Assembly (NCBI GenBank): GCA_019510435.1
Contig: JAEKKJ010000009.1
Span: forward strand, 124,001 to 188,000
Direction: 5' to 3'
Length of the DNA stretch: 64,000 bases
Origin: Caulobacterales bacterium
GTDB lineage: Bacteria > Pseudomonadota > Alphaproteobacteria > Caulobacterales > Caulobacteraceae
Shown here: positions 1 to 64,000 of the stretch, piece by piece
How positions within the stretch are numbered: the first letter of the stretch is position 1
Layout of the letters: each line of letters opens with the position of its first letter
The notes under the pieces: generated by a model
Databases searched by the model: none
What the model was told of the DNA's origin: nothing
The model's input: only the letters and a program-made list of their open reading frames with translations
Made by a program: the position numbers and the translations under genes

Positions 1-292
1 GGATGAGCGCGGTGTGGAGGGTGTCGGACCGGCCGATCCGCGTGCTGGCGGTGGCGGCCGAGGACGACCCGAGCGAATAGAGCTGGATGACCCCCTGGTT
101 GGTAGCGGCCTGGGCGCAGATCGAGGCCTGGCGCTGGGCCTGGACCGCGTTCTCGTAGGCGATGGAGATCGAGTGGGCGGCGCTCTGGTAGACCGCGCTC
201 ATCGCCATGGCGCCGGCCGAGCCGAGGATCAGCACGTTCTGCTGCGTGACCGCGTCGGTGATCCGGCTGTTGACGGGGGTGGGATAGGCCAT
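1..292 (-). CDS. RebB-family R-body protein (partial, runs off left edge)
   Basis: The reading frame opens at an ATG at 292 and stays open to the edge of the window, so only the first 97 residues are seen. It begins MAYPTPVNSRITDAVTQ and continues with the RebB signature: a Thr-Asp-Ala-Val-Thr-Gln core, a small-residue helix (AMAMSAVYQSAAHS) and an A-A-T-N-Q-G-V-I-Q-L-Y stretch. RebB proteins are the structural subunits of R-bodies, coiled protein ribbons that unroll and act as toxin-delivery or membrane-breaking devices in Caedibacter and relatives. It lies last of six same-strand genes here, 8 bp after the 86-residue paralogue. Family membership is clear; the C-terminus is unknown. Confidence 0.85.
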   Translation of the reverse strand, partial: MAYPTPVNSRITDAVTQQNVLILGSAGAMAMSAVYQSAAHSISIAYENAVQAQRQASICAQAATNQGVIQLYSLGSSSAATASTRIGRSDTLHTALI

Positions 293-300
293 CGGTCCGA

Positions 301-561
301 TCAGTGCGCTGGCGGTTTCTGGGCGGCGGCGGCGGGCGTGACGCTGGTGATCAGGGTGATCAGGGCGGCGACGGCGGCGTTGTTGATCTGCTGCATGCCG
401 CCCTGCGCCTGGCTGGCGCTTTCCATCGAAAGGCTGGTGGCGTGGGCGGCGGCCTGCAGCGTCATCGCCGCGCCTTCCGCAGGACCCTCGCCCAGCAGCT
501 TCACGTTGGTCTGGGTGACCGCGTCGGTGACCTGGGTGTTGACGAGCTCGGGATCGGCCAT
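301..561 (-). CDS. RebB-family R-body protein, 86 aa
   Basis: This short protein starts MADPELVNTQVTDAVTQTN and keeps the RebB core (Val-Thr-Asp-Ala-Val-Thr-Gln, then an Ala-rich helix ending in an Ala-His-Ala-Thr-Ser-Leu stretch). It then diverges: the N-Q-G-V-I-Q-I-Y block of its paralogues is replaced by a hydrophobic Ala/Ile/Leu segment and a short Ala/Pro tail. It is the most divergent of the four clear RebB copies and may be a minor or assembly subunit rather than a major ribbon subunit. A purine-rich AAGGGAAGGG stretch lies a short distance before the ATG. It is probably cotranscribed with its neighbours. Confidence 0.8.
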   Translation of the reverse strand: MADPELVNTQVTDAVTQTNVKLLGEGPAEGAAMTLQAAAHATSLSMESASQAQGGMQQINNAAVAALITLITSVTPAAAAQKPPAH

Positions 562-577
562 CCGCCTGCCCTTCCCT

Positions 578-874
578 TCAGGTCACGACCGGCGCGCCGG
601 ACGGCAGCACGCTGGTGGTCTCGCGCACCCGGGTGGTGCTGCTGGCGAGCGGCCGCGGCGCCTGCATCTCGGCCAGGCTCTGGGCCAGGTTGCGGATCTG
701 CACCGTCGACAGCTCGTTCGAATGGCGCACCGAGTTCATCAGCCGCGTCACCAGGGCGTCGGACGCCCCGACCATGGCGACCAGTGTCGTGCCCATGACC
801 CCGGCGCCGGCGCAGAGCAGCAGCAGGTCGCCCAGCTGCACCGTGGCGTCGTCGCCGACTTCAAGCCTCGTCAT
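578..874 (-). CDS. Small protein of the reb locus, unassigned, 98 aa
   Basis: I do not recognise this protein. It starts MTRLEVGDDATVQLGD, has one strongly hydrophobic stretch at about residues 15-36 (Leu/Ala/Gly/Val), and then an amphipathic helix-like region with Ser, Asn and Gln that faintly resembles the middle of RebB. It ends in a Pro/Ser/Thr-rich tail. Its ATG overlaps the end of the upstream RebB-like gene by 14 bp and it sits inside the reb array on the same strand, so it is likely part of R-body production. It could be a very divergent RebB, an assembly factor or a small membrane protein. Confidence 0.6.
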   Translation of the reverse strand: MTRLEVGDDATVQLGDLLLLCAGAGVMGTTLVAMVGASDALVTRLMNSVRHSNELSTVQIRNLAQSLAEMQAPRPLASSTTRVRETTSVLPSGAPVVT

Positions 875-1331
875 GGTCGGCTCCCGAGCTGGCGTTGGGA
901 TATGGCCAGGGTACGTCGGGCGTCTGGCCCAGCAGCGCCTGCACGCAGTTGGCCGTGGCCACCATGCCGAGGACGTTGGTCATCTGCTGGTTGTGCGTGG
1001 CGTTGTGGAACATCGCGCCGCTGGCCTGGTTGGCCGCGATCAGGCTCTGCAGGGTGGTCCAGGCGGGCCCCGAGCCGATGACAGCGAGCAGCGTCGCGGC
1101 GACGCCATCGACCAGGTGCGAGGTCTTCGGATCGCGGCAGAGCTCCATCGTCAGCTTCAGGACGTCGTCGACGCCCAGGCCCTGGGCGGCCCCGCCTTTG
1201 GCCTGCGTCTGCCCTTTGGCCTGCGTCCGCCCTTCGGCCTGCGTCCGCCGCTCGGCGCGCGCGCCGGCCTCGGCGCGCGTCCTGCCTTCGGCCCGTGTCT
1301 GGCCTTTGGCGCGCTTCTCGCCTTCGGACAT
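861..1331 (-). CDS. RebB-like protein with charged hexapeptide-repeat N-terminus, 156 aa
   Basis: The start chosen is the ATG at 1331, preceded at a good distance by GGGAGGACACC. The first 50 residues are an imperfect charged repeat of the form (A-[EK]-G-[RQ]-T-[RQ])n, with no hydrophobic residues. The remaining ~100 residues resemble a RebB-like helical domain: a small-residue helix, then Ala-Asn-Gln-Ala-Ser-Gly and Asn-Gln-Gln-Met-Thr-Asn. It lies between RebB paralogues and overlaps the next gene. The repeat-rich head is unusual for this family; it could be a coiled or extended linker exposed on the R-body, or a site for charge-dependent (pH-dependent) behaviour. That role is inference. 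Confidence 0.65.
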   Translation of the reverse strand: MSEGEKRAKGQTRAEGRTRAEAGARAERRTQAEGRTQAKGQTQAKGGAAQGLGVDDVLKLTMELCRDPKTSHLVDGVAATLLAVIGSGPAWTTLQSLIAANQASGAMFHNATHNQQMTNVLGMVATANCVQALLGQTPDVPWPYPNASSGADHDEA

Positions 1332-1384
1332 GGTGTCCTCCCGAAACCCTCGAGCGCGCCCGCCGCGCCCCGCGCGCGTCACGA

Positions 1385-1409
1385 GTCTGGCGCCGCAGCG
1401 GCGCCAGAC
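1385..1409 (-). promoter_or_regulatory. Intercistronic hairpin in the reb operon
   Basis: A perfect 10-bp inverted repeat (GTCTGGCGCC, 5-base loop GCAGC, GGCGCCAGAC) lies between the second RebB gene and the repeat-headed RebB-like gene. No T-run follows it on the minus strand, so it is not a classical terminator. It may attenuate downstream genes or protect the upstream mRNA 3' end, which would raise the level of the two best-conserved RebB subunits over the other genes. Confidence 0.5.
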
Positions 1410-1419
1410 CGCGGCGTGG

Positions 1420-1743
1420 TCAGCCCTGGGTCGCCTGCAGGGCGGTCAGCAGCGACAGCAGGGTGTCGGGCGTGTCGGACTGCGAGATCTTCGAGGCGGC
1501 CACGGCGCCGGCCATGGTGTCGACGCTGTAGATCTGGATCACGCCCTGGTTGGTCGCGGCCTGGCCGGCGATCGCCAGCTGCTGCTGCGAGGAGGCGGCG
1601 TTCTCGTAGAGGATGCCCGTGGAGTGGGCCAGGGACTGGTAGATCGCGCCCATGGCCATGGCCGGGGCGTCGCCCAGCACCTTGACGTTCGCCTGGGTGA
1701 CCGCGTCGGTGATCATGCCGTTGACGGGAGTGGGGATTGCCAT
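1420..1743 (-). CDS. RebB-family R-body protein, 107 aa
   Basis: This is a full-length RebB homologue starting MAIPTPVNGMITDAVTQ, with the A-M-A-M-G-A-I-Y-Q-S, A-H-S-T-G-I-L-Y-E-N and A-A-T-N-Q-G-V-I-Q-I-Y-S-V-D blocks. A GAGGACACG ribosome-binding sequence precedes the ATG. It is nearly identical to the upstream paralogue at 1812-2141 apart from its C-terminal tail, so the two arose by recent tandem duplication or are kept alike by conversion. RebB proteins polymerise into the R-body ribbon. With its twin it is probably a major structural subunit. Confidence 0.9.
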   Translation of the reverse strand: MAIPTPVNGMITDAVTQANVKVLGDAPAMAMGAIYQSLAHSTGILYENAASSQQQLAIAGQAATNQGVIQIYSVDTMAGAVAASKISQSDTPDTLLSLLTALQATQG

Positions 1744-1811
1744 GTCGTGTCCTCAGCTTTCGGGATTTGGGCCGACGCTGAGCGCCGGCGGTTGGGGGTT
1801 CAGGCGCGGTG

Positions 1812-2141
1812 TCAGCCCGCCGGGCGGCTGGCCCGGAGCGCGGTGAGCAGCGCCATCATGTTGTCGGGCACGTCGGCCTGGGCGAGCTTGGACGTGGCCA
1901 CCGCGCCGGCCATGGAGTCGACGCTGTAGATCTGGATCACGCCCTGGTTGGTCGCGGCCTGGCCGGCGATCGCCAGCTGCTGCTGCGACGAGGTGGCGTT
2001 CTCGTAGAGGATGCCGGTGGAGTGGGCGAACGACTGGTAGATGGCGCCCATGGCCATGGCCGGCGCCTCGCAGAGGACTTTCACATTCGCTTGCGTGACC
2101 GCGTCAGTGATCTGACCGTTCACGGGCGTTGGGAGCGCCAT
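1812..2141 (-). CDS. RebB-family R-body protein, 109 aa (first gene of the reb operon)
   Basis: The frame extends further upstream, but the family start MALPTPVNGQITDAVTQ is at 2141 and is preceded by GGAGATTTCCCG, a good ribosome-binding site; the upstream part has codon use and residues unlike the family. The protein carries all the RebB blocks and is highly similar to the gene at 1420-1743. It is the most promoter-proximal reb gene seen here, so transcription of the array probably starts in the AT-richer DNA just upstream (about 2215-2255). Confidence 0.9.
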   Translation of the reverse strand: MALPTPVNGQITDAVTQANVKVLCEAPAMAMGAIYQSFAHSTGILYENATSSQQQLAIAGQAATNQGVIQIYSVDSMAGAVATSKLAQADVPDNMMALLTALRASRPAG

Positions 2142-2533
2142 CGGGAAATCTCCTTCGGTTGCAGCGAGGATCGCGCCGCCAGGGAAGAGGGCGATCTCAC
2201 AACCAAGACGCGTGATGTTGATGGATGTGAACAAAGGTTGAAATTTTTTTATGACGGCCCAGCCGGCGTTCACAAAACCGCCCGTCGCGCGTCTCGCGTG
2301 GAATCGCCGGCCTCGTCACGACGCAGGAGCGATAAGCAGCTTGAACCGCTGCTCTCACCGGGGCCTGCGCCGCAATCGCAACCTTCGTCCGGGATGGCTT
2401 CGCGGGCGTCTGCGTGGCGCACGGGCCAGCCGACCATGCCGACATCTCGCCGGAGGCCTTCCCGGTGAACGACCCGGCCATGCACCGCTTGAGGACGAGG
2501 CGGTGTGCGTCGCCTACTTGGCCGGCAGTGGGG
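2142..2533. other. Intergenic region upstream of the reb operon, no gene recognised
   Basis: This 392-bp gap separates the PEP-CTERM gene from the reb array. Around 2215-2255 the composition drops from the GC-rich background to an AT-rich run with seven consecutive T on the plus strand, a reasonable place for the reb promoter on the minus strand, but I cannot assign -35/-10 boxes with confidence. The overlapping open frames have no recognisable protein character. Confidence 0.4.
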
Positions 2534-3193
2534 CTACCCGATGACCGCCTTTGCGCGGCGCCGCATGACCGCGCCGACACCGCCGAAGCCCACGATCATC
2601 AGCGCCCAGCTCGCCGGCTCCGGCACAGCGGGCGCCCCAGAGGGGGGCGGCGGCAGGATCTCGAAGCTCGTCCGCACGCGGCTGCAGGCGCCCAGCGTGC
2701 AGTCCACGCCGCCGGTGTTCTGGCCGAACTTGTTCTCGACAAACCGGACAGTGTCCGACCGGGAGCCCGGCAAGCTGGCGAATAGGAACGTCGGCGTCAT
2801 GCCGCCCGCATGAACGAAATCGGGGTCGGTGGCCTGGGCGCCGATGAGGAAACCGGTGATGTCGCCCGCAGCGTCGGTGATGATGTGGAAATGCGTCAGT
2901 TTCGCCTTCGGATCGGCCGAGGAGATGGTCGACTCGATCTGGCCGCCCGACGCCTCCCACCAGGTCACTGCGGCGGCGTCGTTCAAGATGTTGGCGTTGC
3001 TGGCGATCGGCGCAGCTGTCGTGAAGGTAAAGGTCAGCGGCGCATGCAGGCCAACATGCGCAACTGCGCCTCCATCTCGGCTATTCGTGGGGTCCACAAA
3101 CCCGCCGTAGAAGTAAGTCGTCGCCGACGCCGAGTTCGCGAACGCTGAACCCACCACCGCCGCCAGAATTGCGGCCACAAAAGATCTACGCAT
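2534..3193 (-). CDS. PEP-CTERM (PExxWA type) exported protein
   Basis: The protein starts MRRSFVAAILAAVVG, a signal peptide with an A-S-A cleavage site. Its ~170-residue exported domain begins ATTYFYGGFVDP and has a Cys pair near the C-terminal end (V-D-C-T-L-G-A-C). It ends with the PEP-CTERM sorting tail: Pro-Glu-Pro-Ala-Ser-Trp-Ala-Leu-Met-Ile, a hydrophobic helix and Arg-Arg-Arg. Such proteins are sorted by exosortase/EpsH systems and tend to be surface or matrix proteins. The domain itself matches no function I can name. A GTG six bases further upstream is an alternative start. It is divergent from the LuxR/hydrolase gene, with a short shared promoter region. Confidence 0.8.
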   Translation of the reverse strand: MRRSFVAAILAAVVGSAFANSASATTYFYGGFVDPTNSRDGGAVAHVGLHAPLTFTFTTAAPIASNANILNDAAAVTWWEASGGQIESTISSADPKAKLTHFHIITDAAGDITGFLIGAQATDPDFVHAGGMTPTFLFASLPGSRSDTVRFVENKFGQNTGGVDCTLGACSRVRTSFEILPPPPSGAPAVPEPASWALMIVGFGGVGAVMRRRAKAVIG

Positions 3194-3303
3194 CTGCACT
3201 CCGACCGAAACATTTGACCCGGCGTAACTACCGGCGCCGATCTTTGTCGGACATCCCCATTTGGGGGGTTGACCCGGACGGGCTCGGACCGGTTCCTGCG
3301 GTG

Positions 3304-5130
3304 ATGCCCCACCGTTCCGCCGAGAGCTTTCTGCGCGCCTTCCGGCAGGCCGAGGCGGCGGGCCAGTCGCTGGAGGCGATCGCGGACGACGCCGAAGGCT
3401 TTGCAGCGGCGATGGCGCTCACGCCGGAAAGCCTGGCCAAGGCGATGGACCTGGCGGGTGATCGCGCCGGCGGCGCGGCGAGTGTCCCGCGCGACACCTT
3501 TGCCGCAGCCGCTTGCCGGCGCGATGGCCGGATCGTGGCCGCCGATGAGGCTTTCGCAGCCTTCGACCTACCGCCCCGGGCGCTCGCCGGCGCCTTGCGC
3601 GTCGCCGACGGGGCCACGCCCCGGATCTCGGCGATCGTCGACGACGCCCGCGGACTGCCTGTGGCCCTGGCCGTGGCGGGTCCGGCGCGCGCCCTCAGCT
3701 GGCCGATGGGGTCGGCGGTCCGCACGGCCCTGACGTCAGGCGCGGCCGACTGTGCGGTGCTCGGCGTTCGGCCCGCCGACCGGATCGACTGGGCGCGGCT
3801 GTTCGAGGCCTGGACTTTCAGCGGCGCGGAGGCCCGGCTGGCCGGAGCCCTGGTGCGGCTGGGCGACCTGCGCGCGGCGTCGGCGGACCTGGGGATCGCC
3901 TATGAGACCGCGCGGGAGGCCCTGGCCTCGGCCATGGCCAAGACCGGCGCCCGCCGCCAGCCCGATTTTGTGCGCCAGCTGGCTCAGCTCGCGTTCGGTG
4001 AGCTGCCAGCCAGCGAAGCAACGTGGCAGACGCTGGCCGACACCTACGGCCTGACGCTGCGCCAGGGGCGTCTCGCCCTGCTGATCGCGCTCGGGGCCAC
4101 CCGCGCCACAGCCGCCGAAGCTCTCTCCATCTCCGACCAGAGCGCCAAGGCAGACCTGAAGACGATCTACGCCCAATGCGGGGTTGAAAGCGGCGCGGCG
4201 CTCGGCCGGATCGTGGCCGAGACGGACGCCCTGGCTCGCCTGGCCTCCGCAACCGACGTGGAGATCCAGGGTCTCGACCGGTTGGCGACGCCACTGCGGT
4301 TCATCCGGCGGCGGTGCGAACCAGGTCGCATCGCGATCGAGGATCATGGCCCGCTCGACGGCGCGCCGGTGGTCGTGTTCCACACTCCGCTGAATGGCCG
4401 CGGCCTGCCGCGCGGCCTGGTGAACGCCATGCAGGCGCGCGGCCTGCGTCCCATCGGCGTTGACCGACCGGGCTTTGGCCTCACATCCGAAACCCATGGC
4501 GATTTCGTCAGCGACGCCAACGCTGACCTGATCGACGTGCTGGACGCGCTCAAGCTGTCCCGGGTGCGCCTCCTCGGTCGCAGCGTCGCCATGCCGCTTC
4601 GCTTCGCCGCCGCCTTTCCGTCCCGTGTCGAATTCGGCGTGCTGCTGGCGGCGACGCCTCCCGGGACGCGGCCCTCTCAAGGCCCGCTCGGTGTCTTCGT
4701 GGGCCTCGCGCTTGACCATCCCGAGTTGGTGCGAAGCTTCGCCCGGATGGCCGCTCGGCTCTCCACGGAGGCCTCGATCATGCGCCTGTCGGAGCGGGCG
4801 GTGAAATCCTCAGCGGCGGACCTCGCCGCCCTCGCCGATCCCGTCAATCGCGCCGACTGGCTGCGCGCCTCGCGCCAGTCAGCGACAGGCAACGGCTTCG
4901 CGCGCGAGTTCGTGCTGCATGCCGACGGCGGCCAGATGCCAACCGCAGCCCAGTCGCTGGACTGGACAGTGCTCATTGGGGCCCAGGACACGCTGGGCGC
5001 CGGCCATGCCGGCCCCGAGCAGTGGCGCACGCTCCTGCCTCGCGGGCGTATCGAGGTGGTGCCCGACGGCGGGCGGCTATTGCATCTGAGCCATCCCGAC
5101 GTGGTCGCCGCCGCGCTGGCCCGTGCCTAG
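3304..5130 (+). CDS. LuxR-type HTH / alpha-beta hydrolase fusion protein
   Basis: I chose the ATG at 3304 because the residues before it are basic and low in family character and overlap the divergent gene's start. The first ~270 residues form an uncharacterised sensor-like region. They are followed by a LuxR/GerE-type helix-turn-helix (LTLRQGRLALLIALG, then A-E-A-L-S-I-S-D-Q-S-A-K and I-Y-A-Q-C-G-V). The C-terminal ~270 residues are an alpha/beta hydrolase: oxyanion region V-F-H-T-P-L-N-G, nucleophile elbow Gly-Arg-Ser-Val-Ala, and a late Leu-Ser-His that fits the catalytic His. The elbow ends in Ala, not the usual Gly. It may be a regulator that binds or cleaves a small ester or lactone ligand; that is inference. 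Confidence 0.75.
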   Translation: MPHRSAESFLRAFRQAEAAGQSLEAIADDAEGFAAAMALTPESLAKAMDLAGDRAGGAASVPRDTFAAAACRRDGRIVAADEAFAAFDLPPRALAGALRVADGATPRISAIVDDARGLPVALAVAGPARALSWPMGSAVRTALTSGAADCAVLGVRPADRIDWARLFEAWTFSGAEARLAGALVRLGDLRAASADLGIAYETAREALASAMAKTGARRQPDFVRQLAQLAFGELPASEATWQTLADTYGLTLRQGRLALLIALGATRATAAEALSISDQSAKADLKTIYAQCGVESGAALGRIVAETDALARLASATDVEIQGLDRLATPLRFIRRRCEPGRIAIEDHGPLDGAPVVVFHTPLNGRGLPRGLVNAMQARGLRPIGVDRPGFGLTSETHGDFVSDANADLIDVLDALKLSRVRLLGRSVAMPLRFAAAFPSRVEFGVLLAATPPGTRPSQGPLGVFVGLALDHPELVRSFARMAARLSTEASIMRLSERAVKSSAADLAALADPVNRADWLRASRQSATGNGFAREFVLHADGGQMPTAAQSLDWTVLIGAQDTLGAGHAGPEQWRTLLPRGRIEVVPDGGRLLHLSHPDVVAAALARA

Positions 5131-5176
5131 AGCACGATGACTTTTGTCGGAATCGACAAGAGTCTGAATCGTGCTC
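5130..5176. repeat. Nested intergenic palindrome at the 3' end of the hydrolase gene
   Basis: A 9-bp perfect inverted repeat (GAGCACGAT ... ATCGTGCTC) begins at the last base of the stop codon. Inside it is a second 6-bp inverted repeat (TTGTCG ... CGACAA) around a GAAT loop. The nested shape resembles short intergenic palindromes that I associate with Caulobacterales genomes. It can fold in RNA from either strand and may serve as a terminator or mRNA 3' end. Confidence 0.6.
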
Positions 5177-5336
5177 GTCGACTAAGGTGGCGAGCCTGTC
5201 CGTCCCTCAGCACGATGCGGGCCGAATTGAATGGCGTCCAGCCAGCGCCTGATCTCGTTGACAACCGGCCACACCAGGCGCGGTCCCTTTCGCTCACCCG
5301 CCGGATGCGGGAACCTCGACGCTCGAGGAGGCGCCC

Positions 5337-6362
5337 ATGAACCGCTACTGGACCCTGGCCCAACGGCCGCCGCCGCCCTGGCCGGGGCCGGGCACGTTCC
5401 GGCTGGTGGAAGCGCCGATCCCGACGCCGGCGGCGGGCCAGGCCCTGACGCGAACGATCTACGTCTCCCTCGACCCCTACCAGTGGGGCTACAAGCGGCG
5501 CGGCGTGGAGCCGGAGGGCGCGCCCTGCCACGCGCGCAGCGTGGCCCAGGTGGTGGAGAGCCGCATCGAGGGCCTGGCCGCCGGCGACTTCCTCTTCTGC
5601 ACCAATGGCTGGGCCGAGTACGGCCTCATGGGCGAAGGCGTGGCGCGGCCGGGCTACATGGTCCCGCGCAAGCTGGACCCCGCGGTCGGGCGCATCTCCC
5701 ACGCCGTCGGCGTGCTGGGCATGCTGGGCCTCACCGCCTACGCCGGCATGATCCTGCAGGGCGATCCCAAGCCAGGCGAGACGGTGGTGGTGTCCGCAGC
5801 CTCAGGCGGTGTCGGGCAGATCGCCGGCCAGCTGGCGCGCCAGCGCGGCGCGCGGGTGGTGGGCATCGCCGGGCGGCCCGAGAAGTGCGCCTATGTCACC
5901 GGCGAGCTCGGCTTCGACGCCTGCGTCTCGCACCTCAGCCCCACCTTGCCGGAGGACCTGAAGGCCGCGTGTCCAGACGGTGTGGACGTCTACTTCGAGA
6001 ACGTGGGCGGGGCGGTGTTCGAGGCGGTGCTGCCGCTGTTCCGGCCGGGCGCGCGCATGACCATCTGCGGCCTCATCGCCCACTACGGCGACGCCCCCGA
6101 CGCCAATGCGGGCGAGCGGGAAGCCGAGGCCGCCCGGGCCCGCGGCGTCACCGTGCGCAACCTCTTCGTGGGCGACTATGTGGAGAGCCACCACGACGCC
6201 TTCCTGGCCGAGGTGGCGCCGCTGGTCGCCTCAGGCCAGGTCAGGTACCGCGAGGACATCCGTGAGGGCCTGGAGACCATCCCGGCGGCCTTCGCCGAGA
6301 TGCTCAAGGGCGGCAACTTCGGCAAGATGCTGGTGCGGGTGGGCGAGGATCCGACGCTCTGA
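5337..6362 (+). CDS. NADP-dependent medium-chain reductase, CurA / prostaglandin-reductase family
   Basis: This 341-residue protein belongs to the zinc-free MDR group that reduces alpha,beta-unsaturated carbonyls with NADPH (curcumin reductase CurA, leukotriene B4 dehydrogenase). Visible features are an N-terminal GroES-like domain (Y-V-S-L-D-P-Y-Q), the Rossmann motif A-A-S-G-G-V-G-Q-I-A-G-Q-L-A at about residue 161, and the typical D-V-Y-F-E-N-V-G-G stretch. Length matches the family. A GAGG sequence precedes the ATG. It appears monocistronic and the physiological substrate cannot be told from sequence. Confidence 0.88.
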   Translation: MNRYWTLAQRPPPPWPGPGTFRLVEAPIPTPAAGQALTRTIYVSLDPYQWGYKRRGVEPEGAPCHARSVAQVVESRIEGLAAGDFLFCTNGWAEYGLMGEGVARPGYMVPRKLDPAVGRISHAVGVLGMLGLTAYAGMILQGDPKPGETVVVSAASGGVGQIAGQLARQRGARVVGIAGRPEKCAYVTGELGFDACVSHLSPTLPEDLKAACPDGVDVYFENVGGAVFEAVLPLFRPGARMTICGLIAHYGDAPDANAGEREAEAARARGVTVRNLFVGDYVESHHDAFLAEVAPLVASGQVRYREDIREGLETIPAAFAEMLKGGNFGKMLVRVGEDPTL

Positions 6363-6410
6363 ATCTCCTCTCCCCCGAGCCGCGCAGCGGCGAAGAGAGG
6401 GAGAGGAGTC

Positions 6411-6899
6411 TTACGTCACCGCCCGCTTGAGCAGCTCCATCGCCGCCGCGGCGAAGGCCGTCATGTTGGCGGCGCGGTCGCTCTCGCCGGTCTCGATGGT
6501 CAGCGCCGCCTCCACCGGCCCGGAGATCGCCACGCAGGTGTGGCCGGCCGCGTCGCCATAGGGGTTGCCCGTCGGCCCGGCCGCGCCGGTCTCCGAAAGG
6601 CCCCAGGTCGCGCCGAACCGCTCGCGCTGGGTGCGGGCCAGCAGCAGGGCGTAGGGCTCGCTGGCCGAGCGCACGCCCTCCAGGGCCTCGCGTGGGATGT
6701 CGGTGAGCAGCACCCGCGCCTTGGCCGTATAGACCACCGCGCCGCCGAGGAAGTAGGCCGAGGCGCCCGGCACGCTCAGCAGGGCCGCCGAGATCAGGCC
6801 GCCCGACGAGCTCTCGGCCACCGCCACCTTCTCCCCGCGCGCCTTCAGCGCCTCGCCGATCTCCGCGCCCAGTGCGTACAGCGTCTGCAGCTGGTCCAT
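6411..6899 (-). CDS. CinA-type nicotinamide-nucleotide amidohydrolase (PncC)
   Basis: The protein is the stand-alone C-terminal CinA domain, about 162 residues. It carries V-A-E-S-S-S-G-G-L-I-S (the A-E-S-C-T-G-G region with Ser for Cys), G-G-A-V-V-Y-T, A-L-L-L-A-R-T and G-A-A-G-P-T-G-N-P. PncC enzymes deamidate nicotinamide mononucleotide to nicotinate mononucleotide and so recycle NAD. I prefer the ATG at 6899 because GGAAGG is 6 bases upstream of it; the ATG at 6905 directly abuts that sequence. It is divergent from the serine hydrolase gene. Confidence 0.85.
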   Translation of the reverse strand: MDQLQTLYALGAEIGEALKARGEKVAVAESSSGGLISAALLSVPGASAYFLGGAVVYTAKARVLLTDIPREALEGVRSASEPYALLLARTQRERFGATWGLSETGAAGPTGNPYGDAAGHTCVAISGPVEAALTIETGESDRAANMTAFAAAAMELLKRAVT

Positions 6900-6981
6900 A
6901 CCCATCCTTCCACTTTCCAAACGGCCGTTCGGCGCCCATGATGCCCGTATTCAGACAAGAACCATATTTCGGAGGAACTCG

Positions 6982-8214
6982 ATGGACGCCCAGTCGCAAT
7001 GGACCGGCCTGGACGCGCAGCGGCTGGAGCGCATCGGCGAGCACCTGGAGCGCAACTACATCGGCCCCGGCAAGATCGCGGGTTGCCAGGTGAACGTCGC
7101 CCGGCACGGCCACCTGGCCTATTCGCGCAGCTTCGGCCTGATGGACAGCGAGCGCGGCAAGCCGATGGCCGACGACACCATCTTCCGCATCTATTCGATG
7201 ACCAAGCCGATCACCTCGGTGGCGCTGATGACCCTGTACGAGCAGGGCTATTTCCAGCTGAACGACCCGGTCTCGCGCTACGTCCCGTCCTGGAAGGACC
7301 ACCGCGTCTGGGCCTCCGGCGAGGGCGACACCATGGTCACGGAGCCGGCGCACCGGCCGGTGAGCTTCCGCGACGTGCTCTCCCACACCTCGGGCCTGAC
7401 CTATGGCGGCGGCCTGCCGGGCGTCGGCATCCAGCACCCGATCGACCGCATCTACCGCGAGCTGAAGGTGCGCTCGGTGGGCGGCGCGGACACCATGCAG
7501 CAGTTCATGGACAAGCTGGGCCAAGTGCCGCTGCGCTTTCAGCCGGGGACCCAGTGGATGTACTCCCTGGCCACCGACGTCTGCGGCGCCCTGGTGGAGA
7601 TCATCTCCGGCAAGCCCTTCGCCCAGTACCTGCAGGACGTGATCTTCGATCCGCTGGGCATGAAGGACACCAGCTTCTTCGTGCCGCCGGAGAAGGCGGG
7701 CCGCCTGGCCGCCAACTACCAGCGCAATCCGGACAAGACCCTGAAGCTGATCGACGATCCGGCCACCAGCGACTTCACCCGCAATCCGGGCTTCAAGTCG
7801 GGCGGCGGCGGGCTGACGGGGACCAGCGCCGACTACCTGCGCTTCTGCGAGATGCTTCGCCGGGGCGGCGAGCTGGACGGCCACCGGGTGCTGGGTCCCC
7901 GCACCCTCGAGCTGATGCACATGAACCACCTGCCCGGCGGCAAGGACCTGACCCAGCTCGCCCTGGGCAGCTTCTCGGAGACCGCCAACGAGGGCGTGGG
8001 CTTCGGCCTGGGCTTCGCCACCACCCTGGGCCAGGTGGAGACCGCCGGCCTCGGCGCCGGCGACTTCTACTGGGGCGGCGCGGCCTCGACGATCTTCTGG
8101 GTGGACCCCAAGGAGGACCTCTCTGTGGTGTTCATGACCCAGCTGATGCCATCGGGGACGTTCAACTTCCGCGGCCAGCTGAAGAGCATCATCTACTCAT
8201 CGATCATCGACTGA
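6982..8214 (+). CDS. Serine hydrolase of the beta-lactamase (class C / EstB-like) fold
   Basis: This is a 410-residue beta-lactamase-related family protein. The catalytic Ser-Met-Thr-Lys is at residues 72-75 and the Tyr-Ser-Leu motif at 194-196, both expected for class C-like penicillin-recognising folds. There is no signal peptide, so it is probably cytoplasmic and more likely an esterase or D-amino-peptide hydrolase than an antibiotic-resistance enzyme. A GGAGGA ribosome-binding site is well placed before the ATG. Its 3' end overlaps that of the convergent ATP-grasp gene by 11 bp. Confidence 0.87.
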   Translation: MDAQSQWTGLDAQRLERIGEHLERNYIGPGKIAGCQVNVARHGHLAYSRSFGLMDSERGKPMADDTIFRIYSMTKPITSVALMTLYEQGYFQLNDPVSRYVPSWKDHRVWASGEGDTMVTEPAHRPVSFRDVLSHTSGLTYGGGLPGVGIQHPIDRIYRELKVRSVGGADTMQQFMDKLGQVPLRFQPGTQWMYSLATDVCGALVEIISGKPFAQYLQDVIFDPLGMKDTSFFVPPEKAGRLAANYQRNPDKTLKLIDDPATSDFTRNPGFKSGGGGLTGTSADYLRFCEMLRRGGELDGHRVLGPRTLELMHMNHLPGGKDLTQLALGSFSETANEGVGFGLGFATTLGQVETAGLGAGDFYWGGAASTIFWVDPKEDLSVVFMTQLMPSGTFNFRGQLKSIIYSSIID

Positions 8215-9088
8215 GGACGGCGCCGGTGGCGGCGCGCCGCAGGATCGCCTCTGCCTTGCCGACCAGGTGGTCCAGCATGGCGCCCGCCACGTCGATGCCG
8301 GCCGTCTCCTGCGCCTGGGCGAAGTAGCAGGGGAAGTTGGACTCCAGCAGATAGAGCCGACCGCTCTCGTGCTCCAGGATGTCGACGCCGCCCAGCTCGA
8401 CCTCCTGCGCCCGTGCGGCCGCCACGGCGAGCCGCGCCATCTGCGGGTCGGGCTGGTCGGTGTAGTCGCTCGCCTCAGCGCTGGCGGAGGTGCGGAAGTC
8501 GCCCGGATCGGCCACGTTGCGGTAGGCCGCCACGGCGCGCCCGCCCACTACGGTGACCCGCCAATGGACGGCCGGATGCACATAGGCGCTGAGGAACGGC
8601 GACTTGCCCTCGGCGAGCAAGAGGTCGGCCAGGGAATAGAGGGCCGCCGGGGAATCCACCCGCAGAGTGCCGACGCCCCGCGACCAGCCCAGCACCTTGA
8701 CGATCAGCGGATAGCCGCCCAGCCGCTCGGCCGCGGCGTCCAGTCGGTCGCGGGCCGCGTCGAGCAGCGGCAGGGTGCGCGGCGTCGGCAGGCCCAGCTG
8801 CTGGAAGTGCAGCGGGTGGTTCACCGCGTTGAAGAACGGGCCGAGCGGGCGGGTGTAGAAGGTGGCGACGCCGGGATGCACCAGGACCTGCTCGACCAGC
8901 GCGGCCGCCGCGCTGACCGCCGCGCAGTAGAGCATGTCGCCCTCGGCCAGGGCGGGCGCGTCCTCGAACGGGAAGGTGCGGGCGTCCACGGCCAGGAACT
9001 CGACCCCGCGCGCGGCGCTGGCCTCGGCCAGCAGCTGCAGGGTGATCTCGGGGACCTCGTCGTCGACGCAGACCAGCCGCATGCTCAC
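8204..9088 (-). CDS. RimK-like ATP-grasp enzyme
   Basis: This 294-residue protein has the ATP-grasp core. I-V-K-V-L-G-W-S-R-G-V-G-T matches the nucleotide-binding Lys and glycine-rich loop, R-V-T-V-V-G-G-R-A-V-A-A-Y-R-N is the RimK-type strand, and G-G-V-D-I-L-E ... L-L-E-S-N-F-P supplies the Mg-binding Glu/Asn residues. ATP-grasp enzymes join a carboxylate to an amine, thiol or hydroxyl through an acyl phosphate; in graspetide RiPPs they make ester or amide cross-links. Its start overlaps the stop of the 2OG oxygenase gene (ATGA), so the two are translationally coupled. The divergent neighbour encodes a PqqD-like protein with peptide repeats, a plausible substrate. Confidence 0.85.
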   Translation of the reverse strand: MSMRLVCVDDEVPEITLQLLAEASAARGVEFLAVDARTFPFEDAPALAEGDMLYCAAVSAAAALVEQVLVHPGVATFYTRPLGPFFNAVNHPLHFQQLGLPTPRTLPLLDAARDRLDAAAERLGGYPLIVKVLGWSRGVGTLRVDSPAALYSLADLLLAEGKSPFLSAYVHPAVHWRVTVVGGRAVAAYRNVADPGDFRTSASAEASDYTDQPDPQMARLAVAAARAQEVELGGVDILEHESGRLYLLESNFPCYFAQAQETAGIDVAGAMLDHLVGKAEAILRRAATGAVLSR

Positions 9089-9702
9089 GCCTCCAGGACC
9101 ACGCCGGGGATGGCGGGATCGGCCTCAAGGCCGGGCGCGAAGGCCGGCGCCACGGCACGGTCGGCGTAGATGAAGCTGGTGAGGGTGGTCTTCTCGCCGG
9201 CCGCCACCGCCAGACCCTCGTGCCAGGCCAGCGGGTCGGGCCGTCCGTCGGCCCCGTAGTTCATCCACATCGCCAGGCGGCCGCGCCGCGGCTCCAGGCG
9301 CAGGGCCGCGGGCCGCGCGCGGCCGAACCGGGTCTCGCCCCCTTGCGCGGGGCAGGTCAGCCACAGCATCGCCGTCACCACCAGGTGCGCGCCGCTCCAG
9401 GCGTAGCAGTCCACATGGGGCGGATGGCCTTCGCCCGCGTGGTAGCGGCGGAAGCGGAAGGTGTCGCCGAGGAGGTTGGCAAACCCCAGCACCGCCTCCA
9501 GCCGCGCCTGCAGGGCGGTCAGCTCCGGGGCGGCGGCGAGCGGCAGTTCGAAGTGCAGCCCGGTCCCGTCGTGCTGGGCCCCATAAGCCGTCCCCTCGCC
9601 GGCTGCCGCGAGGATCGCCGCGATCTCGTCCTCGTCCAGAAAACCGTCCGCCACGAAGATACGGGCCTCCGAGGCGACGCGGCGAAACCGGATTGTGGAC
9701 AT
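9085..9702 (-). CDS. 2OG-Fe(II) oxygenase (prolyl-4-hydroxylase-like)
   Basis: This 205-residue protein shows the double-stranded beta-helix pattern of 2-oxoglutarate/iron oxygenases: R-Y-H-A-G-E-G-H-P-P-H-V-D-C-Y-A-W, with His-x-Asp as the first two iron ligands, and a distal H-E-G-L-A-V-A-A-G-E-K that fits the third His and the 2OG-binding basic residue. Such enzymes hydroxylate peptide or protein side chains, often Pro, Asn, Asp or Lys. It is the first gene of a two-gene minus-strand unit with the ATP-grasp gene. It lies 84 bp from the divergent repeat-protein gene, so all three may share control. Substrate assignment is inference. Confidence 0.83.
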   Translation of the reverse strand: MSTIRFRRVASEARIFVADGFLDEDEIAAILAAAGEGTAYGAQHDGTGLHFELPLAAAPELTALQARLEAVLGFANLLGDTFRFRRYHAGEGHPPHVDCYAWSGAHLVVTAMLWLTCPAQGGETRFGRARPAALRLEPRRGRLAMWMNYGADGRPDPLAWHEGLAVAAGEKTTLTSFIYADRAVAPAFAPGLEADPAIPGVVLEA

Positions 9703-9786
9703 GGGTCGGCGAACGCTCCTCGGCCCGAATTGTCACGCTTGCCGGGCCTATGTACAGTCCCGCTCTCGCAGCGGATGGAGGCCCCG

Positions 9787-10545
9787 ATGTCACAGTTCCC
9801 AGTCGCCAAGCGTAACCGAACGATCGCCCTGCAAGTCGGTCCCGAGCTCGTCGTCCAGGATCGTTCGGGGCAAGAGCTTGCCCGGCTGGATGCGCTGGAC
9901 GCCTTCCTCTGGGAGTCGGCTGACGGGACCATCGGCGTGCCGGACCTGGCCCGGCGAGCCAGCGAATCGCTCGGCGCTGCGGTCGACCGCGAAACGGTTT
10001 GGTCCGCCCTCGACCGGCTGGCCGACGCCGGCCTGCTGGAACAGCGCGCGACGCCGCCCGGATCGCTGCCGGACGTGTCGCGCCGCGCCATGCTCACCCG
10101 GGCCGGCCTCGGGCTGGCGGGGCTGACCGGCGCCGCCGTGGTCGCCCAGCCCGCCTTCGCCGCGGTCGCCTCCGAGGCCCTGGGCAAGCACGACGCCGCT
10201 GCGAAGCAGAGCGCCGCCTCCGCCGCGCCACGCGAACAGGCCAAGAAGCAGGCGGTGGCCTCCCAGCCGACCCGTGAACAGCACACCAAGGCCATGGCGG
10301 CTCAGCCGACCCGTGAACAGCACACCAAGGCCGTGGCGGCTCAGCCGACCCGTGAACAGCACACCAAGGCCCTGGCGGCTCGCCCGACTCGTGAGCAGGC
10401 CAAAAAGCAGGGCCTCGCGTCTGCAGCTCCGCGTGAGCAGGCCAAGAAGCAGGGCCTCGCCTCGGCGCCCACCCGCGAGCAGCACCGCAAGGCCCTGGCC
10501 TCCGCCCCGGCCCGCGAACAGGCCCGCAAGCAAGGGCTCGCCTGA
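9787..10545 (+). CDS. PqqD-like domain protein with Tat-like segment and eight C-terminal peptide repeats (candidate RiPP precursor)
   Basis: The start at 9787 has GGAGG five bases upstream and gives 252 residues in three parts. Residues ~12-85 look like a PqqD/RRE winged-helix domain (Q-V-G-P-E-L-V-V-Q-D, L-D-A-L-D-A-F-L-W-E-S-A-D-G-T, A-L-D-R-L-A-D-A-G-L-L-E). Residues 97-125 form a Tat-like segment: Ser-Arg-Arg, a hydrophobic stretch and an A-F-A cleavage-like site. Residues 144-252 hold eight repeats of 13-14 residues around Pro-[Thr/Ala]-Arg-Glu-Gln-[His/Ala]-x-Lys. RREs bind leader peptides in RiPP systems, and repeated tails are typical of multi-core precursors. With an ATP-grasp and a 2OG oxygenase opposite, I infer a modified repeat peptide, possibly exported. 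It could instead be an unmodified envelope protein. Confidence 0.7.
   Translation: MSQFPVAKRNRTIALQVGPELVVQDRSGQELARLDALDAFLWESADGTIGVPDLARRASESLGAAVDRETVWSALDRLADAGLLEQRATPPGSLPDVSRRAMLTRAGLGLAGLTGAAVVAQPAFAAVASEALGKHDAAAKQSAASAAPREQAKKQAVASQPTREQHTKAMAAQPTREQHTKAVAAQPTREQHTKALAARPTREQAKKQGLASAAPREQAKKQGLASAPTREQHRKALASAPAREQARKQGLA
10216..10542 (+). repeat. Eight in-frame tandem peptide repeats (39-42 bp units)
   Basis: The repeats occur inside the PqqD-like gene. The Arg of the conserved Arg-Glu-Gln falls at residues 149, 163, 176, 189, 202, 216, 230 and 243. Two unit types are interleaved: a 13-residue type with Gln-His-Thr/Arg-Lys-Ala and a 14-residue type with Gln-Ala-Lys/Arg-Lys-Gln-Gly (the first such unit lacks one or both of these last features). 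Three adjacent 39-bp units near 10264-10380 are almost identical in DNA, which points to recent expansion by slippage or unequal exchange. Confidence 0.92.
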
Positions 10546-10622
10546 CCTGAAGGTCGCCTGCTGACACATCCCTGTCAGCAGGCGCGCCGTATCCAGGGCC
10601 CTCGAAGCCCGAGGGACCGGAC

Positions 10623-11096
10623 ATGGCCTACGACGCCCACGACGACGGACGGCGCGACTTCCACTTCCTCTATGGCCGCTGGCGCGTGGCGCATCGGCGG
10701 CGGCTCGCGCGCGGCGCCGACGACTGGCGGGCCTTCGAAGGGACCAGCTATTGCCAGGGCCTGATGGGCGGCCTGTGCAATGTCGACGAGCACGACATGC
10801 CGGAGGGCGGGCTGCAGGGCCTGACCCTGCGCACCTTCGACCCCCAGGCGGCCCGCTGGTCGATCCGCTGGCTCAACGCCGCCACCGGCGAGCTCCAGCC
10901 GGCCATCTGCGGCCGGTTCGACCAGGGCGTGGGGCGCTTTGAAGGCGAGGACATGGAGGATGGCGCCCCGGTCAAGGTGGCGTATCTGTGGGAGGCGATC
11001 ACCCCGGGCTCGGCGCGCTGGTCGCAGGCCTTCTCCTATGACGCCGGCGAAAGCTGGGAGACCAACTGGATCATGGATTTCACCCGCACTGCATGA
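10623..11096 (+). CDS. Conserved hypothetical protein, DUF1579-like
   Basis: The 157-residue protein has the pattern of a common small family often annotated DUF1579-like: D-F-H-F-L-Y-G-R-W-R-V, F-E-G-T-S, L-R-T-F-D-P-Q-A-A-R-W-S-I-R-W-L and a C-terminal S-W-E-T-N-W-I-M-D-F-T-R. The Trp-rich strands suggest a lipocalin-like or beta-barrel fold that could bind a small molecule. There is no signal peptide. It overlaps the LysE-family gene by 4 bp (ATGA) and so forms an operon with it. The function is unknown. Confidence 0.7.
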   Translation: MAYDAHDDGRRDFHFLYGRWRVAHRRRLARGADDWRAFEGTSYCQGLMGGLCNVDEHDMPEGGLQGLTLRTFDPQAARWSIRWLNAATGELQPAICGRFDQGVGRFEGEDMEDGAPVKVAYLWEAITPGSARWSQAFSYDAGESWETNWIMDFTRTA

Positions 11097-11710
11097 GCGC
11101 CCACCTCCTCTCCCTGGCCTCGCTGTTCGCCCTGGCCCTGGCCACCTCGGTGATTCCGGGGCCGAGCAACTTCCTGACCATGCGGGTCGCCATGCGCGGC
11201 GGACGCGGACCGGCGATCGGGACAGCGCTGGGCACGACGCTCGGCTGCGTGATCTGGTGCGCGGCGGCTGTCACGGGCCTGGCCGCCGTCCTGGCCGCGG
11301 CCCCGTGGCTCTACAAGATCCTGCGGGTCGGCGGCGGGCTCTATCTCGTCTGGTTCGCCGTGGCCCTCTGGCGTTCGAAGGCCGAGGCGCCGTCCGACGA
11401 GGCGCCGCCCGGCGCGGCCCGTGCGGCCTTCCTGCAGGGCCTGGCCATCTGCCTGACCAATCCCAAGTCGGTGCTGTTCTTCGCCAGCGTCTTCTCCGCC
11501 TATGTGGCGCCGGGGACCCCGCTGTGGGTGCATGGCGCGGCCGTGGTGGTGGTGACCCTGACCTGCCTGGCGTGGCAGACCTCCCTGGCGCTGGTGTTCT
11601 CCGGCGTGCGGGCCGCCCAGGCCTATGCGCGGGCGCAGAAGCCGCTGGATCGCGGCGCGGCGGCGCTGATGGGGGCCTTCGGCGCCAGCCTGCTCTGGAC
11701 CGCGGGCTGA
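11093..11710 (+). CDS. LysE/RhtB-family amino-acid exporter
   Basis: This 205-residue membrane protein shows the LysE translocator signature near its N-terminus: S-V-I-P-G-P-S-N-F-L-T-M-R, then G-G-R-G-P-A-I-G-T-A-L-G. About six hydrophobic segments follow, with a conserved L-T-N-P-K-S-V-L-F-F after the central loop. Members export amino acids such as lysine, threonine or homoserine, or other small solutes, across the inner membrane. It is translationally coupled to the upstream DUF1579-like gene. The substrate cannot be assigned. Confidence 0.87.
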   Translation: MSAHLLSLASLFALALATSVIPGPSNFLTMRVAMRGGRGPAIGTALGTTLGCVIWCAAAVTGLAAVLAAAPWLYKILRVGGGLYLVWFAVALWRSKAEAPSDEAPPGAARAAFLQGLAICLTNPKSVLFFASVFSAYVAPGTPLWVHGAAVVVVTLTCLAWQTSLALVFSGVRAAQAYARAQKPLDRGAAALMGAFGASLLWTAG

Positions 11711-11730
11711 GGCGGGCTTAAGTCCGCGCC

Positions 11731-11964
11731 ATGCCCATGTCCCAGCCCGACCTGGAAGCCGCCCTGCGCGAAGGCTTCCCCGATGCCGAGATCGAGGTCC
11801 AGGACCTCGCCGGCGACGGCGACCACTACAAGGCCCGCATCGTCTCGGCGGCGTTCAAGGGCCTGCCGCGCGTGCGCCAGCACCAGCTGGTCTATGCGGC
11901 GCTCAAGGGCCGCATGGGCGGCGAGCTCCATGCCCTGGCCCTGGAGACCAGCGCGCCGGCCTGA
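11731..11964 (+). CDS. BolA-family protein
   Basis: The 77-residue protein carries the BolA fold signature: L-R-E-G-F-P-D-A-E-I-E-V-Q-D, D-G-D-H-Y-K-A-R-I-V-S-A-A-F-K-G and R-Q-H-Q-L-V-Y-A-A-L. The invariant His in H-Q-L-V-Y and the absence of extensions place it near the IbaG/BolA2 subgroup. These proteins partner with monothiol glutaredoxins to hold or pass on [2Fe-2S] clusters. The CGFS glutaredoxin gene lies about 100 bp downstream on the same strand, a classical pairing. An ATG six bases inside (11737) is an equally good start. Confidence 0.88.
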   Translation: MPMSQPDLEAALREGFPDAEIEVQDLAGDGDHYKARIVSAAFKGLPRVRQHQLVYAALKGRMGGELHALALETSAPA

Positions 11965-12063
11965 CGGGCCGCGCGCACTGCGACGCCTCGTCCCCCGCGC
12001 TTGACCCCGCGCCTTGCCGTCCCTAGCTCTTGGACGACGAATTTGCGCCGAAAGGGCGATCCG

Positions 12064-12417
12064 ATGTCCGAAGCCGCTGCCGAAGCCGCCGCCAACCCCG
12101 TCCACGACTGGATCGCCAAGTCCGTGGCCGAGCATCCGGTGATCCTGTTCATGAAGGGCGAGCCCGAGCAGCCCCGCTGCGGCTTTTCGGCGGTCAGCGT
12201 CCAGATCCTGGACCACCTGGGCGTGGAGTTCGTGGGCGTGGACGTGCTGCAGAGCGACGAGCTGCGCGAAGGCATCAAGTCCTTCTCCGACTGGCCGACC
12301 ATCCCGCAGCTCTATGTGAAGGGCGAGTTCGTCGGCGGCTGCGACATCATCCGCGAGATGTTCCAGTCGGGCGAGCTGAAGGCCCTCTTCCAGGACCAAG
12401 GCCTGCTCGCCGCGTGA
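12064..12417 (+). CDS. grxD: Monothiol glutaredoxin, Grx4/GrxD type
   Basis: From the ATG at 12064 the protein is 117 residues. It contains the active site Arg-Cys-Gly-Phe-Ser of monothiol glutaredoxins, followed by W-P-T-I-P-Q-L-Y-V-K-G-E-F-V-G-G-C-D-I, which supplies the glutathione-binding TIP and GGxD motifs. These proteins bind a [2Fe-2S] cluster with glutathione and hand it to targets, often together with BolA. The BolA-like gene lies just upstream. The stop codon overlaps the GTG start of the thioesterase gene. Confidence 0.93.
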   Translation: MSEAAAEAAANPVHDWIAKSVAEHPVILFMKGEPEQPRCGFSAVSVQILDHLGVEFVGVDVLQSDELREGIKSFSDWPTIPQLYVKGEFVGGCDIIREMFQSGELKALFQDQGLLAA

Positions 12418-12833
12418 CCCGGCTGCTCGAACCGCCGGAGGGCCGCCAGGTCTTCCGCCTCGCGTTCGAGCCCACCCCCGCCGACATCGACGAGAACGGC
12501 CACGTGAACAACGTGGTCTACCTGCGCTGGGCGCAGGACATGGGCATCGCCCACTGGCGCTCGCTCGCGCCGCCCGACGCGCAGTCGACCTGGGCCTGGA
12601 TCGCCCTGCGCCACGAGATCGACTACCGCCGTGAACTGAAGCTGGGAGAGACCGCGCAGGGCCGCACCTGGGTGGCGGAGGCGCCCCACGGCCCGCGCTA
12701 CGACCGCTTCATCCGCCTGGACCACCCCGACGGCCAGATGTGCGCCCAGGTCCACACCACCTGGGTGCTGATCGACCAGGCCAGCGGCCGCCCGCGCCGC
12801 GTGCCCGACTGGATCACGGAGATGTTCACCTGA
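12414..12833 (+). CDS. Acyl-CoA thioesterase, 4HBT hotdog family
   Basis: The start is a GTG at 12414 that overlaps the glutaredoxin stop (GTGA). The 139-residue protein has the hotdog-fold pattern of the 4-hydroxybenzoyl-CoA thioesterase group: D-I-D-E-N-G-H-V-N-N-V-V-Y-L-R-W with the catalytic Asp-x-Asn-x-His-Val-Asn element, then I-A-L-R-H-E-I-D-Y-R-R-E and H-T-T-W-V-L-I-D. It hydrolyses acyl-CoA or acyl-ACP thioesters; the chain specificity is not visible. It is coupled to grxD, but no functional link is evident. Confidence 0.87.
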   Translation: MTRLLEPPEGRQVFRLAFEPTPADIDENGHVNNVVYLRWAQDMGIAHWRSLAPPDAQSTWAWIALRHEIDYRRELKLGETAQGRTWVAEAPHGPRYDRFIRLDHPDGQMCAQVHTTWVLIDQASGRPRRVPDWITEMFT

Positions 12834-12878
12834 TGGCGCGCGAGAACCCGCCGCTGCTCCCGCAGGTTTGAGGCCCGC

Positions 12879-14006
12879 ATGCCGACGCCCACAGTCACCG
12901 TGCCCGCCGCGCTGTCGTTCATCCCGACCTGGATGTTCGGCGTGTTCACGATCGCCGCGACCCTGGCGGTCACCCTCGCCTTTCACGAGGTGGTGGTGCG
13001 GACCCTGCGCAAGGGCCTGGCGCATCGGGGCGACTTCGCCCGCTCGCTGGTGGTCCGCACCCGCTCGCCCAGCCGCTTCGCCCTCCTGGTGGCGGCGCTC
13101 AGCTGGTCGCTGAAGGTGGCGCCGGTCCCGCCGGGCCTGGAGCGCACCCTGCAGCATGTGCTGCTCATCGCGATCATCGTGCTGATCGGTTGGGCCGTGC
13201 TGACCGCCGTCGACATCGGCACGGCGCTCTACATGCGGCGCTTCAAGCTGGACGCGACCAACAACCTGCACGCCCGCAAGCTGATCACCCAGACGCGGCT
13301 GCTGCGCCGCGCCCTGAACGCGGTGGTCATCCTCGTGACCCTGGCCCTGGCGCTGATGACCATCCCGGGGGTCAAGCAGGTGGGCGTCAGCCTGCTGGCC
13401 GCGGGCGGGGCGGCCGGGATCATCGTCGGCCTGGCGCTGCAGCCGGTGCTGTCCAACCTGATGGCCGGCGTCCAGATCGCCTTCACCCAGCCGATCCGCA
13501 TCGACGACGCGGTGGTGGTGCAGAAGGAGTTCGGCCACGTCGAGGAGATCGGCTCCACCTATGTGGTGATCCGCCTGCCCGACGAGCGGCGGATGATCGT
13601 GCCGCTGAAATTCTTCCTGGAGCAGCCGTTCGAGAACTGGACCCGCGAGTCCTCGGACCTGACGGCCGATTTCAGCATGCTGGTGGACCAGCGGGTCCCC
13701 GTCGACCGCCTGCGGGCGCACATCGAGGCGGCGGCGAAGGAGAGCCCGCTGTGGGACGGCCGGCTGGCCAAGGTGCTGGTCAACGACATCCGCGAGCGGT
13801 CGCTGGAGGTGCGCTGCCGGCTCAGCGCCGCCAGCTCGGCCGACGCCGGCGAGCTGCGCAGCCTGATCCGCGAGAAGACCCTGGCCTGGCTGCAGGCCGA
13901 GTTCCCCGCCAGCCTGCCGCGCAACGGCGTCGAGTTCAGCGCCGACGAAAGCCAGCGCGCCGAACTGGGCTCACGGACCGCGCCAAGCGACCAGCGGGTT
14001 CAGTAG
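12879..14006 (+). CDS. Small-conductance mechanosensitive channel, MscS family
   Basis: This 375-residue protein has several N-terminal hydrophobic helices and then the MscS pore helix. The pore helix is Gly/Ala-rich (L-L-A-A-G-G-A-A-G-I-I-V-G-L-A-L-Q), followed by L-S-N-L-M-A-G-V-Q-I-A-F and P-I-R-I-D-D-A-V-V-V of the beta domain, and a cytoplasmic vestibule domain. It releases solutes on hypo-osmotic shock. Its last 36 bp overlap, tail to tail, with the convergent lipoprotein gene. Confidence 0.9.
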   Translation: MPTPTVTVPAALSFIPTWMFGVFTIAATLAVTLAFHEVVVRTLRKGLAHRGDFARSLVVRTRSPSRFALLVAALSWSLKVAPVPPGLERTLQHVLLIAIIVLIGWAVLTAVDIGTALYMRRFKLDATNNLHARKLITQTRLLRRALNAVVILVTLALALMTIPGVKQVGVSLLAAGGAAGIIVGLALQPVLSNLMAGVQIAFTQPIRIDDAVVVQKEFGHVEEIGSTYVVIRLPDERRMIVPLKFFLEQPFENWTRESSDLTADFSMLVDQRVPVDRLRAHIEAAAKESPLWDGRLAKVLVNDIRERSLEVRCRLSAASSADAGELRSLIREKTLAWLQAEFPASLPRNGVEFSADESQRAELGSRTAPSDQRVQ

Positions 14007-14354
14007 CACCAGCCGGTCCTGCGGCGAGGCCCCAAGCTCGGCCCAGGTGAAGGCCAGGTCGGTGCGGCCCACGGCGAAGGACCTGCAGGGATCGACCCGC
14101 TTGCGGGCGAAGGCCAGGCTGACGGCCCCCGCTCCGTCACGCGTCGCATAGACCGCGAAGTCGGGCTTGGCGGTGCAGCCGCTGGAGGCGACGCTGATCG
14201 TCAGGCCGTCGCGCGTGGCGTCGGCGCGGTAGATCGGCTCCAGTTCGGTGAACGGCGCCGGCGCCGCGGTGACGGCGCGCGGCGGCGTCTCGGCGCAACC
14301 CGCCAGCGCCATCGCGCCCGCCCCCGCCGCCACCAGGAATCCCCGCCGATCCAT
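13971..14354 (-). CDS. Small lipoprotein, unknown function
   Basis: Starting at the ATG at 14354, the protein is 127 residues. Its N-terminus combines a twin-arginine-like M-D-R-R-G-F-L-V-A-A with a lipobox, A-L-A-G-C, so it is predicted to be lipidated and anchored in the envelope. The mature part has two Cys (S-S-G-C and D-P-C) that may pair. No family is recognised. It overlaps the 3' end of the MscS gene on the other strand and lies just downstream of the rpsD terminator. Confidence 0.65.
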   Translation of the reverse strand: MDRRGFLVAAGAGAMALAGCAETPPRAVTAAPAPFTELEPIYRADATRDGLTISVASSGCTAKPDFAVYATRDGAGAVSLAFARKRVDPCRSFAVGRTDLAFTWAELGASPQDRLVLLNPLVAWRGP

Positions 14355-14385
14355 GCGCCGACTTCGCCACAGGCGCGGCCAAAGC

Positions 14386-14412
14386 AAAAGGCCCCGGGTT
14401 TCCCCGAGGCCT
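14386..14412 (-). terminator. Rho-independent terminator of rpsD
   Basis: Read on the minus strand, a GC-rich hairpin (CCTCGGGG, loop AAA, CCCGGGG/CC) is followed by TTTT, about 30 bp past the rpsD stop codon. This is a classical intrinsic terminator. Confidence 0.85.
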
Positions 14413-14440
14413 TCGCAAGGCTTGTCGATGTCGGCGCCGG

Positions 14441-15058
14441 TTAGGACGCGTAGAACTCGACCACCAGGTTCGGCTCCATCTTCACCGGGTACGGCACTTC
14501 GGCCAGTTCCGGCGCGCGGACGAAGGTGGCGCTCATGCCCTTGCCGTCCACGGTGATGTAGTCGGGGGTGTCGCGCTCGGCCGACTGCAGGGCTTCCAGC
14601 ACCAGGGCCATGTTGCGCGAACGCTCGCGCACGGAGACCACGTCGCCGGGCTTCACGCGGTAGGAGGCGATGTTCACGCGCTTGCCGTTCACCAGCACGT
14701 GGCCGTGGTTGACGAACTGGCGGGCGGCGAACGGGGTCGGCACGAACTTGGAGCGGTAGACGATCGCGTCCAGCCGGCTTTCCAGCAGGGCGATCAGGTT
14801 CTCCGAGGTGTTGCCCTTGCGGCGGGCGGCTTCCTCATAGATCCGGACGAACTGCTTTTCGGTGATGTTGCCGTAGTAGCCCTTCAGCTTCTGCTTGGCG
14901 CGCAGCTGCAGGCCAAAGTCGGAGACCTTGCTCTTGCGGCGCTGGCCGTGCTGGCCGGGGCCGTAGGCGCGGGTGTTGATGGGAGACTTCGGGCGACCCC
15001 AGACGTTTTCGCCCATCCGGCGGTCGAGCTTGTACTTGGCGCTATGGCGCTTGGACAT
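14441..15058 (-). CDS. rpsD: 30S ribosomal protein S4
   Basis: The 205-residue protein matches S4 throughout: [22 protein letters not shown] at the start, [10 protein letters not shown], the S4 RNA-binding domain ([31 protein letters not shown]), and E-F-Y-A-S at the end. S4 nucleates 30S assembly by binding 16S rRNA. As in many alphaproteobacteria it stands alone rather than in the alpha operon. A terminator follows it. Confidence 0.97.
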
Positions 15059-15283
15059 ATTCCACTCTCATTCGACGCGAGCCGGCGACCTCTCGAATGG
15101 AGATCGCGATTGCAACGGCGGCCTTCGCATCAGCCCGTCATAGGTTTCCGGCCACACGGGGAGACCCCGGCGGCTGGAAGGGCGCGTCTATGCCGCGAGA
15201 GAGGCCTGCGAGTCAAGGAAGCGGTTGACCCGACCCTCCAGCCATCGAACCGTGACCGCCAAAAGCCAAGGTCAGGATTCGCC

Positions 15284-16009
15284 GTGGAGCTCACCTACCG
15301 CCAGGCTCTGGAGCTGCTCACCGCGCTGCGCGATCAGACCTCGCCGGATGCGCCCGATCCGACCGTTCGGTTCATCCACCATTGCCTGGCCAACATCACC
15401 CGCAGCGGCTCGCAATTCCTCCAGGACCTCTGGGTCGACTACGAGCTGGGCGGCCACACCGGCGGCTTCTTCGTGGAGTTCGGCGCGGCCGACGGCCTGT
15501 GGTGCAGCAACAGCCGGTTCTTCGAGGCCTACCGCGACTGGACCGGCATTCTCTCAGAGCCTGCACGCAGCTGGCTGCCCCGGCTGCGGCGCAACCGGGC
15601 CTGTTTCATCGACGAGCGCTGCGTCTGGACGGAGACCGGCGCGACGCTGCGGTTCAACGAGCCGCAGATTACCCTGCACGCCACAATCGACGCCTTCTCT
15701 GCCTCCGACATGCATGCCGCCTCCCGCGCGCACGGCGAGCGCTACGACGTGGAAACCGTGTCGCTGAACGACCTCTTGGCCCACTGGAACGCACCGCGGC
15801 GGATCGACTACCTGTCCATCGACACCGAGGGTTCCGAGCTGGACATCCTCACCGCCTTCGACTTCGAGCGCTACGACCTGCGGGTCGTCACCGTGGAGCA
15901 CAACTTCACCCCCCAGCGGCAGGCGATCTTCGAGTTGCTCACCGGCCACGGCTATGTCCGCAAGTTCGAGGCGCTCTCCAGTGTCGACGACTGGTACGTG
16001 AAGACCTAG
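15284..16009 (+). CDS. FkbM-family methyltransferase
   Basis: The frame is open far upstream, but the protein-like part begins near the GTG at 15284, giving about 241 residues. FkbM features are G-G-F-F-V-E-F-G-A-A-D-G (AdoMet-binding motif I), Y-L-S-I-D-T-E-G-S-E-L-D-I-L (the family hallmark) and a C-terminal V-T-V-E-H-N-F. These enzymes O-methylate sugars or small molecules and are common in surface polysaccharide pathways. No glycosyl gene lies nearby, so the acceptor is unknown. The exact start is uncertain. Confidence 0.8.
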   Translation: MELTYRQALELLTALRDQTSPDAPDPTVRFIHHCLANITRSGSQFLQDLWVDYELGGHTGGFFVEFGAADGLWCSNSRFFEAYRDWTGILSEPARSWLPRLRRNRACFIDERCVWTETGATLRFNEPQITLHATIDAFSASDMHAASRAHGERYDVETVSLNDLLAHWNAPRRIDYLSIDTEGSELDILTAFDFERYDLRVVTVEHNFTPQRQAIFELLTGHGYVRKFEALSSVDDWYVKT

Positions 16010-16021
16010 TCGCGCCCGCCC

Positions 16022-17344
16022 CTACGCTTCCTGCAGCGGCGGCAGGCGGTAGCGGCCATCCTGGAAGTCGGCGGTGGGCAGGTAGGCGCGGAAGGAGAGG
16101 CTGAACGGCCCGCTGGGCGGCGCCGGCAGCCAGTTGGCGCTGCGCTCGCCGCCCGGATCGGCCCGGGCGATCCAGATCTCCAGCGCCCCGTCGGCGGTCT
16201 TCTTCAGGCCCGGGGTGCGGTCGCCGATCGAATAGCGGCGGATCGGGTTCTCCACGAGGAAGAACTGCCCGTCCGGCGTCGGCCGGTACAGGGTCAGCGA
16301 CCAGAAGGCGTCCACAGCCGGCATCTGGTCGGCCCCGAAGCGCAGCACCCAGGGACCGGGCCCCTCCAGCAGGCGGCCGCGAGCGGTCACCGGCTGCAGG
16401 TACATCGCCTCCTCCGGCGGCAGGGCCGCCAGGCCCACCAGGGCGACGGCGGCGCGGAAGCCGTAGTCCTGCTGGAAGGCGCCCAGGGTGTGGCGCGGAT
16501 ATCGCCAGCCCTGCACCGCCGGCCCGGGGACCTGGGTCTGCAGCGCCTTGCGGGCCTCGGCCACGCCGGCCTCGATCTCGGCCATGGCCGCGGCGTCGAG
16601 CCGGCCGGCGTCGAACCCGCCCTTCGGGCTCAGCCCCAAGGCGGCGATGCGCTCGAAGAGGGCCCCGTCGGTGGCGGGCGGCGGGTCGGCGGCCAGTAGT
16701 TGCGCCACCGAGGCGAAATAGGCGCCCGCCGGCGCGTCCCGCGTGGCGTAGGCCGGCGGCGCTGCGCCCGGCGCGCCCTTCAGCGTCAGGCGGTCCTGCA
16801 GGCCATGGACGGCGGCCAGGTCCTGCGGCCCGTCCACCAGGATGCGCGCCAGCAGCCAGCCGTGCGGCGTCGCCAGCCGCACCACATTCGGCCCCGACCC
16901 CGCCTGCCCCGGCCCCACGATGGTGTAGGTCCCGCCCCCGCCGCCGGTCAGCCGCGTGCCCAGGATGAAGTCGTTGTCGGTGAACATGTTCATGCCCGCC
17001 ACCGAGACATAGCGCTTGCCGGTGGGCGGAAGGGTGAGCGTCAGGGGGCCCTTGGTCAGGTCCATCCAGGCGCTGGAATAGAGGGTGTCGTTGTTGGGCG
17101 AGGTGATGGTCACGCCGTCCGGGCCGACCAGGTCGCGCGCGTGGCCGAAGCGGTTCAGGCCCGCCGGCTGGCCGCCGCGGCCGCGCAGCATGCGCTCGCG
17201 CGCCGCCGCCATCTCGATGGGGGCCAGGCCATAGAGCCAGGCCGCCTTCGCCGCCGCCCGCAGGTCACCGCCCGCCGCGGCCGCCCGCGCCGCCGGAGCC
17301 ATGCCGATCACCGCCAGAGCGGCCAGCAGTTCACGCCTGTTCAC
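16022..17344 (-). CDS. DUF1254/DUF1214 exported protein (copy 2)
   Basis: The 440-residue protein has a signal peptide-like start (M-N-R-R-E-L-L-A-A-L-A-V-I-G, then Ala-rich). It carries the DUF1254 block S-P-N-N-D-T-L-Y-S-S-A-W-M-D-L and the DUF1214 block F-W-S-L-T-L-Y-R-P-T-P-D-G-Q-F. The pair of domains is widespread in proteobacteria and of unknown biochemical function; it is predicted to be periplasmic. It is the second of two tandem same-strand paralogues, 48 bp after the first. The two differ mainly at the N-terminus, since only this copy has a clear signal sequence. Confidence 0.82.
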   Translation of the reverse strand: MNRRELLAALAVIGMAPAARAAAAGGDLRAAAKAAWLYGLAPIEMAAARERMLRGRGGQPAGLNRFGHARDLVGPDGVTITSPNNDTLYSSAWMDLTKGPLTLTLPPTGKRYVSVAGMNMFTDNDFILGTRLTGGGGGTYTIVGPGQAGSGPNVVRLATPHGWLLARILVDGPQDLAAVHGLQDRLTLKGAPGAAPPAYATRDAPAGAYFASVAQLLAADPPPATDGALFERIAALGLSPKGGFDAGRLDAAAMAEIEAGVAEARKALQTQVPGPAVQGWRYPRHTLGAFQQDYGFRAAVALVGLAALPPEEAMYLQPVTARGRLLEGPGPWVLRFGADQMPAVDAFWSLTLYRPTPDGQFFLVENPIRRYSIGDRTPGLKKTADGALEIWIARADPGGERSANWLPAPPSGPFSLSFRAYLPTADFQDGRYRLPPLQEA

Positions 17345-17392
17345 GCCCGATCTCCCCTTGCACTGGGCCGGACCCTGGCGAGGCCGCGCGCG

Positions 17393-18631
17393 TCAGGCAA
17401 CCTCGACCGGAGGCATACGGTAATAGCCCTGGAGCAACTCGGGCCTGGGCAGGTAGGCGCGCATGAAGAGGGCGAAGGGGCCGGCGGGCGCGGGCAGCCA
17501 GTTGGCCTGGCGGTCCGCGCCCGGAGGCTCATGCCCGATCCAGATGTCCAGCGAGCCGTCGGGATTGGCGGTGAGCCCCGGCGTCCGGTCGCCGACGGCG
17601 TAGCGGCCCAGCGGGTTGTCCGCGAAGAAGAACTGCCCATCCTCCGTGGCCTCGTAGAGGCTGAGCGACCAGAACCCGTTCACCGGCAGTTTGCGGTCCG
17701 CGGGGAAGGTCAGGCGCCAGGCGCGGCGTCCGTCGAACAGGGCCGAGCCGTCCGGCGCGCCGGCGCGCATGTACATCGCCTCGGCCGGCGGCAGGGCGGC
17801 CAGGCCCGAGAGCGCCACCGCCCCGCGGTAGAGGTAGTCCTGCTGGAAGTCGCCCAGCCTGGCGTCCGGGTACGACCAGCCCTCAACGAAGCTGGCGCCG
17901 CCCAGGCCGCCCTGGCGCACCGCCCGCCGGCCCTCTGCCATTCCCGCCTCGATCTCCGCCGCCTCGGCCGGCGAGAACCGCGCAGGATCGAAGCCGTCCA
18001 GCAGGCCCAGCGGCGCCAGGGTGCGCAGGATCGCCAGGTCGGTCACCGGCGGCGGATTGGCCTGCATCAGCGCCGCGGCGCTGGCGAAGTAGTCGCGCCA
18101 GTCGGCGCTGCGGTTCGCATAGGGGCCCAGCGGATCGCTGGGCGGGCCCTGCATCGAGATCCCGCCCTGCACCTCGCGCGCCGCGGCCAGGTCGTGCGGG
18201 CCGTCCACCAGGAGGCGCGCCAGCGCCCAGACGTGGTCGGTGGGCGCCCGGATCACGTTCCAGCCCTCGGCCGCCTCGCGCGGCCCGACCAGGCGGAACG
18301 TCCCGCCCGCCGGCCCGGTCGTGCGCGTCCCCAGGATGGCGAAGTTGTTGGTGTAGGCGTCCATCAGGGCCACGGAGAGATAGCGTTCGCCGGACGCCGG
18401 CACCGTCAGGGTCACGGGCCCGGCGGAAAGGTCGATCTGGGCCGTCGAATACAGCGTGTCGTTGTTCGGCGTGGTCACGGCCCGATGCTTGGGCGTGGCC
18501 AGGCTGCGGACATGGGCGAAGACGCCCATCCGGTGGCCCAGCGCCTGGCCGCGCTCGCGGGTGGTGGCCACCTCGATCAGCGGCAGGCTGTAGATGAAGG
18601 CCTCGCGCGCCGCCGTCCTGAGATCGCTCAC
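17393..18631 (-). CDS. DUF1254/DUF1214 protein (copy 1)
   Basis: This 412-residue paralogue starts M-S-D-L-R-T-A-A-R-E-A-F-I-Y-S-L-P without a signal peptide. It has the family blocks T-P-N-N-D-T-L-Y-S-T-A-Q-I-D-L and F-W-S-L-S-L-Y-E-A-T-E-D-G-Q-F, with F-F-A-D-N-P-L-G-R-Y-A-V-G-D-R-T-P-G-L near the end. Lack of an export signal while its twin has one suggests different compartments, unless the start is misplaced. The shared gene order and similarity indicate a tandem duplication. The function is unknown. Confidence 0.82.
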   Translation of the reverse strand: MSDLRTAAREAFIYSLPLIEVATTRERGQALGHRMGVFAHVRSLATPKHRAVTTPNNDTLYSTAQIDLSAGPVTLTVPASGERYLSVALMDAYTNNFAILGTRTTGPAGGTFRLVGPREAAEGWNVIRAPTDHVWALARLLVDGPHDLAAAREVQGGISMQGPPSDPLGPYANRSADWRDYFASAAALMQANPPPVTDLAILRTLAPLGLLDGFDPARFSPAEAAEIEAGMAEGRRAVRQGGLGGASFVEGWSYPDARLGDFQQDYLYRGAVALSGLAALPPAEAMYMRAGAPDGSALFDGRRAWRLTFPADRKLPVNGFWSLSLYEATEDGQFFFADNPLGRYAVGDRTPGLTANPDGSLDIWIGHEPPGADRQANWLPAPAGPFALFMRAYLPRPELLQGYYRMPPVEVA

Positions 18632-18732
18632 CGGTCATCGCTCCCTGCTGTGCGGCGGCCAGGATAGGGCGGGAGCGCGTCCGGCGCCCCATGCCCCGGG
18701 CGCATGAGCCTGTTCACGCCGAGGCGTACGGC

Positions 18733-19524
18733 TCAGGCCGGCTCGCCGCCGTCCCCGCCGCTCTTGCGGGCGATCTTCTCCAGCACCTTGCCGCGTCCGC
18801 GGCTCAGGGCCGTCACCACGCCGCGCAGGGTGCGCACCTCCTGGTCGGTGAACCGCGCCCGCCCCAGCGCCGAGCGCAGGTTCTGGATCATGTTCGGCGT
18901 CTTCTCCGGCGGGTGGAAGAACCCGGCAGTGTCCAGCTCCCGCTCCAGATGCTCGTAGAGGCCCAGCAGCGCCTCCCCGCTCGCCGGCGGCGGCCCGGGC
19001 CGGAACGCCGGCGGGGCGGCGTCCTGCACCGTGGTGCGCCATTCGTAGCAGTTGATCGCCACCGCCTGGCCGAGGTTCAGCGAGCGGAAGCGCGGATCGA
19101 TGGGCACGGTGACCACGCCCTGGCACAGGGCGATGTCGCTGGTCTCCAGCCCGGCCCGCTCGCCGCCGAACAGCAGGCCGCAGCGCTGGCCCTGGAGGCA
19201 GGCGGCGTGCAGCTCGCCGGCGGCCTGGCGCGGCGTCAGCACCGGCAGCTGCAGCTCCCGCGGCCGGGCGGTGGTGGCGAAGACCAGCTGCAGGTCGGCG
19301 ATGGCGGCGGCGACGCTCTCGTACACCTGCGCCGCGTTCAGCGGCCACTCGGCCCCAGATGCCAGCGCCCAGGCCCGCTCCTGCGGCCAGCCGTCCCGCG
19401 GGTTCACCAGCCGCAGGTCGGCGAGGCCGAAATTGGCCATGACGCGGGCGGCGGCCCCGATGTTCTCGGCCATCTGGGTGGCGTTCAGGATAATGACAGG
19501 CGCCAGGTCGGATGTTGTCGGCAT
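18733..19524 (-). CDS. TrmJ/TrmH-type tRNA or rRNA 2'-O-methyltransferase (SPOUT)
   Basis: From the ATG at 19524 the protein is 263 residues. It begins P-V-I-I-L-N-A-T-Q-M-A-E-N-I-G-A-A-A-R-V-M-A-N-F-G-L, the TrmJ/TrmH motif 1. G-L-L-F-G-G-E-R-A-G-L and L-N-L-G-Q-A-V-A-I-N-C-Y-E form the trefoil knot AdoMet site. It is likely TrmJ, which methylates the ribose at tRNA position 32. The start lies about 30 bp from the divergent beta-lactamase start, so their promoters must overlap. Confidence 0.88.
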   Translation of the reverse strand: MPTTSDLAPVIILNATQMAENIGAAARVMANFGLADLRLVNPRDGWPQERAWALASGAEWPLNAAQVYESVAAAIADLQLVFATTARPRELQLPVLTPRQAAGELHAACLQGQRCGLLFGGERAGLETSDIALCQGVVTVPIDPRFRSLNLGQAVAINCYEWRTTVQDAAPPAFRPGPPPASGEALLGLYEHLERELDTAGFFHPPEKTPNMIQNLRSALGRARFTDQEVRTLRGVVTALSRGRGKVLEKIARKSGGDGGEPA

Positions 19525-19552
19525 GGCGCGTTTAGAAGAGGCTCGTCGCCCG

Positions 19553-20581
19553 ATGGCAACCCTCCACCGCCGCGCAGTCCTCGCCGCCGTTCCGGCCGCG
19601 GCGCTGGCCGCCTGCGAGCCCGGGATGCCCACCACCGCGTCCTCCACGCCGCGCATTGCGGTGAAGCCCCTGGACCGGGCGGTGACCGCGATCGCCCGCA
19701 AGGCCGCGCCGGCCACCCTGGGCATGGGCCTGATGAACCTGGAGAGCGGCCAGAGCTTCCTTTTCAACAGCGACCACCGCTTTCCGCTGCAGAGCGTCTT
19801 CAAGCTGCCCCTGGGCGCGGCCGTGCTGGCCGAGGTGGACGCCGGGCGGCTCAGCCTGGACGAGCCCTTCGACCTCCAGGAGAAGGACCTCTCCGCGCCG
19901 CTCTCGCCCGTCGGCGCCGCCTGGCCCGCCCGCAAGGTCTATACGGCGCGCGAGCTGCTGGAGGCGGCGGTCTCCGGCAGCGACAACACCGCCGCCGACG
20001 TCTTGCTGAAGCGCATCGGCGGGCCGGGCGCCCTCACCGCGTGGCTGGTCCAGAAGCACGTCGCCGACCTGCGCGTCGACCGCTACGAGCGCGAGATCCA
20101 GCCCACGAGCTGCGGCATGGCCTCGTTCCGGCCGGCCTGGCGCACGCCCGAGGGCTTTGGCGCAGCCCATGACGCCGTCCCGCCGGCCGCGCGGCTCACG
20201 GCCCTGCGCGCCTACATGGCCGACCCGCGCGACACCGCCACGCCCCAGGCCATGCTCCAGTTCCTGCAGGCCCTCGACCGCGAGGAGCTGATCTCGCCGG
20301 CGTCCACCCAGCTGCTCACCCGCCTGATGGCGGCGACCCCGCGCGGGAACGGCCGCCTGCGGGCCGGCCTGCCCAAGGACGTGTTCCTCGCCCATCGTCC
20401 CGGCACGTCCACGGTGGAGGGCGGGCTCAGCGCCGCAACCAACGACGTGGGCATCTTCACCCTGCCCGACCGGCGTTCCTACGCGATCGCCGTTTTCCTC
20501 ACCGGATCGACCCTGGATGACGCCGGCCGCGACGCCGTGATCGCGCAGGTGGCGCGTGTCGCCCTGGATGCGGTCGGTTAG
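19553..20581 (+). CDS. Class A beta-lactamase-family protein
   Basis: The 342-residue protein begins with an Arg-Arg signal ([12 protein letters not shown]) ending near an L-A-A-C lipobox-like site. Class A hallmarks are S-V-F-K (active-site SxxK), S-G-S-D-N (SDN loop) and R-Y-E-R-E-I (omega-loop Glu). The KTG element is changed to Arg-Pro-Gly-Thr-Ser, in a context (A-A-T-N-D-V-G) like the PER-type subclass A2. The missing Lys may alter beta-lactam binding, so activity needs testing. An alternative start is the ATG at 19523. Confidence 0.85.
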
Positions 20582-20582
20582 T

Positions 20583-20623
20583 CGTTTGCGTCGGCGCTTG
20601 CGGCGGCTATACGGCCGCAAACG
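20583..20623 (+). promoter_or_regulatory. Inverted repeat between beta-lactamase and icd
   Basis: A perfect 8-bp inverted repeat (CGTTTGCG ... CGCAAACG) with a 25-base spacer fills most of the 68-bp gap. It could be a weak terminator for the upstream gene or part of the icd leader. No T-run follows the second arm. Confidence 0.35.
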
Positions 20624-20649
20624 CATTACGCTCGGAGCGCCCGCGCCTC

Positions 20650-21867
20650 ATGGCCAAGATCAAAGTCGCCAACCCCGTCGTCGACCTCGACGGGGACGAG
20701 ATGACCCGCATCATCTGGAAGTGGATCAAGGATAAGCTGGTCTTCCCGTTCCTCGACCTGCCGATCGAGTACTACGACCTGGGGATGGAGCACCGCGACG
20801 CCACCGACGACAAGGTGACCGTCGAGGCCGCCGAGGCGATCAAGAAGCACGGCGTCGGCATCAAGTGCGCGACCATCACCCCGGACGAGGCCCGGGTGAA
20901 GGAATTCGACCTCAAGAAGATGTGGAAGTCGCCGAACGGCACGATCCGCAACATCCTGGGCGGGGTCGTCTTCCGCGAGCCGATCATCTGCAAGAACGTG
21001 CCGCGCCTGATCCCCGGCTGGACCCAGCCGATCATCATCGGCCGCCACGCCTATGGCGACCAGTACCGCGCGACCGACTTCAAGGTGCCGGGCCCGGGCA
21101 AGATGACCATCAAGTGGGAAGGCAAGGACGGCCAGGTGATCGAGCACGAGGTGTTCGACTACCCCAGCGCCGGCGTGGCCATGGCCATGTACAACCTCGA
21201 GGACTCGATCCGCGACTTCGCCCGCGCCTCGTTCGAGTACGCGCTGCAGCGCAAGTACCCGCTGTACCTGTCGTCCAAGAACACCATCCTCAAGGCCTAT
21301 GACGGCACCTTCAAGGACATCTTCCAGGCGCTGTTCGAGGCTGAGTACGCCGACAAGTTCAAGGCCGCGGGCCTGGTCTACGAGCACCGCCTGATCGACG
21401 ACATGGTGGCTTCGGCCCTGAAGTGGTCGGGCGGCTTCATCTGGGCCTGCAAGAACTACGACGGCGACGTGCAGTCCGACCAGGTGGCGCAGGGCTTCGG
21501 CTCGCTGGGCCTGATGACCTCGGTCCTGATCACGCCGGACGGCAAGGTGATGGAGGCCGAGGCGGCGCACGGCACGGTCACCCGCCACTTCCGCCAGCAC
21601 CAGCGCGGCGAATCCACCTCGACCAACTCCATCGCCTCGATCTTCGCCTGGACCCAGGGGCTGAAGCACCGCGCCAAGCTGGACGGCAACGCCGAGCTGA
21701 AGCGCTACTGCGACACCCTGGAGAAGGTGTGCGTCGACACGGTCGAATCCGGCGCGATGACCAAGGACCTGGCGCTGCTGGTCGGCGACACCCAGGGCTG
21801 GCTCACCACCGAGGGCTTCCTCGACAAGGTGGCGGTCAACCTCGAGAAGGCGCTGGCCAAGGCCTGA
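20650..21867 (+). CDS. icd: NADP-dependent isocitrate dehydrogenase
   Basis: The 405-residue protein matches the dimeric, eukaryote-like NADP-IDH (subfamily II): [16 protein letters not shown] at the start, the substrate loop [24 protein letters not shown] and [10 protein letters not shown] for cofactor binding. It converts isocitrate to 2-oxoglutarate in the TCA cycle, making NADPH. Length is typical. It is monocistronic and followed by a strong intrinsic terminator. Confidence 0.97.
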
Positions 21868-21895
21868 GGCGCCCTCCAGCTACGGAACTGCGAAG

Positions 21896-21925
21896 CGCCG
21901 CCGGTGGGAACGCCGGCGGCGTTTT
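21896..21925 (+). terminator. Rho-independent terminator of icd
   Basis: CGCCGCCGG and CCGGCGGCG form a 9-bp GC stem with an 8-base loop, followed by TTTT, 28 bp after the icd stop codon. Confidence 0.88.
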
Positions 21926-21929
21926 CGCG

Positions 21930-22190
21930 TCAGCGGCCGTCGGTCCAGACGTCCAGCGGCTGCTTCTCCTCGTGGCGAATGAGCAGGTAGTAGCCCACCA
22001 CGAAGACGATCAGGCCCACCACGAAGGCGCCCCAGAAGCCCGCGCCGGTCGCGAACCACAGGGTCAGCATCAGGATGGCGTCGCCCAGCACCAGCATGGC
22101 CCAGCGGGTGAGCAGGCTGAAGGCGTGGTAGGTGCGCTCGTGCGTCACGACCTCCATGGTCTGCTCGCCGAAGTTCGCGCGGTTATCCAT
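21930..22190 (-). CDS. Small membrane protein, aa3-type cytochrome oxidase subunit IV-like
   Basis: The 86-residue protein has a soluble N-terminus with H-E-R-T-Y-H-A-F, followed by two hydrophobic helices separated by T-G-A-G-F-W-G-A, and a charged C-terminus. The H-E-x-T-Y-x-x-F ... L-T-x-W pattern resembles the bacterial aa3-type cytochrome c oxidase subunit IV family. No other oxidase gene is in the window, so the role is tentative. It is convergent with icd. Confidence 0.55.
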   Translation of the reverse strand: MDNRANFGEQTMEVVTHERTYHAFSLLTRWAMLVLGDAILMLTLWFATGAGFWGAFVVGLIVFVVGYYLLIRHEEKQPLDVWTDGR

Positions 22191-22330
22191 TGGCTTCCTC
22201 CGATCGGCCGGTGTTCCGGCTCTTCAACGAGCGGACACCCGGGAGGCGTTCCTGTCAATTCGAGTTCTTTCTTTGTTCGCGGGCCGGAGCTCTGCTGACA
22301 GCGAGGCGCGGGCCGCAGGCGCTGCCTTTT

Positions 22331-22428
22331 GACACCAAGACCACCAAGACCACCAAGAAGCACGCGCTGGCTCTGAGGCGTCCCGGAAGCCTTCGTGGCC
22401 TTTGTGATCTTGGTAGTCTTCGTGTTTC
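22331..22428. repeat. Imperfect intergenic palindrome with tandem ACCACCAAG units (member 1)
   Basis: The left arm (22331-22360) is built from CACCAAGAC repeats and the right arm (22391-22428) is its degenerate reverse complement (CTTCGTGGCC ... CTTGGTAGTC). About 30 bp separates the arms. It lies between the small membrane protein and the PEP-CTERM gene. Its design matches the palindromes at 28069 and 42448. Confidence 0.7.
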
Positions 22429-22481
22429 AGGCGGACCTCTCGCTCCGCCCAGGTTGGAAGGGGCGCTACCGCGCTGCGCCC

Positions 22482-23093
22482 TCACACGCCGAGCGCGAGT
22501 CGCCGACGAAGAATCGCGCCCGCCAGGCCGAAGCCCGTGATCATCATCGCCCAGGCGGCGGGCTCGGGCACGGCCACGCTGTCCACGTGCACGGTCACCG
22601 TGCTGGTGGCGTCGCCGCCGGGCGTGAAGCCGCCCAGGCCATTGAAGGTGATGGTGAACTGCGAGCCCTTGGCGGTGAAGAACGTCTGTACCGGGTCGTC
22701 CCAGGTCAGCGTCCCGCCCAGCACGCCCGGATGGCGCGCTGTGCCGGCCCGGACATAGTGAGCCGAGCCGAGGGTCGACCCGCTGTCCGGGCTGGGCGTG
22801 GTGAAGGCCAGGACGGCGTCCAGCACCGCGTTGCCGAAGCCGAAGCCGCCCTTCACGTGGAACTTGCCGAAGTCGAAGGTGGCCTCGTCGCCTTCCGCGA
22901 TCTCGAGGTTGGTCGGCAAGGGCGAGGCCAGCGCGGCCGTCAGGGTGCAGTTACCGAGGCAGAGCGTGCCATTCGACAGCACCGCGATGGACGAGTCCGC
23001 GTCGCTGAAATTGAAGAACAGCGAGGCGGCGTGGGCGCCGGCCGCGGACAGAAGGCCGACGGCGAGCGCCGCGGCGGCGATGGCTTTGCGCAT
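22482..23093 (-). CDS. PEP-CTERM (PExxWA type) exported protein
   Basis: The start at 23093 (M-R-K-A-I-A-A-A-A-L-A-V-G-L-L) gives a signal peptide ending A-H-A. The exported domain begins A-S-L-F-F-N-F-S-D-A-D and has one Cys pair (L-C-L-G-N-C). The C-terminus is the sorting tail Pro-Glu-Pro-Ala-Ala-Trp-Ala-Met-Met-Ile, then Gly/Phe-rich hydrophobic residues and Arg-Arg-Arg. It is the second such protein in the window. The domain is beta-rich and typical of PEP-CTERM 'Npun-like' coats, with no enzymatic motif. A purine-rich GGGGGAAAA precedes the ATG. Confidence 0.82.
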   Translation of the reverse strand: MRKAIAAAALAVGLLSAAGAHAASLFFNFSDADSSIAVLSNGTLCLGNCTLTAALASPLPTNLEIAEGDEATFDFGKFHVKGGFGFGNAVLDAVLAFTTPSPDSGSTLGSAHYVRAGTARHPGVLGGTLTWDDPVQTFFTAKGSQFTITFNGLGGFTPGGDATSTVTVHVDSVAVPEPAAWAMMITGFGLAGAILRRRLALGV

Positions 23094-23253
23094 ATTTTCC
23101 CCCGCGTCCGGCCGCCGCCTTTGCAGCGCGCCCCCAAATGGACGTCGGGCCACAACCTAGACGACATGGATCGGGCCACAACCAGGCTCCCCCGCAACGC
23201 GAAGCGAAGGCGCAAGCTCAACTGTCAGGTGCATGAATACGCCAGCGTGGCGC

Positions 23254-24150
23254 TCACGCTCCGCGATAGCGCAGTGCATCCACCACCAGTGCGAAGGCCG
23301 CGGTCGGCTGGCGGCGGCTGGGGTAGTAAAGATGATAGCCCGGGAACGGCGGGCACCAGTCCTCCAGCACCCGCACCAGCCGGCCATCGGCGAGGTGGCG
23401 TGCGGCCTGGTCCTCCAGCACGCAGGCCAGGCCGAACCCCGCCGCAGCCGCCGCCAGCAGCAGCCGTGCGTCGTTGAACACCAGCTGGCCCTCGACCCGC
23501 ACGTTCAGCGCCCGGCCGTCCTTCTCGAACTCCCAGGCATAGAGGCCGCCCAGGGTCGGGAGCCGCAGGTTGACGCAGCGATGCTCGGTCAGGTCGTGCG
23601 GCGAGCCCGGCGGCGGATGGGCGGCGAAATAGGCCGGGGCGCCGACGACGGCCATGCGCAGGTCCGGCCCGATGCGCACCGCGACCATGTCCTTGGCCAC
23701 CTGTTCGCCCAGCCGCACGCCGGCGTCGAACCGCTCGGCCACGATGTCGACGAAGCCCGGCTCGCTGGCCACCTCCACGCTCACGTCCGGATAGTCCGGC
23801 AACAGGCGGGCCAGCGCGGGCCAGAGCACCGCCTCGGCGGCGTGGCGGCTGGCGGTGATGCGGACCGCGCCCGCCGGCCGGTCGCGCAGCTCGCCAAGCG
23901 CGGCCAGCCGGGCGTCTATGGTGTCCAGCGCCGGCCGCAGGGTCTCGATCAGCCGCTCTCCCGCCTCGGTCGGCGCCACCCGCCGTGTGGTCCGGGTCAG
24001 CAGCCGCAGGCCCAGCCGCGCCTCAAGCCGTCGCACGGTGTGGCTGAGCGCCGACTGCGACGCGCCCAGCTGGGCCGCCGCGCGCGTGAAGCTTCGCGCC
24101 TCCGCCACCGCCAGGAAGGCCGTCAGGTCGGCGAGGTCCTCGCGCCGCAT
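23254..24150 (-). CDS. LysR-family transcriptional regulator
   Basis: The 298-residue protein has the N-terminal LysR winged helix (F-L-A-V-A-E-A-R-S-F-T-R-A-A-A-Q-L-G-A-S-Q-S-A-L-S, then R-R-L-E-A-R-L-G) and a periplasmic-binding-like co-inducer domain. It is divergent from an aldo/keto reductase gene, an arrangement in which the LysR protein usually controls the neighbour from the shared intergenic region (24151-24259). Typical length; no anomalies. Confidence 0.92.
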   Translation of the reverse strand: MRREDLADLTAFLAVAEARSFTRAAAQLGASQSALSHTVRRLEARLGLRLLTRTTRRVAPTEAGERLIETLRPALDTIDARLAALGELRDRPAGAVRITASRHAAEAVLWPALARLLPDYPDVSVEVASEPGFVDIVAERFDAGVRLGEQVAKDMVAVRIGPDLRMAVVGAPAYFAAHPPPGSPHDLTEHRCVNLRLPTLGGLYAWEFEKDGRALNVRVEGQLVFNDARLLLAAAAAGFGLACVLEDQAARHLADGRLVRVLEDWCPPFPGYHLYYPSRRQPTAAFALVVDALRYRGA

Positions 24151-24193
24151 TGATGAATCTCCAGCATAGGCCCATGCGGATCATAGCGGCTAA

Positions 24194-25243
<1,050 letters not shown>

Positions 25244-25255
25244 CGCGGCTCGGAT

Positions 25256-27922
<2,667 letters not shown>

Positions 27923-28068
27923 CTAAATCTCGGTCTTGGAAGGGACACGCGCGGCCCCTGGATGTGGGGCCGCGTCGATTTACGCGAAACCGGGCGATTA
28001 GCAAAAGCGGGCTGGGTAAGGCGAGGGGCGAGCCTGGAGGCGCCGCGCTGCGGCGGCTCGGAAAGATT

Positions 28069-28172
28069 GTCCACGAACCACACGAACCACACGAACCACA
28101 CGAACATGGCCTCGCCTGACCCGCTCCGAGTCTGACGGGCGCCCGTTGGCGTGGTTCGTGTGGTTCGTGGAC
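28069..28172. repeat. Long intergenic palindrome with CCACACGAA units (member 2)
   Basis: A perfect 22-bp inverted repeat (arms 28069-28090 and 28151-28172) is built of CCACGAA/CCACACGAA units, and the left side continues with two further 9-bp units. It lies between recA and alaS. The long stem could form in the recA-alaS transcript or as a DNA cruciform. Its core (CACGAA) is shared with the element at 42448. Confidence 0.9.
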
Positions 28173-28243
28173 AAAAGACAGCGCCTGCGGCGCTCAGGGC
28201 GAACGGCCGAGGACATGCGAACGGCCGAGGACACAGACGCCGC

Positions 28244-28280
28244 GGCCCTGCCTCCCCCGCGATGCAGGGGAGGCAGGGCC
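28244..28280 (-). terminator. Strong hairpin after recA (terminator-like, no T-run)
   Basis: A perfect 14-bp inverted repeat (GGCCCTGCCTCCCC / GGGGAGGCAGGGCC) with a 9-base loop begins 19 bp past the recA stop codon. It lacks a following T-run on the minus strand, so it may stop transcription with help, or stabilise the recA mRNA end while letting some transcripts reach alaS. Confidence 0.7.
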
Positions 28281-28298
28281 GGCTTACCTTTGGAGCAG

Positions 28299-29378
<1,080 letters not shown>

Positions 29379-29460
29379 TCAACGAGCCCTTCTATCCCAC
29401 GATTCCGCCGACCGAACCGGCCAACCGCCGCAGGACTCATTCGTACTTCGTTTGTTCTAG

Positions 29461-29475
29461 GTTCGCAAGATGTTC
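29461..29475. promoter_or_regulatory. LexA (SOS) operator of recA
   Basis: The sequence GTTC-GCAAGAT-GTTC matches the direct-repeat GTTC-N7-GTTC operator known for LexA of Caulobacter and other alphaproteobacteria. It lies 83 bp upstream of the recA start, where it would block the promoter. A further GTTC occurs three bases outside it. Confidence 0.85.
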
Positions 29476-29537
29476 TCATCGACTATTGCAAAGGCTGTAA
29501 CCGCCCGCCTCAGCCCACGATGGAGTCCACCACCCCG

Positions 29538-29984
29538 CTAGCCTCCACGGCGCGCGGCGGGGCGGTAGTCCCCGTACAGCGCGGCGGCCGCAGCGTCGCC
29601 CAGCAACCCCTCCTCCACCGGCACGCCCGCGGCGCGCAGGCGCCGGGCGCCCTCCCCGGCCGCATAGGCCGAGGCGTCCGCCGCCGCCACCACCACCCGC
29701 GCGACGCCGGCCGCGACCAGGCGCTCGCTGCACGAGGCCGCGCCGGTGCTGCGGTGGGCGCAGGGCTCGAGGGTGACATAGGCGGTGGCGCCGCGAGCGG
29801 CGGAACCGGCGGCGGCCAGGGCGACCTCCTCGCCGTGCGGGCGGCCGCCGTCGCCGGTGGCGCCCTCGCCCACCACGACGCCGTCCTTCACCAGGACGCA
29901 GCCGACCGCCGGGTTCTCGGCCGTGCGGCCGAGCTGGGCCTGGGCCAGGGCGATGGCGCGGCGCATGAAGGGCTCGTCGGGCAT
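29538..29984 (-). CDS. Stand-alone RibD-type pyrimidine deaminase domain
   Basis: The 148-residue protein equals the N-terminal deaminase half of RibD: M-R-R-A-I-A-L-A-Q-A-Q-L-G-R-T-A-E-N-P-A-V-G-C-V, the zinc His and catalytic Glu in H-G-E-E-V-A, and the two zinc Cys in E-P-C-A-H ... C. RibD deaminates the pyrimidine intermediate in riboflavin synthesis, but here the reductase half is missing and no other rib gene is near. It may work with a separate reductase or be a different cytidine-type deaminase. Confidence 0.78.
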   Translation of the reverse strand: MPDEPFMRRAIALAQAQLGRTAENPAVGCVLVKDGVVVGEGATGDGGRPHGEEVALAAAGSAARGATAYVTLEPCAHRSTGAASCSERLVAAGVARVVVAAADASAYAAGEGARRLRAAGVPVEEGLLGDAAAAALYGDYRPAARRGG

Positions 29985-30121
29985 GGGGCGAACATGGCGC
30001 AGGCGGCGCGGCGCGCAAGGGCGAGCGAACTCCGCCTTTCCCGATAGGTATTATTTCCGCTGCCGGGCCGCACAGAACTTCTGGCGGCGCGCCCTCGGCG
30101 CGGCGTGCTTATCTGCCCGCC

Positions 30122-30544
30122 GTGAACGCCCTCGCCCTTCGCCAACCGGACTCGCACGGCCGCTCCCTGGCCAAGGCGGTGACGTGGCGCGCCGTGGGCA
30201 CGCTGGACACCTTCCTGTGGGGCTGGCTGGTCACCGGCCACCCGCTGACGGCGGGGGCGATCGCCTCGCTGGAGACCGTCACCAAGATCTTCCTGTTCTA
30301 CCTGCACGAGCGGGGCTGGCGGCTGATGCCGTGGGCGCCGCAGGCGCGGGTGCGCTCGCTGGCCAAGGCGGTGAGCTGGCGCGTGTTCGGAAGCCTCGAC
30401 ACCATGACCCTGAGCCTGATCGTCACTGGCAGCCCCACCTATGCGGTCTCGATCGCCTCGGGCGAGGCCGTGACGAAGATCGCGCTCTACTACCTGCACG
30501 AACGGGCATGGCGGCGGGTGGCCTGGGGCCGCCTCGAAGGCTAG
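30122..30544 (+). CDS. DUF2061 membrane protein, internally duplicated
   Basis: The start is a GTG at 30122. The 140-residue protein consists of two copies of the DUF2061 unit: S-L-A-K-A-V-T-W-R-A-V-G-T-L-D-T and S-L-A-K-A-V-S-W-R-V-F-G-S-L-D-T, each followed by hydrophobic helices and F-Y-L-H-E-R / Y-Y-L-H-E-R. The unit usually occurs once or twice as a small membrane protein of unknown function. Four transmembrane helices are likely. Confidence 0.82.
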   Translation: MNALALRQPDSHGRSLAKAVTWRAVGTLDTFLWGWLVTGHPLTAGAIASLETVTKIFLFYLHERGWRLMPWAPQARVRSLAKAVSWRVFGSLDTMTLSLIVTGSPTYAVSIASGEAVTKIALYYLHERAWRRVAWGRLEG

Positions 30545-30792
30545 CGCTGGCGGCCCGCGCGCCAGAACACCGCCACGCCGATCAGCACCAGGCAGAGGCC
30601 GACCGCCGAGATCAGGGGCGCGAACGCCAGGCCCAGGCGGAAGGCCAGGGTCTCGGCGGCGTGCGAACGTCCGTAGTTGGCGGCGAACACAGTGGCGATG
30701 CAGCCGAGGCCGGTGAGCGCCAGGGCCGCGCCGAGCACCCGCGACACCAGGCCGCCGCCCTGGGCGAAGAGGGGGGTAGGAATGTCGTCCAT
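30541..30792 (-). CDS. Small membrane protein, 83 aa, unknown
   Basis: The protein has two hydrophobic helices (about residues 16-38 and 52-76) joined by a short loop with Tyr, Gly, Arg and Ser, and a basic C-terminus. I do not recognise a family. Its stop region overlaps the end of the convergent DUF2061 gene by 4 bp. Confidence 0.55.
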   Translation of the reverse strand: MDDIPTPLFAQGGGLVSRVLGAALALTGLGCIATVFAANYGRSHAAETLAFRLGLAFAPLISAVGLCLVLIGVAVFWRAGRQR

Positions 30793-30967
30793 CTCCTTGA
30801 AAACCTAGCAGGAGCCAAGCGCTTCGCCTTGAGCGAGGTCAAGCGCTGCGGGATCCCAGGGCGCTGCGGTGTGGTTAGCAAAAGGTAACCGCAGAAGCCT
30901 AATTTTTCCTGACATTACAGCATCTTAATCGGCATGCGCAACCCTGGCGGCAGCGAGGGAAGACCGC

Positions 30968-31252
30968 ATGCCGCGACCGAAGTCGCCATCGTTCATCAGG
31001 GGTTTTGGGATCGTGGCGGCCGCCGCCACGGCCGCCCTGGCCTGCGCGGCGGCGGCGAGCGCTGAGCCGGCGCCGAGCGCCACGGCCACGGCCCGCGCCA
31101 GCATCGTCGATGCGGCCGAGCTGAAGGGCGTCGCCCAGGTGGCGCCGACGCGCCCCGGCCTGGCCCAGCCACGGCTGCAGGTGACCATCCGGTCTGAGCC
31201 GATCCCGGGCGATGCAGCCGCACGGCGCGAGCTGATCGTGGTGTTCGACTGA
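30968..31252 (+). CDS. Small exported protein upstream of a putative metalloprotease, 94 aa
   Basis: The protein starts M-P-R-P-K-S-P-S-F-I-R-G with a signal peptide (Ala-rich hydrophobic core ending A-S-A). The mature part is about 60 residues and ends in a beta-like R-R-E-L-I-V-V-F-D. No family is recognised. Its stop overlaps the start of the HExxH protein gene (ATGA), so the two are coupled and probably act together, for example as a propeptide, inhibitor or chaperone partner; that role is speculative. Confidence 0.6.
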   Translation: MPRPKSPSFIRGFGIVAAAATAALACAAAASAEPAPSATATARASIVDAAELKGVAQVAPTRPGLAQPRLQVTIRSEPIPGDAAARRELIVVFD

Positions 31253-32322
31253 TGCGCCGGCTGCGGACCTGGGCGGGACGGATCCTGCTGGGCGCGGCCC
31301 TGGCCGCCGGCGCGCTGGCCGGCGCCGCCGCCGCGTTTCCGCTTGGACCCTACCTGGCGCCGACCCCTCGGCCACTGAATGGACCGGTGTTCTGGAGTGT
31401 CGCGCAGGTCTGGGGCGGCGCCGGCGGCGGCCGGGCGCCGTGCCTCAGTGCGCGCGACGAGTCGCTGGGCCTGCGCCTGGCGCCCTATCTGGACGGCGGT
31501 GGCGCCTCGGCCGAGCTGGCCGGGTTCCAGCTGGAGGACCAGCCCCCCGCCGCCATCGAGGCCTTCGCCGCGGTCACCGCGGACCTGCGCCGCCGCATCA
31601 AGGCCGGCAAGGCCGCGCCCATCGATTCACCGTGCCACGACGTGCCCTGCGCCATGAGCGCCCTCTTCGGGCCGGACGTGGCCCCGCGCCTCCTGCTGCT
31701 GGCCATGGCCTACCGCTTCGACGCCTCGGACCTCGGGGCCCGCGCCGACCGGCCGTGGACCGCCGAGGAGCTGGACGACATGCTGGCGGCCTTCGCCGAC
31801 CTGCCCGACGAGTGGTTCCCGCTGGACCTCAAGGACTTCCGCCTGCTGCTCTATCGCGACGCCGAGGCCCAGGCGCGGATCGGCGCGGCGCCCGACGGCG
31901 CGGCCGAGCTGGTGGCGATCGCCGGCGACGGTTTCCCGGGCATATTGGTGGCTGGCGGCTGGCGGCGGCTGTCGTCCCTGGAGCGCCGCGCGACCCTGGT
32001 CCATGAGATCGCCCACGAATACGCCCGCACCCACCACTGGCGCGGGGCCTGGTCGCGGGCCATGCGGGAGGACCGAGAGACGGCGCGGATCGCCAACACC
32101 CTGGCCGCGGTCTCGGTCTACGCCGAGGAGAGCCCGGACGAGGACTTCGCCGAGAGCGTCGCGGCCTATCGCTACATGGCCGACTTCCTGGAGGCCCGGG
32201 CCCCGGCCCGCTACGCCTTCCTGCGCGACCGGGTGTTCCACGGCCTGGAGTACCGGTCCGAGGCCGCCTGCGGCCTGCGCTTCCCCGACGGGCCCGTGAC
32301 CGTGGTCGCCGACGGCCGCTGA
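31252..32322 (+). CDS. Putative exported HExxH zinc metalloprotease
   Basis: The 356-residue protein starts with a signal peptide (R-R-L-R-T-W-A-G-R-I-L-L-G-A-A-L). Its central T-L-V-H-E-I-A-H-E-Y is a HExxH zinc site, and a downstream E-D-F-A-E-S-V-A-A-Y could give the third, glutamate ligand about 50 residues later, as in gluzincin-like peptidases. Several Cys in the N-terminal half (S-P-C-H-D-V-P-C) may form disulfides. I do not recognise a named family. It is coupled to the small exported protein before it. Confidence 0.65.
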   Translation: MRRLRTWAGRILLGAALAAGALAGAAAAFPLGPYLAPTPRPLNGPVFWSVAQVWGGAGGGRAPCLSARDESLGLRLAPYLDGGGASAELAGFQLEDQPPAAIEAFAAVTADLRRRIKAGKAAPIDSPCHDVPCAMSALFGPDVAPRLLLLAMAYRFDASDLGARADRPWTAEELDDMLAAFADLPDEWFPLDLKDFRLLLYRDAEAQARIGAAPDGAAELVAIAGDGFPGILVAGGWRRLSSLERRATLVHEIAHEYARTHHWRGAWSRAMREDRETARIANTLAAVSVYAEESPDEDFAESVAAYRYMADFLEARAPARYAFLRDRVFHGLEYRSEAACGLRFPDGPVTVVADGR

Positions 32323-32473
32323 GGCGCGCCGCGTCAAATCGCGGTCTCGCCCTGCATTTCAAAACTGTCGCATGGTTGACCGCCGCCCGCTATTGAGGCG
32401 CTGGGGCGCCCGTGGCGTCTAGGAGTCGGGGGCGGGTGCAGATGTGCCCGTTTGGGGGCGGGTCGGGGATCGA

Positions 32474-33172
32474 ATGCGTATCATCTGTGATTTCGACGGC
32501 ACGATTTCGCGCCGCGATACGACCGACCTGGTTCTGGAAACGCTGGCCGGGCCTGGCTGGACCGAACTGGAAGACCAGTGGCTGGCCGCCAAGATCACCG
32601 CCGCCGAATGCATGCGCGGCCAGGTGGCCCTGATCGGCGGCGACCGCGCCGCGCTGGACGCCGTGCTGGACAGCGTCGAGCTGGATGCCGGCTTCCTGGA
32701 TTTCGTGGCCTGGTGCGAGGCCCGCGACCTGCCCGTCAGCATCGTCAGCGACGGCGTCGACTATTTCATCGGCCGCATCCTGGCCCGACACGGGCTGGAG
32801 CGCCTGCCGGTGATCTCCAACGAACTGGTCGGCGAGCCCGGCGCCTGGGCGCTGGAGCAGCCGTGGGCCGAGGCCGGCTGCGCGGCGGGCTCGGGCGTCT
32901 GCAAGTGCGCCGCCACCGGCCTGCGCGGCCGCACCCCGCCACCCAAGGCGACCACGGTCTATGTGGGCGACGGGCGCTCGGACTTCTGCATCGCCGGCCG
33001 CGCCGACATCCTGTTCGCCAAGGACAAGCTGGCGGACTACGCGTCCGCCCGCGCCCAGCCCTACCACCCCTTCGAGACCTTCCACGAGGTGACGGCGACC
33101 CTGGCCGCCCTCATGGGCGAGACCGCCGCGGAGGCCGCCCTGGCCGCCGCCCGCGCGGCCGCCGCCCGCTAG
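32474..33172 (+). CDS. HAD-family phosphatase, MtnX-like
   Basis: From the ATG at 32474 the protein is 232 residues. HAD motifs are I-I-C-D-F-D-G-T-I-S (motif I, Asp nucleophile), I-V-S-D-G (motif II) and Y-V-G-D-G-R-S-D-F-C (motif IV). The cap pattern is that of the MtnX/phosphoserine phosphatase-like group. It is 25 bp upstream of the class III aminotransferase and is probably the first gene of the long biosynthesis/export operon, removing a phosphate from an intermediate. The substrate is unknown; classical methionine salvage genes are not present. Confidence 0.82.
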   Translation: MRIICDFDGTISRRDTTDLVLETLAGPGWTELEDQWLAAKITAAECMRGQVALIGGDRAALDAVLDSVELDAGFLDFVAWCEARDLPVSIVSDGVDYFIGRILARHGLERLPVISNELVGEPGAWALEQPWAEAGCAAGSGVCKCAATGLRGRTPPPKATTVYVGDGRSDFCIAGRADILFAKDKLADYASARAQPYHPFETFHEVTATLAALMGETAAEAALAAARAAAAR

Positions 33173-33197
33173 TCCGCTTCAGGAGCCTGTAGCCTAG

Positions 33198-34589
33198 ATG
33201 TACGACGCCCCCGCCGCCGCCAGCGAAGCCGAGCTTCGGGCCCTCGAAGCCGAGTACTGCTCCTGGGGCGACACCGTCCACTACCTGGACCACCCCAAGT
33301 TCTTCGAGACCTGCGAAGGCTCCTACATGTTCGACGCCGAGGGCCGCCGGTTCCTCGACCTGCAGATGTGGTACTCGGCGGTCAACTTCGGCTACCGCAA
33401 CCCGCGCCTGAACGAGGCCGCCCACCGCCAGCTGGACCGCCTGCCGCAGGTCGCCTCCCAGTACCTGCACCGCGAGAAGGTGGAGCTGGCCGCCCTGATC
33501 GCCCGCGACGCCCAGGCCAAGTTCGGCCACAAGGGGCGCGTGCACTTCAACGTCGGCGGCGCCCAGGCGGTCGAGGACTCGCTGAAGCTGGTGCGCAACG
33601 CCACCGGCGGCAAGCAGCTGATGTTCGCATTCGAGGGCGGCTACCACGGCCGCACCCTGGGCGCCTCGGCGATCACCTCGTCCTACCGCTATCGCCGCCG
33701 CTACGGCCACTTCGGCGACCGCGCCCAGTTCATCGAGTTCCCGTACCACTTCCGCGGCCCCAAGGGCATGAGCAAGGAAGAGTACGGCGACTACTGCCTG
33801 GCCAAGTTCGCCCGGCTGTTCGAGACCGAATACAACGGCGTGCTCGACACCAAGACCGGCCAGGCGGAATACGCCGCGTTCTACATCGAGCCGATCCAGG
33901 GCACGGGCGGCTACGTGATTCCGCCGCCGAACTTCTTCACCGGCCTCAAGAAGATCCTCGACAAGTACGGCATCCTGCTGGTCGTCGACGAGATCCAGAT
34001 GGGCATGTACCGGACGGGCAAGCTCTGGTCGATCGAGCACTTCGGCGTCAGCCCGGACGTGCTGGTGTTCGGCAAGGCCCTGACCAACGGGCTGAACCCG
34101 CTCTCCGGCCTCTGGGCCCGCGAGGACCTGATCAACCCCACGGTCTTCCCGCCGGGCTCGACCCACTCGACCTTCAACGCCAACCCCATGGGTACGGCGA
34201 TCGCGCTCGAGACACTGAAGATGTGCGCCGAGGCCGACTACGAGGCCATGGTCGCTGACAAGGGCGCCTACTTCCTCGCCGGCCTGAAGGAACTGCAGAA
34301 GCGCTGGCCGCAGATCGGCGACGTGGACGGGCTGGGCCTGGCCCTGCGCTGCGAGATCTGCCAGGACGACGGCTTCACGCCCAACAAGCCCCTGCTGGAC
34401 CGCATGGAAGCGGAAGCCATGAAGGGCGACCTGCAGGTGGACGGCCAGACCCTGGGCCTGATCCTGGACGTGGGCGGCTACTACAAGAACGTCATCACGC
34501 TGGCGCCGTCGCTGGAGATCACCAAGGACGAGATCGACCTGGCGCTGAAGCTGCTGGACGCGCTCCTTCGGCGCTGCGTGGCGGCCTAG
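33198..34589 (+). CDS. Class III PLP-dependent aminotransferase
   Basis: The 463-residue protein has the class III pattern: G-G-A-Q-A-V-E-D-S-L-K-L near residue 118, F-E-G-G-Y-H-G-R-T-L-G-A-S, V-V-D-E-I-Q-M-G-M-Y-R-T-G-K (the Asp that holds the pyridine N) and F-G-K-A-L-T-N-G (the PLP-binding Lys). Members move amino groups to aldehydes or ketones of omega-amino acids and diamines. Within the operon it should create an amine on a precursor. The substrate is not predictable. Confidence 0.9.
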   Translation: MYDAPAAASEAELRALEAEYCSWGDTVHYLDHPKFFETCEGSYMFDAEGRRFLDLQMWYSAVNFGYRNPRLNEAAHRQLDRLPQVASQYLHREKVELAALIARDAQAKFGHKGRVHFNVGGAQAVEDSLKLVRNATGGKQLMFAFEGGYHGRTLGASAITSSYRYRRRYGHFGDRAQFIEFPYHFRGPKGMSKEEYGDYCLAKFARLFETEYNGVLDTKTGQAEYAAFYIEPIQGTGGYVIPPPNFFTGLKKILDKYGILLVVDEIQMGMYRTGKLWSIEHFGVSPDVLVFGKALTNGLNPLSGLWAREDLINPTVFPPGSTHSTFNANPMGTAIALETLKMCAEADYEAMVADKGAYFLAGLKELQKRWPQIGDVDGLGLALRCEICQDDGFTPNKPLLDRMEAEAMKGDLQVDGQTLGLILDVGGYYKNVITLAPSLEITKDEIDLALKLLDALLRRCVAA

Positions 34590-34597
34590 GCGAAGCG

Positions 34598-35518
34598 GTG
34601 AACGTGGCCCTCCTGCACCTCGACGAAGCGCTGACGGTCCAGGACCGCCTGCGCCGCGTGGTGCGCGAGGGCGGTGGGCGCACCGTGGAGTGCCGCGACC
34701 TCGGGCCCGCCCTGCGACTCTGGAGCCGGCCGCCCGCCCTGGCGCAACTGCGCCACCGGCTGGCGATGGCGCTCCCCGGGGGGCTGGGCCCGCTGCTGGT
34801 GTTCTGCGGCTCGGGCGACTTCCACCACGTGACGCCCCTCCTGCTGGAGCGCGCCATCGAGGCGGCGGGCCGGCCGCAGGTCACCGTGGTGCACTTCGAC
34901 AACCACCCCGACTGGGTGAAGTTCTCACCGGGCGCCCATTGCGGCTCCTGGGTAGGCCACGCGGCGCGCCTGCCCGAGGTGGCCAAGGTGATCACCGTCG
35001 GGGTCTGCAGCGACGACATCGACCGTCCGCGCTCGCGCGGCGCGGACCTCTCCGTGGTCGACGCCGACAAGGTGGAGCTCTACCCCTACCGCGCGCCCGC
35101 CGGCGCGGCGACCTTCTCGGTCTGCGGGCGGGCCTGGCCCAGCATCGAGTCGCTGGGCGAGCCGGCGTTCGCCAACCTCCTGGCCTCGCGGATCCAGACC
35201 GACGCCGTCTACATCACCATCGACAAAGACGTCCTGCGCGCCGAGGACGCCGGCACGAACTGGGACCAGGGCCAGACCAGCTTCGCGTTCCTCAAGGCCC
35301 TGATCGCGCGCGTCTGCGCCGGCCGGCGGGTGATCGGCGCCGACGTGGTGGGCGACTGGTCGAAGGCGGCCTACGGCGGCGGGCTCGTCGCCTGGGCGCT
35401 GAAGTCCGGCGAGGCCCTGCTGGACCAGCCGTGGCGGGCGCCGCCGCTGGCCCTGCGCGCGGCCAACGAGGACGCCAACCTCGAGCTGCTCACCCTGATC
35501 ACGGGGGCCGCCGCATGA
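34598..35518 (+). CDS. Arginase/ureohydrolase-fold protein
   Basis: The start is a GTG at 34598. The 306-residue protein has the ureohydrolase metal motifs: V-V-H-F-D-N-H-P-D-W (the equivalent of D-A-H-x-D) and I-T-I-D-K-D-V-L (the equivalent of S-x-D-x-D). The usual S-F-D-I-D is changed and the N-terminal part is atypical, so it may hydrolyse a guanidino or amidino compound other than arginine, or an N-acyl amine. It overlaps the next gene by 4 bp. Confidence 0.72.
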   Translation: MNVALLHLDEALTVQDRLRRVVREGGGRTVECRDLGPALRLWSRPPALAQLRHRLAMALPGGLGPLLVFCGSGDFHHVTPLLLERAIEAAGRPQVTVVHFDNHPDWVKFSPGAHCGSWVGHAARLPEVAKVITVGVCSDDIDRPRSRGADLSVVDADKVELYPYRAPAGAATFSVCGRAWPSIESLGEPAFANLLASRIQTDAVYITIDKDVLRAEDAGTNWDQGQTSFAFLKALIARVCAGRRVIGADVVGDWSKAAYGGGLVAWALKSGEALLDQPWRAPPLALRAANEDANLELLTLITGAAA

Positions 35519-35898
35519 GCAGCCCGCAGACCCTGACCGCCTGGACCGTCGGCCTGATCCTCTTCTGCGTGCTGGCCGAGGTGGGCACCCAGCTCAACTT
35601 CAAGGCCGCCGCCGACGGCGCGCGGCCCGAGCGTCCGGTGGCCTCGCTGCTGTCGCAGCCCATCCTGTGGATCGGCATCCTGCTCTGGGCCATCGAGGCC
35701 GTGGCCTGGCTGCTGGTCCTGGAGCATGCGCGGCTGGCGGTGGCGTTCCCGATCATGACCCTGACCTACGCGGCCACGCCGCTCGCCGCCGGCCTGGTGC
35801 TGGGCGAGGAGCTCACCCGCGGCCAGAAGATCGGCGCGGCGATGATCGCCCTCGGGGTGATGGTCGTGGCCCTGTCGGATTTCCGGGGCGCAGCATGA
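35515..35898 (+). CDS. Small EmrE/ArnE-like four-helix membrane protein
   Basis: The 127-residue protein has four hydrophobic helices and the SMR/DMT-like pattern A-W-L-L-V-L-E-H-A-R-L-A-V-A-F-P-I, then L-G-E-E-L-T-R-G-Q-K-I-G-A-A-M-I-A-L-G-V. Such proteins export cationic compounds or, as ArnE/ArnF, help flip lipid-linked amino sugars. A second similar protein is encoded in the same operon (37955-38383), as in the ArnE/ArnF pair. It is coupled by ATGA overlaps on both sides. Confidence 0.78.
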   Translation: MSSPQTLTAWTVGLILFCVLAEVGTQLNFKAAADGARPERPVASLLSQPILWIGILLWAIEAVAWLLVLEHARLAVAFPIMTLTYAATPLAAGLVLGEELTRGQKIGAAMIALGVMVVALSDFRGAA

Positions 35899-36008
35899 CC
35901 GCGGTTCGCGGCGGCGGCCCGCAGAGCATCGAAACCGCCCACCCCGTGGGCTTCCTCGCCTTGGCCAGCCACGGCCACGCGGGGCGCAGCCCGGAGGCGC
36001 AGGCTTGA
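35895..36008 (+). CDS. Small coupled ORF, 37 aa
   Basis: The ATG overlaps the stop of the SMR-like gene (ATGA) and the frame ends at a TGA overlapping the TTG codon at 36005. The peptide is Gly/His/Ala-rich with no transmembrane helix. It fills a 106-bp gap in an otherwise overlapping operon, so it may be a real small protein, a translation relay or a remnant. Confidence 0.35.
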   Translation: MTAVRGGGPQSIETAHPVGFLALASHGHAGRSPEAQA

Positions 36009-36019
36009 GGAACTTGGGC

Positions 36020-36853
36020 GTGAAGGACTTGAGTTTCAGCGTCCGCGGCGACGGCCGCAAAGGCGTCCTGCTCATCCACGGCATGACCGGGGCGCCGGCC
36101 GAGATGCGCCCGGTGGCGCGGCGGCTGCACCGCGCGGGGTTCGCCATCTCGGCGCCGATGCTGGCCGGCCACGGCGCGGACCGCGGCACGCTGCTGAAAA
36201 CCGGCTGGCGCGACTGGCTGGCCTCGGCGCGCGCGGCCTACCTGAAGCTCGCCGCCGAGGTGGACGAGGTCTATGTGGCCGGCATCTGCGCGGGCGGAGC
36301 CCTGGGCCTGGCGCTCTGCGCCGAGTTCCCGCAGATCAAGGGCGCCGCCGTCTATTCGATGACCTTCGAGTACGACGGCTGGAACATGCCCAAGTTCAGC
36401 GCCGCCGCGCCGCTGATCCAGCTGGTGGCCAACCTGCCGCTGGTGCGCCGGATCAGCTTCGAGGAGCCCTATCCCTACGGCCTGAAGGACCTGAAGCTGC
36501 GCGAGCTGGCCTCGCGGGCGCCGGAGACCCTGATCCCCGGCTCGGTCGACCGCATGCCGATGGGCTCGCTCTACCAGCTCTACCGCCTGGGCCGGCACAT
36601 CGAGCGGATCGGGCCCGGGATCGCCACGCCCACCCTGATCGTCCACGCCCGCGAGGACGACATGAGCGACCTGCGCAACGCCGAGCGGCTGCGCGCGGCC
36701 CTGGGCGGGCCCACCGACCTGATGGTGCTGGAGGACAGCTACCACATGGTCCACGTGGACCGGGAGCATGTGCAGGTGGGCGACCGCACGGCGGCGTTCT
36801 TCGGCGCCGAGGCCACCATGCCGGTCCCCGCACGCGAGACGGTCGATGCCTGA
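36020..36853 (+). CDS. Alpha/beta hydrolase with cysteine in the nucleophile elbow
   Basis: I place the start at a GTG at 36020 because GAGG lies nine bases upstream; a TTG at 36005 is possible. The protein has the oxyanion region G-V-L-L-I-H-G-M-T-G-A-P and the nucleophile elbow V-A-G-I-C-A-G-G, in which Cys replaces the usual Ser. A late Asp (A-R-E-D-D-M) and His (S-Y-H-M-V-H) complete a triad. Cys is also used in dienelactone hydrolase and some acyltransferases, so an acyl-transfer role fits the operon. It overlaps the FemAB-like gene by 8 bp. Confidence 0.8.
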   Translation: MKDLSFSVRGDGRKGVLLIHGMTGAPAEMRPVARRLHRAGFAISAPMLAGHGADRGTLLKTGWRDWLASARAAYLKLAAEVDEVYVAGICAGGALGLALCAEFPQIKGAAVYSMTFEYDGWNMPKFSAAAPLIQLVANLPLVRRISFEEPYPYGLKDLKLRELASRAPETLIPGSVDRMPMGSLYQLYRLGRHIERIGPGIATPTLIVHAREDDMSDLRNAERLRAALGGPTDLMVLEDSYHMVHVDREHVQVGDRTAAFFGAEATMPVPARETVDA

Positions 36854-37958
36854 GATCCGGGTCGCGGAAAGCCTGGCCGAGGCGGACCGCGGCCAGTGGC
36901 AGGCGCTGTTCCCCGGCGCGCTCGAGGACTACGACTACCTGGCCGCCGTCGAAGCGGCCGGACTGGACGACTTCCGCTGGCGCTACGCCCTGGCCTACCA
37001 GGGTGGGGAGCTGGTGGCGGCGGCGCCCGCCTTCATCACCGAATATCCGCTGGAGACCACCCTCACCGGGCCGGGTCGTCACCTGGCGCAGGGCCTGCGC
37101 AAGGCGTTTCCGGACGCCCTGACCCTGCGCCTGGGTTGCCTTGGGTCGCCCTGCACCGAGACGGCGCAATTCGGGTTCAAGCCCGGCCTTTCGGAGCCGC
37201 GCCGCGCCGAGCTGCTGACCCGGCTGATCCAGGGCTTCGAGCGCGCCGCCCGGCGCGACCGCTGCGGCCTCTTCGGCGCCAAGGACGTGACCGAGGCGGA
37301 CCTGGCGCTCTGGACGCGCGCCGCCCAGCCCCTGGGCTACCACCCGATGCCGAGCCTGCCGACCGCCCAACTCGACATCGACTTCCCGGACATGGACGCC
37401 TATTTCGCCCGGCTCAGTCATGCCACGCGCAAGGACATGCGCCGCAAGCTGCGGGCCGCTGCAGGCCTGCGCGTCGAGGTCCGGGAGTCCATCGACGATG
37501 TGCTGGACCAGGTGATGGCCCTCTACGCCGAGACCCTGGCGCGCGCCGACATGAGCTTCGAGGAACTGACGCCGGCCTATTTCCAGGGTGTGCTGGCGAA
37601 AATGCCCGGACGGGCTTTCGCCGTGCTCTATTTCGACGGCGACGCGCTGCTGGGCTTCAACCTGCTGATCCAGGATGGCGAGACCCTGCTGGACAAGTTC
37701 TTCTGCATGGAGGCCGAGCGCGGCCGCCCGCTGAACCTTTATTTCGTCAGCTGGTTCACCAATGTGCGCCTGTGCCTGGAGCGCGGCCTCAAGCTCTACC
37801 AGTCCGGCCAGGCGGCCTATGACGTAAAGCTGAAGCTGGGCAGCCGCCTCATCCGCACCTCGATCTGCTTCCGCCACCGCAACGCCCTGGTGAATGGGGC
37901 CCTGCAGCTGGTGGCGCCCCTCTTCGTCCCCGATCCCGTCCTGAAGCTCGCCGCATGA
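36846..37958 (+). CDS. FemAB-like / GNAT N-acyltransferase (PF04339-like)
   Basis: The 370-residue protein begins P-E-I-R-V-A-E-S-L-A-E-A and shows the C-terminal acyltransferase pattern of the peptidogalycan/FemAB-like family: S-H-A-T-R-K-D-M-R-R-K-L-R, F-E-E-L-T-P-A-Y-F and L-Y-Q-S-G-Q-A-A-Y-D-V-K-L. Such enzymes transfer an acyl or aminoacyl group to an amine. In the operon it could join an ACP-bound or CoA-bound acyl chain to the amine made upstream. It is coupled to both neighbours. Confidence 0.78.
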   Translation: MPEIRVAESLAEADRGQWQALFPGALEDYDYLAAVEAAGLDDFRWRYALAYQGGELVAAAPAFITEYPLETTLTGPGRHLAQGLRKAFPDALTLRLGCLGSPCTETAQFGFKPGLSEPRRAELLTRLIQGFERAARRDRCGLFGAKDVTEADLALWTRAAQPLGYHPMPSLPTAQLDIDFPDMDAYFARLSHATRKDMRRKLRAAAGLRVEVRESIDDVLDQVMALYAETLARADMSFEELTPAYFQGVLAKMPGRAFAVLYFDGDALLGFNLLIQDGETLLDKFFCMEAERGRPLNLYFVSWFTNVRLCLERGLKLYQSGQAAYDVKLKLGSRLIRTSICFRHRNALVNGALQLVAPLFVPDPVLKLAA

Positions 37959-38383
37959 CCATCTGGAGCACCGCTGCGGGCGGCCGCGGGAGCCGCCGGC
38001 GCCTGGCGCTGTGGGCGCTCTGCGCGGCGATGCCGATCCTGGGCCTGGCCTACCAGGTGGCCGCCAAGGAGACGGCCCTCGCCATGGCGCCCACGCGCTT
38101 CGGCCTGGAATGGTTCGGCCTCTTGTTCCGCCAGCCCTGGGCCCAGGCGATGCTGGCGCTGGAGGTCTGCGCCTTCGCCGCCTGGATGACCGTGCTGAGC
38201 GAGATGAAGCTGAGCGCGGCGTTTCCGCTGACCGTGATCGGCTATGTGCTGGTCGTGGCCACAAGCTGGCTGGTCTTCCACGAGCGGGCCGACCTGATGC
38301 AGATCATGGGCGGGGTCATCATCTTGGCGGGAATCTGGTTGATGGGACGCTCCGCGCCGCCGGAGCCTCCGGAAGAGACCTGA
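37955..38383 (+). CDS. Second small SMR/ArnF-like membrane protein
   Basis: The 142-residue protein has four hydrophobic helices and the pattern S-A-A-F-P-L-T-V-I-G-Y-V-L and F-H-E-R-A-D-L-M-Q-I-M-G-G-V-I-I-L-A-G, related to but distinct from the protein at 35515. Two different SMR-like subunits in one operon resemble the ArnE/ArnF flippase. It overlaps the gene before it by 4 bp, and its TGA shares one base with the permease ATG. Confidence 0.76.
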   Translation: MTIWSTAAGGRGSRRRLALWALCAAMPILGLAYQVAAKETALAMAPTRFGLEWFGLLFRQPWAQAMLALEVCAFAAWMTVLSEMKLSAAFPLTVIGYVLVVATSWLVFHERADLMQIMGGVIILAGIWLMGRSAPPEPPEET

Positions 38384-39510
38384 TGCCGCTCGCCCTGAAG
38401 TCCCTGATCTACGAATGGCGCCGGTTCGCGCCGGCCATGGTGGCCGTGGCCTTCTCGGGCCTCTTGGTCCTGCTGCAGGCGGCCGTAATCCTCGGAATCT
38501 TCTCGCTCTCCAGCCAGTACGTGACCCGCTCCAGCGCCGATCTCTGGATCGGCTACCCGGGCGTGCAGAGCATCGACCTGGGCCGGCCCGTGAACGGCCG
38601 CGCCGAGGTGTTCACCTGGATGAACCCGCATGTGAAGCGCGTGGAGCCGTTCCTTTGGGGCACCGGCGAGTGGCGCACCCGCCACCGCGGCATCGTCAAC
38701 GTCTACATTGTGGGGGTCCAGCCCGGACCTGAGGCCATGGCCCTGTCCGACGCCCTGACGCCGCAGGAGCGGGCGCTGCTGGGCGAGCCGGACTCGGTGC
38801 TGGTGGACGTGGCCGACCTGCACAAGCTGGAGACGCAGGTGGGCGGCATGGCCGAGATCAATGGCCGGCGCGTGCGGGTGGCCGGCGTGACCCACGGCCT
38901 GCGGGCCCTGGGCGGCGTCAACGTCATCGCCTCCCTGCCCACGACCCGGCGGCTGGATCCCTCGGCGGGGCCGGACGGGCGGGTGGCCTATCTGCTGGCC
39001 CAGGTGGACGACCCGGACAACGCCGCCGACATCGCGCGCGACCTGAACAAGGTCGGCAAGGGCCGCGGGTTCGAGGCGCTCACCGGCGACGACTTCGCCA
39101 AGCGCACCACCGTCTACTGGCTGGCCGAGTCCGGCGCGGGGGTGGCGTTCGTGTTCGGCTCCATCGTGGCGATCCTGGTGGCGGTGGTGATCACCAGCCA
39201 GACCCTGACCGCGGCGGTGGCCGGGTCGCTGAAAGAATATGCGGCGCTGCGGGCGCTGGGCTTCTCCATGCGCGCGCTGCGCCGGATCGTCATGGCGCAG
39301 AGCGCCTGGGTCGGCCTGGCGGGCCTCGCCGGCGCGGCCCTGCTCACCGCCCTGCTGGCGCTGGCGGCGCGAATCGGCGCGGTGCCGATCGTGCTGGAGC
39401 CGGTGATGGTGCTGGCCGCCGCCGTGCTGGTCGTGCTGACTGCGCTGGGATCCGGCGCCATGGCGCTGCGCCGCGTGGGCCAGGCCGACCCCGCGGCGCT
39501 CCTCCTATGA
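38383..39510 (+). CDS. ABC transporter permease, FtsX/DevC-like
   Basis: The 375-residue protein has an N-terminal transmembrane helix, a ~200-residue periplasmic (MacB-PCD-like) domain (S-S-A-D-L-W-I-G-Y-P-G), and three C-terminal helices with L-K-E-Y-A-A-L-R-A-L-G-F-S of the FtsX family. With the adaptor, TolC-type and ATPase genes that follow it forms a DevBCA-type exporter. Such systems export glycolipids or peptides across both membranes. Confidence 0.87.
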   Translation: MPLALKSLIYEWRRFAPAMVAVAFSGLLVLLQAAVILGIFSLSSQYVTRSSADLWIGYPGVQSIDLGRPVNGRAEVFTWMNPHVKRVEPFLWGTGEWRTRHRGIVNVYIVGVQPGPEAMALSDALTPQERALLGEPDSVLVDVADLHKLETQVGGMAEINGRRVRVAGVTHGLRALGGVNVIASLPTTRRLDPSAGPDGRVAYLLAQVDDPDNAADIARDLNKVGKGRGFEALTGDDFAKRTTVYWLAESGAGVAFVFGSIVAILVAVVITSQTLTAAVAGSLKEYAALRALGFSMRALRRIVMAQSAWVGLAGLAGAALLTALLALAARIGAVPIVLEPVMVLAAAVLVVLTALGSGAMALRRVGQADPAALLL

Positions 39511-39544
39511 AGCGCCCCCTCCGATGAAACGCGCCCTGGTATGA
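39507..39544 (+). other. Two seven-codon minigenes linking permease and adaptor genes
   Basis: The 17-bp motif starting ATGAARCG occurs three times in a row (39507, 39524, 39541). Each copy overlaps the stop before it as ATGA. The first two encode only M-K-R-P-L-R and M-K-R-A-L-V and each ends on the TGA inside the next copy; the third is the true start of the HlyD-like gene (M-K-R-I-V-L). The spacing changes the frame each time, so terminating ribosomes could reinitiate three times in 37 bp. Confidence 0.75.
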
Positions 39545-40407
39545 AACGTATCGTCCTCCTCGCCGCCCTGGCGCTCTGCGCCTGTTCCGGCGCCAAGCCG
39601 TCCCACAAGCCGCCGCCGCCGCCGACCACCGCCGCGGTGGCCAAGGGCGTCATCGAGGCCCAGGGCGGGCTCATGCGCGTCCTGGCCCCGCGCGATGGCG
39701 TGGTCGCCAAGCTCTTCGCCCAGGAAGGCGACCAGGTCGCCGCGGGCCAGCCGCTGGCCCAGATGGAGGACCGCCAGCCGCGGCTGGTGCTGGGCGCCGC
39801 CGACGCCGAGCTGGGCGACCGCCGCGCGCAGGTGGAGGTCGCCGCCGCCAAGGCCGCCGGCGCCGAGCGCGAGGCCCAGCGCCTGAAGCGGCTCGCCGCC
39901 GCCGACGCCGCCACCCGCCAGGACGCCGAACAGGCCGAGACCGCCGCCGCCATCGCCCGCGGGGAACATCACCAAGCCCAGCAGGCGCTCGCCGCCGCCG
40001 AGGCCCAGCGCCGGCTGCAGGCCTATGAGGTGGAGGTGCGCGACGTGCGCGCGCCAGCCGCGGGCGTGGTCGTGCGCCGCAGCACCACGCCGGGCGCCTA
40101 TGTGGCCGCCGCCACGCCGCTCTATGTGCTGGAGCCCAACGGCCCGCGGATCGTGCGCGCCGAGCTGGACGAGGCCTTCGCCGACCAGGTTCGGCCGGGC
40201 ATGGTCGCCACGGTCAGCCGCGAGTTCCAGGCCGGCAAGAGCTGGCAGGTCAAGGTGCTGCGGGTCTCCGACGTGCTGGCCGGCCCGACCGCCGCGGAGG
40301 ACGCCGTGGCGCGCACCGACGCGCGGGTGATCACCGTCACCCTGGCGCTGCCCGAGGGCACGGACCTGCGGCTCGGTCAGCGGGTGCTGGTGCGGTTCGG
40401 ACCGTGA
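39541..40407 (+). CDS. HlyD/DevB-type periplasmic adaptor lipoprotein
   Basis: The 288-residue protein has a lipoprotein signal (lipobox Cys at residue 15), a Pro-rich linker, a biotinyl-like half motif (V-L-A-P-R-D-G-V-V-A-K-L-F), an Ala/Glu/Arg coiled-coil hairpin of about 80 residues, and the second half motif (V-R-A-P-A-A-G-V-V-V-R-R). It bridges the inner-membrane permease to the TolC-type channel. It is coupled to the gene after it. Confidence 0.88.
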   Translation: MKRIVLLAALALCACSGAKPSHKPPPPPTTAAVAKGVIEAQGGLMRVLAPRDGVVAKLFAQEGDQVAAGQPLAQMEDRQPRLVLGAADAELGDRRAQVEVAAAKAAGAEREAQRLKRLAAADAATRQDAEQAETAAAIARGEHHQAQQALAAAEAQRRLQAYEVEVRDVRAPAAGVVVRRSTTPGAYVAAATPLYVLEPNGPRIVRAELDEAFADQVRPGMVATVSREFQAGKSWQVKVLRVSDVLAGPTAAEDAVARTDARVITVTLALPEGTDLRLGQRVLVRFGP

Positions 40408-41732
40408 CCCCTTCCCGCCTCGTCGCAGCCGTGGGCCTGGCGGCCCTGCTCGCCGGGTGCGCCGGCCTTTCCGCCGCCGACAAGCGCCCGCGGACCGACC
40501 CGGTGGCGCGCCTGGTCGCGGCCGGGCCTTCCCCGTGGCGCGAGGACCTGGGCGACCCGGTGCTGGCCGACCTGCTGCGCCGCGCCGACACCCGCGGACT
40601 CGACATCAAGGCCGCCCTTGCGCGGCTCGAGCGGGCCGACGCCGAGGTCGAGATCACGCGCACGCCGCGCGCGGCCCATGTCACCGTCGGCGCCGCGGTG
40701 GCGGTGGGCGGCGCCTCGTTCCACGAGAGCCGCTCAGCCGGCACGCCGACGCTGGAAGCCACCTACGAAGCCGACCTCTGGGGCCGCTATGCCCGGGCCC
40801 GCAAGGCCGCGGGGCTGGAGCGCCAGGCGGCCGCCGCCGACGTGGAAGCCGCACGCCTGTTGGCCGGCGCCGAGACGGTGCGCGCCTACGTCGCCCTGCG
40901 CGACGCCCAGGCCGCCGGGGCCGCGGCCGACCGCCGCCAGGCCCTGGCCCAGCGGGCGCTGGACCTGACGCAGCGGCGCGTGCGCGAGGGCGCAGCGCTC
41001 CCCGAGGACCTCGCGGCTCGAAAGCGCGATCTGGCCGCCGCGAGCGCCGCCGGGGAAACCGCCCGGGCGGAAGCCGCCGTCCAGGCCGCGCGCCTGGCCG
41101 ACCTCACCGGACAGCCCGGCGTGGCCCTGCCGCCGGGTCCGCCCCCTGCCGTCGTCTCAGCCGCCGATGCCGCGCCGTCCGACCGGGTCGATGGCCGCCC
41201 AGATGTCCAGGCCGCCTTCGACCGCCTGAAGGCCGCCGACGCGCGCCGCGCGGCCGCGGTGTCCGCGTCCCGCCCGCAGTTCGTGATCGCCGCCGCCCTC
41301 GGCCAGCCCGATCCCAGCATCGCCACCCTGCTGGACATCAAGCAGCTGGCCTGGGCGGTCGCCGGCACCATCAACCAGGAGATCCTGGACGGCGGCTCAC
41401 GCCGCGCCGCGGTGCACGCCGCCAGCGCCGAGGCGGACCTGGCCGACATCGCCTATCGCCAGGCGGTGAGCACGGCCTGGAACGAGATGCGCGCCGCCCT
41501 GGCCGCCGACGCGGCGGCCCAGCGTCAGCTGGCGCTGGCCCAGGCCCAGCTCGCCGACGCAGACGCCATCCTGAAGGTGGGCGAGACACGGCACGCCGCC
41601 GGCGCCATCGACGGCCTGGCCCTGGCCGGGCTGCAGGCCAATGTGGAAGCCGCCGCCGACGCCAGGCGCGAGGCCTCCGCCCAGGCGGCCGAAGCGCGCG
41701 TACGCCGGGCCCTGGCCATGGGCGGGCGATGA
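40404..41732 (+). CDS. TolC/NodT-type outer membrane efflux lipoprotein
   Basis: The start is a GTG at 40404 overlapping the adaptor stop. The lipobox L-L-A-G-C has its Cys at residue 19. Two repeated domains show the TolC-family pattern (L-E-A-T-Y-E-A-D-L-W-G-R-Y-A-R-A, A-E-T-V-R-A-Y-V-A-L, W-N-E-M-R-A-A-L) with long helices. It forms the outer membrane channel of the exporter. Its end overlaps the ATPase start (ATGA). Confidence 0.88.
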   Translation: MTPSRLVAAVGLAALLAGCAGLSAADKRPRTDPVARLVAAGPSPWREDLGDPVLADLLRRADTRGLDIKAALARLERADAEVEITRTPRAAHVTVGAAVAVGGASFHESRSAGTPTLEATYEADLWGRYARARKAAGLERQAAAADVEAARLLAGAETVRAYVALRDAQAAGAAADRRQALAQRALDLTQRRVREGAALPEDLAARKRDLAAASAAGETARAEAAVQAARLADLTGQPGVALPPGPPPAVVSAADAAPSDRVDGRPDVQAAFDRLKAADARRAAAVSASRPQFVIAAALGQPDPSIATLLDIKQLAWAVAGTINQEILDGGSRRAAVHAASAEADLADIAYRQAVSTAWNEMRAALAADAAAQRQLALAQAQLADADAILKVGETRHAAGAIDGLALAGLQANVEAAADARREASAQAAEARVRRALAMGGR

Positions 41733-42424
41733 CCGAGCGCGTCCTCGAAGCGGTCGGGATCTGCAAGTCCTATGGCGAGGGCGCGGCGCGGGTCGACGCC
41801 CTGAAGCCCACCGACTTCTACGTGGAGCGCGGCGAGTTCGTGATGGTCGCGGGACCCTCGGGCTCGGGCAAGTCGACGCTGCTGGCGATCATCTCGGGCC
41901 TGCTGACGCCCACGGCCGGGCGCGTTCGCGTGCTGGACCGCGACCTCGATTCCATGAGCCGCGATACGTTCGACAAGTTCCGCCTGGAGCACTTCGGCTT
42001 CGTCTTCCAGGGCTTCCACCTGCTGCCGGCGCTGAGCGCCCTGGAGCAGGTGAGCATCGTGCTGGAGCGCCAGGGCCTGCAACGCGGGCCGGCGCATCAG
42101 CGGGCGCGCGCGACCCTGGAGCACGTGGGCCTCGCGGGCCGGCTGCGCAACCGGCCGGCCGAACTCTCCGGCGGCGAGAAGCAGCGGGTGGTGATCGCCC
42201 GCGCCCTGGCCAAGCAGCCGCAGCTGATCTTCGCCGACGAGCCCACCTCGGCCCTCGATTCCGAGAACGGACGGCAGGTGACCCGCATGCTGCGCACCGC
42301 CACCGATGAGGGCGCCACCGTCGTCTGCGTCACCCACGACCCGCGCCTGATCGAACACGCCACCCGCGTGGTGCGCATGGAAGACGGCGCGGTCATCCCT
42401 CCGGAAGAGCCGGTGATGATCTAA
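41729..42424 (+). CDS. ABC transporter ATPase, DevA/LolD-like
   Basis: The 231-residue protein has Walker A G-P-S-G-S-G-K-S-T, the Q-loop (F-V-F-Q-G-F), the signature L-S-G-G-E-K-Q-R-V and Walker B L-I-F-A-D-E-P-T-S-A-L-D. It powers the FtsX-type permease encoded at 38383-39510. The permease-adaptor-TolC-ATPase order is a variant of DevBCA. It is the last gene of the plus-strand operon and is followed by a long palindrome. Confidence 0.94.
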   Translation: MTERVLEAVGICKSYGEGAARVDALKPTDFYVERGEFVMVAGPSGSGKSTLLAIISGLLTPTAGRVRVLDRDLDSMSRDTFDKFRLEHFGFVFQGFHLLPALSALEQVSIVLERQGLQRGPAHQRARATLEHVGLAGRLRNRPAELSGGEKQRVVIARALAKQPQLIFADEPTSALDSENGRQVTRMLRTATDEGATVVCVTHDPRLIEHATRVVRMEDGAVIPPEEPVMI

Positions 42425-42447
42425 CCCGCTCGCACTCCTGAGGCGGG

Positions 42448-42542
42448 AACCACGAATGCACACAAATACACACGAATGCGCTGCCGCCGCCGAAGGCCCG
42501 AGACCCCGGCGGCATTCGTGTTCTTCGTGTGCATTCGTGGTT
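42448..42542. repeat. Long intergenic palindrome with CACGAATG units (member 3)
   Basis: The left arm (42448-42479) reads AACCACGAATGCACAC followed by further CACGAATG units; the right arm (42512-42542) is nearly its reverse complement, identical in the outer 16 bp. A 32-bp spacer separates them. It lies between the convergent ATPase and ketosynthase genes and may serve as a bidirectional terminator. Confidence 0.88.
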
Positions 42543-42579
42543 GAACCCTCTGGCCCCGGACGCTCGCGCTCGCGGACCT

Positions 42580-43818
42580 TTAGGTCACGGCCTGCGGTCC
42601 TGCGAACGCCAGCGCGACGTTGAGGCCGCCGAAGGCGAAGGCGTTCTGGAGCAGCACCTGCGAGCTGATCTTCCGCGCCTGGCCGGTCACCACGTCGAGG
42701 TCGCAGGCCTCGTCGCGGGCCGTGAAGCCCAGCACCGGCGGCGCGAGGCCTTCGGCAAGGGCGCGCAGCCCCAGGGCCGCCTGCAGGGCCGCCGAGCCGC
42801 CGATCAGGTGGCCGTGGGCGCTCTTGGTGGCGATCACTGGCAGGCGCCGCACGCCCTCGCCGAACACCTGCACCAGGCTCTGGGTCTCGGAGGCGTCGTT
42901 CAGCGGCGTGCCGGTGCCGTGGGCCGAGACCAGGATGTCCTCGCGCCCGACCAGCTGCGCCTGGGCGGCGGCCTGGCGCATGGCGCGCGCCTGGCCTTCC
43001 ACCTGCGGCTGGGTGATGTGGTAGGCGTCCGACGACATGCCCGAGCCGATCAGCTCGCCGAGGATCGGGGCGCCCCGCGCCCGGGCGCGCTCGAGGTCCT
43101 CCAGCACCAGCACCGCGCCGCCCTCGCCCAGCACCATCCCGTCGCGGTCGGCGGAGAACGGGCGGCAGGCGGTGGGCGACATGGCGCGGATCGACTCCCA
43201 GGCGCGCAGGCAGCCAGGCGTGGAGACCGCCTCGCTGCCGCCGGCCAGCGCTACGTCCGCCTGGCCGGTCGCGATCAGGCCTGCCGCCTGGACGATGGCG
43301 TGGGCCGAGGAGGCGCAGGCGCTGGAGGTGGCGAACACCGGGCCGTGCATGCCGAAGGCCATCGCCGCGGCGCTGACGCCGGCGCTCACCATCGAGCGCG
43401 GAATGGTCGCCGGGTGCAGGCGCGGCGAGCGCTGGCCGAAATAGCGGTCGTAGGCGACCTCCAGGGTCTCCAGCCCGCAGAGGCCGTGGCCGAACACCAC
43501 CGCCGTGCGCTCGCTCAGCACCGGATCGCCGGTCAGGCCCGCCTGGGCCAGGGCCTCGACGCTGGGGCCCAGGACGAAGCGCGCGAACGGATCGAGTCCG
43601 GCGGCGAACGCTCGCCCCAGCTTCTCGTCCACCAGCTTCTCGTAGCCCGCGGCCACCCGGGCCAGCGGCAGCTCCAGGGCCTCGGGCTCGCGCGGCCCGC
43701 CGCCCATCGCGTGGCGCGCGATGCCGCCGCGACCCTCGACCACCGCCTGCCAGTTCTCGTCCAGGGAAGCGCCGAGCGCGGAGACCGCGCCCAGGCCAGT
43801 GACGGCGATCCGCCTCAC
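42580..43818 (-). CDS. Beta-ketoacyl-ACP synthase, FabF/KS family
   Basis: The 412-residue protein begins M-R-R-I-A-V-T-G-L-G-A-V-S-A-L-G. The Cys-His-His triad is in place: S-S-A-C-A-S-S-A-H, S-A-H-G-T-G-T-P-L-N-D and K-S-A-H-G-H-L-I-G-G. It condenses malonyl-ACP with an acyl chain. It is coupled to a dedicated acyl carrier protein gene, far from the usual fab genes, which points to secondary lipid or polyketide synthesis linked to the convergent operon. Confidence 0.9.
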   Translation of the reverse strand: MRRIAVTGLGAVSALGASLDENWQAVVEGRGGIARHAMGGGPREPEALELPLARVAAGYEKLVDEKLGRAFAAGLDPFARFVLGPSVEALAQAGLTGDPVLSERTAVVFGHGLCGLETLEVAYDRYFGQRSPRLHPATIPRSMVSAGVSAAAMAFGMHGPVFATSSACASSAHAIVQAAGLIATGQADVALAGGSEAVSTPGCLRAWESIRAMSPTACRPFSADRDGMVLGEGGAVLVLEDLERARARGAPILGELIGSGMSSDAYHITQPQVEGQARAMRQAAAQAQLVGREDILVSAHGTGTPLNDASETQSLVQVFGEGVRRLPVIATKSAHGHLIGGSAALQAALGLRALAEGLAPPVLGFTARDEACDLDVVTGQARKISSQVLLQNAFAFGGLNVALAFAGPQAVT

Positions 43819-44063
43819 GCGGGGCTCACCGCCCGCGCCTTGAGCTTGTCCATCAGTTCGCCCAGGGTCACGCAGTCCTTCAGCTCGTCCTCCTCGACGT
43901 GGATTCCGAACTTCTCCTCCACCTCGAACAGGATGCTGATCACGTCGAGGGACGCGATGCCCAGGTCTTCCAGCTTCGCATCGCGCGCCAGCCGGTCCCG
44001 ATCCACGAGCGCCTCCTTGGCGATCACTTCGAAGAGCTCGTCGTCGTCAGGAACAGTCGCCAT
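43815..44063 (-). CDS. Acyl carrier protein
   Basis: From the ATG at 44063 the protein is 82 residues with the ACP helix pattern and the phosphopantetheine attachment Ser in L-E-D-L-G-I-A-S-L-D-V-I. Acidic residues dominate (E-V-E-E-K-F-G-I-H-V-E-E-D). The stop overlaps the start of the ketosynthase gene. It is a pathway-specific ACP rather than the housekeeping AcpP, judged from its sequence and context. Confidence 0.88.
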   Translation of the reverse strand: MATVPDDDELFEVIAKEALVDRDRLARDAKLEDLGIASLDVISILFEVEEKFGIHVEEDELKDCVTLGELMDKLKARAVSPA

Positions 44064-44252
44064 CAAACACCATCCGCCGCGCGCGATCGGCCACGGCCGC
44101 CGCGCAAGATTGAGACGCCACGTGCGCAAGGCGCCCTCAACCGGCGCTGAGGAGGTCCGCTGTGGCGAAGGGCCGTCCGGCGACAACACACCGAAACGGA
44201 CGCCTTTCCTAGCGCCTTCTAGCCCGGCGCGCCGGGCGGGGTCGAGGCGCCA

Positions 44253-45644
44253 TCAGGACGCGGCATGGACCCGCCGTCCGCCCACGAAGGTGGCCGCCAC
44301 GACGGCGGCGTCCGGCTCGGCCAGCGCCTGCGCCAAGGGAACCTGCAGCAGGCAGAGGTCGGCTGGGCTCCCTACGACCACGCGCCGTGGCGGCCCGCCC
44401 GGGTCGTCGGGCGCCCCCAGATAGAGGCCGAGCGCGGCCGCGGGCCCGATGCGCTCGACGCCGCCCAGCACCGCGCCGGACCGTGTGCGCCGGCCGACCG
44501 CGGCCGCGATACCCGCCCAGGGATCGGGCGAGGCGTAGGGCGCGTCCGAACTGCCGGCCACCGGCACGCCGGCCGCCAAGAGGCTGGCGCAGCGGTAGAG
44601 GTCGGCCTGCTCCGCGCGGTCCACCTCGGCCAGGTAGCGGTCGCCCCGCTCGGCCACGAAGGCGGACTGGGTGACGACGGTCAGGCCCCGGCCCTTCAGC
44701 TGCGAAATGGCCGCGGGCGGGATCAGGCCCCCATGCTCGATCCGGTCGCCCGGCCGGGCGCCGGCAGTCTCGAACGCCGCCAGGGTCAGGGCCAGTTCGC
44801 CGGCGGTGACACAATGGACCGCCACCGGCCGCCCCCAGCGGCGGGCGCGCTCGATCCGCGTCGTGAAGTCGTCCAGGTCGATGAGGGCGTGGTCGTCCAG
44901 CAGCACCTTCAAGGGCCCCACGGCGAACGCCCCATCCGCCGGCGCCTCCATCGGCCCGCCGCTCATCAGGGTCAGCCGCTGGGGCAGGTCGCCGGCCCGG
45001 ACGGCGGCGGCCAGGTGCGCGGCCGCAGACTCGTCCGTGGTGACCGAGGCGTCGGTCAGGGCGGTGATCCCGAACGCCGCCAGCCGTCGGCCGATCGGCC
45101 CCAGCGGCGGGGGCGGCGCGGAGAGGCGGCGGCGGAGCCAGGCGTCCTCGCGCCAGATCCGGCCCGTGAGCTGGCCGGCCGCGTTGCGCTCCACGCCGGG
45201 CGGCGTCTCGCCCTCGCCCAGGCGCGCCAGGGCCAGGCTGTTCAGCATCCAGAGCGCCCCGGTCTGGTGCTGCACCCGCAAGGGGTGGGCCGGCGCTAGG
45301 GCGTCCAGGTCGGCGCGCCCGAGATCGCCGGCGATCCGCTCATGGTAGCCGGTGACGCGCAGCCAGGCGCCGGGGGGCCGCGCGGCCAGCGCCTCGGCAA
45401 GGCGCGTCCGCATCTCCCGCGGGCCCGTGACGGCGGAGAGGTCGACGGAGTCCGCCTGGGCCGCGAGGGCCAGGAGGTGGATGTGGTGGTCGGTCAGCCC
45501 TGGGATCAGCGCCCCGCCCCGCCCGTCCAGCGCTTCCCCGCCCGCGGCCAGGTGGGCGCCGATCTCCGCGATGCGGCCGTCCGCCAGCCGCACGTCGAGG
45601 CCACCGGTCCCCTCGACCTCCACGTTGCGCAGGATCAGGCTCAC
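44253..45644 (-). CDS. Amidohydrolase family protein, YtcJ-like
   Basis: The start is a GTG at 45644 overlapping the CoA-transferase stop. The 463-residue protein has the metal site G-L-T-D-H-H-I-H-L-L, later I-E-H-G-G-L and G-S-S-D-A-P-Y, as in amidohydrolase family 3. It hydrolyses a C-N or C-O bond of an unknown substrate. It is the last gene of the acyl-CoA operon. A 16-bp GC palindrome (44222-44237) lies after the stop. Confidence 0.82.
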   Translation of the reverse strand: MSLILRNVEVEGTGGLDVRLADGRIAEIGAHLAAGGEALDGRGGALIPGLTDHHIHLLALAAQADSVDLSAVTGPREMRTRLAEALAARPPGAWLRVTGYHERIAGDLGRADLDALAPAHPLRVQHQTGALWMLNSLALARLGEGETPPGVERNAAGQLTGRIWREDAWLRRRLSAPPPPLGPIGRRLAAFGITALTDASVTTDESAAAHLAAAVRAGDLPQRLTLMSGGPMEAPADGAFAVGPLKVLLDDHALIDLDDFTTRIERARRWGRPVAVHCVTAGELALTLAAFETAGARPGDRIEHGGLIPPAAISQLKGRGLTVVTQSAFVAERGDRYLAEVDRAEQADLYRCASLLAAGVPVAGSSDAPYASPDPWAGIAAAVGRRTRSGAVLGGVERIGPAAALGLYLGAPDDPGGPPRRVVVGSPADLCLLQVPLAQALAEPDAAVVAATFVGGRRVHAAS

Positions 45645-46663
45645 GCCGCCGCCCGTGGCTGACAGAGGGCCGCCGCACCGGCCGCACAGCGTGCCAGGGC
45701 CGCGTCCACGATCACGCCCCCGCCCGCCGCGACAGCCCGGAGTGCGCCGGACGCCGCGGCGAGGCCGGTGACCGGGTCGGACAGCGCATCGCCCATGAAG
45801 CGCGGCTCGCCGTCCGCGGTCCAGCGCACCAAGCCGCCCGCCGCCGCGGCATCGTCGCCGAACGCCACCCGCTGCGCGCCGGGCCCGGTCCAGCCGTAGC
45901 CCGTGATGGCCACCCAGGTGAGGGCGGGGTTCTCGCCGAACACCGCCGCCACCGAGAGCCCCAGGGACGGCAGGGCGCGCGGCCGGACGCTGGTGATCAG
46001 CACGTCCGCCCCGGCGATCAGCTCGCGCAGCCGGGCCTGGCCCTCCGGCGCAGCGAGGTCGAGCGCCAACTCGGCCTTGGCGCCATTCAGCCGCTGGAAG
46101 AAGTCCGGCGTGGAGGTGCGGGTGGGATCGGGCCGCCGCTCGCTCTCCACCTTGGTCACCCTCGCCCCGGCCGCCGCCAGCACCGCGCCGCAGAGCGGGC
46201 CCGCCCAGAGCGCGGAGAGGTCCACGACCCGCAGCGGCCTTCGCGGGGCGCCCGCCGCGCCCGCCGTGATCGTGGGCGCCTCCAGCGTTTGCGCCTCGAC
46301 CTCGCCCACGCGCCCGGCCGGCAGCCCGAGCAGCGTCGCGGCCTCCACCAACGCCCCCACCGTCCGCCCCGGCGCATGCGCCGCGATCAGCGCCCAGGGT
46401 TCGCCCTCGAGGCCGCACTCCAGCCAGGCCGGGATCAGGTCGCGATCCTCCTCACGCGCGAGGTTCACGGCCATCCACCCGTCGGCGGCGCGGACCAGCC
46501 GGCATGCGCCGTTCGGCGACACCAGCCCGGGCTCGCCCAGCGGCAGCTCGCCGGCGCGGTCGGTGATCCGCAGGCTGGCGACGTCGACCGGGCGGCCGAA
46601 GGCGGCGGAGCGCGCCGCGATCTCGGCCTGCAGCCTTTCCAGCGCCGGGGCGATGGCGCTCAT
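45641..46663 (-). CDS. CaiB/BaiF (family III) CoA transferase, apparently circularly permuted
   Basis: The 340-residue protein contains family III motifs in reversed order. Residues ~57-120 match the usual C-terminal half (A-D-G-W-M-A-V-N-L-A, then L-L-G-L-P-A-G-R-V). From residue ~143 comes the usual N-terminus (P-L-R-V-V-D-L-S-A-L-W-A-G-P-L-C-G, then V-T-K-V-E-S), with the D-L-A-A-P-E-G block and the D-P-V-T-G-L-A-A region expected to carry the catalytic Asp near the end. It moves CoA between acids. The permutation may give a split or interlocked fold. It overlaps both neighbours by 4 bp. Confidence 0.78.
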   Translation of the reverse strand: MSAIAPALERLQAEIAARSAAFGRPVDVASLRITDRAGELPLGEPGLVSPNGACRLVRAADGWMAVNLAREEDRDLIPAWLECGLEGEPWALIAAHAPGRTVGALVEAATLLGLPAGRVGEVEAQTLEAPTITAGAAGAPRRPLRVVDLSALWAGPLCGAVLAAAGARVTKVESERRPDPTRTSTPDFFQRLNGAKAELALDLAAPEGQARLRELIAGADVLITSVRPRALPSLGLSVAAVFGENPALTWVAITGYGWTGPGAQRVAFGDDAAAAGGLVRWTADGEPRFMGDALSDPVTGLAAASGALRAVAAGGGVIVDAALARCAAGAAALCQPRAAA

Positions 46664-47682
46664 GGCCCCGGCCCGAGCGCATCGGCGAGGCCCCAGCTCA
46701 CCGCGGTCGCGGCGTCCACCTCGGCGCCGGAGATGGCCATCCAGGCGGCGCGGCGCCGGCCGATCCGCCGCGGGATCGTCGCCGTGCCGCCGGCTCCAGG
46801 GATCAGGCCCATGGCGACCTCGGGAAGCCGCAGCACGGTCCCGGGCGCGAGGGTCACCCGCGCCGCTGCGGCGGGGACCTCGATCCCCGCCCCGATGCCC
46901 GCCCCATGCACGCGCACCGCCAGCCGTGGCCCCAGCGCCCGCGCCAGCCGCGCCGGCGCCCGCAGCGTGCGGATCAGGTGGGCGAGGCCGGCGTCGTCGG
47001 CGCGCCCGAACTCGTCGAGGTCGCCGCCGGCGCTGAACACCGGGCCAAGGCCGCTGAGCTCCACGGGCGGCGCGTCCGGGTGCGCCAGGGCGAACTCGAA
47101 CGCCTCCACCAGGGCGTCGCGCATCCGGGCGTCGAAGGCGTTGCGCGCCTCCGCTCGGTCCAGCCGGATCACAAGGCGGCTCTCAGTCTCGGCGACCTGC
47201 ACCCGAGGCCGGCCATCGTCCGCCCGCAGGCGCGCCGGGTTCGCGGCACGCCAGCCGGCAAAGCCTTCGGAGGCCAGCAGCATCGAATAGGCCAGGGACT
47301 CCAGCACCAGGGCCTGGTCGAACGGCAAGGTCAGGCTCATGCGCAACACCTGGGCCGCAACCGCCGCGGCCGCGGGTTGCGCGTCCACCGCCGCGGCCAG
47401 GCGCGCCAGGGCGGCATCAACGCCCTCGGCGCCCACGCCCACCCAAGGTCGCGGCGCCTGGGCGTCGGCGCTGAGCAGGATGTCGAAGCGCTCCAGGTCC
47501 CCGGCGGGCCGCGCCCTGCTGCGATGAACACCCACCCGCACCGCCCCGGGCCCCACCGCCGGCGCCGTCCAGCCGGGCGCCAGCTCGGTCACCACGAGAC
47601 CCGCGCCGCCGAGATCGACGAGGTCGGCCAGCACGCCGGCCGCCGCGGCGGCCGTCCCGTTGGCTGGACGGGCCGCGGTCAC
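46660..47682 (-). CDS. Enoyl-CoA hydratase/isomerase (crotonase), apparently circularly permuted
   Basis: I start it at a GTG at 47682, four bases after the end of the preceding gene. The 340-residue protein carries, at residues ~90-150, a segment like the usual crotonase C-terminus (L-P-F-D-Q-A-L-V-L-E-S-L-A-Y-S-M-L-L-A-S-E-G). Only after that comes the usual N-terminal core: L-D-R-A-E-A-R-N-A-F-D-A, the oxyanion loop F-S-A-G-G-D-L-D-E-F and P-E-V-A-M-G-L-I-P-G-A-G-G-T. It ends where a normal crotonase would have ~80 more residues. The catalytic Glu region is present. The first ~85 residues are unassigned. Confidence 0.75.
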   Translation of the reverse strand: MTAARPANGTAAAAAGVLADLVDLGGAGLVVTELAPGWTAPAVGPGAVRVGVHRSRARPAGDLERFDILLSADAQAPRPWVGVGAEGVDAALARLAAAVDAQPAAAAVAAQVLRMSLTLPFDQALVLESLAYSMLLASEGFAGWRAANPARLRADDGRPRVQVAETESRLVIRLDRAEARNAFDARMRDALVEAFEFALAHPDAPPVELSGLGPVFSAGGDLDEFGRADDAGLAHLIRTLRAPARLARALGPRLAVRVHGAGIGAGIEVPAAAARVTLAPGTVLRLPEVAMGLIPGAGGTATIPRRIGRRRAAWMAISGAEVDAATAVSWGLADALGPGP

Positions 47683-47686
47683 GCGC

Positions 47687-48007
47687 TCAGTCCGACGCCG
47701 GCAGCTTCTTGGCCTCGGTGGCGCCGATCGGCCGGCCGTCGATGGAGAGCGAGCCGGCCCCGGCCTTGGTGCAGAGCACCTCCAGCCCGGTCTCGGGATC
47801 GGCGTAGCGCTTGCCGGCCAGGCTGCCGGCCGCGTGGTCGGCCGCGACGGCGGCGCCCTCGGCGCGCGCCTCCGCATGCGGGATCACCGGCGCGCCGCCG
47901 CATTCCAGGGTCACCGGGATCTTGGCCGGTTTCACCACCACCAGCTCGGCGTCGCACACTGCGCTGCGCCAGCGCGATCCGGGCTTCAGTTCCATGGCCT
48001 TCGACAC
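47687..48007 (-). CDS. Conserved hypothetical protein of acyl-CoA operons, 106 aa
   Basis: The protein has the pattern M-E-L-K-P-G-S-R-W-R-S-A-V-C-D-A-E-L-V-V, L-E-C-G-G-A-P-V and T-G-L-E-V-L-C-T-K-A-G-A-G-S-L. It belongs to a small family that I associate with CoA-ester degradation clusters in actinobacteria and proteobacteria; the function is unknown. The spaced Cys residues could bind a metal. It is probably the first gene of the operon running to 44253. Confidence 0.7.
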   Translation of the reverse strand: MSKAMELKPGSRWRSAVCDAELVVVKPAKIPVTLECGGAPVIPHAEARAEGAAVAADHAAGSLAGKRYADPETGLEVLCTKAGAGSLSIDGRPIGATEAKKLPASD

Positions 48008-48195
48008 TCCAATTCCTGCTCGCGCCGATTCAACGCGCCGGGACGCGGCGCGGCAAGCCCGGAAGCGGGACCTATAGCCACATGACCCAACGTCGCCCTT
48101 GCGCTGGGTTATCTTGCGCCGTGGTCGGCGGGCGATAGGCTCGCGGCCAAGACAACACCCGGCGCGCCTGACGGCGGCGCCGGCGGGAGGACGAG

Positions 48196-49404
48196 ATGGC
48201 GGATTCCGGCGGCGACCTGGCGCTCGAGGACTTTCGCGCGGAGGCGCGCGCCTGGCTGGAGGCCAATTTCCCGCCGGCCTTGAAGGACAAGGCTGGCCTG
48301 ATGGCCGCGGTCATGGACGGGCCGGAGCCGGACGGCGACCTCGGGCGCTGGAAGGCGGCCATGGGCGCCAAGGGCTGGGGCACGCCCACCTGGCCGGCGG
48401 AATACGGCGGCGGCGGCCTCTCGGGCGCGCAGGCGCGGGTGCTGCAGCAGGAGATGGCGCGCGCCGGGGCGTTCAATCCGCTCACCGCCGGCATGGGCGT
48501 GACCATGATCGGCCCCACCATCCTCGACTACGGGACGGAAGAGCAGAAGCGAACCCACATCCCGCCCATCGTGAAGGGCGAGGTGCGCTGGTGCGTGGGC
48601 TATTCCGAACCCAACGCGGGCTCGGACCTGGCCTCCCTGCAGACCCGCTGCGAGGACAAGGGCGACCACTGGCTGATCAACGGCTCCAAGATCTGGACCA
48701 GCGGCGCGCAGTATTCGCAGTGGTGCGGCGCTCTCGTGCGCACCGACCCCAAGGCCAAGAAGCACGAGGGGATCAGCTTCCTGCTGATCGACATGCGCCA
48801 GCCGGGCATCGAGACCCGGCCGATCAAGCTCATCGCCGGCGCCTCCCCGTTCTGCGAGACCTTCTTCACCGACGCCGTCGCGCCCAAGGACGCCCTGCTC
48901 GGGCAGCTCAACGTGGGCTGGACCGTCGGCAAGCGCCTCCTGCAGCACGAGCGCGCCAGCCAGACCGGCGGCGCGATGGGCCGGCCCACCCCGCTCGAGG
49001 ATATCGCCAAGGCCTATGTGGGCGTCGACGCGGCCGGCCGGATCGCCGACAAGGACCTGCGCAACCGCCTGACGCGCCACCTGATGGACGCCCGCGTGCA
49101 CGGCCAGACCCTGGCGCGCGCGGCGGCCGAGGCCAAGGGCGCGTCCGGCGCCACCAACGCGGCCTCCGTGCTGAAGAACTCGGCCACGACCGTGGCCCAG
49201 ACGCGGGCCGAGCTGATGCTCGAGATCATGGGGACGCAGGGGCTCGGCTGGGAGGGCGAGGCCTTCCGCGCCGATGAGGTCGACGCCGTGCGCAGCTGGC
49301 TGTTCGGCAAGGCGATGTCGATCTACGGCGGGTCGGCGGAGATCCAGAACAACATCATCTCCAAGCGGATCCTGGGCCTGCCGGACACCACCCAGTCCGC
49401 CTGA
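48196..49404 (+). CDS. Acyl-CoA dehydrogenase
   Basis: The 402-residue protein has the family blocks W-P-A-E-Y-G-G-G-G-L, W-C-V-G-Y-S-E-P-N-A-G-S-D-L-A-S-L (FAD-binding) and the C-terminal I-Y-G-G-S-A-E-I-Q-N-N-I-I-S-K-R-I-L-G. It oxidises acyl-CoA to enoyl-CoA with FAD and passes electrons to ETF. It is divergent from the permuted acyl-CoA operon, and the two probably serve one pathway, for example steroid or branched-chain degradation. Confidence 0.93.
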   Translation: MADSGGDLALEDFRAEARAWLEANFPPALKDKAGLMAAVMDGPEPDGDLGRWKAAMGAKGWGTPTWPAEYGGGGLSGAQARVLQQEMARAGAFNPLTAGMGVTMIGPTILDYGTEEQKRTHIPPIVKGEVRWCVGYSEPNAGSDLASLQTRCEDKGDHWLINGSKIWTSGAQYSQWCGALVRTDPKAKKHEGISFLLIDMRQPGIETRPIKLIAGASPFCETFFTDAVAPKDALLGQLNVGWTVGKRLLQHERASQTGGAMGRPTPLEDIAKAYVGVDAAGRIADKDLRNRLTRHLMDARVHGQTLARAAAEAKGASGATNAASVLKNSATTVAQTRAELMLEIMGTQGLGWEGEAFRADEVDAVRSWLFGKAMSIYGGSAEIQNNIISKRILGLPDTTQSA

Positions 49405-49514
49405 CCGCCCGCCTAAACGTCCGCCTGATCCTCGCGAAGCCTGCGTCAGGAGGCCGCACCCCTGGCGGCGGCGCTCCGTGCCGCGGCGGCCTTGAGCCGA
49501 GGTGGGGCCGCCGG

Positions 49515-49598
49515 TCAGTGGATGATGTGGAACATGAACAGCAGAATGATCACTGGAATCGGAATGCCGACCAGCCAAAGCAGGATGCCTTTACCCAT
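49515..49598 (-). CDS. Single-helix membrane peptide, 27 aa
   Basis: The ATG at 49598 has AGGAGA eight bases upstream, an excellent ribosome-binding site. The peptide starts M-G-K-G-I-L-L-W-L-V-G-I-P-I-P and continues as a hydrophobic helix ending in His and Ile. I associate very similar short membrane peptides with many alphaproteobacterial genomes; the function is unknown. Confidence 0.75.
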   Translation of the reverse strand: MGKGILLWLVGIPIPVIILLFMFHIIH

Positions 49599-50052
49599 TT
49601 GTTGAGTCTCCTGAGGTTTCCGGCGGACAGCAACGCTCGTGCTACGCCTTCGTTCCCCAGTTGCAATCGAGGGTAGTCTTCGCGCCGTCTAGATTCGCCG
49701 CGCGCGCAAGGCGCCCGGCCTGCGGCGTTACTAGCCGGCTGATTCCTCCGGCAATTTACCAATAATCAAACCGCCCCTGGGAATGTCGCTTTCGGCGGGG
49801 CCTGACCGGTGTCGCCCAGCCAACAACGGCAATCGGCGAGGTCCTCCCCAATGCGGTCGTTCAGTTCCCCTGCTGTCGAGCTCCGCGCCTCGCCTTGCGT
49901 CCACACCTCGGACGTCGCCGTGGCTGGACTTGACGCCGCCGCTCCGTTTGCGGCCGGCGGGGCGCGCGACGCGGCATCCCCTGGCCGCACCGCCCTGAAC
50001 GCCCTGCCGGCCGACCCCTCGTATTCCCCGACCGCCCGCTGACGAGATCCAG
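49599..50052. other. Intergenic region upstream of the chemotaxis operon
   Basis: I see no convincing gene here; overlapping frames lack protein character and ribosome-binding sites. It must contain the promoter of the chemotaxis operon, and an AT-richer stretch lies near 49742-49772 (ATTTACCAATAATCAAA), but I cannot assign a sigma factor motif. Confidence 0.4.
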
Positions 50053-51948
50053 ATGAACTTCCTGAACAACCTCAACATCTCCAAGAAGCTCATCGTGGGC
50101 TTCACCGTCATCGTGACGGTGGTGGCCGTCATGTGCGCGGCCGTGTTTGTCAGCGTCATGAGCATCCGCTCGGCCGTGGCGGCCAATGAGCACGTCGCGG
50201 CCGAGATCGACGCGGCCAATGCGATGCTGACTGCGCGCGTGGAACGCCAGAACGCGGTGCGCGGCCTGGTGGCCAGCGGCGACCCTTCGTTCCTCAAGGC
50301 GCTGACCCAGCACGAGAACGAGTACCAGGCGGCGATGGCCGGCTGGGAAAAGCTCGCGCCTGAAGACGCGCCGACGATCAGCGCCATCAAGGCCGCGGTC
50401 GAAGCGGTCGACGCGGACGAGAACCAGCTGATCCCGATGGCGCAGGACCCCACCAAGCAGGCCGACGCCATGTCGCAGCTGCTGACCAAGGGCCGGCTCG
50501 AGAAGGTTCGCGAGGCGCATAAGGCCTTCATCGACAAGAAGGAGGCCGAGCAGCGCAAGCATGCCGCCACGCTCGCGGGGACCCAGGCCTTCGCCATCAC
50601 TCTGCTGGCTGTCGGCAGCCTGCTCTCGGTGGTGCTGTCGATCGTGATGGGCGCCCTGCTGAGCACCGGCATCGCCAAGCCCGTCAGCGCCATGACCAAC
50701 GCCATGGCCCGGCTGGCCTCCGGCGACAACGACGTCGACGTGCCCGCCGTGGGCCGCAAGGACGAGGTGGGCCGCATGGCCGCCGCCGTCCAGACCTTCA
50801 AGGAAGCGGCGATCGAGAACAAGCGCCTGTCCGAGGAGCGCGCCGAGCAGCGCCGCCAGGCCGAGGAATCGCGCCAGCAGACCGACGCCGAGCGCAACGC
50901 CAATGCGGCCGAGCAGGCCAAGGTCGTCGACGGCCTGGCCCAGGGCCTGGAGCGCCTGGCTGGCGGCGTCATGACCTTCCGCCTGACCGACGCCTTCCCG
51001 CCCGCCTACGAGAAGCTGCGCAACGACTTCAATGCCGCCATGGAGCAGATGCAGTCGACGCTGCGCGAGGTGGCCGCCAACGCCACCGGCGTCCGCTCGG
51101 GCGCCAGCGAGATCAGCCAGGCCTCCGACGACCTGTCGCGCCGCACCGAACAGCAGGCCGCCAGCCTGGAAGAGACCGCTGCGGCCCTCGACCAGATCAC
51201 CGCCACCGTGCGCAAGACCGCCGAGGGCGCGGGCCATGCCCGTGACTCGGTCGGCGCCGCGCGCACCGATGCCGAACGCTCGGGCAATGTCGTCCGCGAC
51301 GCCGTCTCGGCCATGAGCGAGATCGAGGGCTCGGCCCAGCAGATCAGCCAGATCATCGGCGTGATCGACGAGATCGCCTTCCAGACCAACCTGCTGGCCC
51401 TGAACGCCGGCGTGGAAGCGGCCCGCGCCGGCGACGCCGGCAAGGGCTTTGCGGTGGTCGCCTCCGAAGTGCGGGCCCTAGCCCAGCGCTCGGCCGAAGC
51501 GGCCAAGGAGATCAAGGCCCTGATCTCCGCCTCCAGCCAGCAGGTCGAGCGCGGCGTCAACCTGGTCGGCGAGACCGGCAAGGTGCTGCAGCGCATCCTG
51601 ACCCAGGTCACCGACATCAACGCCGTGGTGACCGAGATCGCCGCCTCCGCCCAGGAACAGGCGACCGGCCTGCAGCAGGTGAACACCGCCATCAACCAGA
51701 TGGACCAGGTGACCCAGCAGAACGCCGCCATGGTCGAAGAGGCCACCGCCGCCAGCCACTCGCTGGTCACCGAAAGCGAGGCCCTGGCCCGCCTGATCGC
51801 CCGCTTCCAGTTGGGTGCGGGCTCCCCGGCCGCCGCCGCCGCGCCCGCCCGCCGGCCGCAGCACACCGCCACGGCGATGAAGACCGTGGGCCGCGGCGGC
51901 GCCGCGCCCAAGGTCGAGGCCGACGAAGACGCGTGGGACGAGTTCTGA
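50053..51948 (+). CDS. mcpA: Methyl-accepting chemotaxis protein
   Basis: The 631-residue receptor has an N-terminal transmembrane helix, a ~170-residue periplasmic domain rich in helix, a second helix (residues ~182-206), HAMP (V-S-A-M-T-N-A-M-A-R-L-A-S-G-D), and a long signalling coiled coil with the hairpin tip I-D-E-I-A-F-Q-T-N-L-L-A-L-N-A-G-V-E-A-A-R-A-G. The last residues A-W-D-E-F fit the x-W-x-x-F tether used by CheR/CheB. It heads the chemotaxis operon, as mcpA does in Caulobacter. Confidence 0.93.
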   Translation: MNFLNNLNISKKLIVGFTVIVTVVAVMCAAVFVSVMSIRSAVAANEHVAAEIDAANAMLTARVERQNAVRGLVASGDPSFLKALTQHENEYQAAMAGWEKLAPEDAPTISAIKAAVEAVDADENQLIPMAQDPTKQADAMSQLLTKGRLEKVREAHKAFIDKKEAEQRKHAATLAGTQAFAITLLAVGSLLSVVLSIVMGALLSTGIAKPVSAMTNAMARLASGDNDVDVPAVGRKDEVGRMAAAVQTFKEAAIENKRLSEERAEQRRQAEESRQQTDAERNANAAEQAKVVDGLAQGLERLAGGVMTFRLTDAFPPAYEKLRNDFNAAMEQMQSTLREVAANATGVRSGASEISQASDDLSRRTEQQAASLEETAAALDQITATVRKTAEGAGHARDSVGAARTDAERSGNVVRDAVSAMSEIEGSAQQISQIIGVIDEIAFQTNLLALNAGVEAARAGDAGKGFAVVASEVRALAQRSAEAAKEIKALISASSQQVERGVNLVGETGKVLQRILTQVTDINAVVTEIAASAQEQATGLQQVNTAINQMDQVTQQNAAMVEEATAASHSLVTESEALARLIARFQLGAGSPAAAAAPARRPQHTATAMKTVGRGGAAPKVEADEDAWDEF

Positions 51949-51950
51949 GC

Positions 51951-52250
51951 ATGACCGAACCCAAGACCATCGCCCTGGCCGACAGCCTGGACATGACCGC
52001 AGCCGGTCCGCTGCACCGTGAACTCCTCGAGGTTCGCGGTCAGGCCGTGACCCTGGACGGCGCCGCCGTGCGCCGCCTGGGCGGCCAGTGCCTGCAGGTG
52101 CTGCTGGCGGCCGAGACGGCCTGGGCCGCCGACGGCCAGGCCTTCGAGATCGTCAATCCGTCACCCGAATTCGCCGACGGCCTCGCCCTCCTGGGCGCGG
52201 GCCACCTTGCCCCGCCCGGCTTCGCCGCCGCCCCCTTTGTCCAGGACTGA
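51951..52250 (+). CDS. cheX: STAS-domain chemotaxis protein CheX
   Basis: The ~99-residue protein starts T-E-P-K-T-I-A-L-A-D-S-L-D-M-T and has the STAS/anti-sigma antagonist pattern (L-H-R-E-L-L-E-V-R-G-Q-A-V-T-L-D-G-A-A-V). Its place between mcpA and cheY matches the gene called cheX in Caulobacter cluster I. It is not the CheX/CheC-type phosphatase of other bacteria. The function is unclear. Confidence 0.75.
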   Translation: MTEPKTIALADSLDMTAAGPLHRELLEVRGQAVTLDGAAVRRLGGQCLQVLLAAETAWAADGQAFEIVNPSPEFADGLALLGAGHLAPPGFAAAPFVQD

Positions 52251-52254
52251 ACCC

Positions 52255-52620
52255 ATGAGCATGACTGTCCTTACCGTCGATGACTCCCGGACCATGCGCG
52301 AGATGCTGCGCCTGGCCCTTGCCGACGCGGGCTTCCGCGTCGTCCAGGCCGAAGACGGCATCCACGGCCTCGAGGTCCTTCAGGCCGAGGCGCCGCAGGT
52401 GATCGTCACCGACATCAACATGCCCCGCATGGACGGCTTCGGCTTCATCGAGGAGGTGCGCGGCGATCCGAAGCACCGCGCGATCCCGATCCTGGTGCTG
52501 ACCACCGAGAGCGACGCGGAGAAGAAGAACCGCGCCCGCATGGCCGGCGCGACCGGCTGGATCGTCAAGCCCTTCAATCCCGTGAAGCTGGTGGACGCTA
52601 TCCGCCGCGTCGCCGCTTAA
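52255..52620 (+). CDS. cheY: Chemotaxis response regulator CheY (first)
   Basis: This is a ~121-residue single receiver domain. The acidic pair is in V-D-D-S-R-T-M, the phosphoacceptor Asp is D53 in V-T-D-I-N-M-P, and the switch residues are in L-T-T-E-S-D and V-K-P-F-N. It corresponds to CheYI of Caulobacter and is the likely motor-switch effector. The ATG at 52261 is an alternative start. Confidence 0.92.
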   Translation: MSMTVLTVDDSRTMREMLRLALADAGFRVVQAEDGIHGLEVLQAEAPQVIVTDINMPRMDGFGFIEEVRGDPKHRAIPILVLTTESDAEKKNRARMAGATGWIVKPFNPVKLVDAIRRVAA

Positions 52621-52649
52621 GCTTCTGAATTCGTAGGGGGACCGCGTCC

Positions 52650-54815
52650 GTGGATCCATTGGCCGCCATCCGGGAGACCTTCTTCCAGGAGTGCGAGGAA
52701 CAGCTCGCCGAACTCGAGTCGGGTCTGCTCGCCATGGAGGGCGGGGACCGCGATCCCGAGACGATCAACGCCGTCTTCCGCGCCGTGCACTCCATCAAGG
52801 GCGGCGCCGGGGCCTTCAGCCTCGAGGCGCTGATCCGGTTCGCGCACGTCTTCGAGACGGCGCTGGACGAGATGCGCTCGGGCCGCCTGGCGGTCACCGC
52901 CGACGTGCTGAAGACGATGCTGCGGGCCGCCGACGTGCTGGCCGACCTGGTGCGCGCGGCGCACGACGGCGCCCAGGGCGATGACCCGCGGGCCGCGGCC
53001 CTGGCCGACGAGCTGAAGGCCATGAGCGGCGCGGCCGGCGAGGACGACGGCGGCGAGGAGGACTGGGGGGACTTCGAGTTCAAGCCGCAGCTGGTGGCCT
53101 TCGAGGCTGCGCCCGCCCCCACCGGCTTCCTCGTGCGCTTCAAGCCGCGCCACGACCTCTACGCCAAGGCCAACGAAGCGGCCCTGCTGCTGCGCGAACT
53201 GTCGCGTCTGGGCGACGCCCAGGTCGAACTCGACACCGAGGACCTGCCGCCGCTGGGCGAGCTGGACCCGGAAGCGGCCTACCTGGCCTGGACCGTCACG
53301 CTCAACGGCGACACCGACGAGACCACCATCCGCGAGGTCTTCGAGTTCGTCGACGGCGATTGCGAGCTGGAGGTGACGCCGATCGGCGGCGCGCCCGCCG
53401 ACCCGCCCGCCCCCGATTTCGACCTTTCCGCCCTGCTGGCCCGCGTCTCCGACGGCGCGGCGGATGACGCCCCCGCGGGCGACTTCGGCGCACCGGCCGC
53501 GGACGGCCCCGCCGCCGAGGCGCCCCTCGCGGACGCTTCGGTCGTCGAGCTGCCGCTCGCCGCCAACCGCCCCGCGCCCGAACCCGCCGCCGAGACCCAG
53601 GGCCTGGGCGGCCACCGCAAGAGCGAGGCCGGCGCCACGATCCGCGTGGACCTCGAGCGCGTCGACCGCCTGATCGACCTGGTTGGCGAGCTGGTGATCA
53701 ACCAGGCCGTGCTGGCCCAGCGCGTGATGGAGGCGGGCCTGGCCCGCGCCTCGGCGGTGGCCATGGGCCTGGACGAGCTGGAGCAGCTGACCCGGGAAAT
53801 CCAGGACAGCGTGATGGCCATCCGCGCCCAGCCGGTGAAGTCGGTGTTCCAGCGGATGCCGCGCCTGGTGCGCGAAGTGGCCGCCATGACCGGCAAGCCC
53901 GTGCGCCTGGTCACCGAGGGCGAAGGCACCGAGGTCGACAAGACCGTCATCGAACGGCTGGCCGACCCCCTCACCCACATGATCCGCAACGCCATCGACC
54001 ACGGGCTGGAAAGCCCGGAGAAGCGGGCGGCGGCGGGCAAGCCGGCCGAGGGCGTGGTGCGCCTGGCCGCGATGCATCGCTCGGGCCGGATCGTCATCGA
54101 GGTTTCCGACGACGGCGGCGGCATCAACCGCGAGCGGGTCAAGTCGATCGCCGTCGAGCGCGGCCTGATCTCGGCCGAAGCCCAGCTGTCGGACGAGGAG
54201 ATCGACAACCTGATCTTCATGGCCGGCTTCTCCACCGCCAGCGAGGTCAGCGACATCTCCGGCCGCGGCGTCGGCATGGACGTGGTCCGCCGGTCGATCC
54301 AGGCCCTGGGCGGCCGCATCACCATCAACTCCAAGCCCGGCAAGGGCTCGACCTTCACCATGAGCCTGCCGCTGACCCTGGCGGTGCTAGACGGCATGGT
54401 GGTCTCGGTCGAGGGCCAGACCCTGGTGGCGCCGATCACGGCGATCATCGAGACGCTGCAGCCCAAGGCCGAGGACGTGCACAGCCTGGGCGGCCACGCC
54501 CGGGTGATCTCCATCCGCGGCGGGTTCGTGCCGCTGATCGACGTGGGCATGGCCCTGGGCTACCGGCCCGAGCCCCTGTCCGCCACCAGCGGCGTGGCGC
54601 TGCTGATCGAAGGCGAAGGCGGGGCCCGCGCGGCGCTCCTGGTCGACGCCATCCAGGGCCAGCGCCAGGTCGTCATCAAGTCCCTCGAGGCCAACTACCG
54701 CCAGGTGCCCGGCGTCGCCGCCGCGACCATCCTGGGCGACGGCCGCGTGGCCCTCATCCTCGACATCGACACCATCGTTGCGGTCTCCCGCGGCGAACTG
54801 CGCAAGGCAGGTTGA
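52650..54815 (+). CDS. cheA: Chemotaxis histidine kinase CheA
   Basis: The start is a GTG at 52650 after GGGGGACC. The 721-residue kinase has an Hpt domain with His47 in A-V-H-S-I-K-G-G, a variable region rich in Ala/Pro/Asp, a dimerisation domain ([11 protein letters not shown]), the catalytic domain ([21 protein letters not shown]) and a C-terminal CheW-like domain. It phosphorylates the CheY proteins and CheB in response to receptor signals. Confidence 0.96.
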
Positions 54816-54817
54816 AC

Positions 54818-55294
54818 ATGAGCCAGACCCCAAACCCCTCAGGACATGTGGGCGCCGGCATGCGTGAGCTGATCTCCTTCCGGATCGGCGCGCAGGAGTT
54901 CTGCGTCGACATCATGGCCATCCGCGAGATCCGCGGCTGGACGGCCGCCACGGCGCTTCCGCAGTCGCCCTCCTTCGTGAAGGGCGTGATCAACCTGCGC
55001 GGCGCGGTGCTGCCGATCGTCGACCTGGCCTCGCGGCTGGGCTTCGAGAGCACCCAGGCCAACGACCGCAACGTCATCATCGTCGCCCAGATCGGCGAAC
55101 AGGTGGTGGGCCTGCTGGTCGACGCGGTCAGCGACATCCTCACGGTCACCGACGACGTGATCCAGCCGACGCCGGACGTGGCCTCGGAGACCGCCAAGAC
55201 CTTCGTCCGCGGCCTGATCGCCATGGACGGCCGCATGATCAGCCTGATCGGCCTGGACCGGGTGCTGCCCGACATGGAGCTGGAAGCCGCCTGA
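54818..55294 (+). CDS. cheW: Chemotaxis coupling protein CheW
   Basis: The 158-residue protein has the CheW fold pattern: [40 protein letters not shown] and [10 protein letters not shown]. It links receptors and CheA into arrays. Its start lies 2 bp after the cheA stop, and its stop region overlaps the cheR start. Confidence 0.95.
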
Positions 55295-56175
55295 TGACGT
55301 CCGGCGCGACCACATACCAGCGCCCCGGCGCCAATATGGTGGATGGCGAGTTCGCCTTCACCGAAGCCGATTTCCGCAGGATTTCGGCGATGGTGCATGG
55401 CGAGGCGGGCATCTCCCTGCCGGAGTCCAAGGCGACCCTGGTCTATTCGCGCCTGGCCAAGCGTCTGCGCGCCCTGGGGCTGTCCAGCTTCAAGGACTAC
55501 TGCGCGCTGGTCGCCGGTGCGGACGGGCTGGACGAGCGCCAGAAGATGCTCGCGGCCCTGACCACCAACGTCACGCGGTTCTTCCGGGAGCCGCACCATT
55601 TCGACCACCTGCGCGACCGGGTGCTGCCCCAGTTGCTCGACGCCGTCCGCAAGGGCGGCAAGGTGCGGATCTGGTCCGCCGCCTGCTCGAGTGGCCAGGA
55701 GCCGTTCTCGATCGCCATGACCATCCTGTCGGTGATGCCAGAAGCCCCCCAACACGACATCAAGATCCTCGCCACGGACATCGACCCGAACATGGTCGCC
55801 GAGGGCCGTGGCGCGACGTACGCCTCGCACCTGCTGGAGGGCGTCCCGCCCGAGCACCGGCGGCGCTGGACGCAGAACACCCCGGACGGCGTGCGGATGA
55901 CCGACGACGTCCGCGCCCTGGTGACCTTCAACGAGCTCAACCTGATCGGCGACTGGCCGATGAAGGGGCGGTTCGACGCCATCTTCTGCCGCAACGTGGC
56001 CATCTACTTCGAGGACGAGACCCAGTCGCGCCTCTGGAGCCGGTTCGCGCCCCTGACCAACACCAACGGCGCGCTCTACATCGGCCACTCCGAGCGCATC
56101 CAGGGCCCGGCGGTCGCCGTCTACAAGCCCGACGGCGTCACCACCTACCGCAAGCTTGGCGAGGGCCGCGCATGA
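55294..56175 (+). CDS. cheR: Chemotaxis methyltransferase CheR
   Basis: The 293-residue protein has the N-terminal helical CheR domain and the AdoMet-binding domain ([30 protein letters not shown]). It methylates receptor glutamates. The usual N-V-L-I-Y-F is N-V-A-I-Y-F here, a conservative change. It overlaps cheB by 4 bp (ATGA). Confidence 0.94.
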
Positions 56176-57191
56176 CCCGGGTCCTCGTTGTCGACGACAG
56201 CGCCGTGATGCGCCAGCTGATCGGCGTGGCTTTGTCCGCCGATCCGGAGCTGGAGGTCGTCGGCGAAGCCGGCGATCCCTTGCAGGCGCGCGAGGCGATC
56301 AAGGCGCTGAACCCCGACGTCATCACCCTCGACGTCGAGATGCCGAACATGAACGGCCTCGAGTTCCTCGAGCGCATCATGCGCCTGCGCCCGATGCCGG
56401 TGGTGATGGTCTCCACCCTCACCGCCCGCGGCACCGAGGCCACCCTCGCCGCCCTGGAGCTGGGTGCGGTGGACTGCATCGAAAAGCCCCGCGGCTCAGA
56501 CGCCGCCGGCTTCCGCCGCATCGCCGAGAAGGTCAAGAACGCCGCCCGCGCCCGCGTGCGCCAGCGGGTCCAGAACACCCAGCCGGCGCCCACCGACGCC
56601 TACAGCCCCGCCGACCGCATCGTCGCCGTCGGCTCGTCCACCGGCGGGGTCGAGGCCCTGCTGACGCTGGTCGAGCGGCTGCCGGCCAACTGCGCGCCGA
56701 CGGTGATCACCCAGCACATGCCGGGCAGCTTCACCAAGAGCTTCGCCGACCGCCTCAACCGCGCCTGCGCGGCCACCGTCACCGAGGCCCAGAACGGCGA
56801 CCCGCTGCTCCCCGGCCACGTCTATGTGGCGCCGGGCGGCGACTACCACCTGGAGATCGAGGGCGCGAAGCAGTTCCGCTGCAAGGTGACCCACGGCGAT
56901 CCGGTCAACGGCCACTGCCCGTCGGTGGACGTCCTCTTCAACTCCGTGGCCCGCACAGCCAAGGCCAACGCCGTCGGGGTCATCCTGACCGGCATGGGCC
57001 GCGACGGGGCCGGCGGGCTCCTGGCCATGCGGCGCGCCGGAGCCCGGACCCTGGGACAGGACGAGGCGACCTGCGTCGTCTACGGCATGCCCCGCGCCGC
57101 TTTCGAAATGGGCGCAGTCGAGCGACAATACCCCCTGGAGAAGCTCGCCTCCGCCATCCGCAACCTCACGAACAAAGAAACGGAACGCTGA
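56172..57191 (+). CDS. cheB: Chemotaxis methylesterase CheB
   Basis: The 339-residue protein has an N-terminal receiver domain (Asp54 in I-T-L-D-V-E-M-P) and a C-terminal methylesterase domain with the active-site Ser in [10 protein letters not shown], the His in T-Q-H-M-P, and the Asp in [10 protein letters not shown]. It demethylates receptors for adaptation and is activated by CheA. Confidence 0.95.
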
Positions 57192-57192
57192 G

Positions 57193-57582
57193 ATGCCGGC
57201 AAGCTCATCGCTCACTTGCCTCGTTGTGGACGACCAGCAGACGATGCGTTCGCTCGTCCGCAGCGGGCTTCAACAACTCGGCTTCCGGACGATCTACGAG
57301 GCTCCTGACGGAGAGGAAGGGCTGCGCCACATGCTGGCCCGGCCGATCCACCTCGTGATCTCGGACTACAACATGCCGAAGCTGGACGGCCTGGGCCTCC
57401 TGCGGGCGATCCGCTCGCACCCGCCGATCCAGAAGACCGCCTTCATCATGCTCACCGGCCGGGCCGACAAGGAGCTGGTGCAGCGGGCGGTGCAGTTCGG
57501 GGTCAACAACTACCTGGTCAAGCCCTTCACCGTCGGCACGCTGAAGGAAAAGATCGAAGCGATCTTCGGCGTCCTGGCGTGA
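57193..57582 (+). CDS. Chemotaxis response regulator CheY (second)
   Basis: This is a 129-residue receiver domain with phosphoacceptor Asp58 in V-I-S-D-Y-N-M-P and the conserved L-T-G-R and V-K-P-F. It occupies the CheYII position of the Caulobacter operon. Its divergence from the first CheY suggests a separate role, such as a phosphate sink or a surface-sensing (Cle-like) function. Confidence 0.88.
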   Translation: MPASSSLTCLVVDDQQTMRSLVRSGLQQLGFRTIYEAPDGEEGLRHMLARPIHLVISDYNMPKLDGLGLLRAIRSHPPIQKTAFIMLTGRADKELVQRAVQFGVNNYLVKPFTVGTLKEKIEAIFGVLA

Positions 57583-58142
57583 GGTCTACGTCGCCCGCAC
57601 AGGAGGCCGGATGGCCTGGGGAACCCCGCAAGGTCCATGTGATCCAGGGGGAGTTCCACATCGCCGACGAGGACGTGGTCATGACCACGATCCTCGGGTC
57701 GTGCGTGGCGGCGTGCATGCGCGATCCGGTCGCCCGCGTGGGCGGCATGAACCACTTCCTGCTGCCGGGCGAGAGCGGTGACGCCGGCATGCGCTACGGC
57801 GTGCAGTCCATGGAACTCCTGGTCAACGCCCTGCTGCGCATGGGCGCGCGGCGCGAGCGGCTGGAAGTGAAGCTGTTCGGCGGCGCGCACCTGATCGACG
57901 GCCTCACCGACGTCGGCGGCCAGAACGCCGCCTTCGCCGAACGCTTCGTCCGCGACGAGGGCCTGAGCTTCGCCGGCGGCTCCCTGCGCGGAGACCGCGC
58001 GCGCCGCATCCAGTACTGGCCCGCCAGCGGACGCGCCCGGCAGATCCTGCTGGCGCCCACCGAGTCCCGCGTCTTCGCCGCCGAGCGCCGCCGTCCGGCG
58101 ACGCCCGTGGTGGAGGACTCCGGCGCCCTGGAGCTGTTCTGA
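57579..58142 (+). CDS. cheD: Chemoreceptor glutamine deamidase CheD
   Basis: The start is a GTG at 57579 overlapping the preceding stop. The 187-residue protein has the deamidase site: Cys in T-I-L-G-S-C-V-A-A-C, His in V-G-G-M-N-H-F-L-L-P, and Thr/Gln-containing K-L-F-G-G-A-H. It converts receptor glutamines to glutamates. The C-terminus extends ~35 residues beyond the core with an acidic E-D-S-G-A-L-E-L-F tail. Confidence 0.93.
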   Translation: MRSTSPAQEAGWPGEPRKVHVIQGEFHIADEDVVMTTILGSCVAACMRDPVARVGGMNHFLLPGESGDAGMRYGVQSMELLVNALLRMGARRERLEVKLFGGAHLIDGLTDVGGQNAAFAERFVRDEGLSFAGGSLRGDRARRIQYWPASGRARQILLAPTESRVFAAERRRPATPVVEDSGALELF

Positions 58143-58513
58143 TGCGCCCCTTCACGCCGGTGCGGCCGCTGACCGAGTCCCTGAGCCTGGTCGCCGACGA
58201 GGTCGACGACCTGGTGCGCCTGGGCGAGACCGTCCAGACGGTGATCTCGCGCCTGGCGGTCGGCGCCGGCGGCCTCTCCGACGCGGCGCTGATGGTCGAC
58301 GCGCAAGCGGCCGACCTGCTCAGCCAGCGCCTGGCGGGCCTGGCGCTGTTCGTGCGCGCCTTGGCCGACGCCGCGCCCCTCGACCTCTCCGCCGACATCG
58401 AGGCCGCGGTTCGCGCCCTCACCCTCTCCGAGCAGGCGCGTCGCCTGTCCGGCCCTGCCCTCTCGCCTCAGGCGGACCCGGGCGGGGGCGAACTCACGAC
58501 GTTCTGGGACTGA
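58142..58513 (+). CDS. Chemotaxis accessory protein CheU-like
   Basis: The 123-residue protein is helical, Ala/Leu-rich and has no known enzymatic motif. It starts M-R-P-F-T-P-V-R-P-L and ends G-E-L-T-T-F-W-D. Its position between cheD and the third cheY matches cheU of the Caulobacter operon, and I name it on that basis only. It overlaps cheD by one base (TGATG). Confidence 0.65.
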   Translation: MRPFTPVRPLTESLSLVADEVDDLVRLGETVQTVISRLAVGAGGLSDAALMVDAQAADLLSQRLAGLALFVRALADAAPLDLSADIEAAVRALTLSEQARRLSGPALSPQADPGGGELTTFWD

Positions 58514-58520
58514 GGCCGCG

Positions 58521-59117
58521 ATGGCGTTCAACAAGGGCGAGCGCGTCAATCTTTCCTCCGCCGAGGTGATGCTGGCCTGTGGCGACCCCGAAGGCCTGAA
58601 CATCCTGGCCGAGATGTTCCACGGTTTCGGCGTGCACACGCCGCGGCGCTGCCTCTCCCTCGTCGAGGCCAAGACCTCGGTGCAGGACCGGATGCTGAAC
58701 CTGATGGTGGTGGACAGCGCCCTCAGCGACGCCGAGGGCTATGAATTCATCCACTGGCTGCGCCGCTCCGAGATCGCGCCCAACTGCTATGCGCCGGTCA
58801 TCCTGATCACCGGCCACACCAAGCCCTCGCAGATCTTCCGCGGCCGCGATTCCGGGGCCAGCTTCGTGGTCCGCAAGCCCGTGGCGCCGCTGGTGATGAT
58901 GCAGCGGATCATCTGGCTGCTGAACGATCAGCGCAAATTCGTAACCTCGCCCGACTACTGTGGGCCCGACCGCCGCGTGAAGGCGGTCGGCCCACCGGTG
59001 GGCATGAAGGGCCGACGCCACGACGACCTGTCGGCCCAGGTCGGCGACGCCAAGACACCCAACCTGGAGCAGGACGAGATCGACGCCCTGTTCAAACCGA
59101 AAGCAGTATCCGGATGA
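58521..59117 (+). CDS. CheY-like response regulator (third) with FliM-like C-terminal peptide
   Basis: The 198-residue protein has a divergent receiver domain (Asp65 in M-V-V-D-S-A-L, Lys in V-V-R-K-P-V-A-P). It carries an ~60-residue basic C-terminal extension ending in E-Q-D-E-I-D-A-L-F (residues 183-191). That motif resembles the N-terminal peptide of FliM (x-Q-x-E-I-D-A-L-L) through which CheY binds the motor switch. It sits in the CheYIII position of the Caulobacter operon. Confidence 0.85.
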   Translation: MAFNKGERVNLSSAEVMLACGDPEGLNILAEMFHGFGVHTPRRCLSLVEAKTSVQDRMLNLMVVDSALSDAEGYEFIHWLRRSEIAPNCYAPVILITGHTKPSQIFRGRDSGASFVVRKPVAPLVMMQRIIWLLNDQRKFVTSPDYCGPDRRVKAVGPPVGMKGRRHDDLSAQVGDAKTPNLEQDEIDALFKPKAVSG

Positions 59118-59590
59118 GTCGCCGCGCCCAAGTTTTCGAGGTCGAGAACCGCCTCGCCAAGATCGTGAGCGCGCCGGGCGGCCGGACCGTCGACCAGGCG
59201 GTTAAGGCGGCCGAGACCCGGATCGAGGCGGTCCGCGAGGTGAGCCTGGCCTCGCTGGTCGGCAAGTCGGACCAGATGGTCCAGGTCGCCGCCGCCGCCC
59301 GCCGCGGCGAACAGGCCAAGCCGTTCGACGCCATCTACGACATCAGCAACGCCATCTACGGCCTGGCCAGCTCCTTCGGCCTGACCGCCCTGTCCGAGGC
59401 GGCCTTCAGCCTGTGCGACCTGGCCGACGGCTTCCGCACCGGCGAGGAACCGAGCTGGCCGGCGATCGACGTGCATGTGGACGGCGTGCGCCTGCTCTCC
59501 ATGCTTGGCGCGGGCGTCAGCGCCGCCGACGCCGAGTCGATCCTGGACGGCCTGCGCCGCGTGCGCGCCCGCGTCCTGCCCAGCACCTAG
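59114..59590 (+). CDS. cheE: CheE-like chemotaxis protein
   Basis: The 158-residue protein starts S-R-R-A-Q-V-F-E-V-E-N-R-L-A and is mostly helical. The stretch I-Y-D-I-S-N-A-I-Y-G-L-A-S-S-F-G-L-T-A-L-S resembles the core of an Hpt domain (H-x-L-K-G-x-S-x-x-x-G) but lacks the phosphorylatable His. It is last in the chemotaxis operon, as cheE is in Caulobacter. A pseudo-Hpt that binds response regulators is plausible. Confidence 0.75.
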   Translation: MSRRAQVFEVENRLAKIVSAPGGRTVDQAVKAAETRIEAVREVSLASLVGKSDQMVQVAAAARRGEQAKPFDAIYDISNAIYGLASSFGLTALSEAAFSLCDLADGFRTGEEPSWPAIDVHVDGVRLLSMLGAGVSAADAESILDGLRRVRARVLPST

Positions 59591-59613
59591 ACCTCATTCC
59601 CAGATCTGCCGAA

Positions 59614-59650
59614 ATCGGCGCCGTCTCTACCCGAGGCGGCGCCGATCTTT
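59614..59650 (+). terminator. Rho-independent terminator of the chemotaxis operon
   Basis: A perfect 10-bp inverted repeat (ATCGGCGCCG ... CGGCGCCGAT, 13-base loop) is followed by CTTT, 24 bp after the cheE stop codon. Confidence 0.82.
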
Positions 59651-59732
59651 AGTTGGCATAACGCGACTTTTTGAGATCAGTATTTTCCGCGCCAAGTCAA
59701 AACTGCGGAAAGTTCGTCGCACCTTGCCGCTT

Positions 59733-59747
59733 TTAACCACCAATTAG
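59733..59747. promoter_or_regulatory. Possible CtrA-binding site upstream of the hybrid kinase
   Basis: TTAA-CCACCAA-TTAG matches the Caulobacter CtrA motif TTAA-N7-TTAA except for the last base, in an AT-rich stretch about 135 bp upstream of the kinase start. It could place that gene under cell-cycle control. The motif is short, so a chance match is possible. Confidence 0.35.
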
Positions 59748-59793
59748 CTCGGACAATCCAGGGTCGACTAGACGACATTCAGGGACCCGCAGA

Positions 59794-59886
59794 ATGCGCC
59801 CCAGACTTCCCGCTCCGCCGCGGACCGCGCAAACGCGCAGCCGCGTGCGAACGATCCGCCACGCACGACCGATCATCGCCCGATGA
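59794..59886 (+). CDS. Arg-rich leader ORF coupled to the hybrid kinase, 30 aa
   Basis: An ATG at 59794 with AGGGA nine bases upstream opens a 30-codon frame, nine codons of which are Arg. It stops at a TGA overlapping the kinase ATG (ATGA). It may be a leader peptide whose translation sets kinase expression, or simply chance. Confidence 0.3.
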   Translation: MRPRLPAPPRTAQTRSRVRTIRHARPIIAR

Positions 59887-62129
59887 CGGTTGCGTCCGCG
59901 CAGGTCGAGACTCCCGTCGACGCTTTCAAGCGCGTGGTGCGGGCCCGCACCAAGGGCATCAGCCTGAGGGCCGGCCAGGTCGTTGTCGTGGCTGGCCTCT
60001 GCTGGATCGCCACCCACGATCCCCTGGTGGGCCTCTGGCTGGTCGTCGCCCTGTGCGTGCGGATGATCGAAGAGGCCGCGGCGGCATGGCTTCCGTCCCG
60101 GCTGGGCTGGGCGCGCGCCGCGCCGTGGATCGCCGCCGGACAGTTGCTGACCACGCTCAGCTTCCTCACCATCGCCGCCGTGCCCCTGCGCACCCCCGAC
60201 GTCATCCGCCTGGCCGAGGCGGTGATGCTTCTGTGCGCGGTGGCGCTGGGCAACGCCATGCAGTCGTCCGGCTCGCGGCTGGCGACAGCCGCCACCGTCG
60301 GGCCCGCTTCCCTGCTGCTGGTGGCGGCCCCGGTGTGGGTGGGCCTGGCCGGGCGGGGCCTATCGCTCGGCGACATGCTGTTGCTGGCCCTGGGGGGCCT
60401 GGTGTTCACCACCTTCATCGTCCGCCTGGCGGCCCGGCTGCACGCCGAGAGCCAGGCCCTGCGCGACGCCGGCCACGCCGCCGCCGAGGGGGCCCAGCGC
60501 TGGCGCATGGCCTTCAACCACAGCCCCATCGCCCGCGTCTGCTTCGACGCCACCGCCTTGCACGATTTCCTGCAGGCCCGCGCCGGGTCCTCGGGCCGCC
60601 TGGGGGATGTGATGCATGCCGAGATCCGGTCGCACGATGCGCTGATGGACCTGGTTGAGCTGATTGACACCAACGCTGCGGCGAAGGAGCTCCGCGGCGA
60701 GGACTTCGCCCGGCGGCGCTTTTCCCAGAGCTTCCTCGACGGCTTCTGCGAGGCGCTGAACGAGATCGACGCCGACGGCGTCATGCCGCCCTTCGAGGCC
60801 GAGCTGACCGGCGAGTCCGACGCGCCGACCATCGTGCAGGCGCACTTCCGCATGACCGCAGGCCAAGGCCGGCCCTGGAGCCTGTGCCTCGGCACCTATG
60901 TGGACATGACCGACAGCCACGCGCTGGTCCGCGCCCAGCAGGTGGCCCGCGAGGCCGCCGAGGCCGCCAGCCGCGCCCAGAGCGACTTCCTGGCGGTGAT
61001 GAGCCACGAGATCCGCACGCCCCTGAACGGCGTGCTGGGCATGGCCCAGGCCATGGATCGCGACACCCTCACCGTCTCCCAGCGCGACCGGCTGCAGGTG
61101 ATCCGCGAGAGCGGCCAGGCCCTGGTGGGGCTGCTGGACGACCTCCTGGAGATCTCCCGCATCGAGGCCGGGCGGCTGCAGCTGAGCGTCGCGGACTTCG
61201 ACCTCAAGGCCGAGGTGGAAGCGGTCGGGCAGGCCTTCGCCGCCGGGGCCGCGGGCAAGCGCCTCGACCTGCGGCTCGAGATCGACCCGGGGATCGACGG
61301 CCAGTGGCGCGGCGACGGTGTGCGCCTGCGCCAGATCCTCGGCAACCTGGTCTCCAACGCCGTCAAGTTCACCCCGGCTGGCCAGGTGGTCGTGCGGGTC
61401 GCCGCCAGCGCCAGCGGCGTCCGGCTCGAGGTCGCCGACACCGGCGTCGGGATCCCGCCCGAGCGGACCGCGCGCCTGTTCGAGAAGCATGTTCAGGCCG
61501 ACAGCTCGCCCACCCGCGCCTACAGCGGCACGGGCCTCGGGCTGGCGATCACCCACGAGCTCTGCCGCGCCATGGGCGGGGCCATCGGCGTCGAGAGCGC
61601 GCCCGGCCGCGGCAGCACCTTCACCGTCGAGCTGCCCCTGCGCCAGGTCGCGCGGGCGGCCGCCGCCGCGGCGCCCACGGCCACGCTGAAGCGGCGGCCC
61701 GACGGCGAGCTGCGCGTGCTGGCCGCCGAGGACAATCCGATCAACCGCACGGTGCTGAAGGCGCTGCTGGCCCAGTTCGACGTGGAGCCGACCGTTGTCG
61801 AGAACGGGGCCGAGGCGGTGCGGGCCTGGGAGTCCGCCCACTGGGACCTGATCCTGATGGATGTGCAGATGCCCATCATGGACGGGCCCACCGCCACCAT
61901 GACCATCCGCGCCCGCGAAGGCCTGCAGGGCCGCCCGCGCACCCCGATCCTGGCGATCACCGCCAATGTCCAGGCGCACCAGGTGGCCAGCTACCGCGCC
62001 GCCGGCATGGACGAGGTGGTGGCCAAGCCGATCCAGGTGGAGGAGCTGCTGGCGGCCATGTCCGCGGCCCTGGCCGAGGCCGAGGCCGAGGCGGTCCAGG
62101 CCCCCGGCGCGCTCCGCGCCGCCAGCTAG
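59883..62129 (+). CDS. Membrane hybrid histidine kinase
   Basis: The 748-residue protein has about five transmembrane helices in the first 190 residues, a PAS-like region (~200-350), HisKA with F-L-A-V-M-S-H-E-I-R-T-P-L-N-G, HATPase (N-L-V-S-N-A-V-K-F-T, G-T-G-L-G-L-A-I) and a C-terminal receiver domain (Asp in L-I-L-M-D-V-Q-M-P). The order is that of ArcB/BarA-like hybrid kinases. The signal is unknown. It follows the chemotaxis operon but is separately terminated. Confidence 0.92.
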   Translation: MTVASAQVETPVDAFKRVVRARTKGISLRAGQVVVVAGLCWIATHDPLVGLWLVVALCVRMIEEAAAAWLPSRLGWARAAPWIAAGQLLTTLSFLTIAAVPLRTPDVIRLAEAVMLLCAVALGNAMQSSGSRLATAATVGPASLLLVAAPVWVGLAGRGLSLGDMLLLALGGLVFTTFIVRLAARLHAESQALRDAGHAAAEGAQRWRMAFNHSPIARVCFDATALHDFLQARAGSSGRLGDVMHAEIRSHDALMDLVELIDTNAAAKELRGEDFARRRFSQSFLDGFCEALNEIDADGVMPPFEAELTGESDAPTIVQAHFRMTAGQGRPWSLCLGTYVDMTDSHALVRAQQVAREAAEAASRAQSDFLAVMSHEIRTPLNGVLGMAQAMDRDTLTVSQRDRLQVIRESGQALVGLLDDLLEISRIEAGRLQLSVADFDLKAEVEAVGQAFAAGAAGKRLDLRLEIDPGIDGQWRGDGVRLRQILGNLVSNAVKFTPAGQVVVRVAASASGVRLEVADTGVGIPPERTARLFEKHVQADSSPTRAYSGTGLGLAITHELCRAMGGAIGVESAPGRGSTFTVELPLRQVARAAAAAAPTATLKRRPDGELRVLAAEDNPINRTVLKALLAQFDVEPTVVENGAEAVRAWESAHWDLILMDVQMPIMDGPTATMTIRAREGLQGRPRTPILAITANVQAHQVASYRAAGMDEVVAKPIQVEELLAAMSAALAEAEAEAVQAPGALRAAS

Positions 62130-62141
62130 ACCCCCCGCCGG

Positions 62142-63326
62142 CTAGACCGCAGCCAGGTCCGCCAGCTTGCGGCCCAGTTCGGCGCGCCGGTACGGCTTCC
62201 CCAGGAACGCCGCGCGCGGATCGTAGCCCAGGGTGCGCAGCACCGGGTCTTCGGTGTGTCCCGAGGTGAACAGGATCCGCAGGTTCGGGATCAGCAGGCG
62301 GGCGTGCTCAGCCAGCTGGCGCCCGTTCAGCCCGCCCGGCATGTTGATGTCGGTCATCAGCACGTCGAACGGGCCGCCCATCGCCAGGGCGTCCAGCGCC
62401 TCGTACCCGTCCGCGCAGGCCCGCGTCGCGCAGCCCAGCTCGGCGAGCCGCTGCTCCACCTGGCCGCGGACCAGGGCGTCGTCCTCCACCAGCAGCACCC
62501 GCAGCCCCGGCCTCGGCGTGGCCGGCGAGAGCCGCGTCGCCCCGGGGTCCGGCGCGGCGTCCAGCGCCTGCGGCAGGCGGATGGTGACGCGGCTGCCGCG
62601 CCCCGGCGCGCTCTCGATGTCCAGACGTCCGCCCGACTGGGCCGCGAAGCCATAGACCATGCTGAGCCCCAGCCCCGAGCCGGCGCCCTCCGGCTTTGTC
62701 GTGAAGAAGGGCTCGGTGGCCCGGGCCCGGACCTCCGGCGTCATGCCCTCCCCGGTGTCCTCCACCGACAGCGCCGCCATCGGACCGTCCGGCCCCTCCT
62801 GCCGCGCGGCGCGCAGGATCAGGCGCCCGCCCTCGGGCATGGCGTCGCGGGCGTTGATGCACAGGTTCAGCATGGCGGACGTCAGCTGGGTCAGGTCGGC
62901 GCGGCAGCAGATCGGGTCCGGCCAGGGCTCCAGGCGCACCGTGATGTCGCGGCTGAGCGTCCGCTGCAGCATCGGCAGCAGCCCCTCCAGCATGCGGTTG
63001 CAGTCCACCGTCTGGGGCGTGAGCGGCTGGGTCCGGGAGACCGCCATCAGCTGCGAGACCAGCTCGGCGCCCCGCTCGGCCGCCTCCAGGGCCACCTGCG
63101 CCACCTGGGCCAGCTCCGGCCGATCGGCCAGCGCCTCGGCCAGGGTCTCGGCTGCGCCGATGACCACCGTCAGCAGGTTGTTGAAGTCGTGCGCGATGCC
63201 GCCGGAGAGCCGGCCGATGGCCTCCATCTTCTGCGCCTGGCGCAGCTTCTCCTCGGCGGCGGCGGCGGTGCGGCCAGCGGTCACGGCCTGTCCGCTCCCC
63301 GAAATGGGTCGCGCCGCCGCTTGCAT
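62142..63326 (-). CDS. Soluble hybrid histidine kinase with C-terminal receiver
   Basis: I place the start at the ATG at 63326 (M-Q-A-A-A-R-P-I-S-G). The protein has HisKA of the I-A-H-D-F-N-N type, HATPase (N-L-C-I-N-A-R-D-A-M, G-S-G-L-G-L-S-M-V-Y) and a receiver domain with Asp in V-L-M-T-D-I-N-M-P-G-G. There is no transmembrane or PAS domain, so its input is unclear; the short N-terminus suggests partner binding. Its 3' end is convergent with, and 12 bp from, the end of the membrane kinase gene. Confidence 0.9.
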   Translation of the reverse strand: MQAAARPISGSGQAVTAGRTAAAAEEKLRQAQKMEAIGRLSGGIAHDFNNLLTVVIGAAETLAEALADRPELAQVAQVALEAAERGAELVSQLMAVSRTQPLTPQTVDCNRMLEGLLPMLQRTLSRDITVRLEPWPDPICCRADLTQLTSAMLNLCINARDAMPEGGRLILRAARQEGPDGPMAALSVEDTGEGMTPEVRARATEPFFTTKPEGAGSGLGLSMVYGFAAQSGGRLDIESAPGRGSRVTIRLPQALDAAPDPGATRLSPATPRPGLRVLLVEDDALVRGQVEQRLAELGCATRACADGYEALDALAMGGPFDVLMTDINMPGGLNGRQLAEHARLLIPNLRILFTSGHTEDPVLRTLGYDPRAAFLGKPYRRAELGRKLADLAAV

Positions 63327-63373
63327 TTGCCCGCCATTGGGTAGCTCATTCGCAGGTCCATTGGGGTGGGAGG

Positions 63374-64000
63374 ATGTCGCAGCTCGGGCGGACTGCGGGC
63401 CTGACAGGGTTCCTGGAGGTGTCGCGGAAGGTGGGCGTGGACGCCTACCAGCTGGCGGCGGCGGCCGGCCTGCCACCGGCGGCCCTTACCGATCCCGACC
63501 TGCGGGTCTCCGTCGAAGCCATGGCGCGGATGTTCGAGGCCGCCGCCGAGCAGTCGGGCGTCGAGGACTTCGCCCTGCAGGTGGCCGTGGGGCGGCGCCT
63601 CTCCAACCTGGGCGTGGTGGGCCTGGTGATCCGCGAGCAGCCCACCGTGCGCCACGCACTGCAGGCCTACGCCCGCTACCAGTGGCTGCAGAACGACGCC
63701 TATTCCATCGACATCCGCGAAGAGGGCGAGCGGGCGGTGATCCGCGTTCTCTATCCACCGTGGCAGCAGCGCCAGGTCGCCGAGCTGTCCCTGGCCACGG
63801 TGGTGCGCAACCTGAAGGCCATACTGGGCGAGGCGTGGCGGCCGCTGGAGGTCTCCTTCACCCACGCCGCGCCCGCGCGGCTCGACACCCATCGGCGGGT
63901 GTTCGGCGTCACCCCGCTGTTCGACCAGGACACCATGGCCGTGGTGGTGCGTCGTGCGGACCTGGACGTGCGCATCCCCACCGCCGACCCGGCGATGGCG
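63374..64000 (+). CDS. AraC-family transcriptional regulator, N-terminal part (runs off right edge)
   Basis: The frame opens at an ATG at 63374 and is still open at the end of the window (209 codons seen). It starts M-S-Q-L-G-R-T-A-G-L and matches the Arabinose_bd-like N-terminal domain of OruR/ArgR-type AraC regulators: A-L-Q-V-A-V-G-R-R-L-S-N-L-G-V-V-G and F-G-V-T-P-L-F-D-Q-D. The DNA-binding domain would lie beyond the edge. It is divergent from the soluble kinase gene. Confidence 0.82.
   Translation, partial: MSQLGRTAGLTGFLEVSRKVGVDAYQLAAAAGLPPAALTDPDLRVSVEAMARMFEAAAEQSGVEDFALQVAVGRRLSNLGVVGLVIREQPTVRHALQAYARYQWLQNDAYSIDIREEGERAVIRVLYPPWQQRQVAELSLATVVRNLKAILGEAWRPLEVSFTHAAPARLDTHRRVFGVTPLFDQDTMAVVVRRADLDVRIPTADPAMA

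What the first reader, a model, noticed from the sequence alone, without database searches (positions are those of the whole stretch)
8204..10545. Compact RiPP-like locus: PqqD-like repeat protein opposite a 2OG oxygenase and an ATP-grasp enzyme
Seen: an oxygenase (9085-9702) and an ATP-grasp gene (8204-9088) share an ATGA overlap, and a divergent gene 84 bp away encodes a protein with a PqqD-like domain, a Tat-like segment and eight peptide repeats. Known: RRE/PqqD domains bind leader peptides in RiPP pathways, ATP-grasp enzymes form graspetide cross-links, and 2OG oxygenases hydroxylate peptides. Inference: the repeat tail is the substrate of both enzymes, with the RRE fused to its own substrate, and the product may be exported through Tat. 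I know no described system with exactly this set.
Basis: partly seen in the sequence, partly recalled or inferred. Interest (0 to 1): 0.85.

Follow-up and report, generated by a model that had tools for sequence, protein, structure and literature searches.

The report
Enzyme-stapled, Tat-exported repeat protein
Beside genes for an ATP-grasp ligase and an oxygenase, this bacterium encodes a repeat protein in which glutamate and lysine sit exactly four residues apart, a pattern shared by relatives in many bacterial groups, and the two enzymes are predicted to tie each such pair into a cross-link (a natural 'stapled' helix) before the protein is likely exported from the cell.

Summary
The three genes are real and are gained or lost as one cassette. 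The ATP-grasp gene belongs to a distinct RimK-clade family (178 proteins at E<=1e-20, the window's own included). In 29 of 33 assessable genome loci a repeat protein lies beside or near it whose tail has one outstanding rule: Glu is followed by Lys at exactly +4. In 29 tails chosen without regard to Glu or Lys this pair occurs 373 times against 70 expected. Glu-Arg and Asp-Lys at +4 are not enriched, and Pro never occurs inside the motif (0 of 1308 positions, 37 expected). In five Nannocystis orthologues motif residues are far better conserved than other Glu or Lys. That specificity argues for a Glu-Lys side-chain bond, not a salt bridge. The leader is predicted to fold as a RiPP recognition element and runs into a twin-arginine signal. 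The oxygenase (iron ligands intact) is optional and often fused to the ligase. Best reading: the ligase makes i,i+4 Glu-Lys isopeptides, the oxygenase hydroxylates them (probably Lys), and Tat exports the stapled tail. The closest precedent is corallotide (KxxxD, hydroxylated isopeptide, 2026), which differs in leader, polarity and ligase clade. Chemistry is unproven.

The parts
8204..9088 (-). RimK-clade ATP-grasp ligase, predicted to join Glu and Lys side chains of the repeat tail
9085..9702 (-). 2OG-Fe(II) oxygenase, predicted to hydroxylate the cross-linked units
   Evidence: PF13640 2.8e-7; iron ligands H96, D98, H161 present in 18 of 18 aligned family domains; fused to the ATP-grasp enzyme in 11 of 36 loci
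9703..9786 (.). 84-bp divergent intergenic region between the enzyme pair and the repeat-protein gene
   Evidence: sequence; the same divergent arrangement in L033/G035
9787..10545 (+). substrate protein: RRE leader, Tat signal, repeat tail (252 aa)
   Evidence: same architecture in relatives
9787..10056 (+). residues 1-90: PqqD-like RRE domain
   Evidence: model pLDDT 86-98 per ten-residue block over residues 1-90; best PDB matches are RRE domains (TbiB1 5v1u at 6.8e-4; then, at weaker E, 6jx3, PbtF 8t19, PqqD 5sxy)
10075..10161 (+). residues 97-125: twin-arginine signal (SRRAML, hydrophobic stretch, AFA)
   Evidence: RR invariant in the 25 leaders aligned (four of 28 relatives' proteins had been left out of that alignment); 25 of 28 relatives have RR plus hydrophobic stretch
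10165..10542 (+). residues 127-252: repeat tail, predicted to be exported; nine E-x-x-x-K units at Glu 130, 150, 164, 177, 190, 203, 217, 231, 244
   Evidence: all 9 Glu of the tail have Lys at +4
8215..10622 (.). extent of the cassette between two resident genes (the ATP-grasp stop end overlaps the resident gene by 11 bases)
   Evidence: in relatives G002, G012 and G014 orthologues of the two flanking genes lie about 80-112 bp apart with none of the three cassette genes between them

Best explanation
This is a three-gene cassette for a repeat protein whose tail carries Glu and Lys at a fixed i,i+4 spacing; the adjacent RimK-clade ATP-grasp enzyme is predicted to join each pair by a Glu-Lys isopeptide bond, the oxygenase would then likely hydroxylate the linked unit, and the tail is likely exported by the Tat route. 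How it would work: the RRE-like leader domain, which is part of the substrate itself, recruits the enzyme pair (inferred). The ATP-grasp enzyme activates the Glu side-chain carboxylate as an acyl phosphate, as its LysX and graspetide-ligase relatives do, and the Lys side chain one helical turn later attacks it, losing water (-18 Da per unit; inferred). Where the 2OG-Fe(II) oxygenase is present it acts with the ligase, often in one fused polypeptide, and probably hydroxylates the linked Lys (+16 Da; inferred by analogy with CorC of corallotide). ATP and 2-oxoglutarate are cytoplasmic, so the modification would precede export. Tat carries folded substrates, and cleavage after the AxA-type end of the Tat signal would remove leader and signal in one step, which would explain why no protease or transporter recurs beside these genes across lineages. 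The product would be a chain of lactam-stapled helical segments outside the cell, in some lineages probably held at the surface by a PEP-CTERM-like end.
For: Shown: (1) E to K at +4 in 29 C-terminal regions found by the leader model alone: 373 observed, 70.1 +/- 6.8 expected; all other E-K spacings from -12 to +12 lie at 0.37-1.65 times expectation. +4 is the commonest forward spacing (1-12) in 27 of these 29 proteins, and in 31 of 33 when four found by their E/K pattern are added (tails trimmed slightly differently). (2) Specificity: over the 33 tails E to R at +4 is 43 against 63 expected and D to K at +4 is 30 against 37, whereas 244 neighbouring genes show 209/143 for E-K and 438/386 for E-R. 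(3) In L053, L055 and L060 every tail Lys (14/14, 15/15, 14/14) has Glu at -4; in the window 9 of 9 tail Glu have Lys at +4. (4) Among five Nannocystis orthologues identity is 280/288 at motif Glu, 262/288 at motif Lys, 180/375 at other Glu, 0/30 at other Lys, 2785/4727 elsewhere. (5) No Pro in 1308 positions inside 436 motifs of 31 tails (37.1 expected), fitting a helical turn. (6) An E-x-x-x-K tail protein lies beside or near the ligase in 29 of 33 assessable loci, in three gene orders. (7) Oxygenase and ligase are fused in 11 of 36 loci and in 10 of 120 listed homologues, in both orders. (8) Predicted RRE fold; Tat RR in 25 of 28. (9) The three genes are gained or lost together: strong matches in the same 2 of 60 genomes and an empty site in three relatives. 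(10) Ligase fold closest to RimK, LysX and ArgX. Precedent: CorB/CorC make and hydroxylate an i,i+4 Lys-Asp isopeptide, bind each other, and CorC activates CorB (PMC13097080; outline and sections 7, 10, 11, 12 read).
Against: No chemistry was measured. The ligase scores far below the graspetide-ligase model TIGR04187 (27 bits, cut-off 350) and lies nearest to RimK, which adds free glutamate; two residues that hold glutamate in Pseudomonas RimK (R189, N262) are retained. In the fold comparison graspetide ligases (20.1 and less) rank no higher than glutathione synthetase (20.7) or D-cycloserine synthetase (20.6). Seventeen of 36 loci show no oxygenase, so its role rests on co-occurrence, fusion and analogy. 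L063 and L066 show the ligase with no such tail protein in view; L065/L067 have an RRE protein whose E-K peak is at +3 and which lacks Tat; L062/L064 have the motif tail without RRE or Tat. Not every Glu or Lys is in a motif (35% of Glu and of Lys in L046). K to E at +4 is also raised (141/83) and R to E at +3 too (100/64), which ordinary helix salt bridges would give. Seven of the 29 loci (L033, L036, L039, L042, L043, L045, L048) do not pass p<1e-4 when the whole frame is scored. Tails with several Lys per unit (L036, L042) look more like plain basic repeats.
Confidence: 0.66

Rival explanations
1. The ATP-grasp enzyme acts as its nearest relatives RimK and LysX do: it adds free amino acids (Glu or another) to the side-chain carboxylates of the repeat Glu, and the Lys at +4 is only a recognition element.
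For: rimK_fam and LysX models match 31 of 31 members (the window's scores are below both cut-offs); RimK is the nearest solved sequence and fold; R189 and N262, which hold glutamate in Pseudomonas aeruginosa RimK (PMC10092738, passages), align with the invariant R176 and N250.
Against: It gives no reason why Lys, and not Arg, must stand at exactly +4, nor why motif Lys is conserved at 262/288 and other Lys at 0/30.
Confidence: 0.14
2. The tail is a plain single-helix or coiled-coil protein held by Glu-Lys salt bridges at i,i+4; the enzymes modify it elsewhere or modify something else.
For: E-K and K-E at +4 are raised in ordinary neighbouring genes too (209/143 and 203/143); in the tails K-E at +4 (141/83) and R-E at +3 (100/64) are raised as well; tails are rich in Ala, Gln, Glu, Lys.
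Against: A salt bridge accepts Arg for Lys and Asp for Glu; both are below expectation at +4 here (43/63, 30/37), and the E-K excess is about 5-fold, not 1.5-fold. The window tail has no K to E pair at +4.
Confidence: 0.12
3. The RRE protein is a scaffold or delivery partner: it brings the enzymes to another peptide and its tail is not modified.
For: Discrete RRE proteins usually serve other substrates (established knowledge); related leaders carry other tails (P0002, P0003).
Against: No other candidate substrate recurs: in a Pfam tally of 103 flanking genes no family matches more than five, and those matched five times are probably the shared gene order of five Nannocystis loci. The tail carries the pattern, and L062/L064 keep the tail without the RRE. 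Small unannotated peptides were not searched for.
Confidence: 0.05

Closest known systems
Corallotide (CorA-CorD, Corallococcus exercitus, graspetide group 15; PMC13097080)
   Same: Large repeat substrate, ATP-grasp ligase making an i,i+4 Lys-carboxylate isopeptide in each repeat, then a PF13640 2OG-Fe(II) oxygenase that hydroxylates the linked Lys; the two enzymes bind each other. Here the same steps are predicted.
   Different: Motif there is KxxxD (Lys first), here ExxxK (Glu first). CorB is a TIGR04187 ligase, here a RimK-clade ligase far below that cut-off. CorA has a helical N-terminal domain, here a predicted RRE plus Tat signal. The paper reports group 15 from Corallococcus only, with beta-lactamase CorD in all; here loci come from several phyla and PF00144 matches at most one of 103 flanking genes.
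Graspetides in general (microviridin, plesiocin; ligases MdnB/C, PsnB)
   Same: ATP-grasp enzyme linking side-chain carboxylates to side-chain nucleophiles (predicted here); several have repeated cores.
RimK / LysX / ArgX ligases
   Same: Same fold and closest sequence; LysX and ArgX join an amine to the side-chain carboxylate of a protein Glu (established knowledge).
   Different: They use a free amino acid as the amine; here the amine is predicted to be a Lys of the same chain. The HMMER match to E. coli RimK covers profile positions 87-277 only.
PqqD and other RRE proteins
   Same: Predicted fold of residues 1-90; weak PF05402 similarity in the family.
   Different: Usually separate or fused to the enzyme (established knowledge); here fused to the substrate.

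Membership tests
Graspetide (peptide class) | side-chain ester or amide linkages made by an ATP-grasp ligase | not testable with these tools
   needs mass spectrometry; only the E-x-x-x-K pattern and the ligase fold are in hand
Graspetide ligase subfamilies (TIGR04187, TIGR04184, TIGR04185) | score above the curated model cut-off | tested here: not met
   window enzyme 27 bits on TIGR04187, cut-off 350, and no match to TIGR04184/04185 at E<=1; 30 of 31 family members match TIGR04187 at E<=0.001, best 7.3e-11, while rimK_fam matches 31 of 31, best 3e-27; P0107 matches TIGR04184/04185 at 13.7 and 12.6 bits
RimK family (TIGR00768) | score above cut-off 143.4 | tested here: not met
   73.4 bits, although fold and sequence are closest to RimK
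Corallotide-type (graspetide group 15) | repeated KxxxD motif | tested here: not met
   K followed by D at +4: 36 against 32.4 expected over 29 tails, no excess (row D-K at -4); the motif is Glu first, Lys second
Corallotide-type (graspetide group 15) | PF13640 oxygenase beside the ligase | tested here: met
   window PF13640 2.8e-7; oxygenase in 19 of 36 loci, in L036 a partial match
Corallotide-type (graspetide group 15) | beta-lactamase (PF00144) as conserved member | tested here: not met
   a PF00144 gene abuts the cassette in the window, but it has 76-88% identical relatives in 20 of 23 same-genus genomes, none of them with strong matches to the cassette genes, and PF00144 matches at most one of 103 flanking genes in the 36 loci (25 of 104 families shown, all those with two or more matches among them)
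RRE (PqqD-like) domain | three strands plus winged-helix fold of RRE proteins | tested here: met
   predicted: three strands then three helices; top Foldseek hits are RRE domains, best E 6.8e-4, the only one below 0.001; PF05402 cut-off passed by 2 of 10 family members scanned, not by the window protein
Tat substrate | twin-arginine motif before a hydrophobic stretch | tested here: met
   the window and 25 of 28 RRE-bearing relatives: 26 by pattern, of which L065 and L067 were discounted for lack of a hydrophobic stretch, plus L052_85 read by eye
Tat substrate | export lost in tat mutants | not testable with these tools
   needs an experiment
2OG-Fe(II) oxygenase, PF13640 | HxD...H iron ligands | tested here: met
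   H96, D98, H161 in 18 of 18 domains aligned

The most novel reading that the evidence does not exclude
Bacteria of many phyla make natural lactam-stapled helices: a RimK-clade enzyme writes an i,i+4 Glu-Lys staple into every repeat of a protein that carries its own recognition domain and Tat signal, and sends the stapled, sometimes hydroxylated, rod to the cell surface as a structural fibre. This would be a new class of cross-linked exported protein, distinct from graspetide antibiotics and inhibitors.
Probability: 0.5. Interest if true: 0.92.

Novelty: new variant of a known kind. Interest (0 to 1): 0.86.

Why it matters
Chemists staple helices with i,i+4 lactams to make stable peptide drugs (recalled). 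A genetically encoded ligase that does this on repeats, with a portable leader domain, would be both a natural precedent and a tool. It would widen the ATP-grasp peptide-modifying enzymes to the RimK clade, show a recognition domain fused to its own substrate and carried as part of a Tat leader, and suggest a covalently reinforced extracellular material. The E-x-x-x-K rule makes the substrate, the residues and the mass shifts predictable, so one co-expression experiment decides it.

Tried and rejected
Beta-lactamase as a fourth member (suggested by the corallotide cluster): rejected. It is a resident gene of the genus (76-88% identical relatives in 20 of the 23 same-genus genomes), and in G002, G012 and G014 it stands next to the other flanking gene with an empty site where the cassette is.

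Dedicated protease or transporter: a Pfam tally of 103 flanking genes (those of 90-700 aa within two genes of the system in 36 loci; gene calls are my own) gave at most five matches per family (PMSR, a Peptidase_M48 and an S9/DLH/carboxylesterase-type hydrolase, five each), three for sigma-70 regions, two or fewer for the rest. The table does not name the members; I take the fives to be the five Nannocystis loci with shared gene order. A peptidase role there is not excluded.

Different flanking motifs with and without the oxygenase: compared (L042, L065, L067 left out of the set without oxygenase); both show E-Q-x-x-K; no clear oxygenase-specific residue.

A whole-genome background for E-x-x-x-K: not available; I used the loci's own frames and the window's 547 open frames. 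The first protein search with the full repeat protein was swamped by repeat words; the leader-only search found one distant relative besides the window. Literature: eight answered searches listed no paper that I recognised as describing an RRE-Tat-ExxxK system; (a 2009 review of ATP-grasp amidoligases, recalled as possibly relevant) is not held, so prior mention there is not excluded. Supplementary tables of PMC13097080 were not open to me, so whether one of its 43 graspetide groups contains this family is unknown.

Bias: L043, L044, L062 and L064 were found by E/K density, so they are not in the unbiased figure (29 tails). Poisson values treat repeats as independent; they are used only to rank frames, and only the three best frames per locus were printed. 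The genome-contig scan used two degenerate patterns, so 36 loci is a lower bound. Searches scored at most 65 and 6 first-look candidates per genome.
Full report
WHAT IS THERE. The three genes stand as described. The ATP-grasp gene (8204-9088, minus) matches PF08443 at 7.7e-14, the oxygenase (9085-9702, minus) PF13640 at 2.8e-7, and the repeat protein starts at ATG 9787 and ends at 10545. The overlap of the two enzyme genes is GTGA, not ATGA. The repeats are a tandem array with a unit near 39 bp; the motif Glu codon varies between units (GAA or GAG) while the motif Lys codon is AAG in all nine. The window lies in a 5.1-Mb genome (G000); a same-genus genome with the same cassette (G035, 62% and 57% identical enzymes) is, by matching contig number and positions, the record titled uncultured Phenylobacterium (L033).

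A CASSETTE THAT COMES AND GOES AS A UNIT. In 60 genomes (the window's own and relatives), strong matches to the ATP-grasp enzyme, the oxygenase and the leader model fall in the same two, G000 and G035; all other matches are weak (best 1.3e-13, 2.2e-6 and 3.2e-5). In three relatives, G002, G012 and G014, orthologues of the two genes that flank the cassette stand about 80-112 bp apart and none of the three cassette genes is found between them. So the cassette was inserted or lost whole, and the beta-lactamase next door is a resident. In a sample of 385 genomes of the class only the window genome has this ligase at E<=1e-50: rare and patchy.

A FAMILY WITH ONE RULE. A protein search gave 178 proteins at E<=1e-20, the window's own among them; 10 of the 120 listed are fused to a PF13640 domain, in both orders. 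An alignment of 31 found 36 loci in named genomes: Phenylobacterium, Acidobacteria, Planctomycetota, Nannocystis and other Myxococcota, Psychrosphaera and another Alteromonadaceae, Burkholderiales, Hydrogenedentota, Verrucomicrobia and others. Three contigs end too soon to judge (L056, L059, L068). Of the other 33, 29 carry beside or near the ligase a protein with an E-x-x-x-K tail, in divergent (1), convergent (21) or co-directional (7) order, with other genes between in L046, L050 and L052. Two more have an RRE protein without the +4 rule (L065, L067), and two show no such protein (L063, L066). An oxygenase is found in 19 of 36 loci, 8 as a separate gene (L036 a partial match) and 11 fused.

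THE RULE TESTED. Twenty-nine C-terminal regions were taken by the leader model alone. Glu followed by Lys at +4 occurs 373 times, 70.1 +/- 6.8 in 200 shuffles of each sequence; no other spacing from -12 to +12 exceeds 1.65 times expectation. Two within-sequence controls speak against mere helix stability: E to R at +4 and D to K at +4 are below expectation (42/57 and 24/32; 43/63 and 30/37 over 33 tails). In 244 other genes of the same loci E-K at +4 is 1.5-fold and E-R 1.1-fold. Against this, K to E at +4 (141/83) and R to E at +3 (100/64) are raised in the tails, as ordinary salt bridges would do; E-Q at +1 (205/85) and Q-K at +3 (209/80) reflect the common form E-Q-x-x-K. +4 is the leading forward spacing in 27 of the 29, and in 31 of 33 with the four found by pattern. 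In three Nannocystis tails every Lys has its Glu; in the window every tail Glu has its Lys. Across five Nannocystis orthologues motif Glu and Lys are identical in 280/288 and 262/288 comparisons, other Glu in 180/375, other Lys in 0/30 (few), the rest in 2785/4727. Inside 436 motifs of 31 tails there is no proline in 1308 positions, 37.1 expected, and Gly is 37 against 66.7. By frame, the frames passing p<1e-4 among the three best of each locus were these tail genes only (22 of 36 loci, 23 genes; seven of the 29 loci do not pass on the whole frame), and the window gene has the largest excess among its 547 frames.

LEADER. The predicted N-terminal domain has three strands and three helices at pLDDT 86-98 per ten-residue block, and its best matches in the PDB are leader-binding RRE domains: TbiB1 (6.8e-4, the only hit below 0.001), then another lasso B1, PbtF, ThcOx and PqqD itself. 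Of ten relatives scanned two pass the PqqD cut-off in Pfam, four match below it, and four, including L033, do not match PqqD at E<=0.1. After the domain come an invariant PP and RR in the 25 leaders aligned (L049, L052_85, L065 and L067 had been left out) and a hydrophobic stretch: a Tat signal in 25 of 28 RRE proteins; L049, L065 and L067 lack it. Several tails end in a PEP-CTERM-like segment (L039, L044, L052; read by eye), pointing to the cell surface.

HOW IT PROBABLY WORKS. Shown: the genes, the rule, the fusions, the linked gain or loss; predicted by model: the folds. Inferred: the RRE holds the enzyme pair, the ligase makes one Glu-Lys isopeptide per unit, the oxygenase hydroxylates it, Tat exports, and a signal peptidase removes leader and signal together. 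The inference is strengthened by corallotide, where a PF13640 oxygenase hydroxylates an i,i+4 isopeptide Lys after a TIGR04187 ligase has made it, and where oxygenase and ligase bind each other and the oxygenase activates the ligase (PMC13097080; passages, outline and sections 7, 10, 11 and 12 read). The family here is not corallotide: polarity (KxxxD 36 against 32.4 expected), ligase clade, leader and distribution differ, and the beta-lactamase is not part of it. Corallotide showed no significant bioactivity in that paper's panel and its samples precipitated once the N-terminal domain had been cut off, in keeping with a structural role.

WHAT IS NOT KNOWN. No mass was measured. Of PMC8939145 only passages were seen (no hits for oxygenase, 2OG, Tat or Nannocystis), and likewise of PMC12710340, PMC10092738, PMC13003496 and PMC4431377. 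Searches listed no description of this set that I recognised in the held library (listings only); subscription papers and supplements were not open. That i,i+4 lactams are used in synthetic helix stapling is recalled.

Noticed in passing
P0002, P0003: Closely related RRE-plus-RR leaders are followed by Thr/Pro-rich repeats with no E-x-x-x-K, so this leader type may serve other repeat-protein modifications.
   Followed up: no
L034:1531-2802, L035:8937-10319: Acidobacterial tail proteins have a globular-looking segment between two E/K-rich stretches, reminiscent of a fibre head (read by eye).
   Followed up: no
L039, L044, L052 tail proteins; possibly L041, L048: C-termini look like PEP-CTERM or similar surface-sorting ends (read by eye).
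   Followed up: partly
L062:7062-7988, L064:7022-7972: Planctomycetes keep an E-x-x-x-K protein directly upstream of the ligase but without RRE or Tat signal.
   Followed up: partly
L065:7157-7984, L067:7157-7984: RRE protein without Tat and with its E-K peak at +3 in place of +4: a possible variant of the rule.
   Followed up: partly
L052:8436-9515 and 9932-10900: One locus with two different tail proteins (33 and 15 motifs) near one fused ligase-oxygenase.
   Followed up: no
window 43818-44252 (-): A 145-residue open frame with 5 E-x-x-x-K against 0.6 expected, second in the window after the finding; not examined.
   Followed up: no
window 6982-8214 (+): PF00144 serine-hydrolase gene abutting the cassette, as in the corallotide cluster; here a resident of the genus, so most likely coincidence.
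   Followed up: yes
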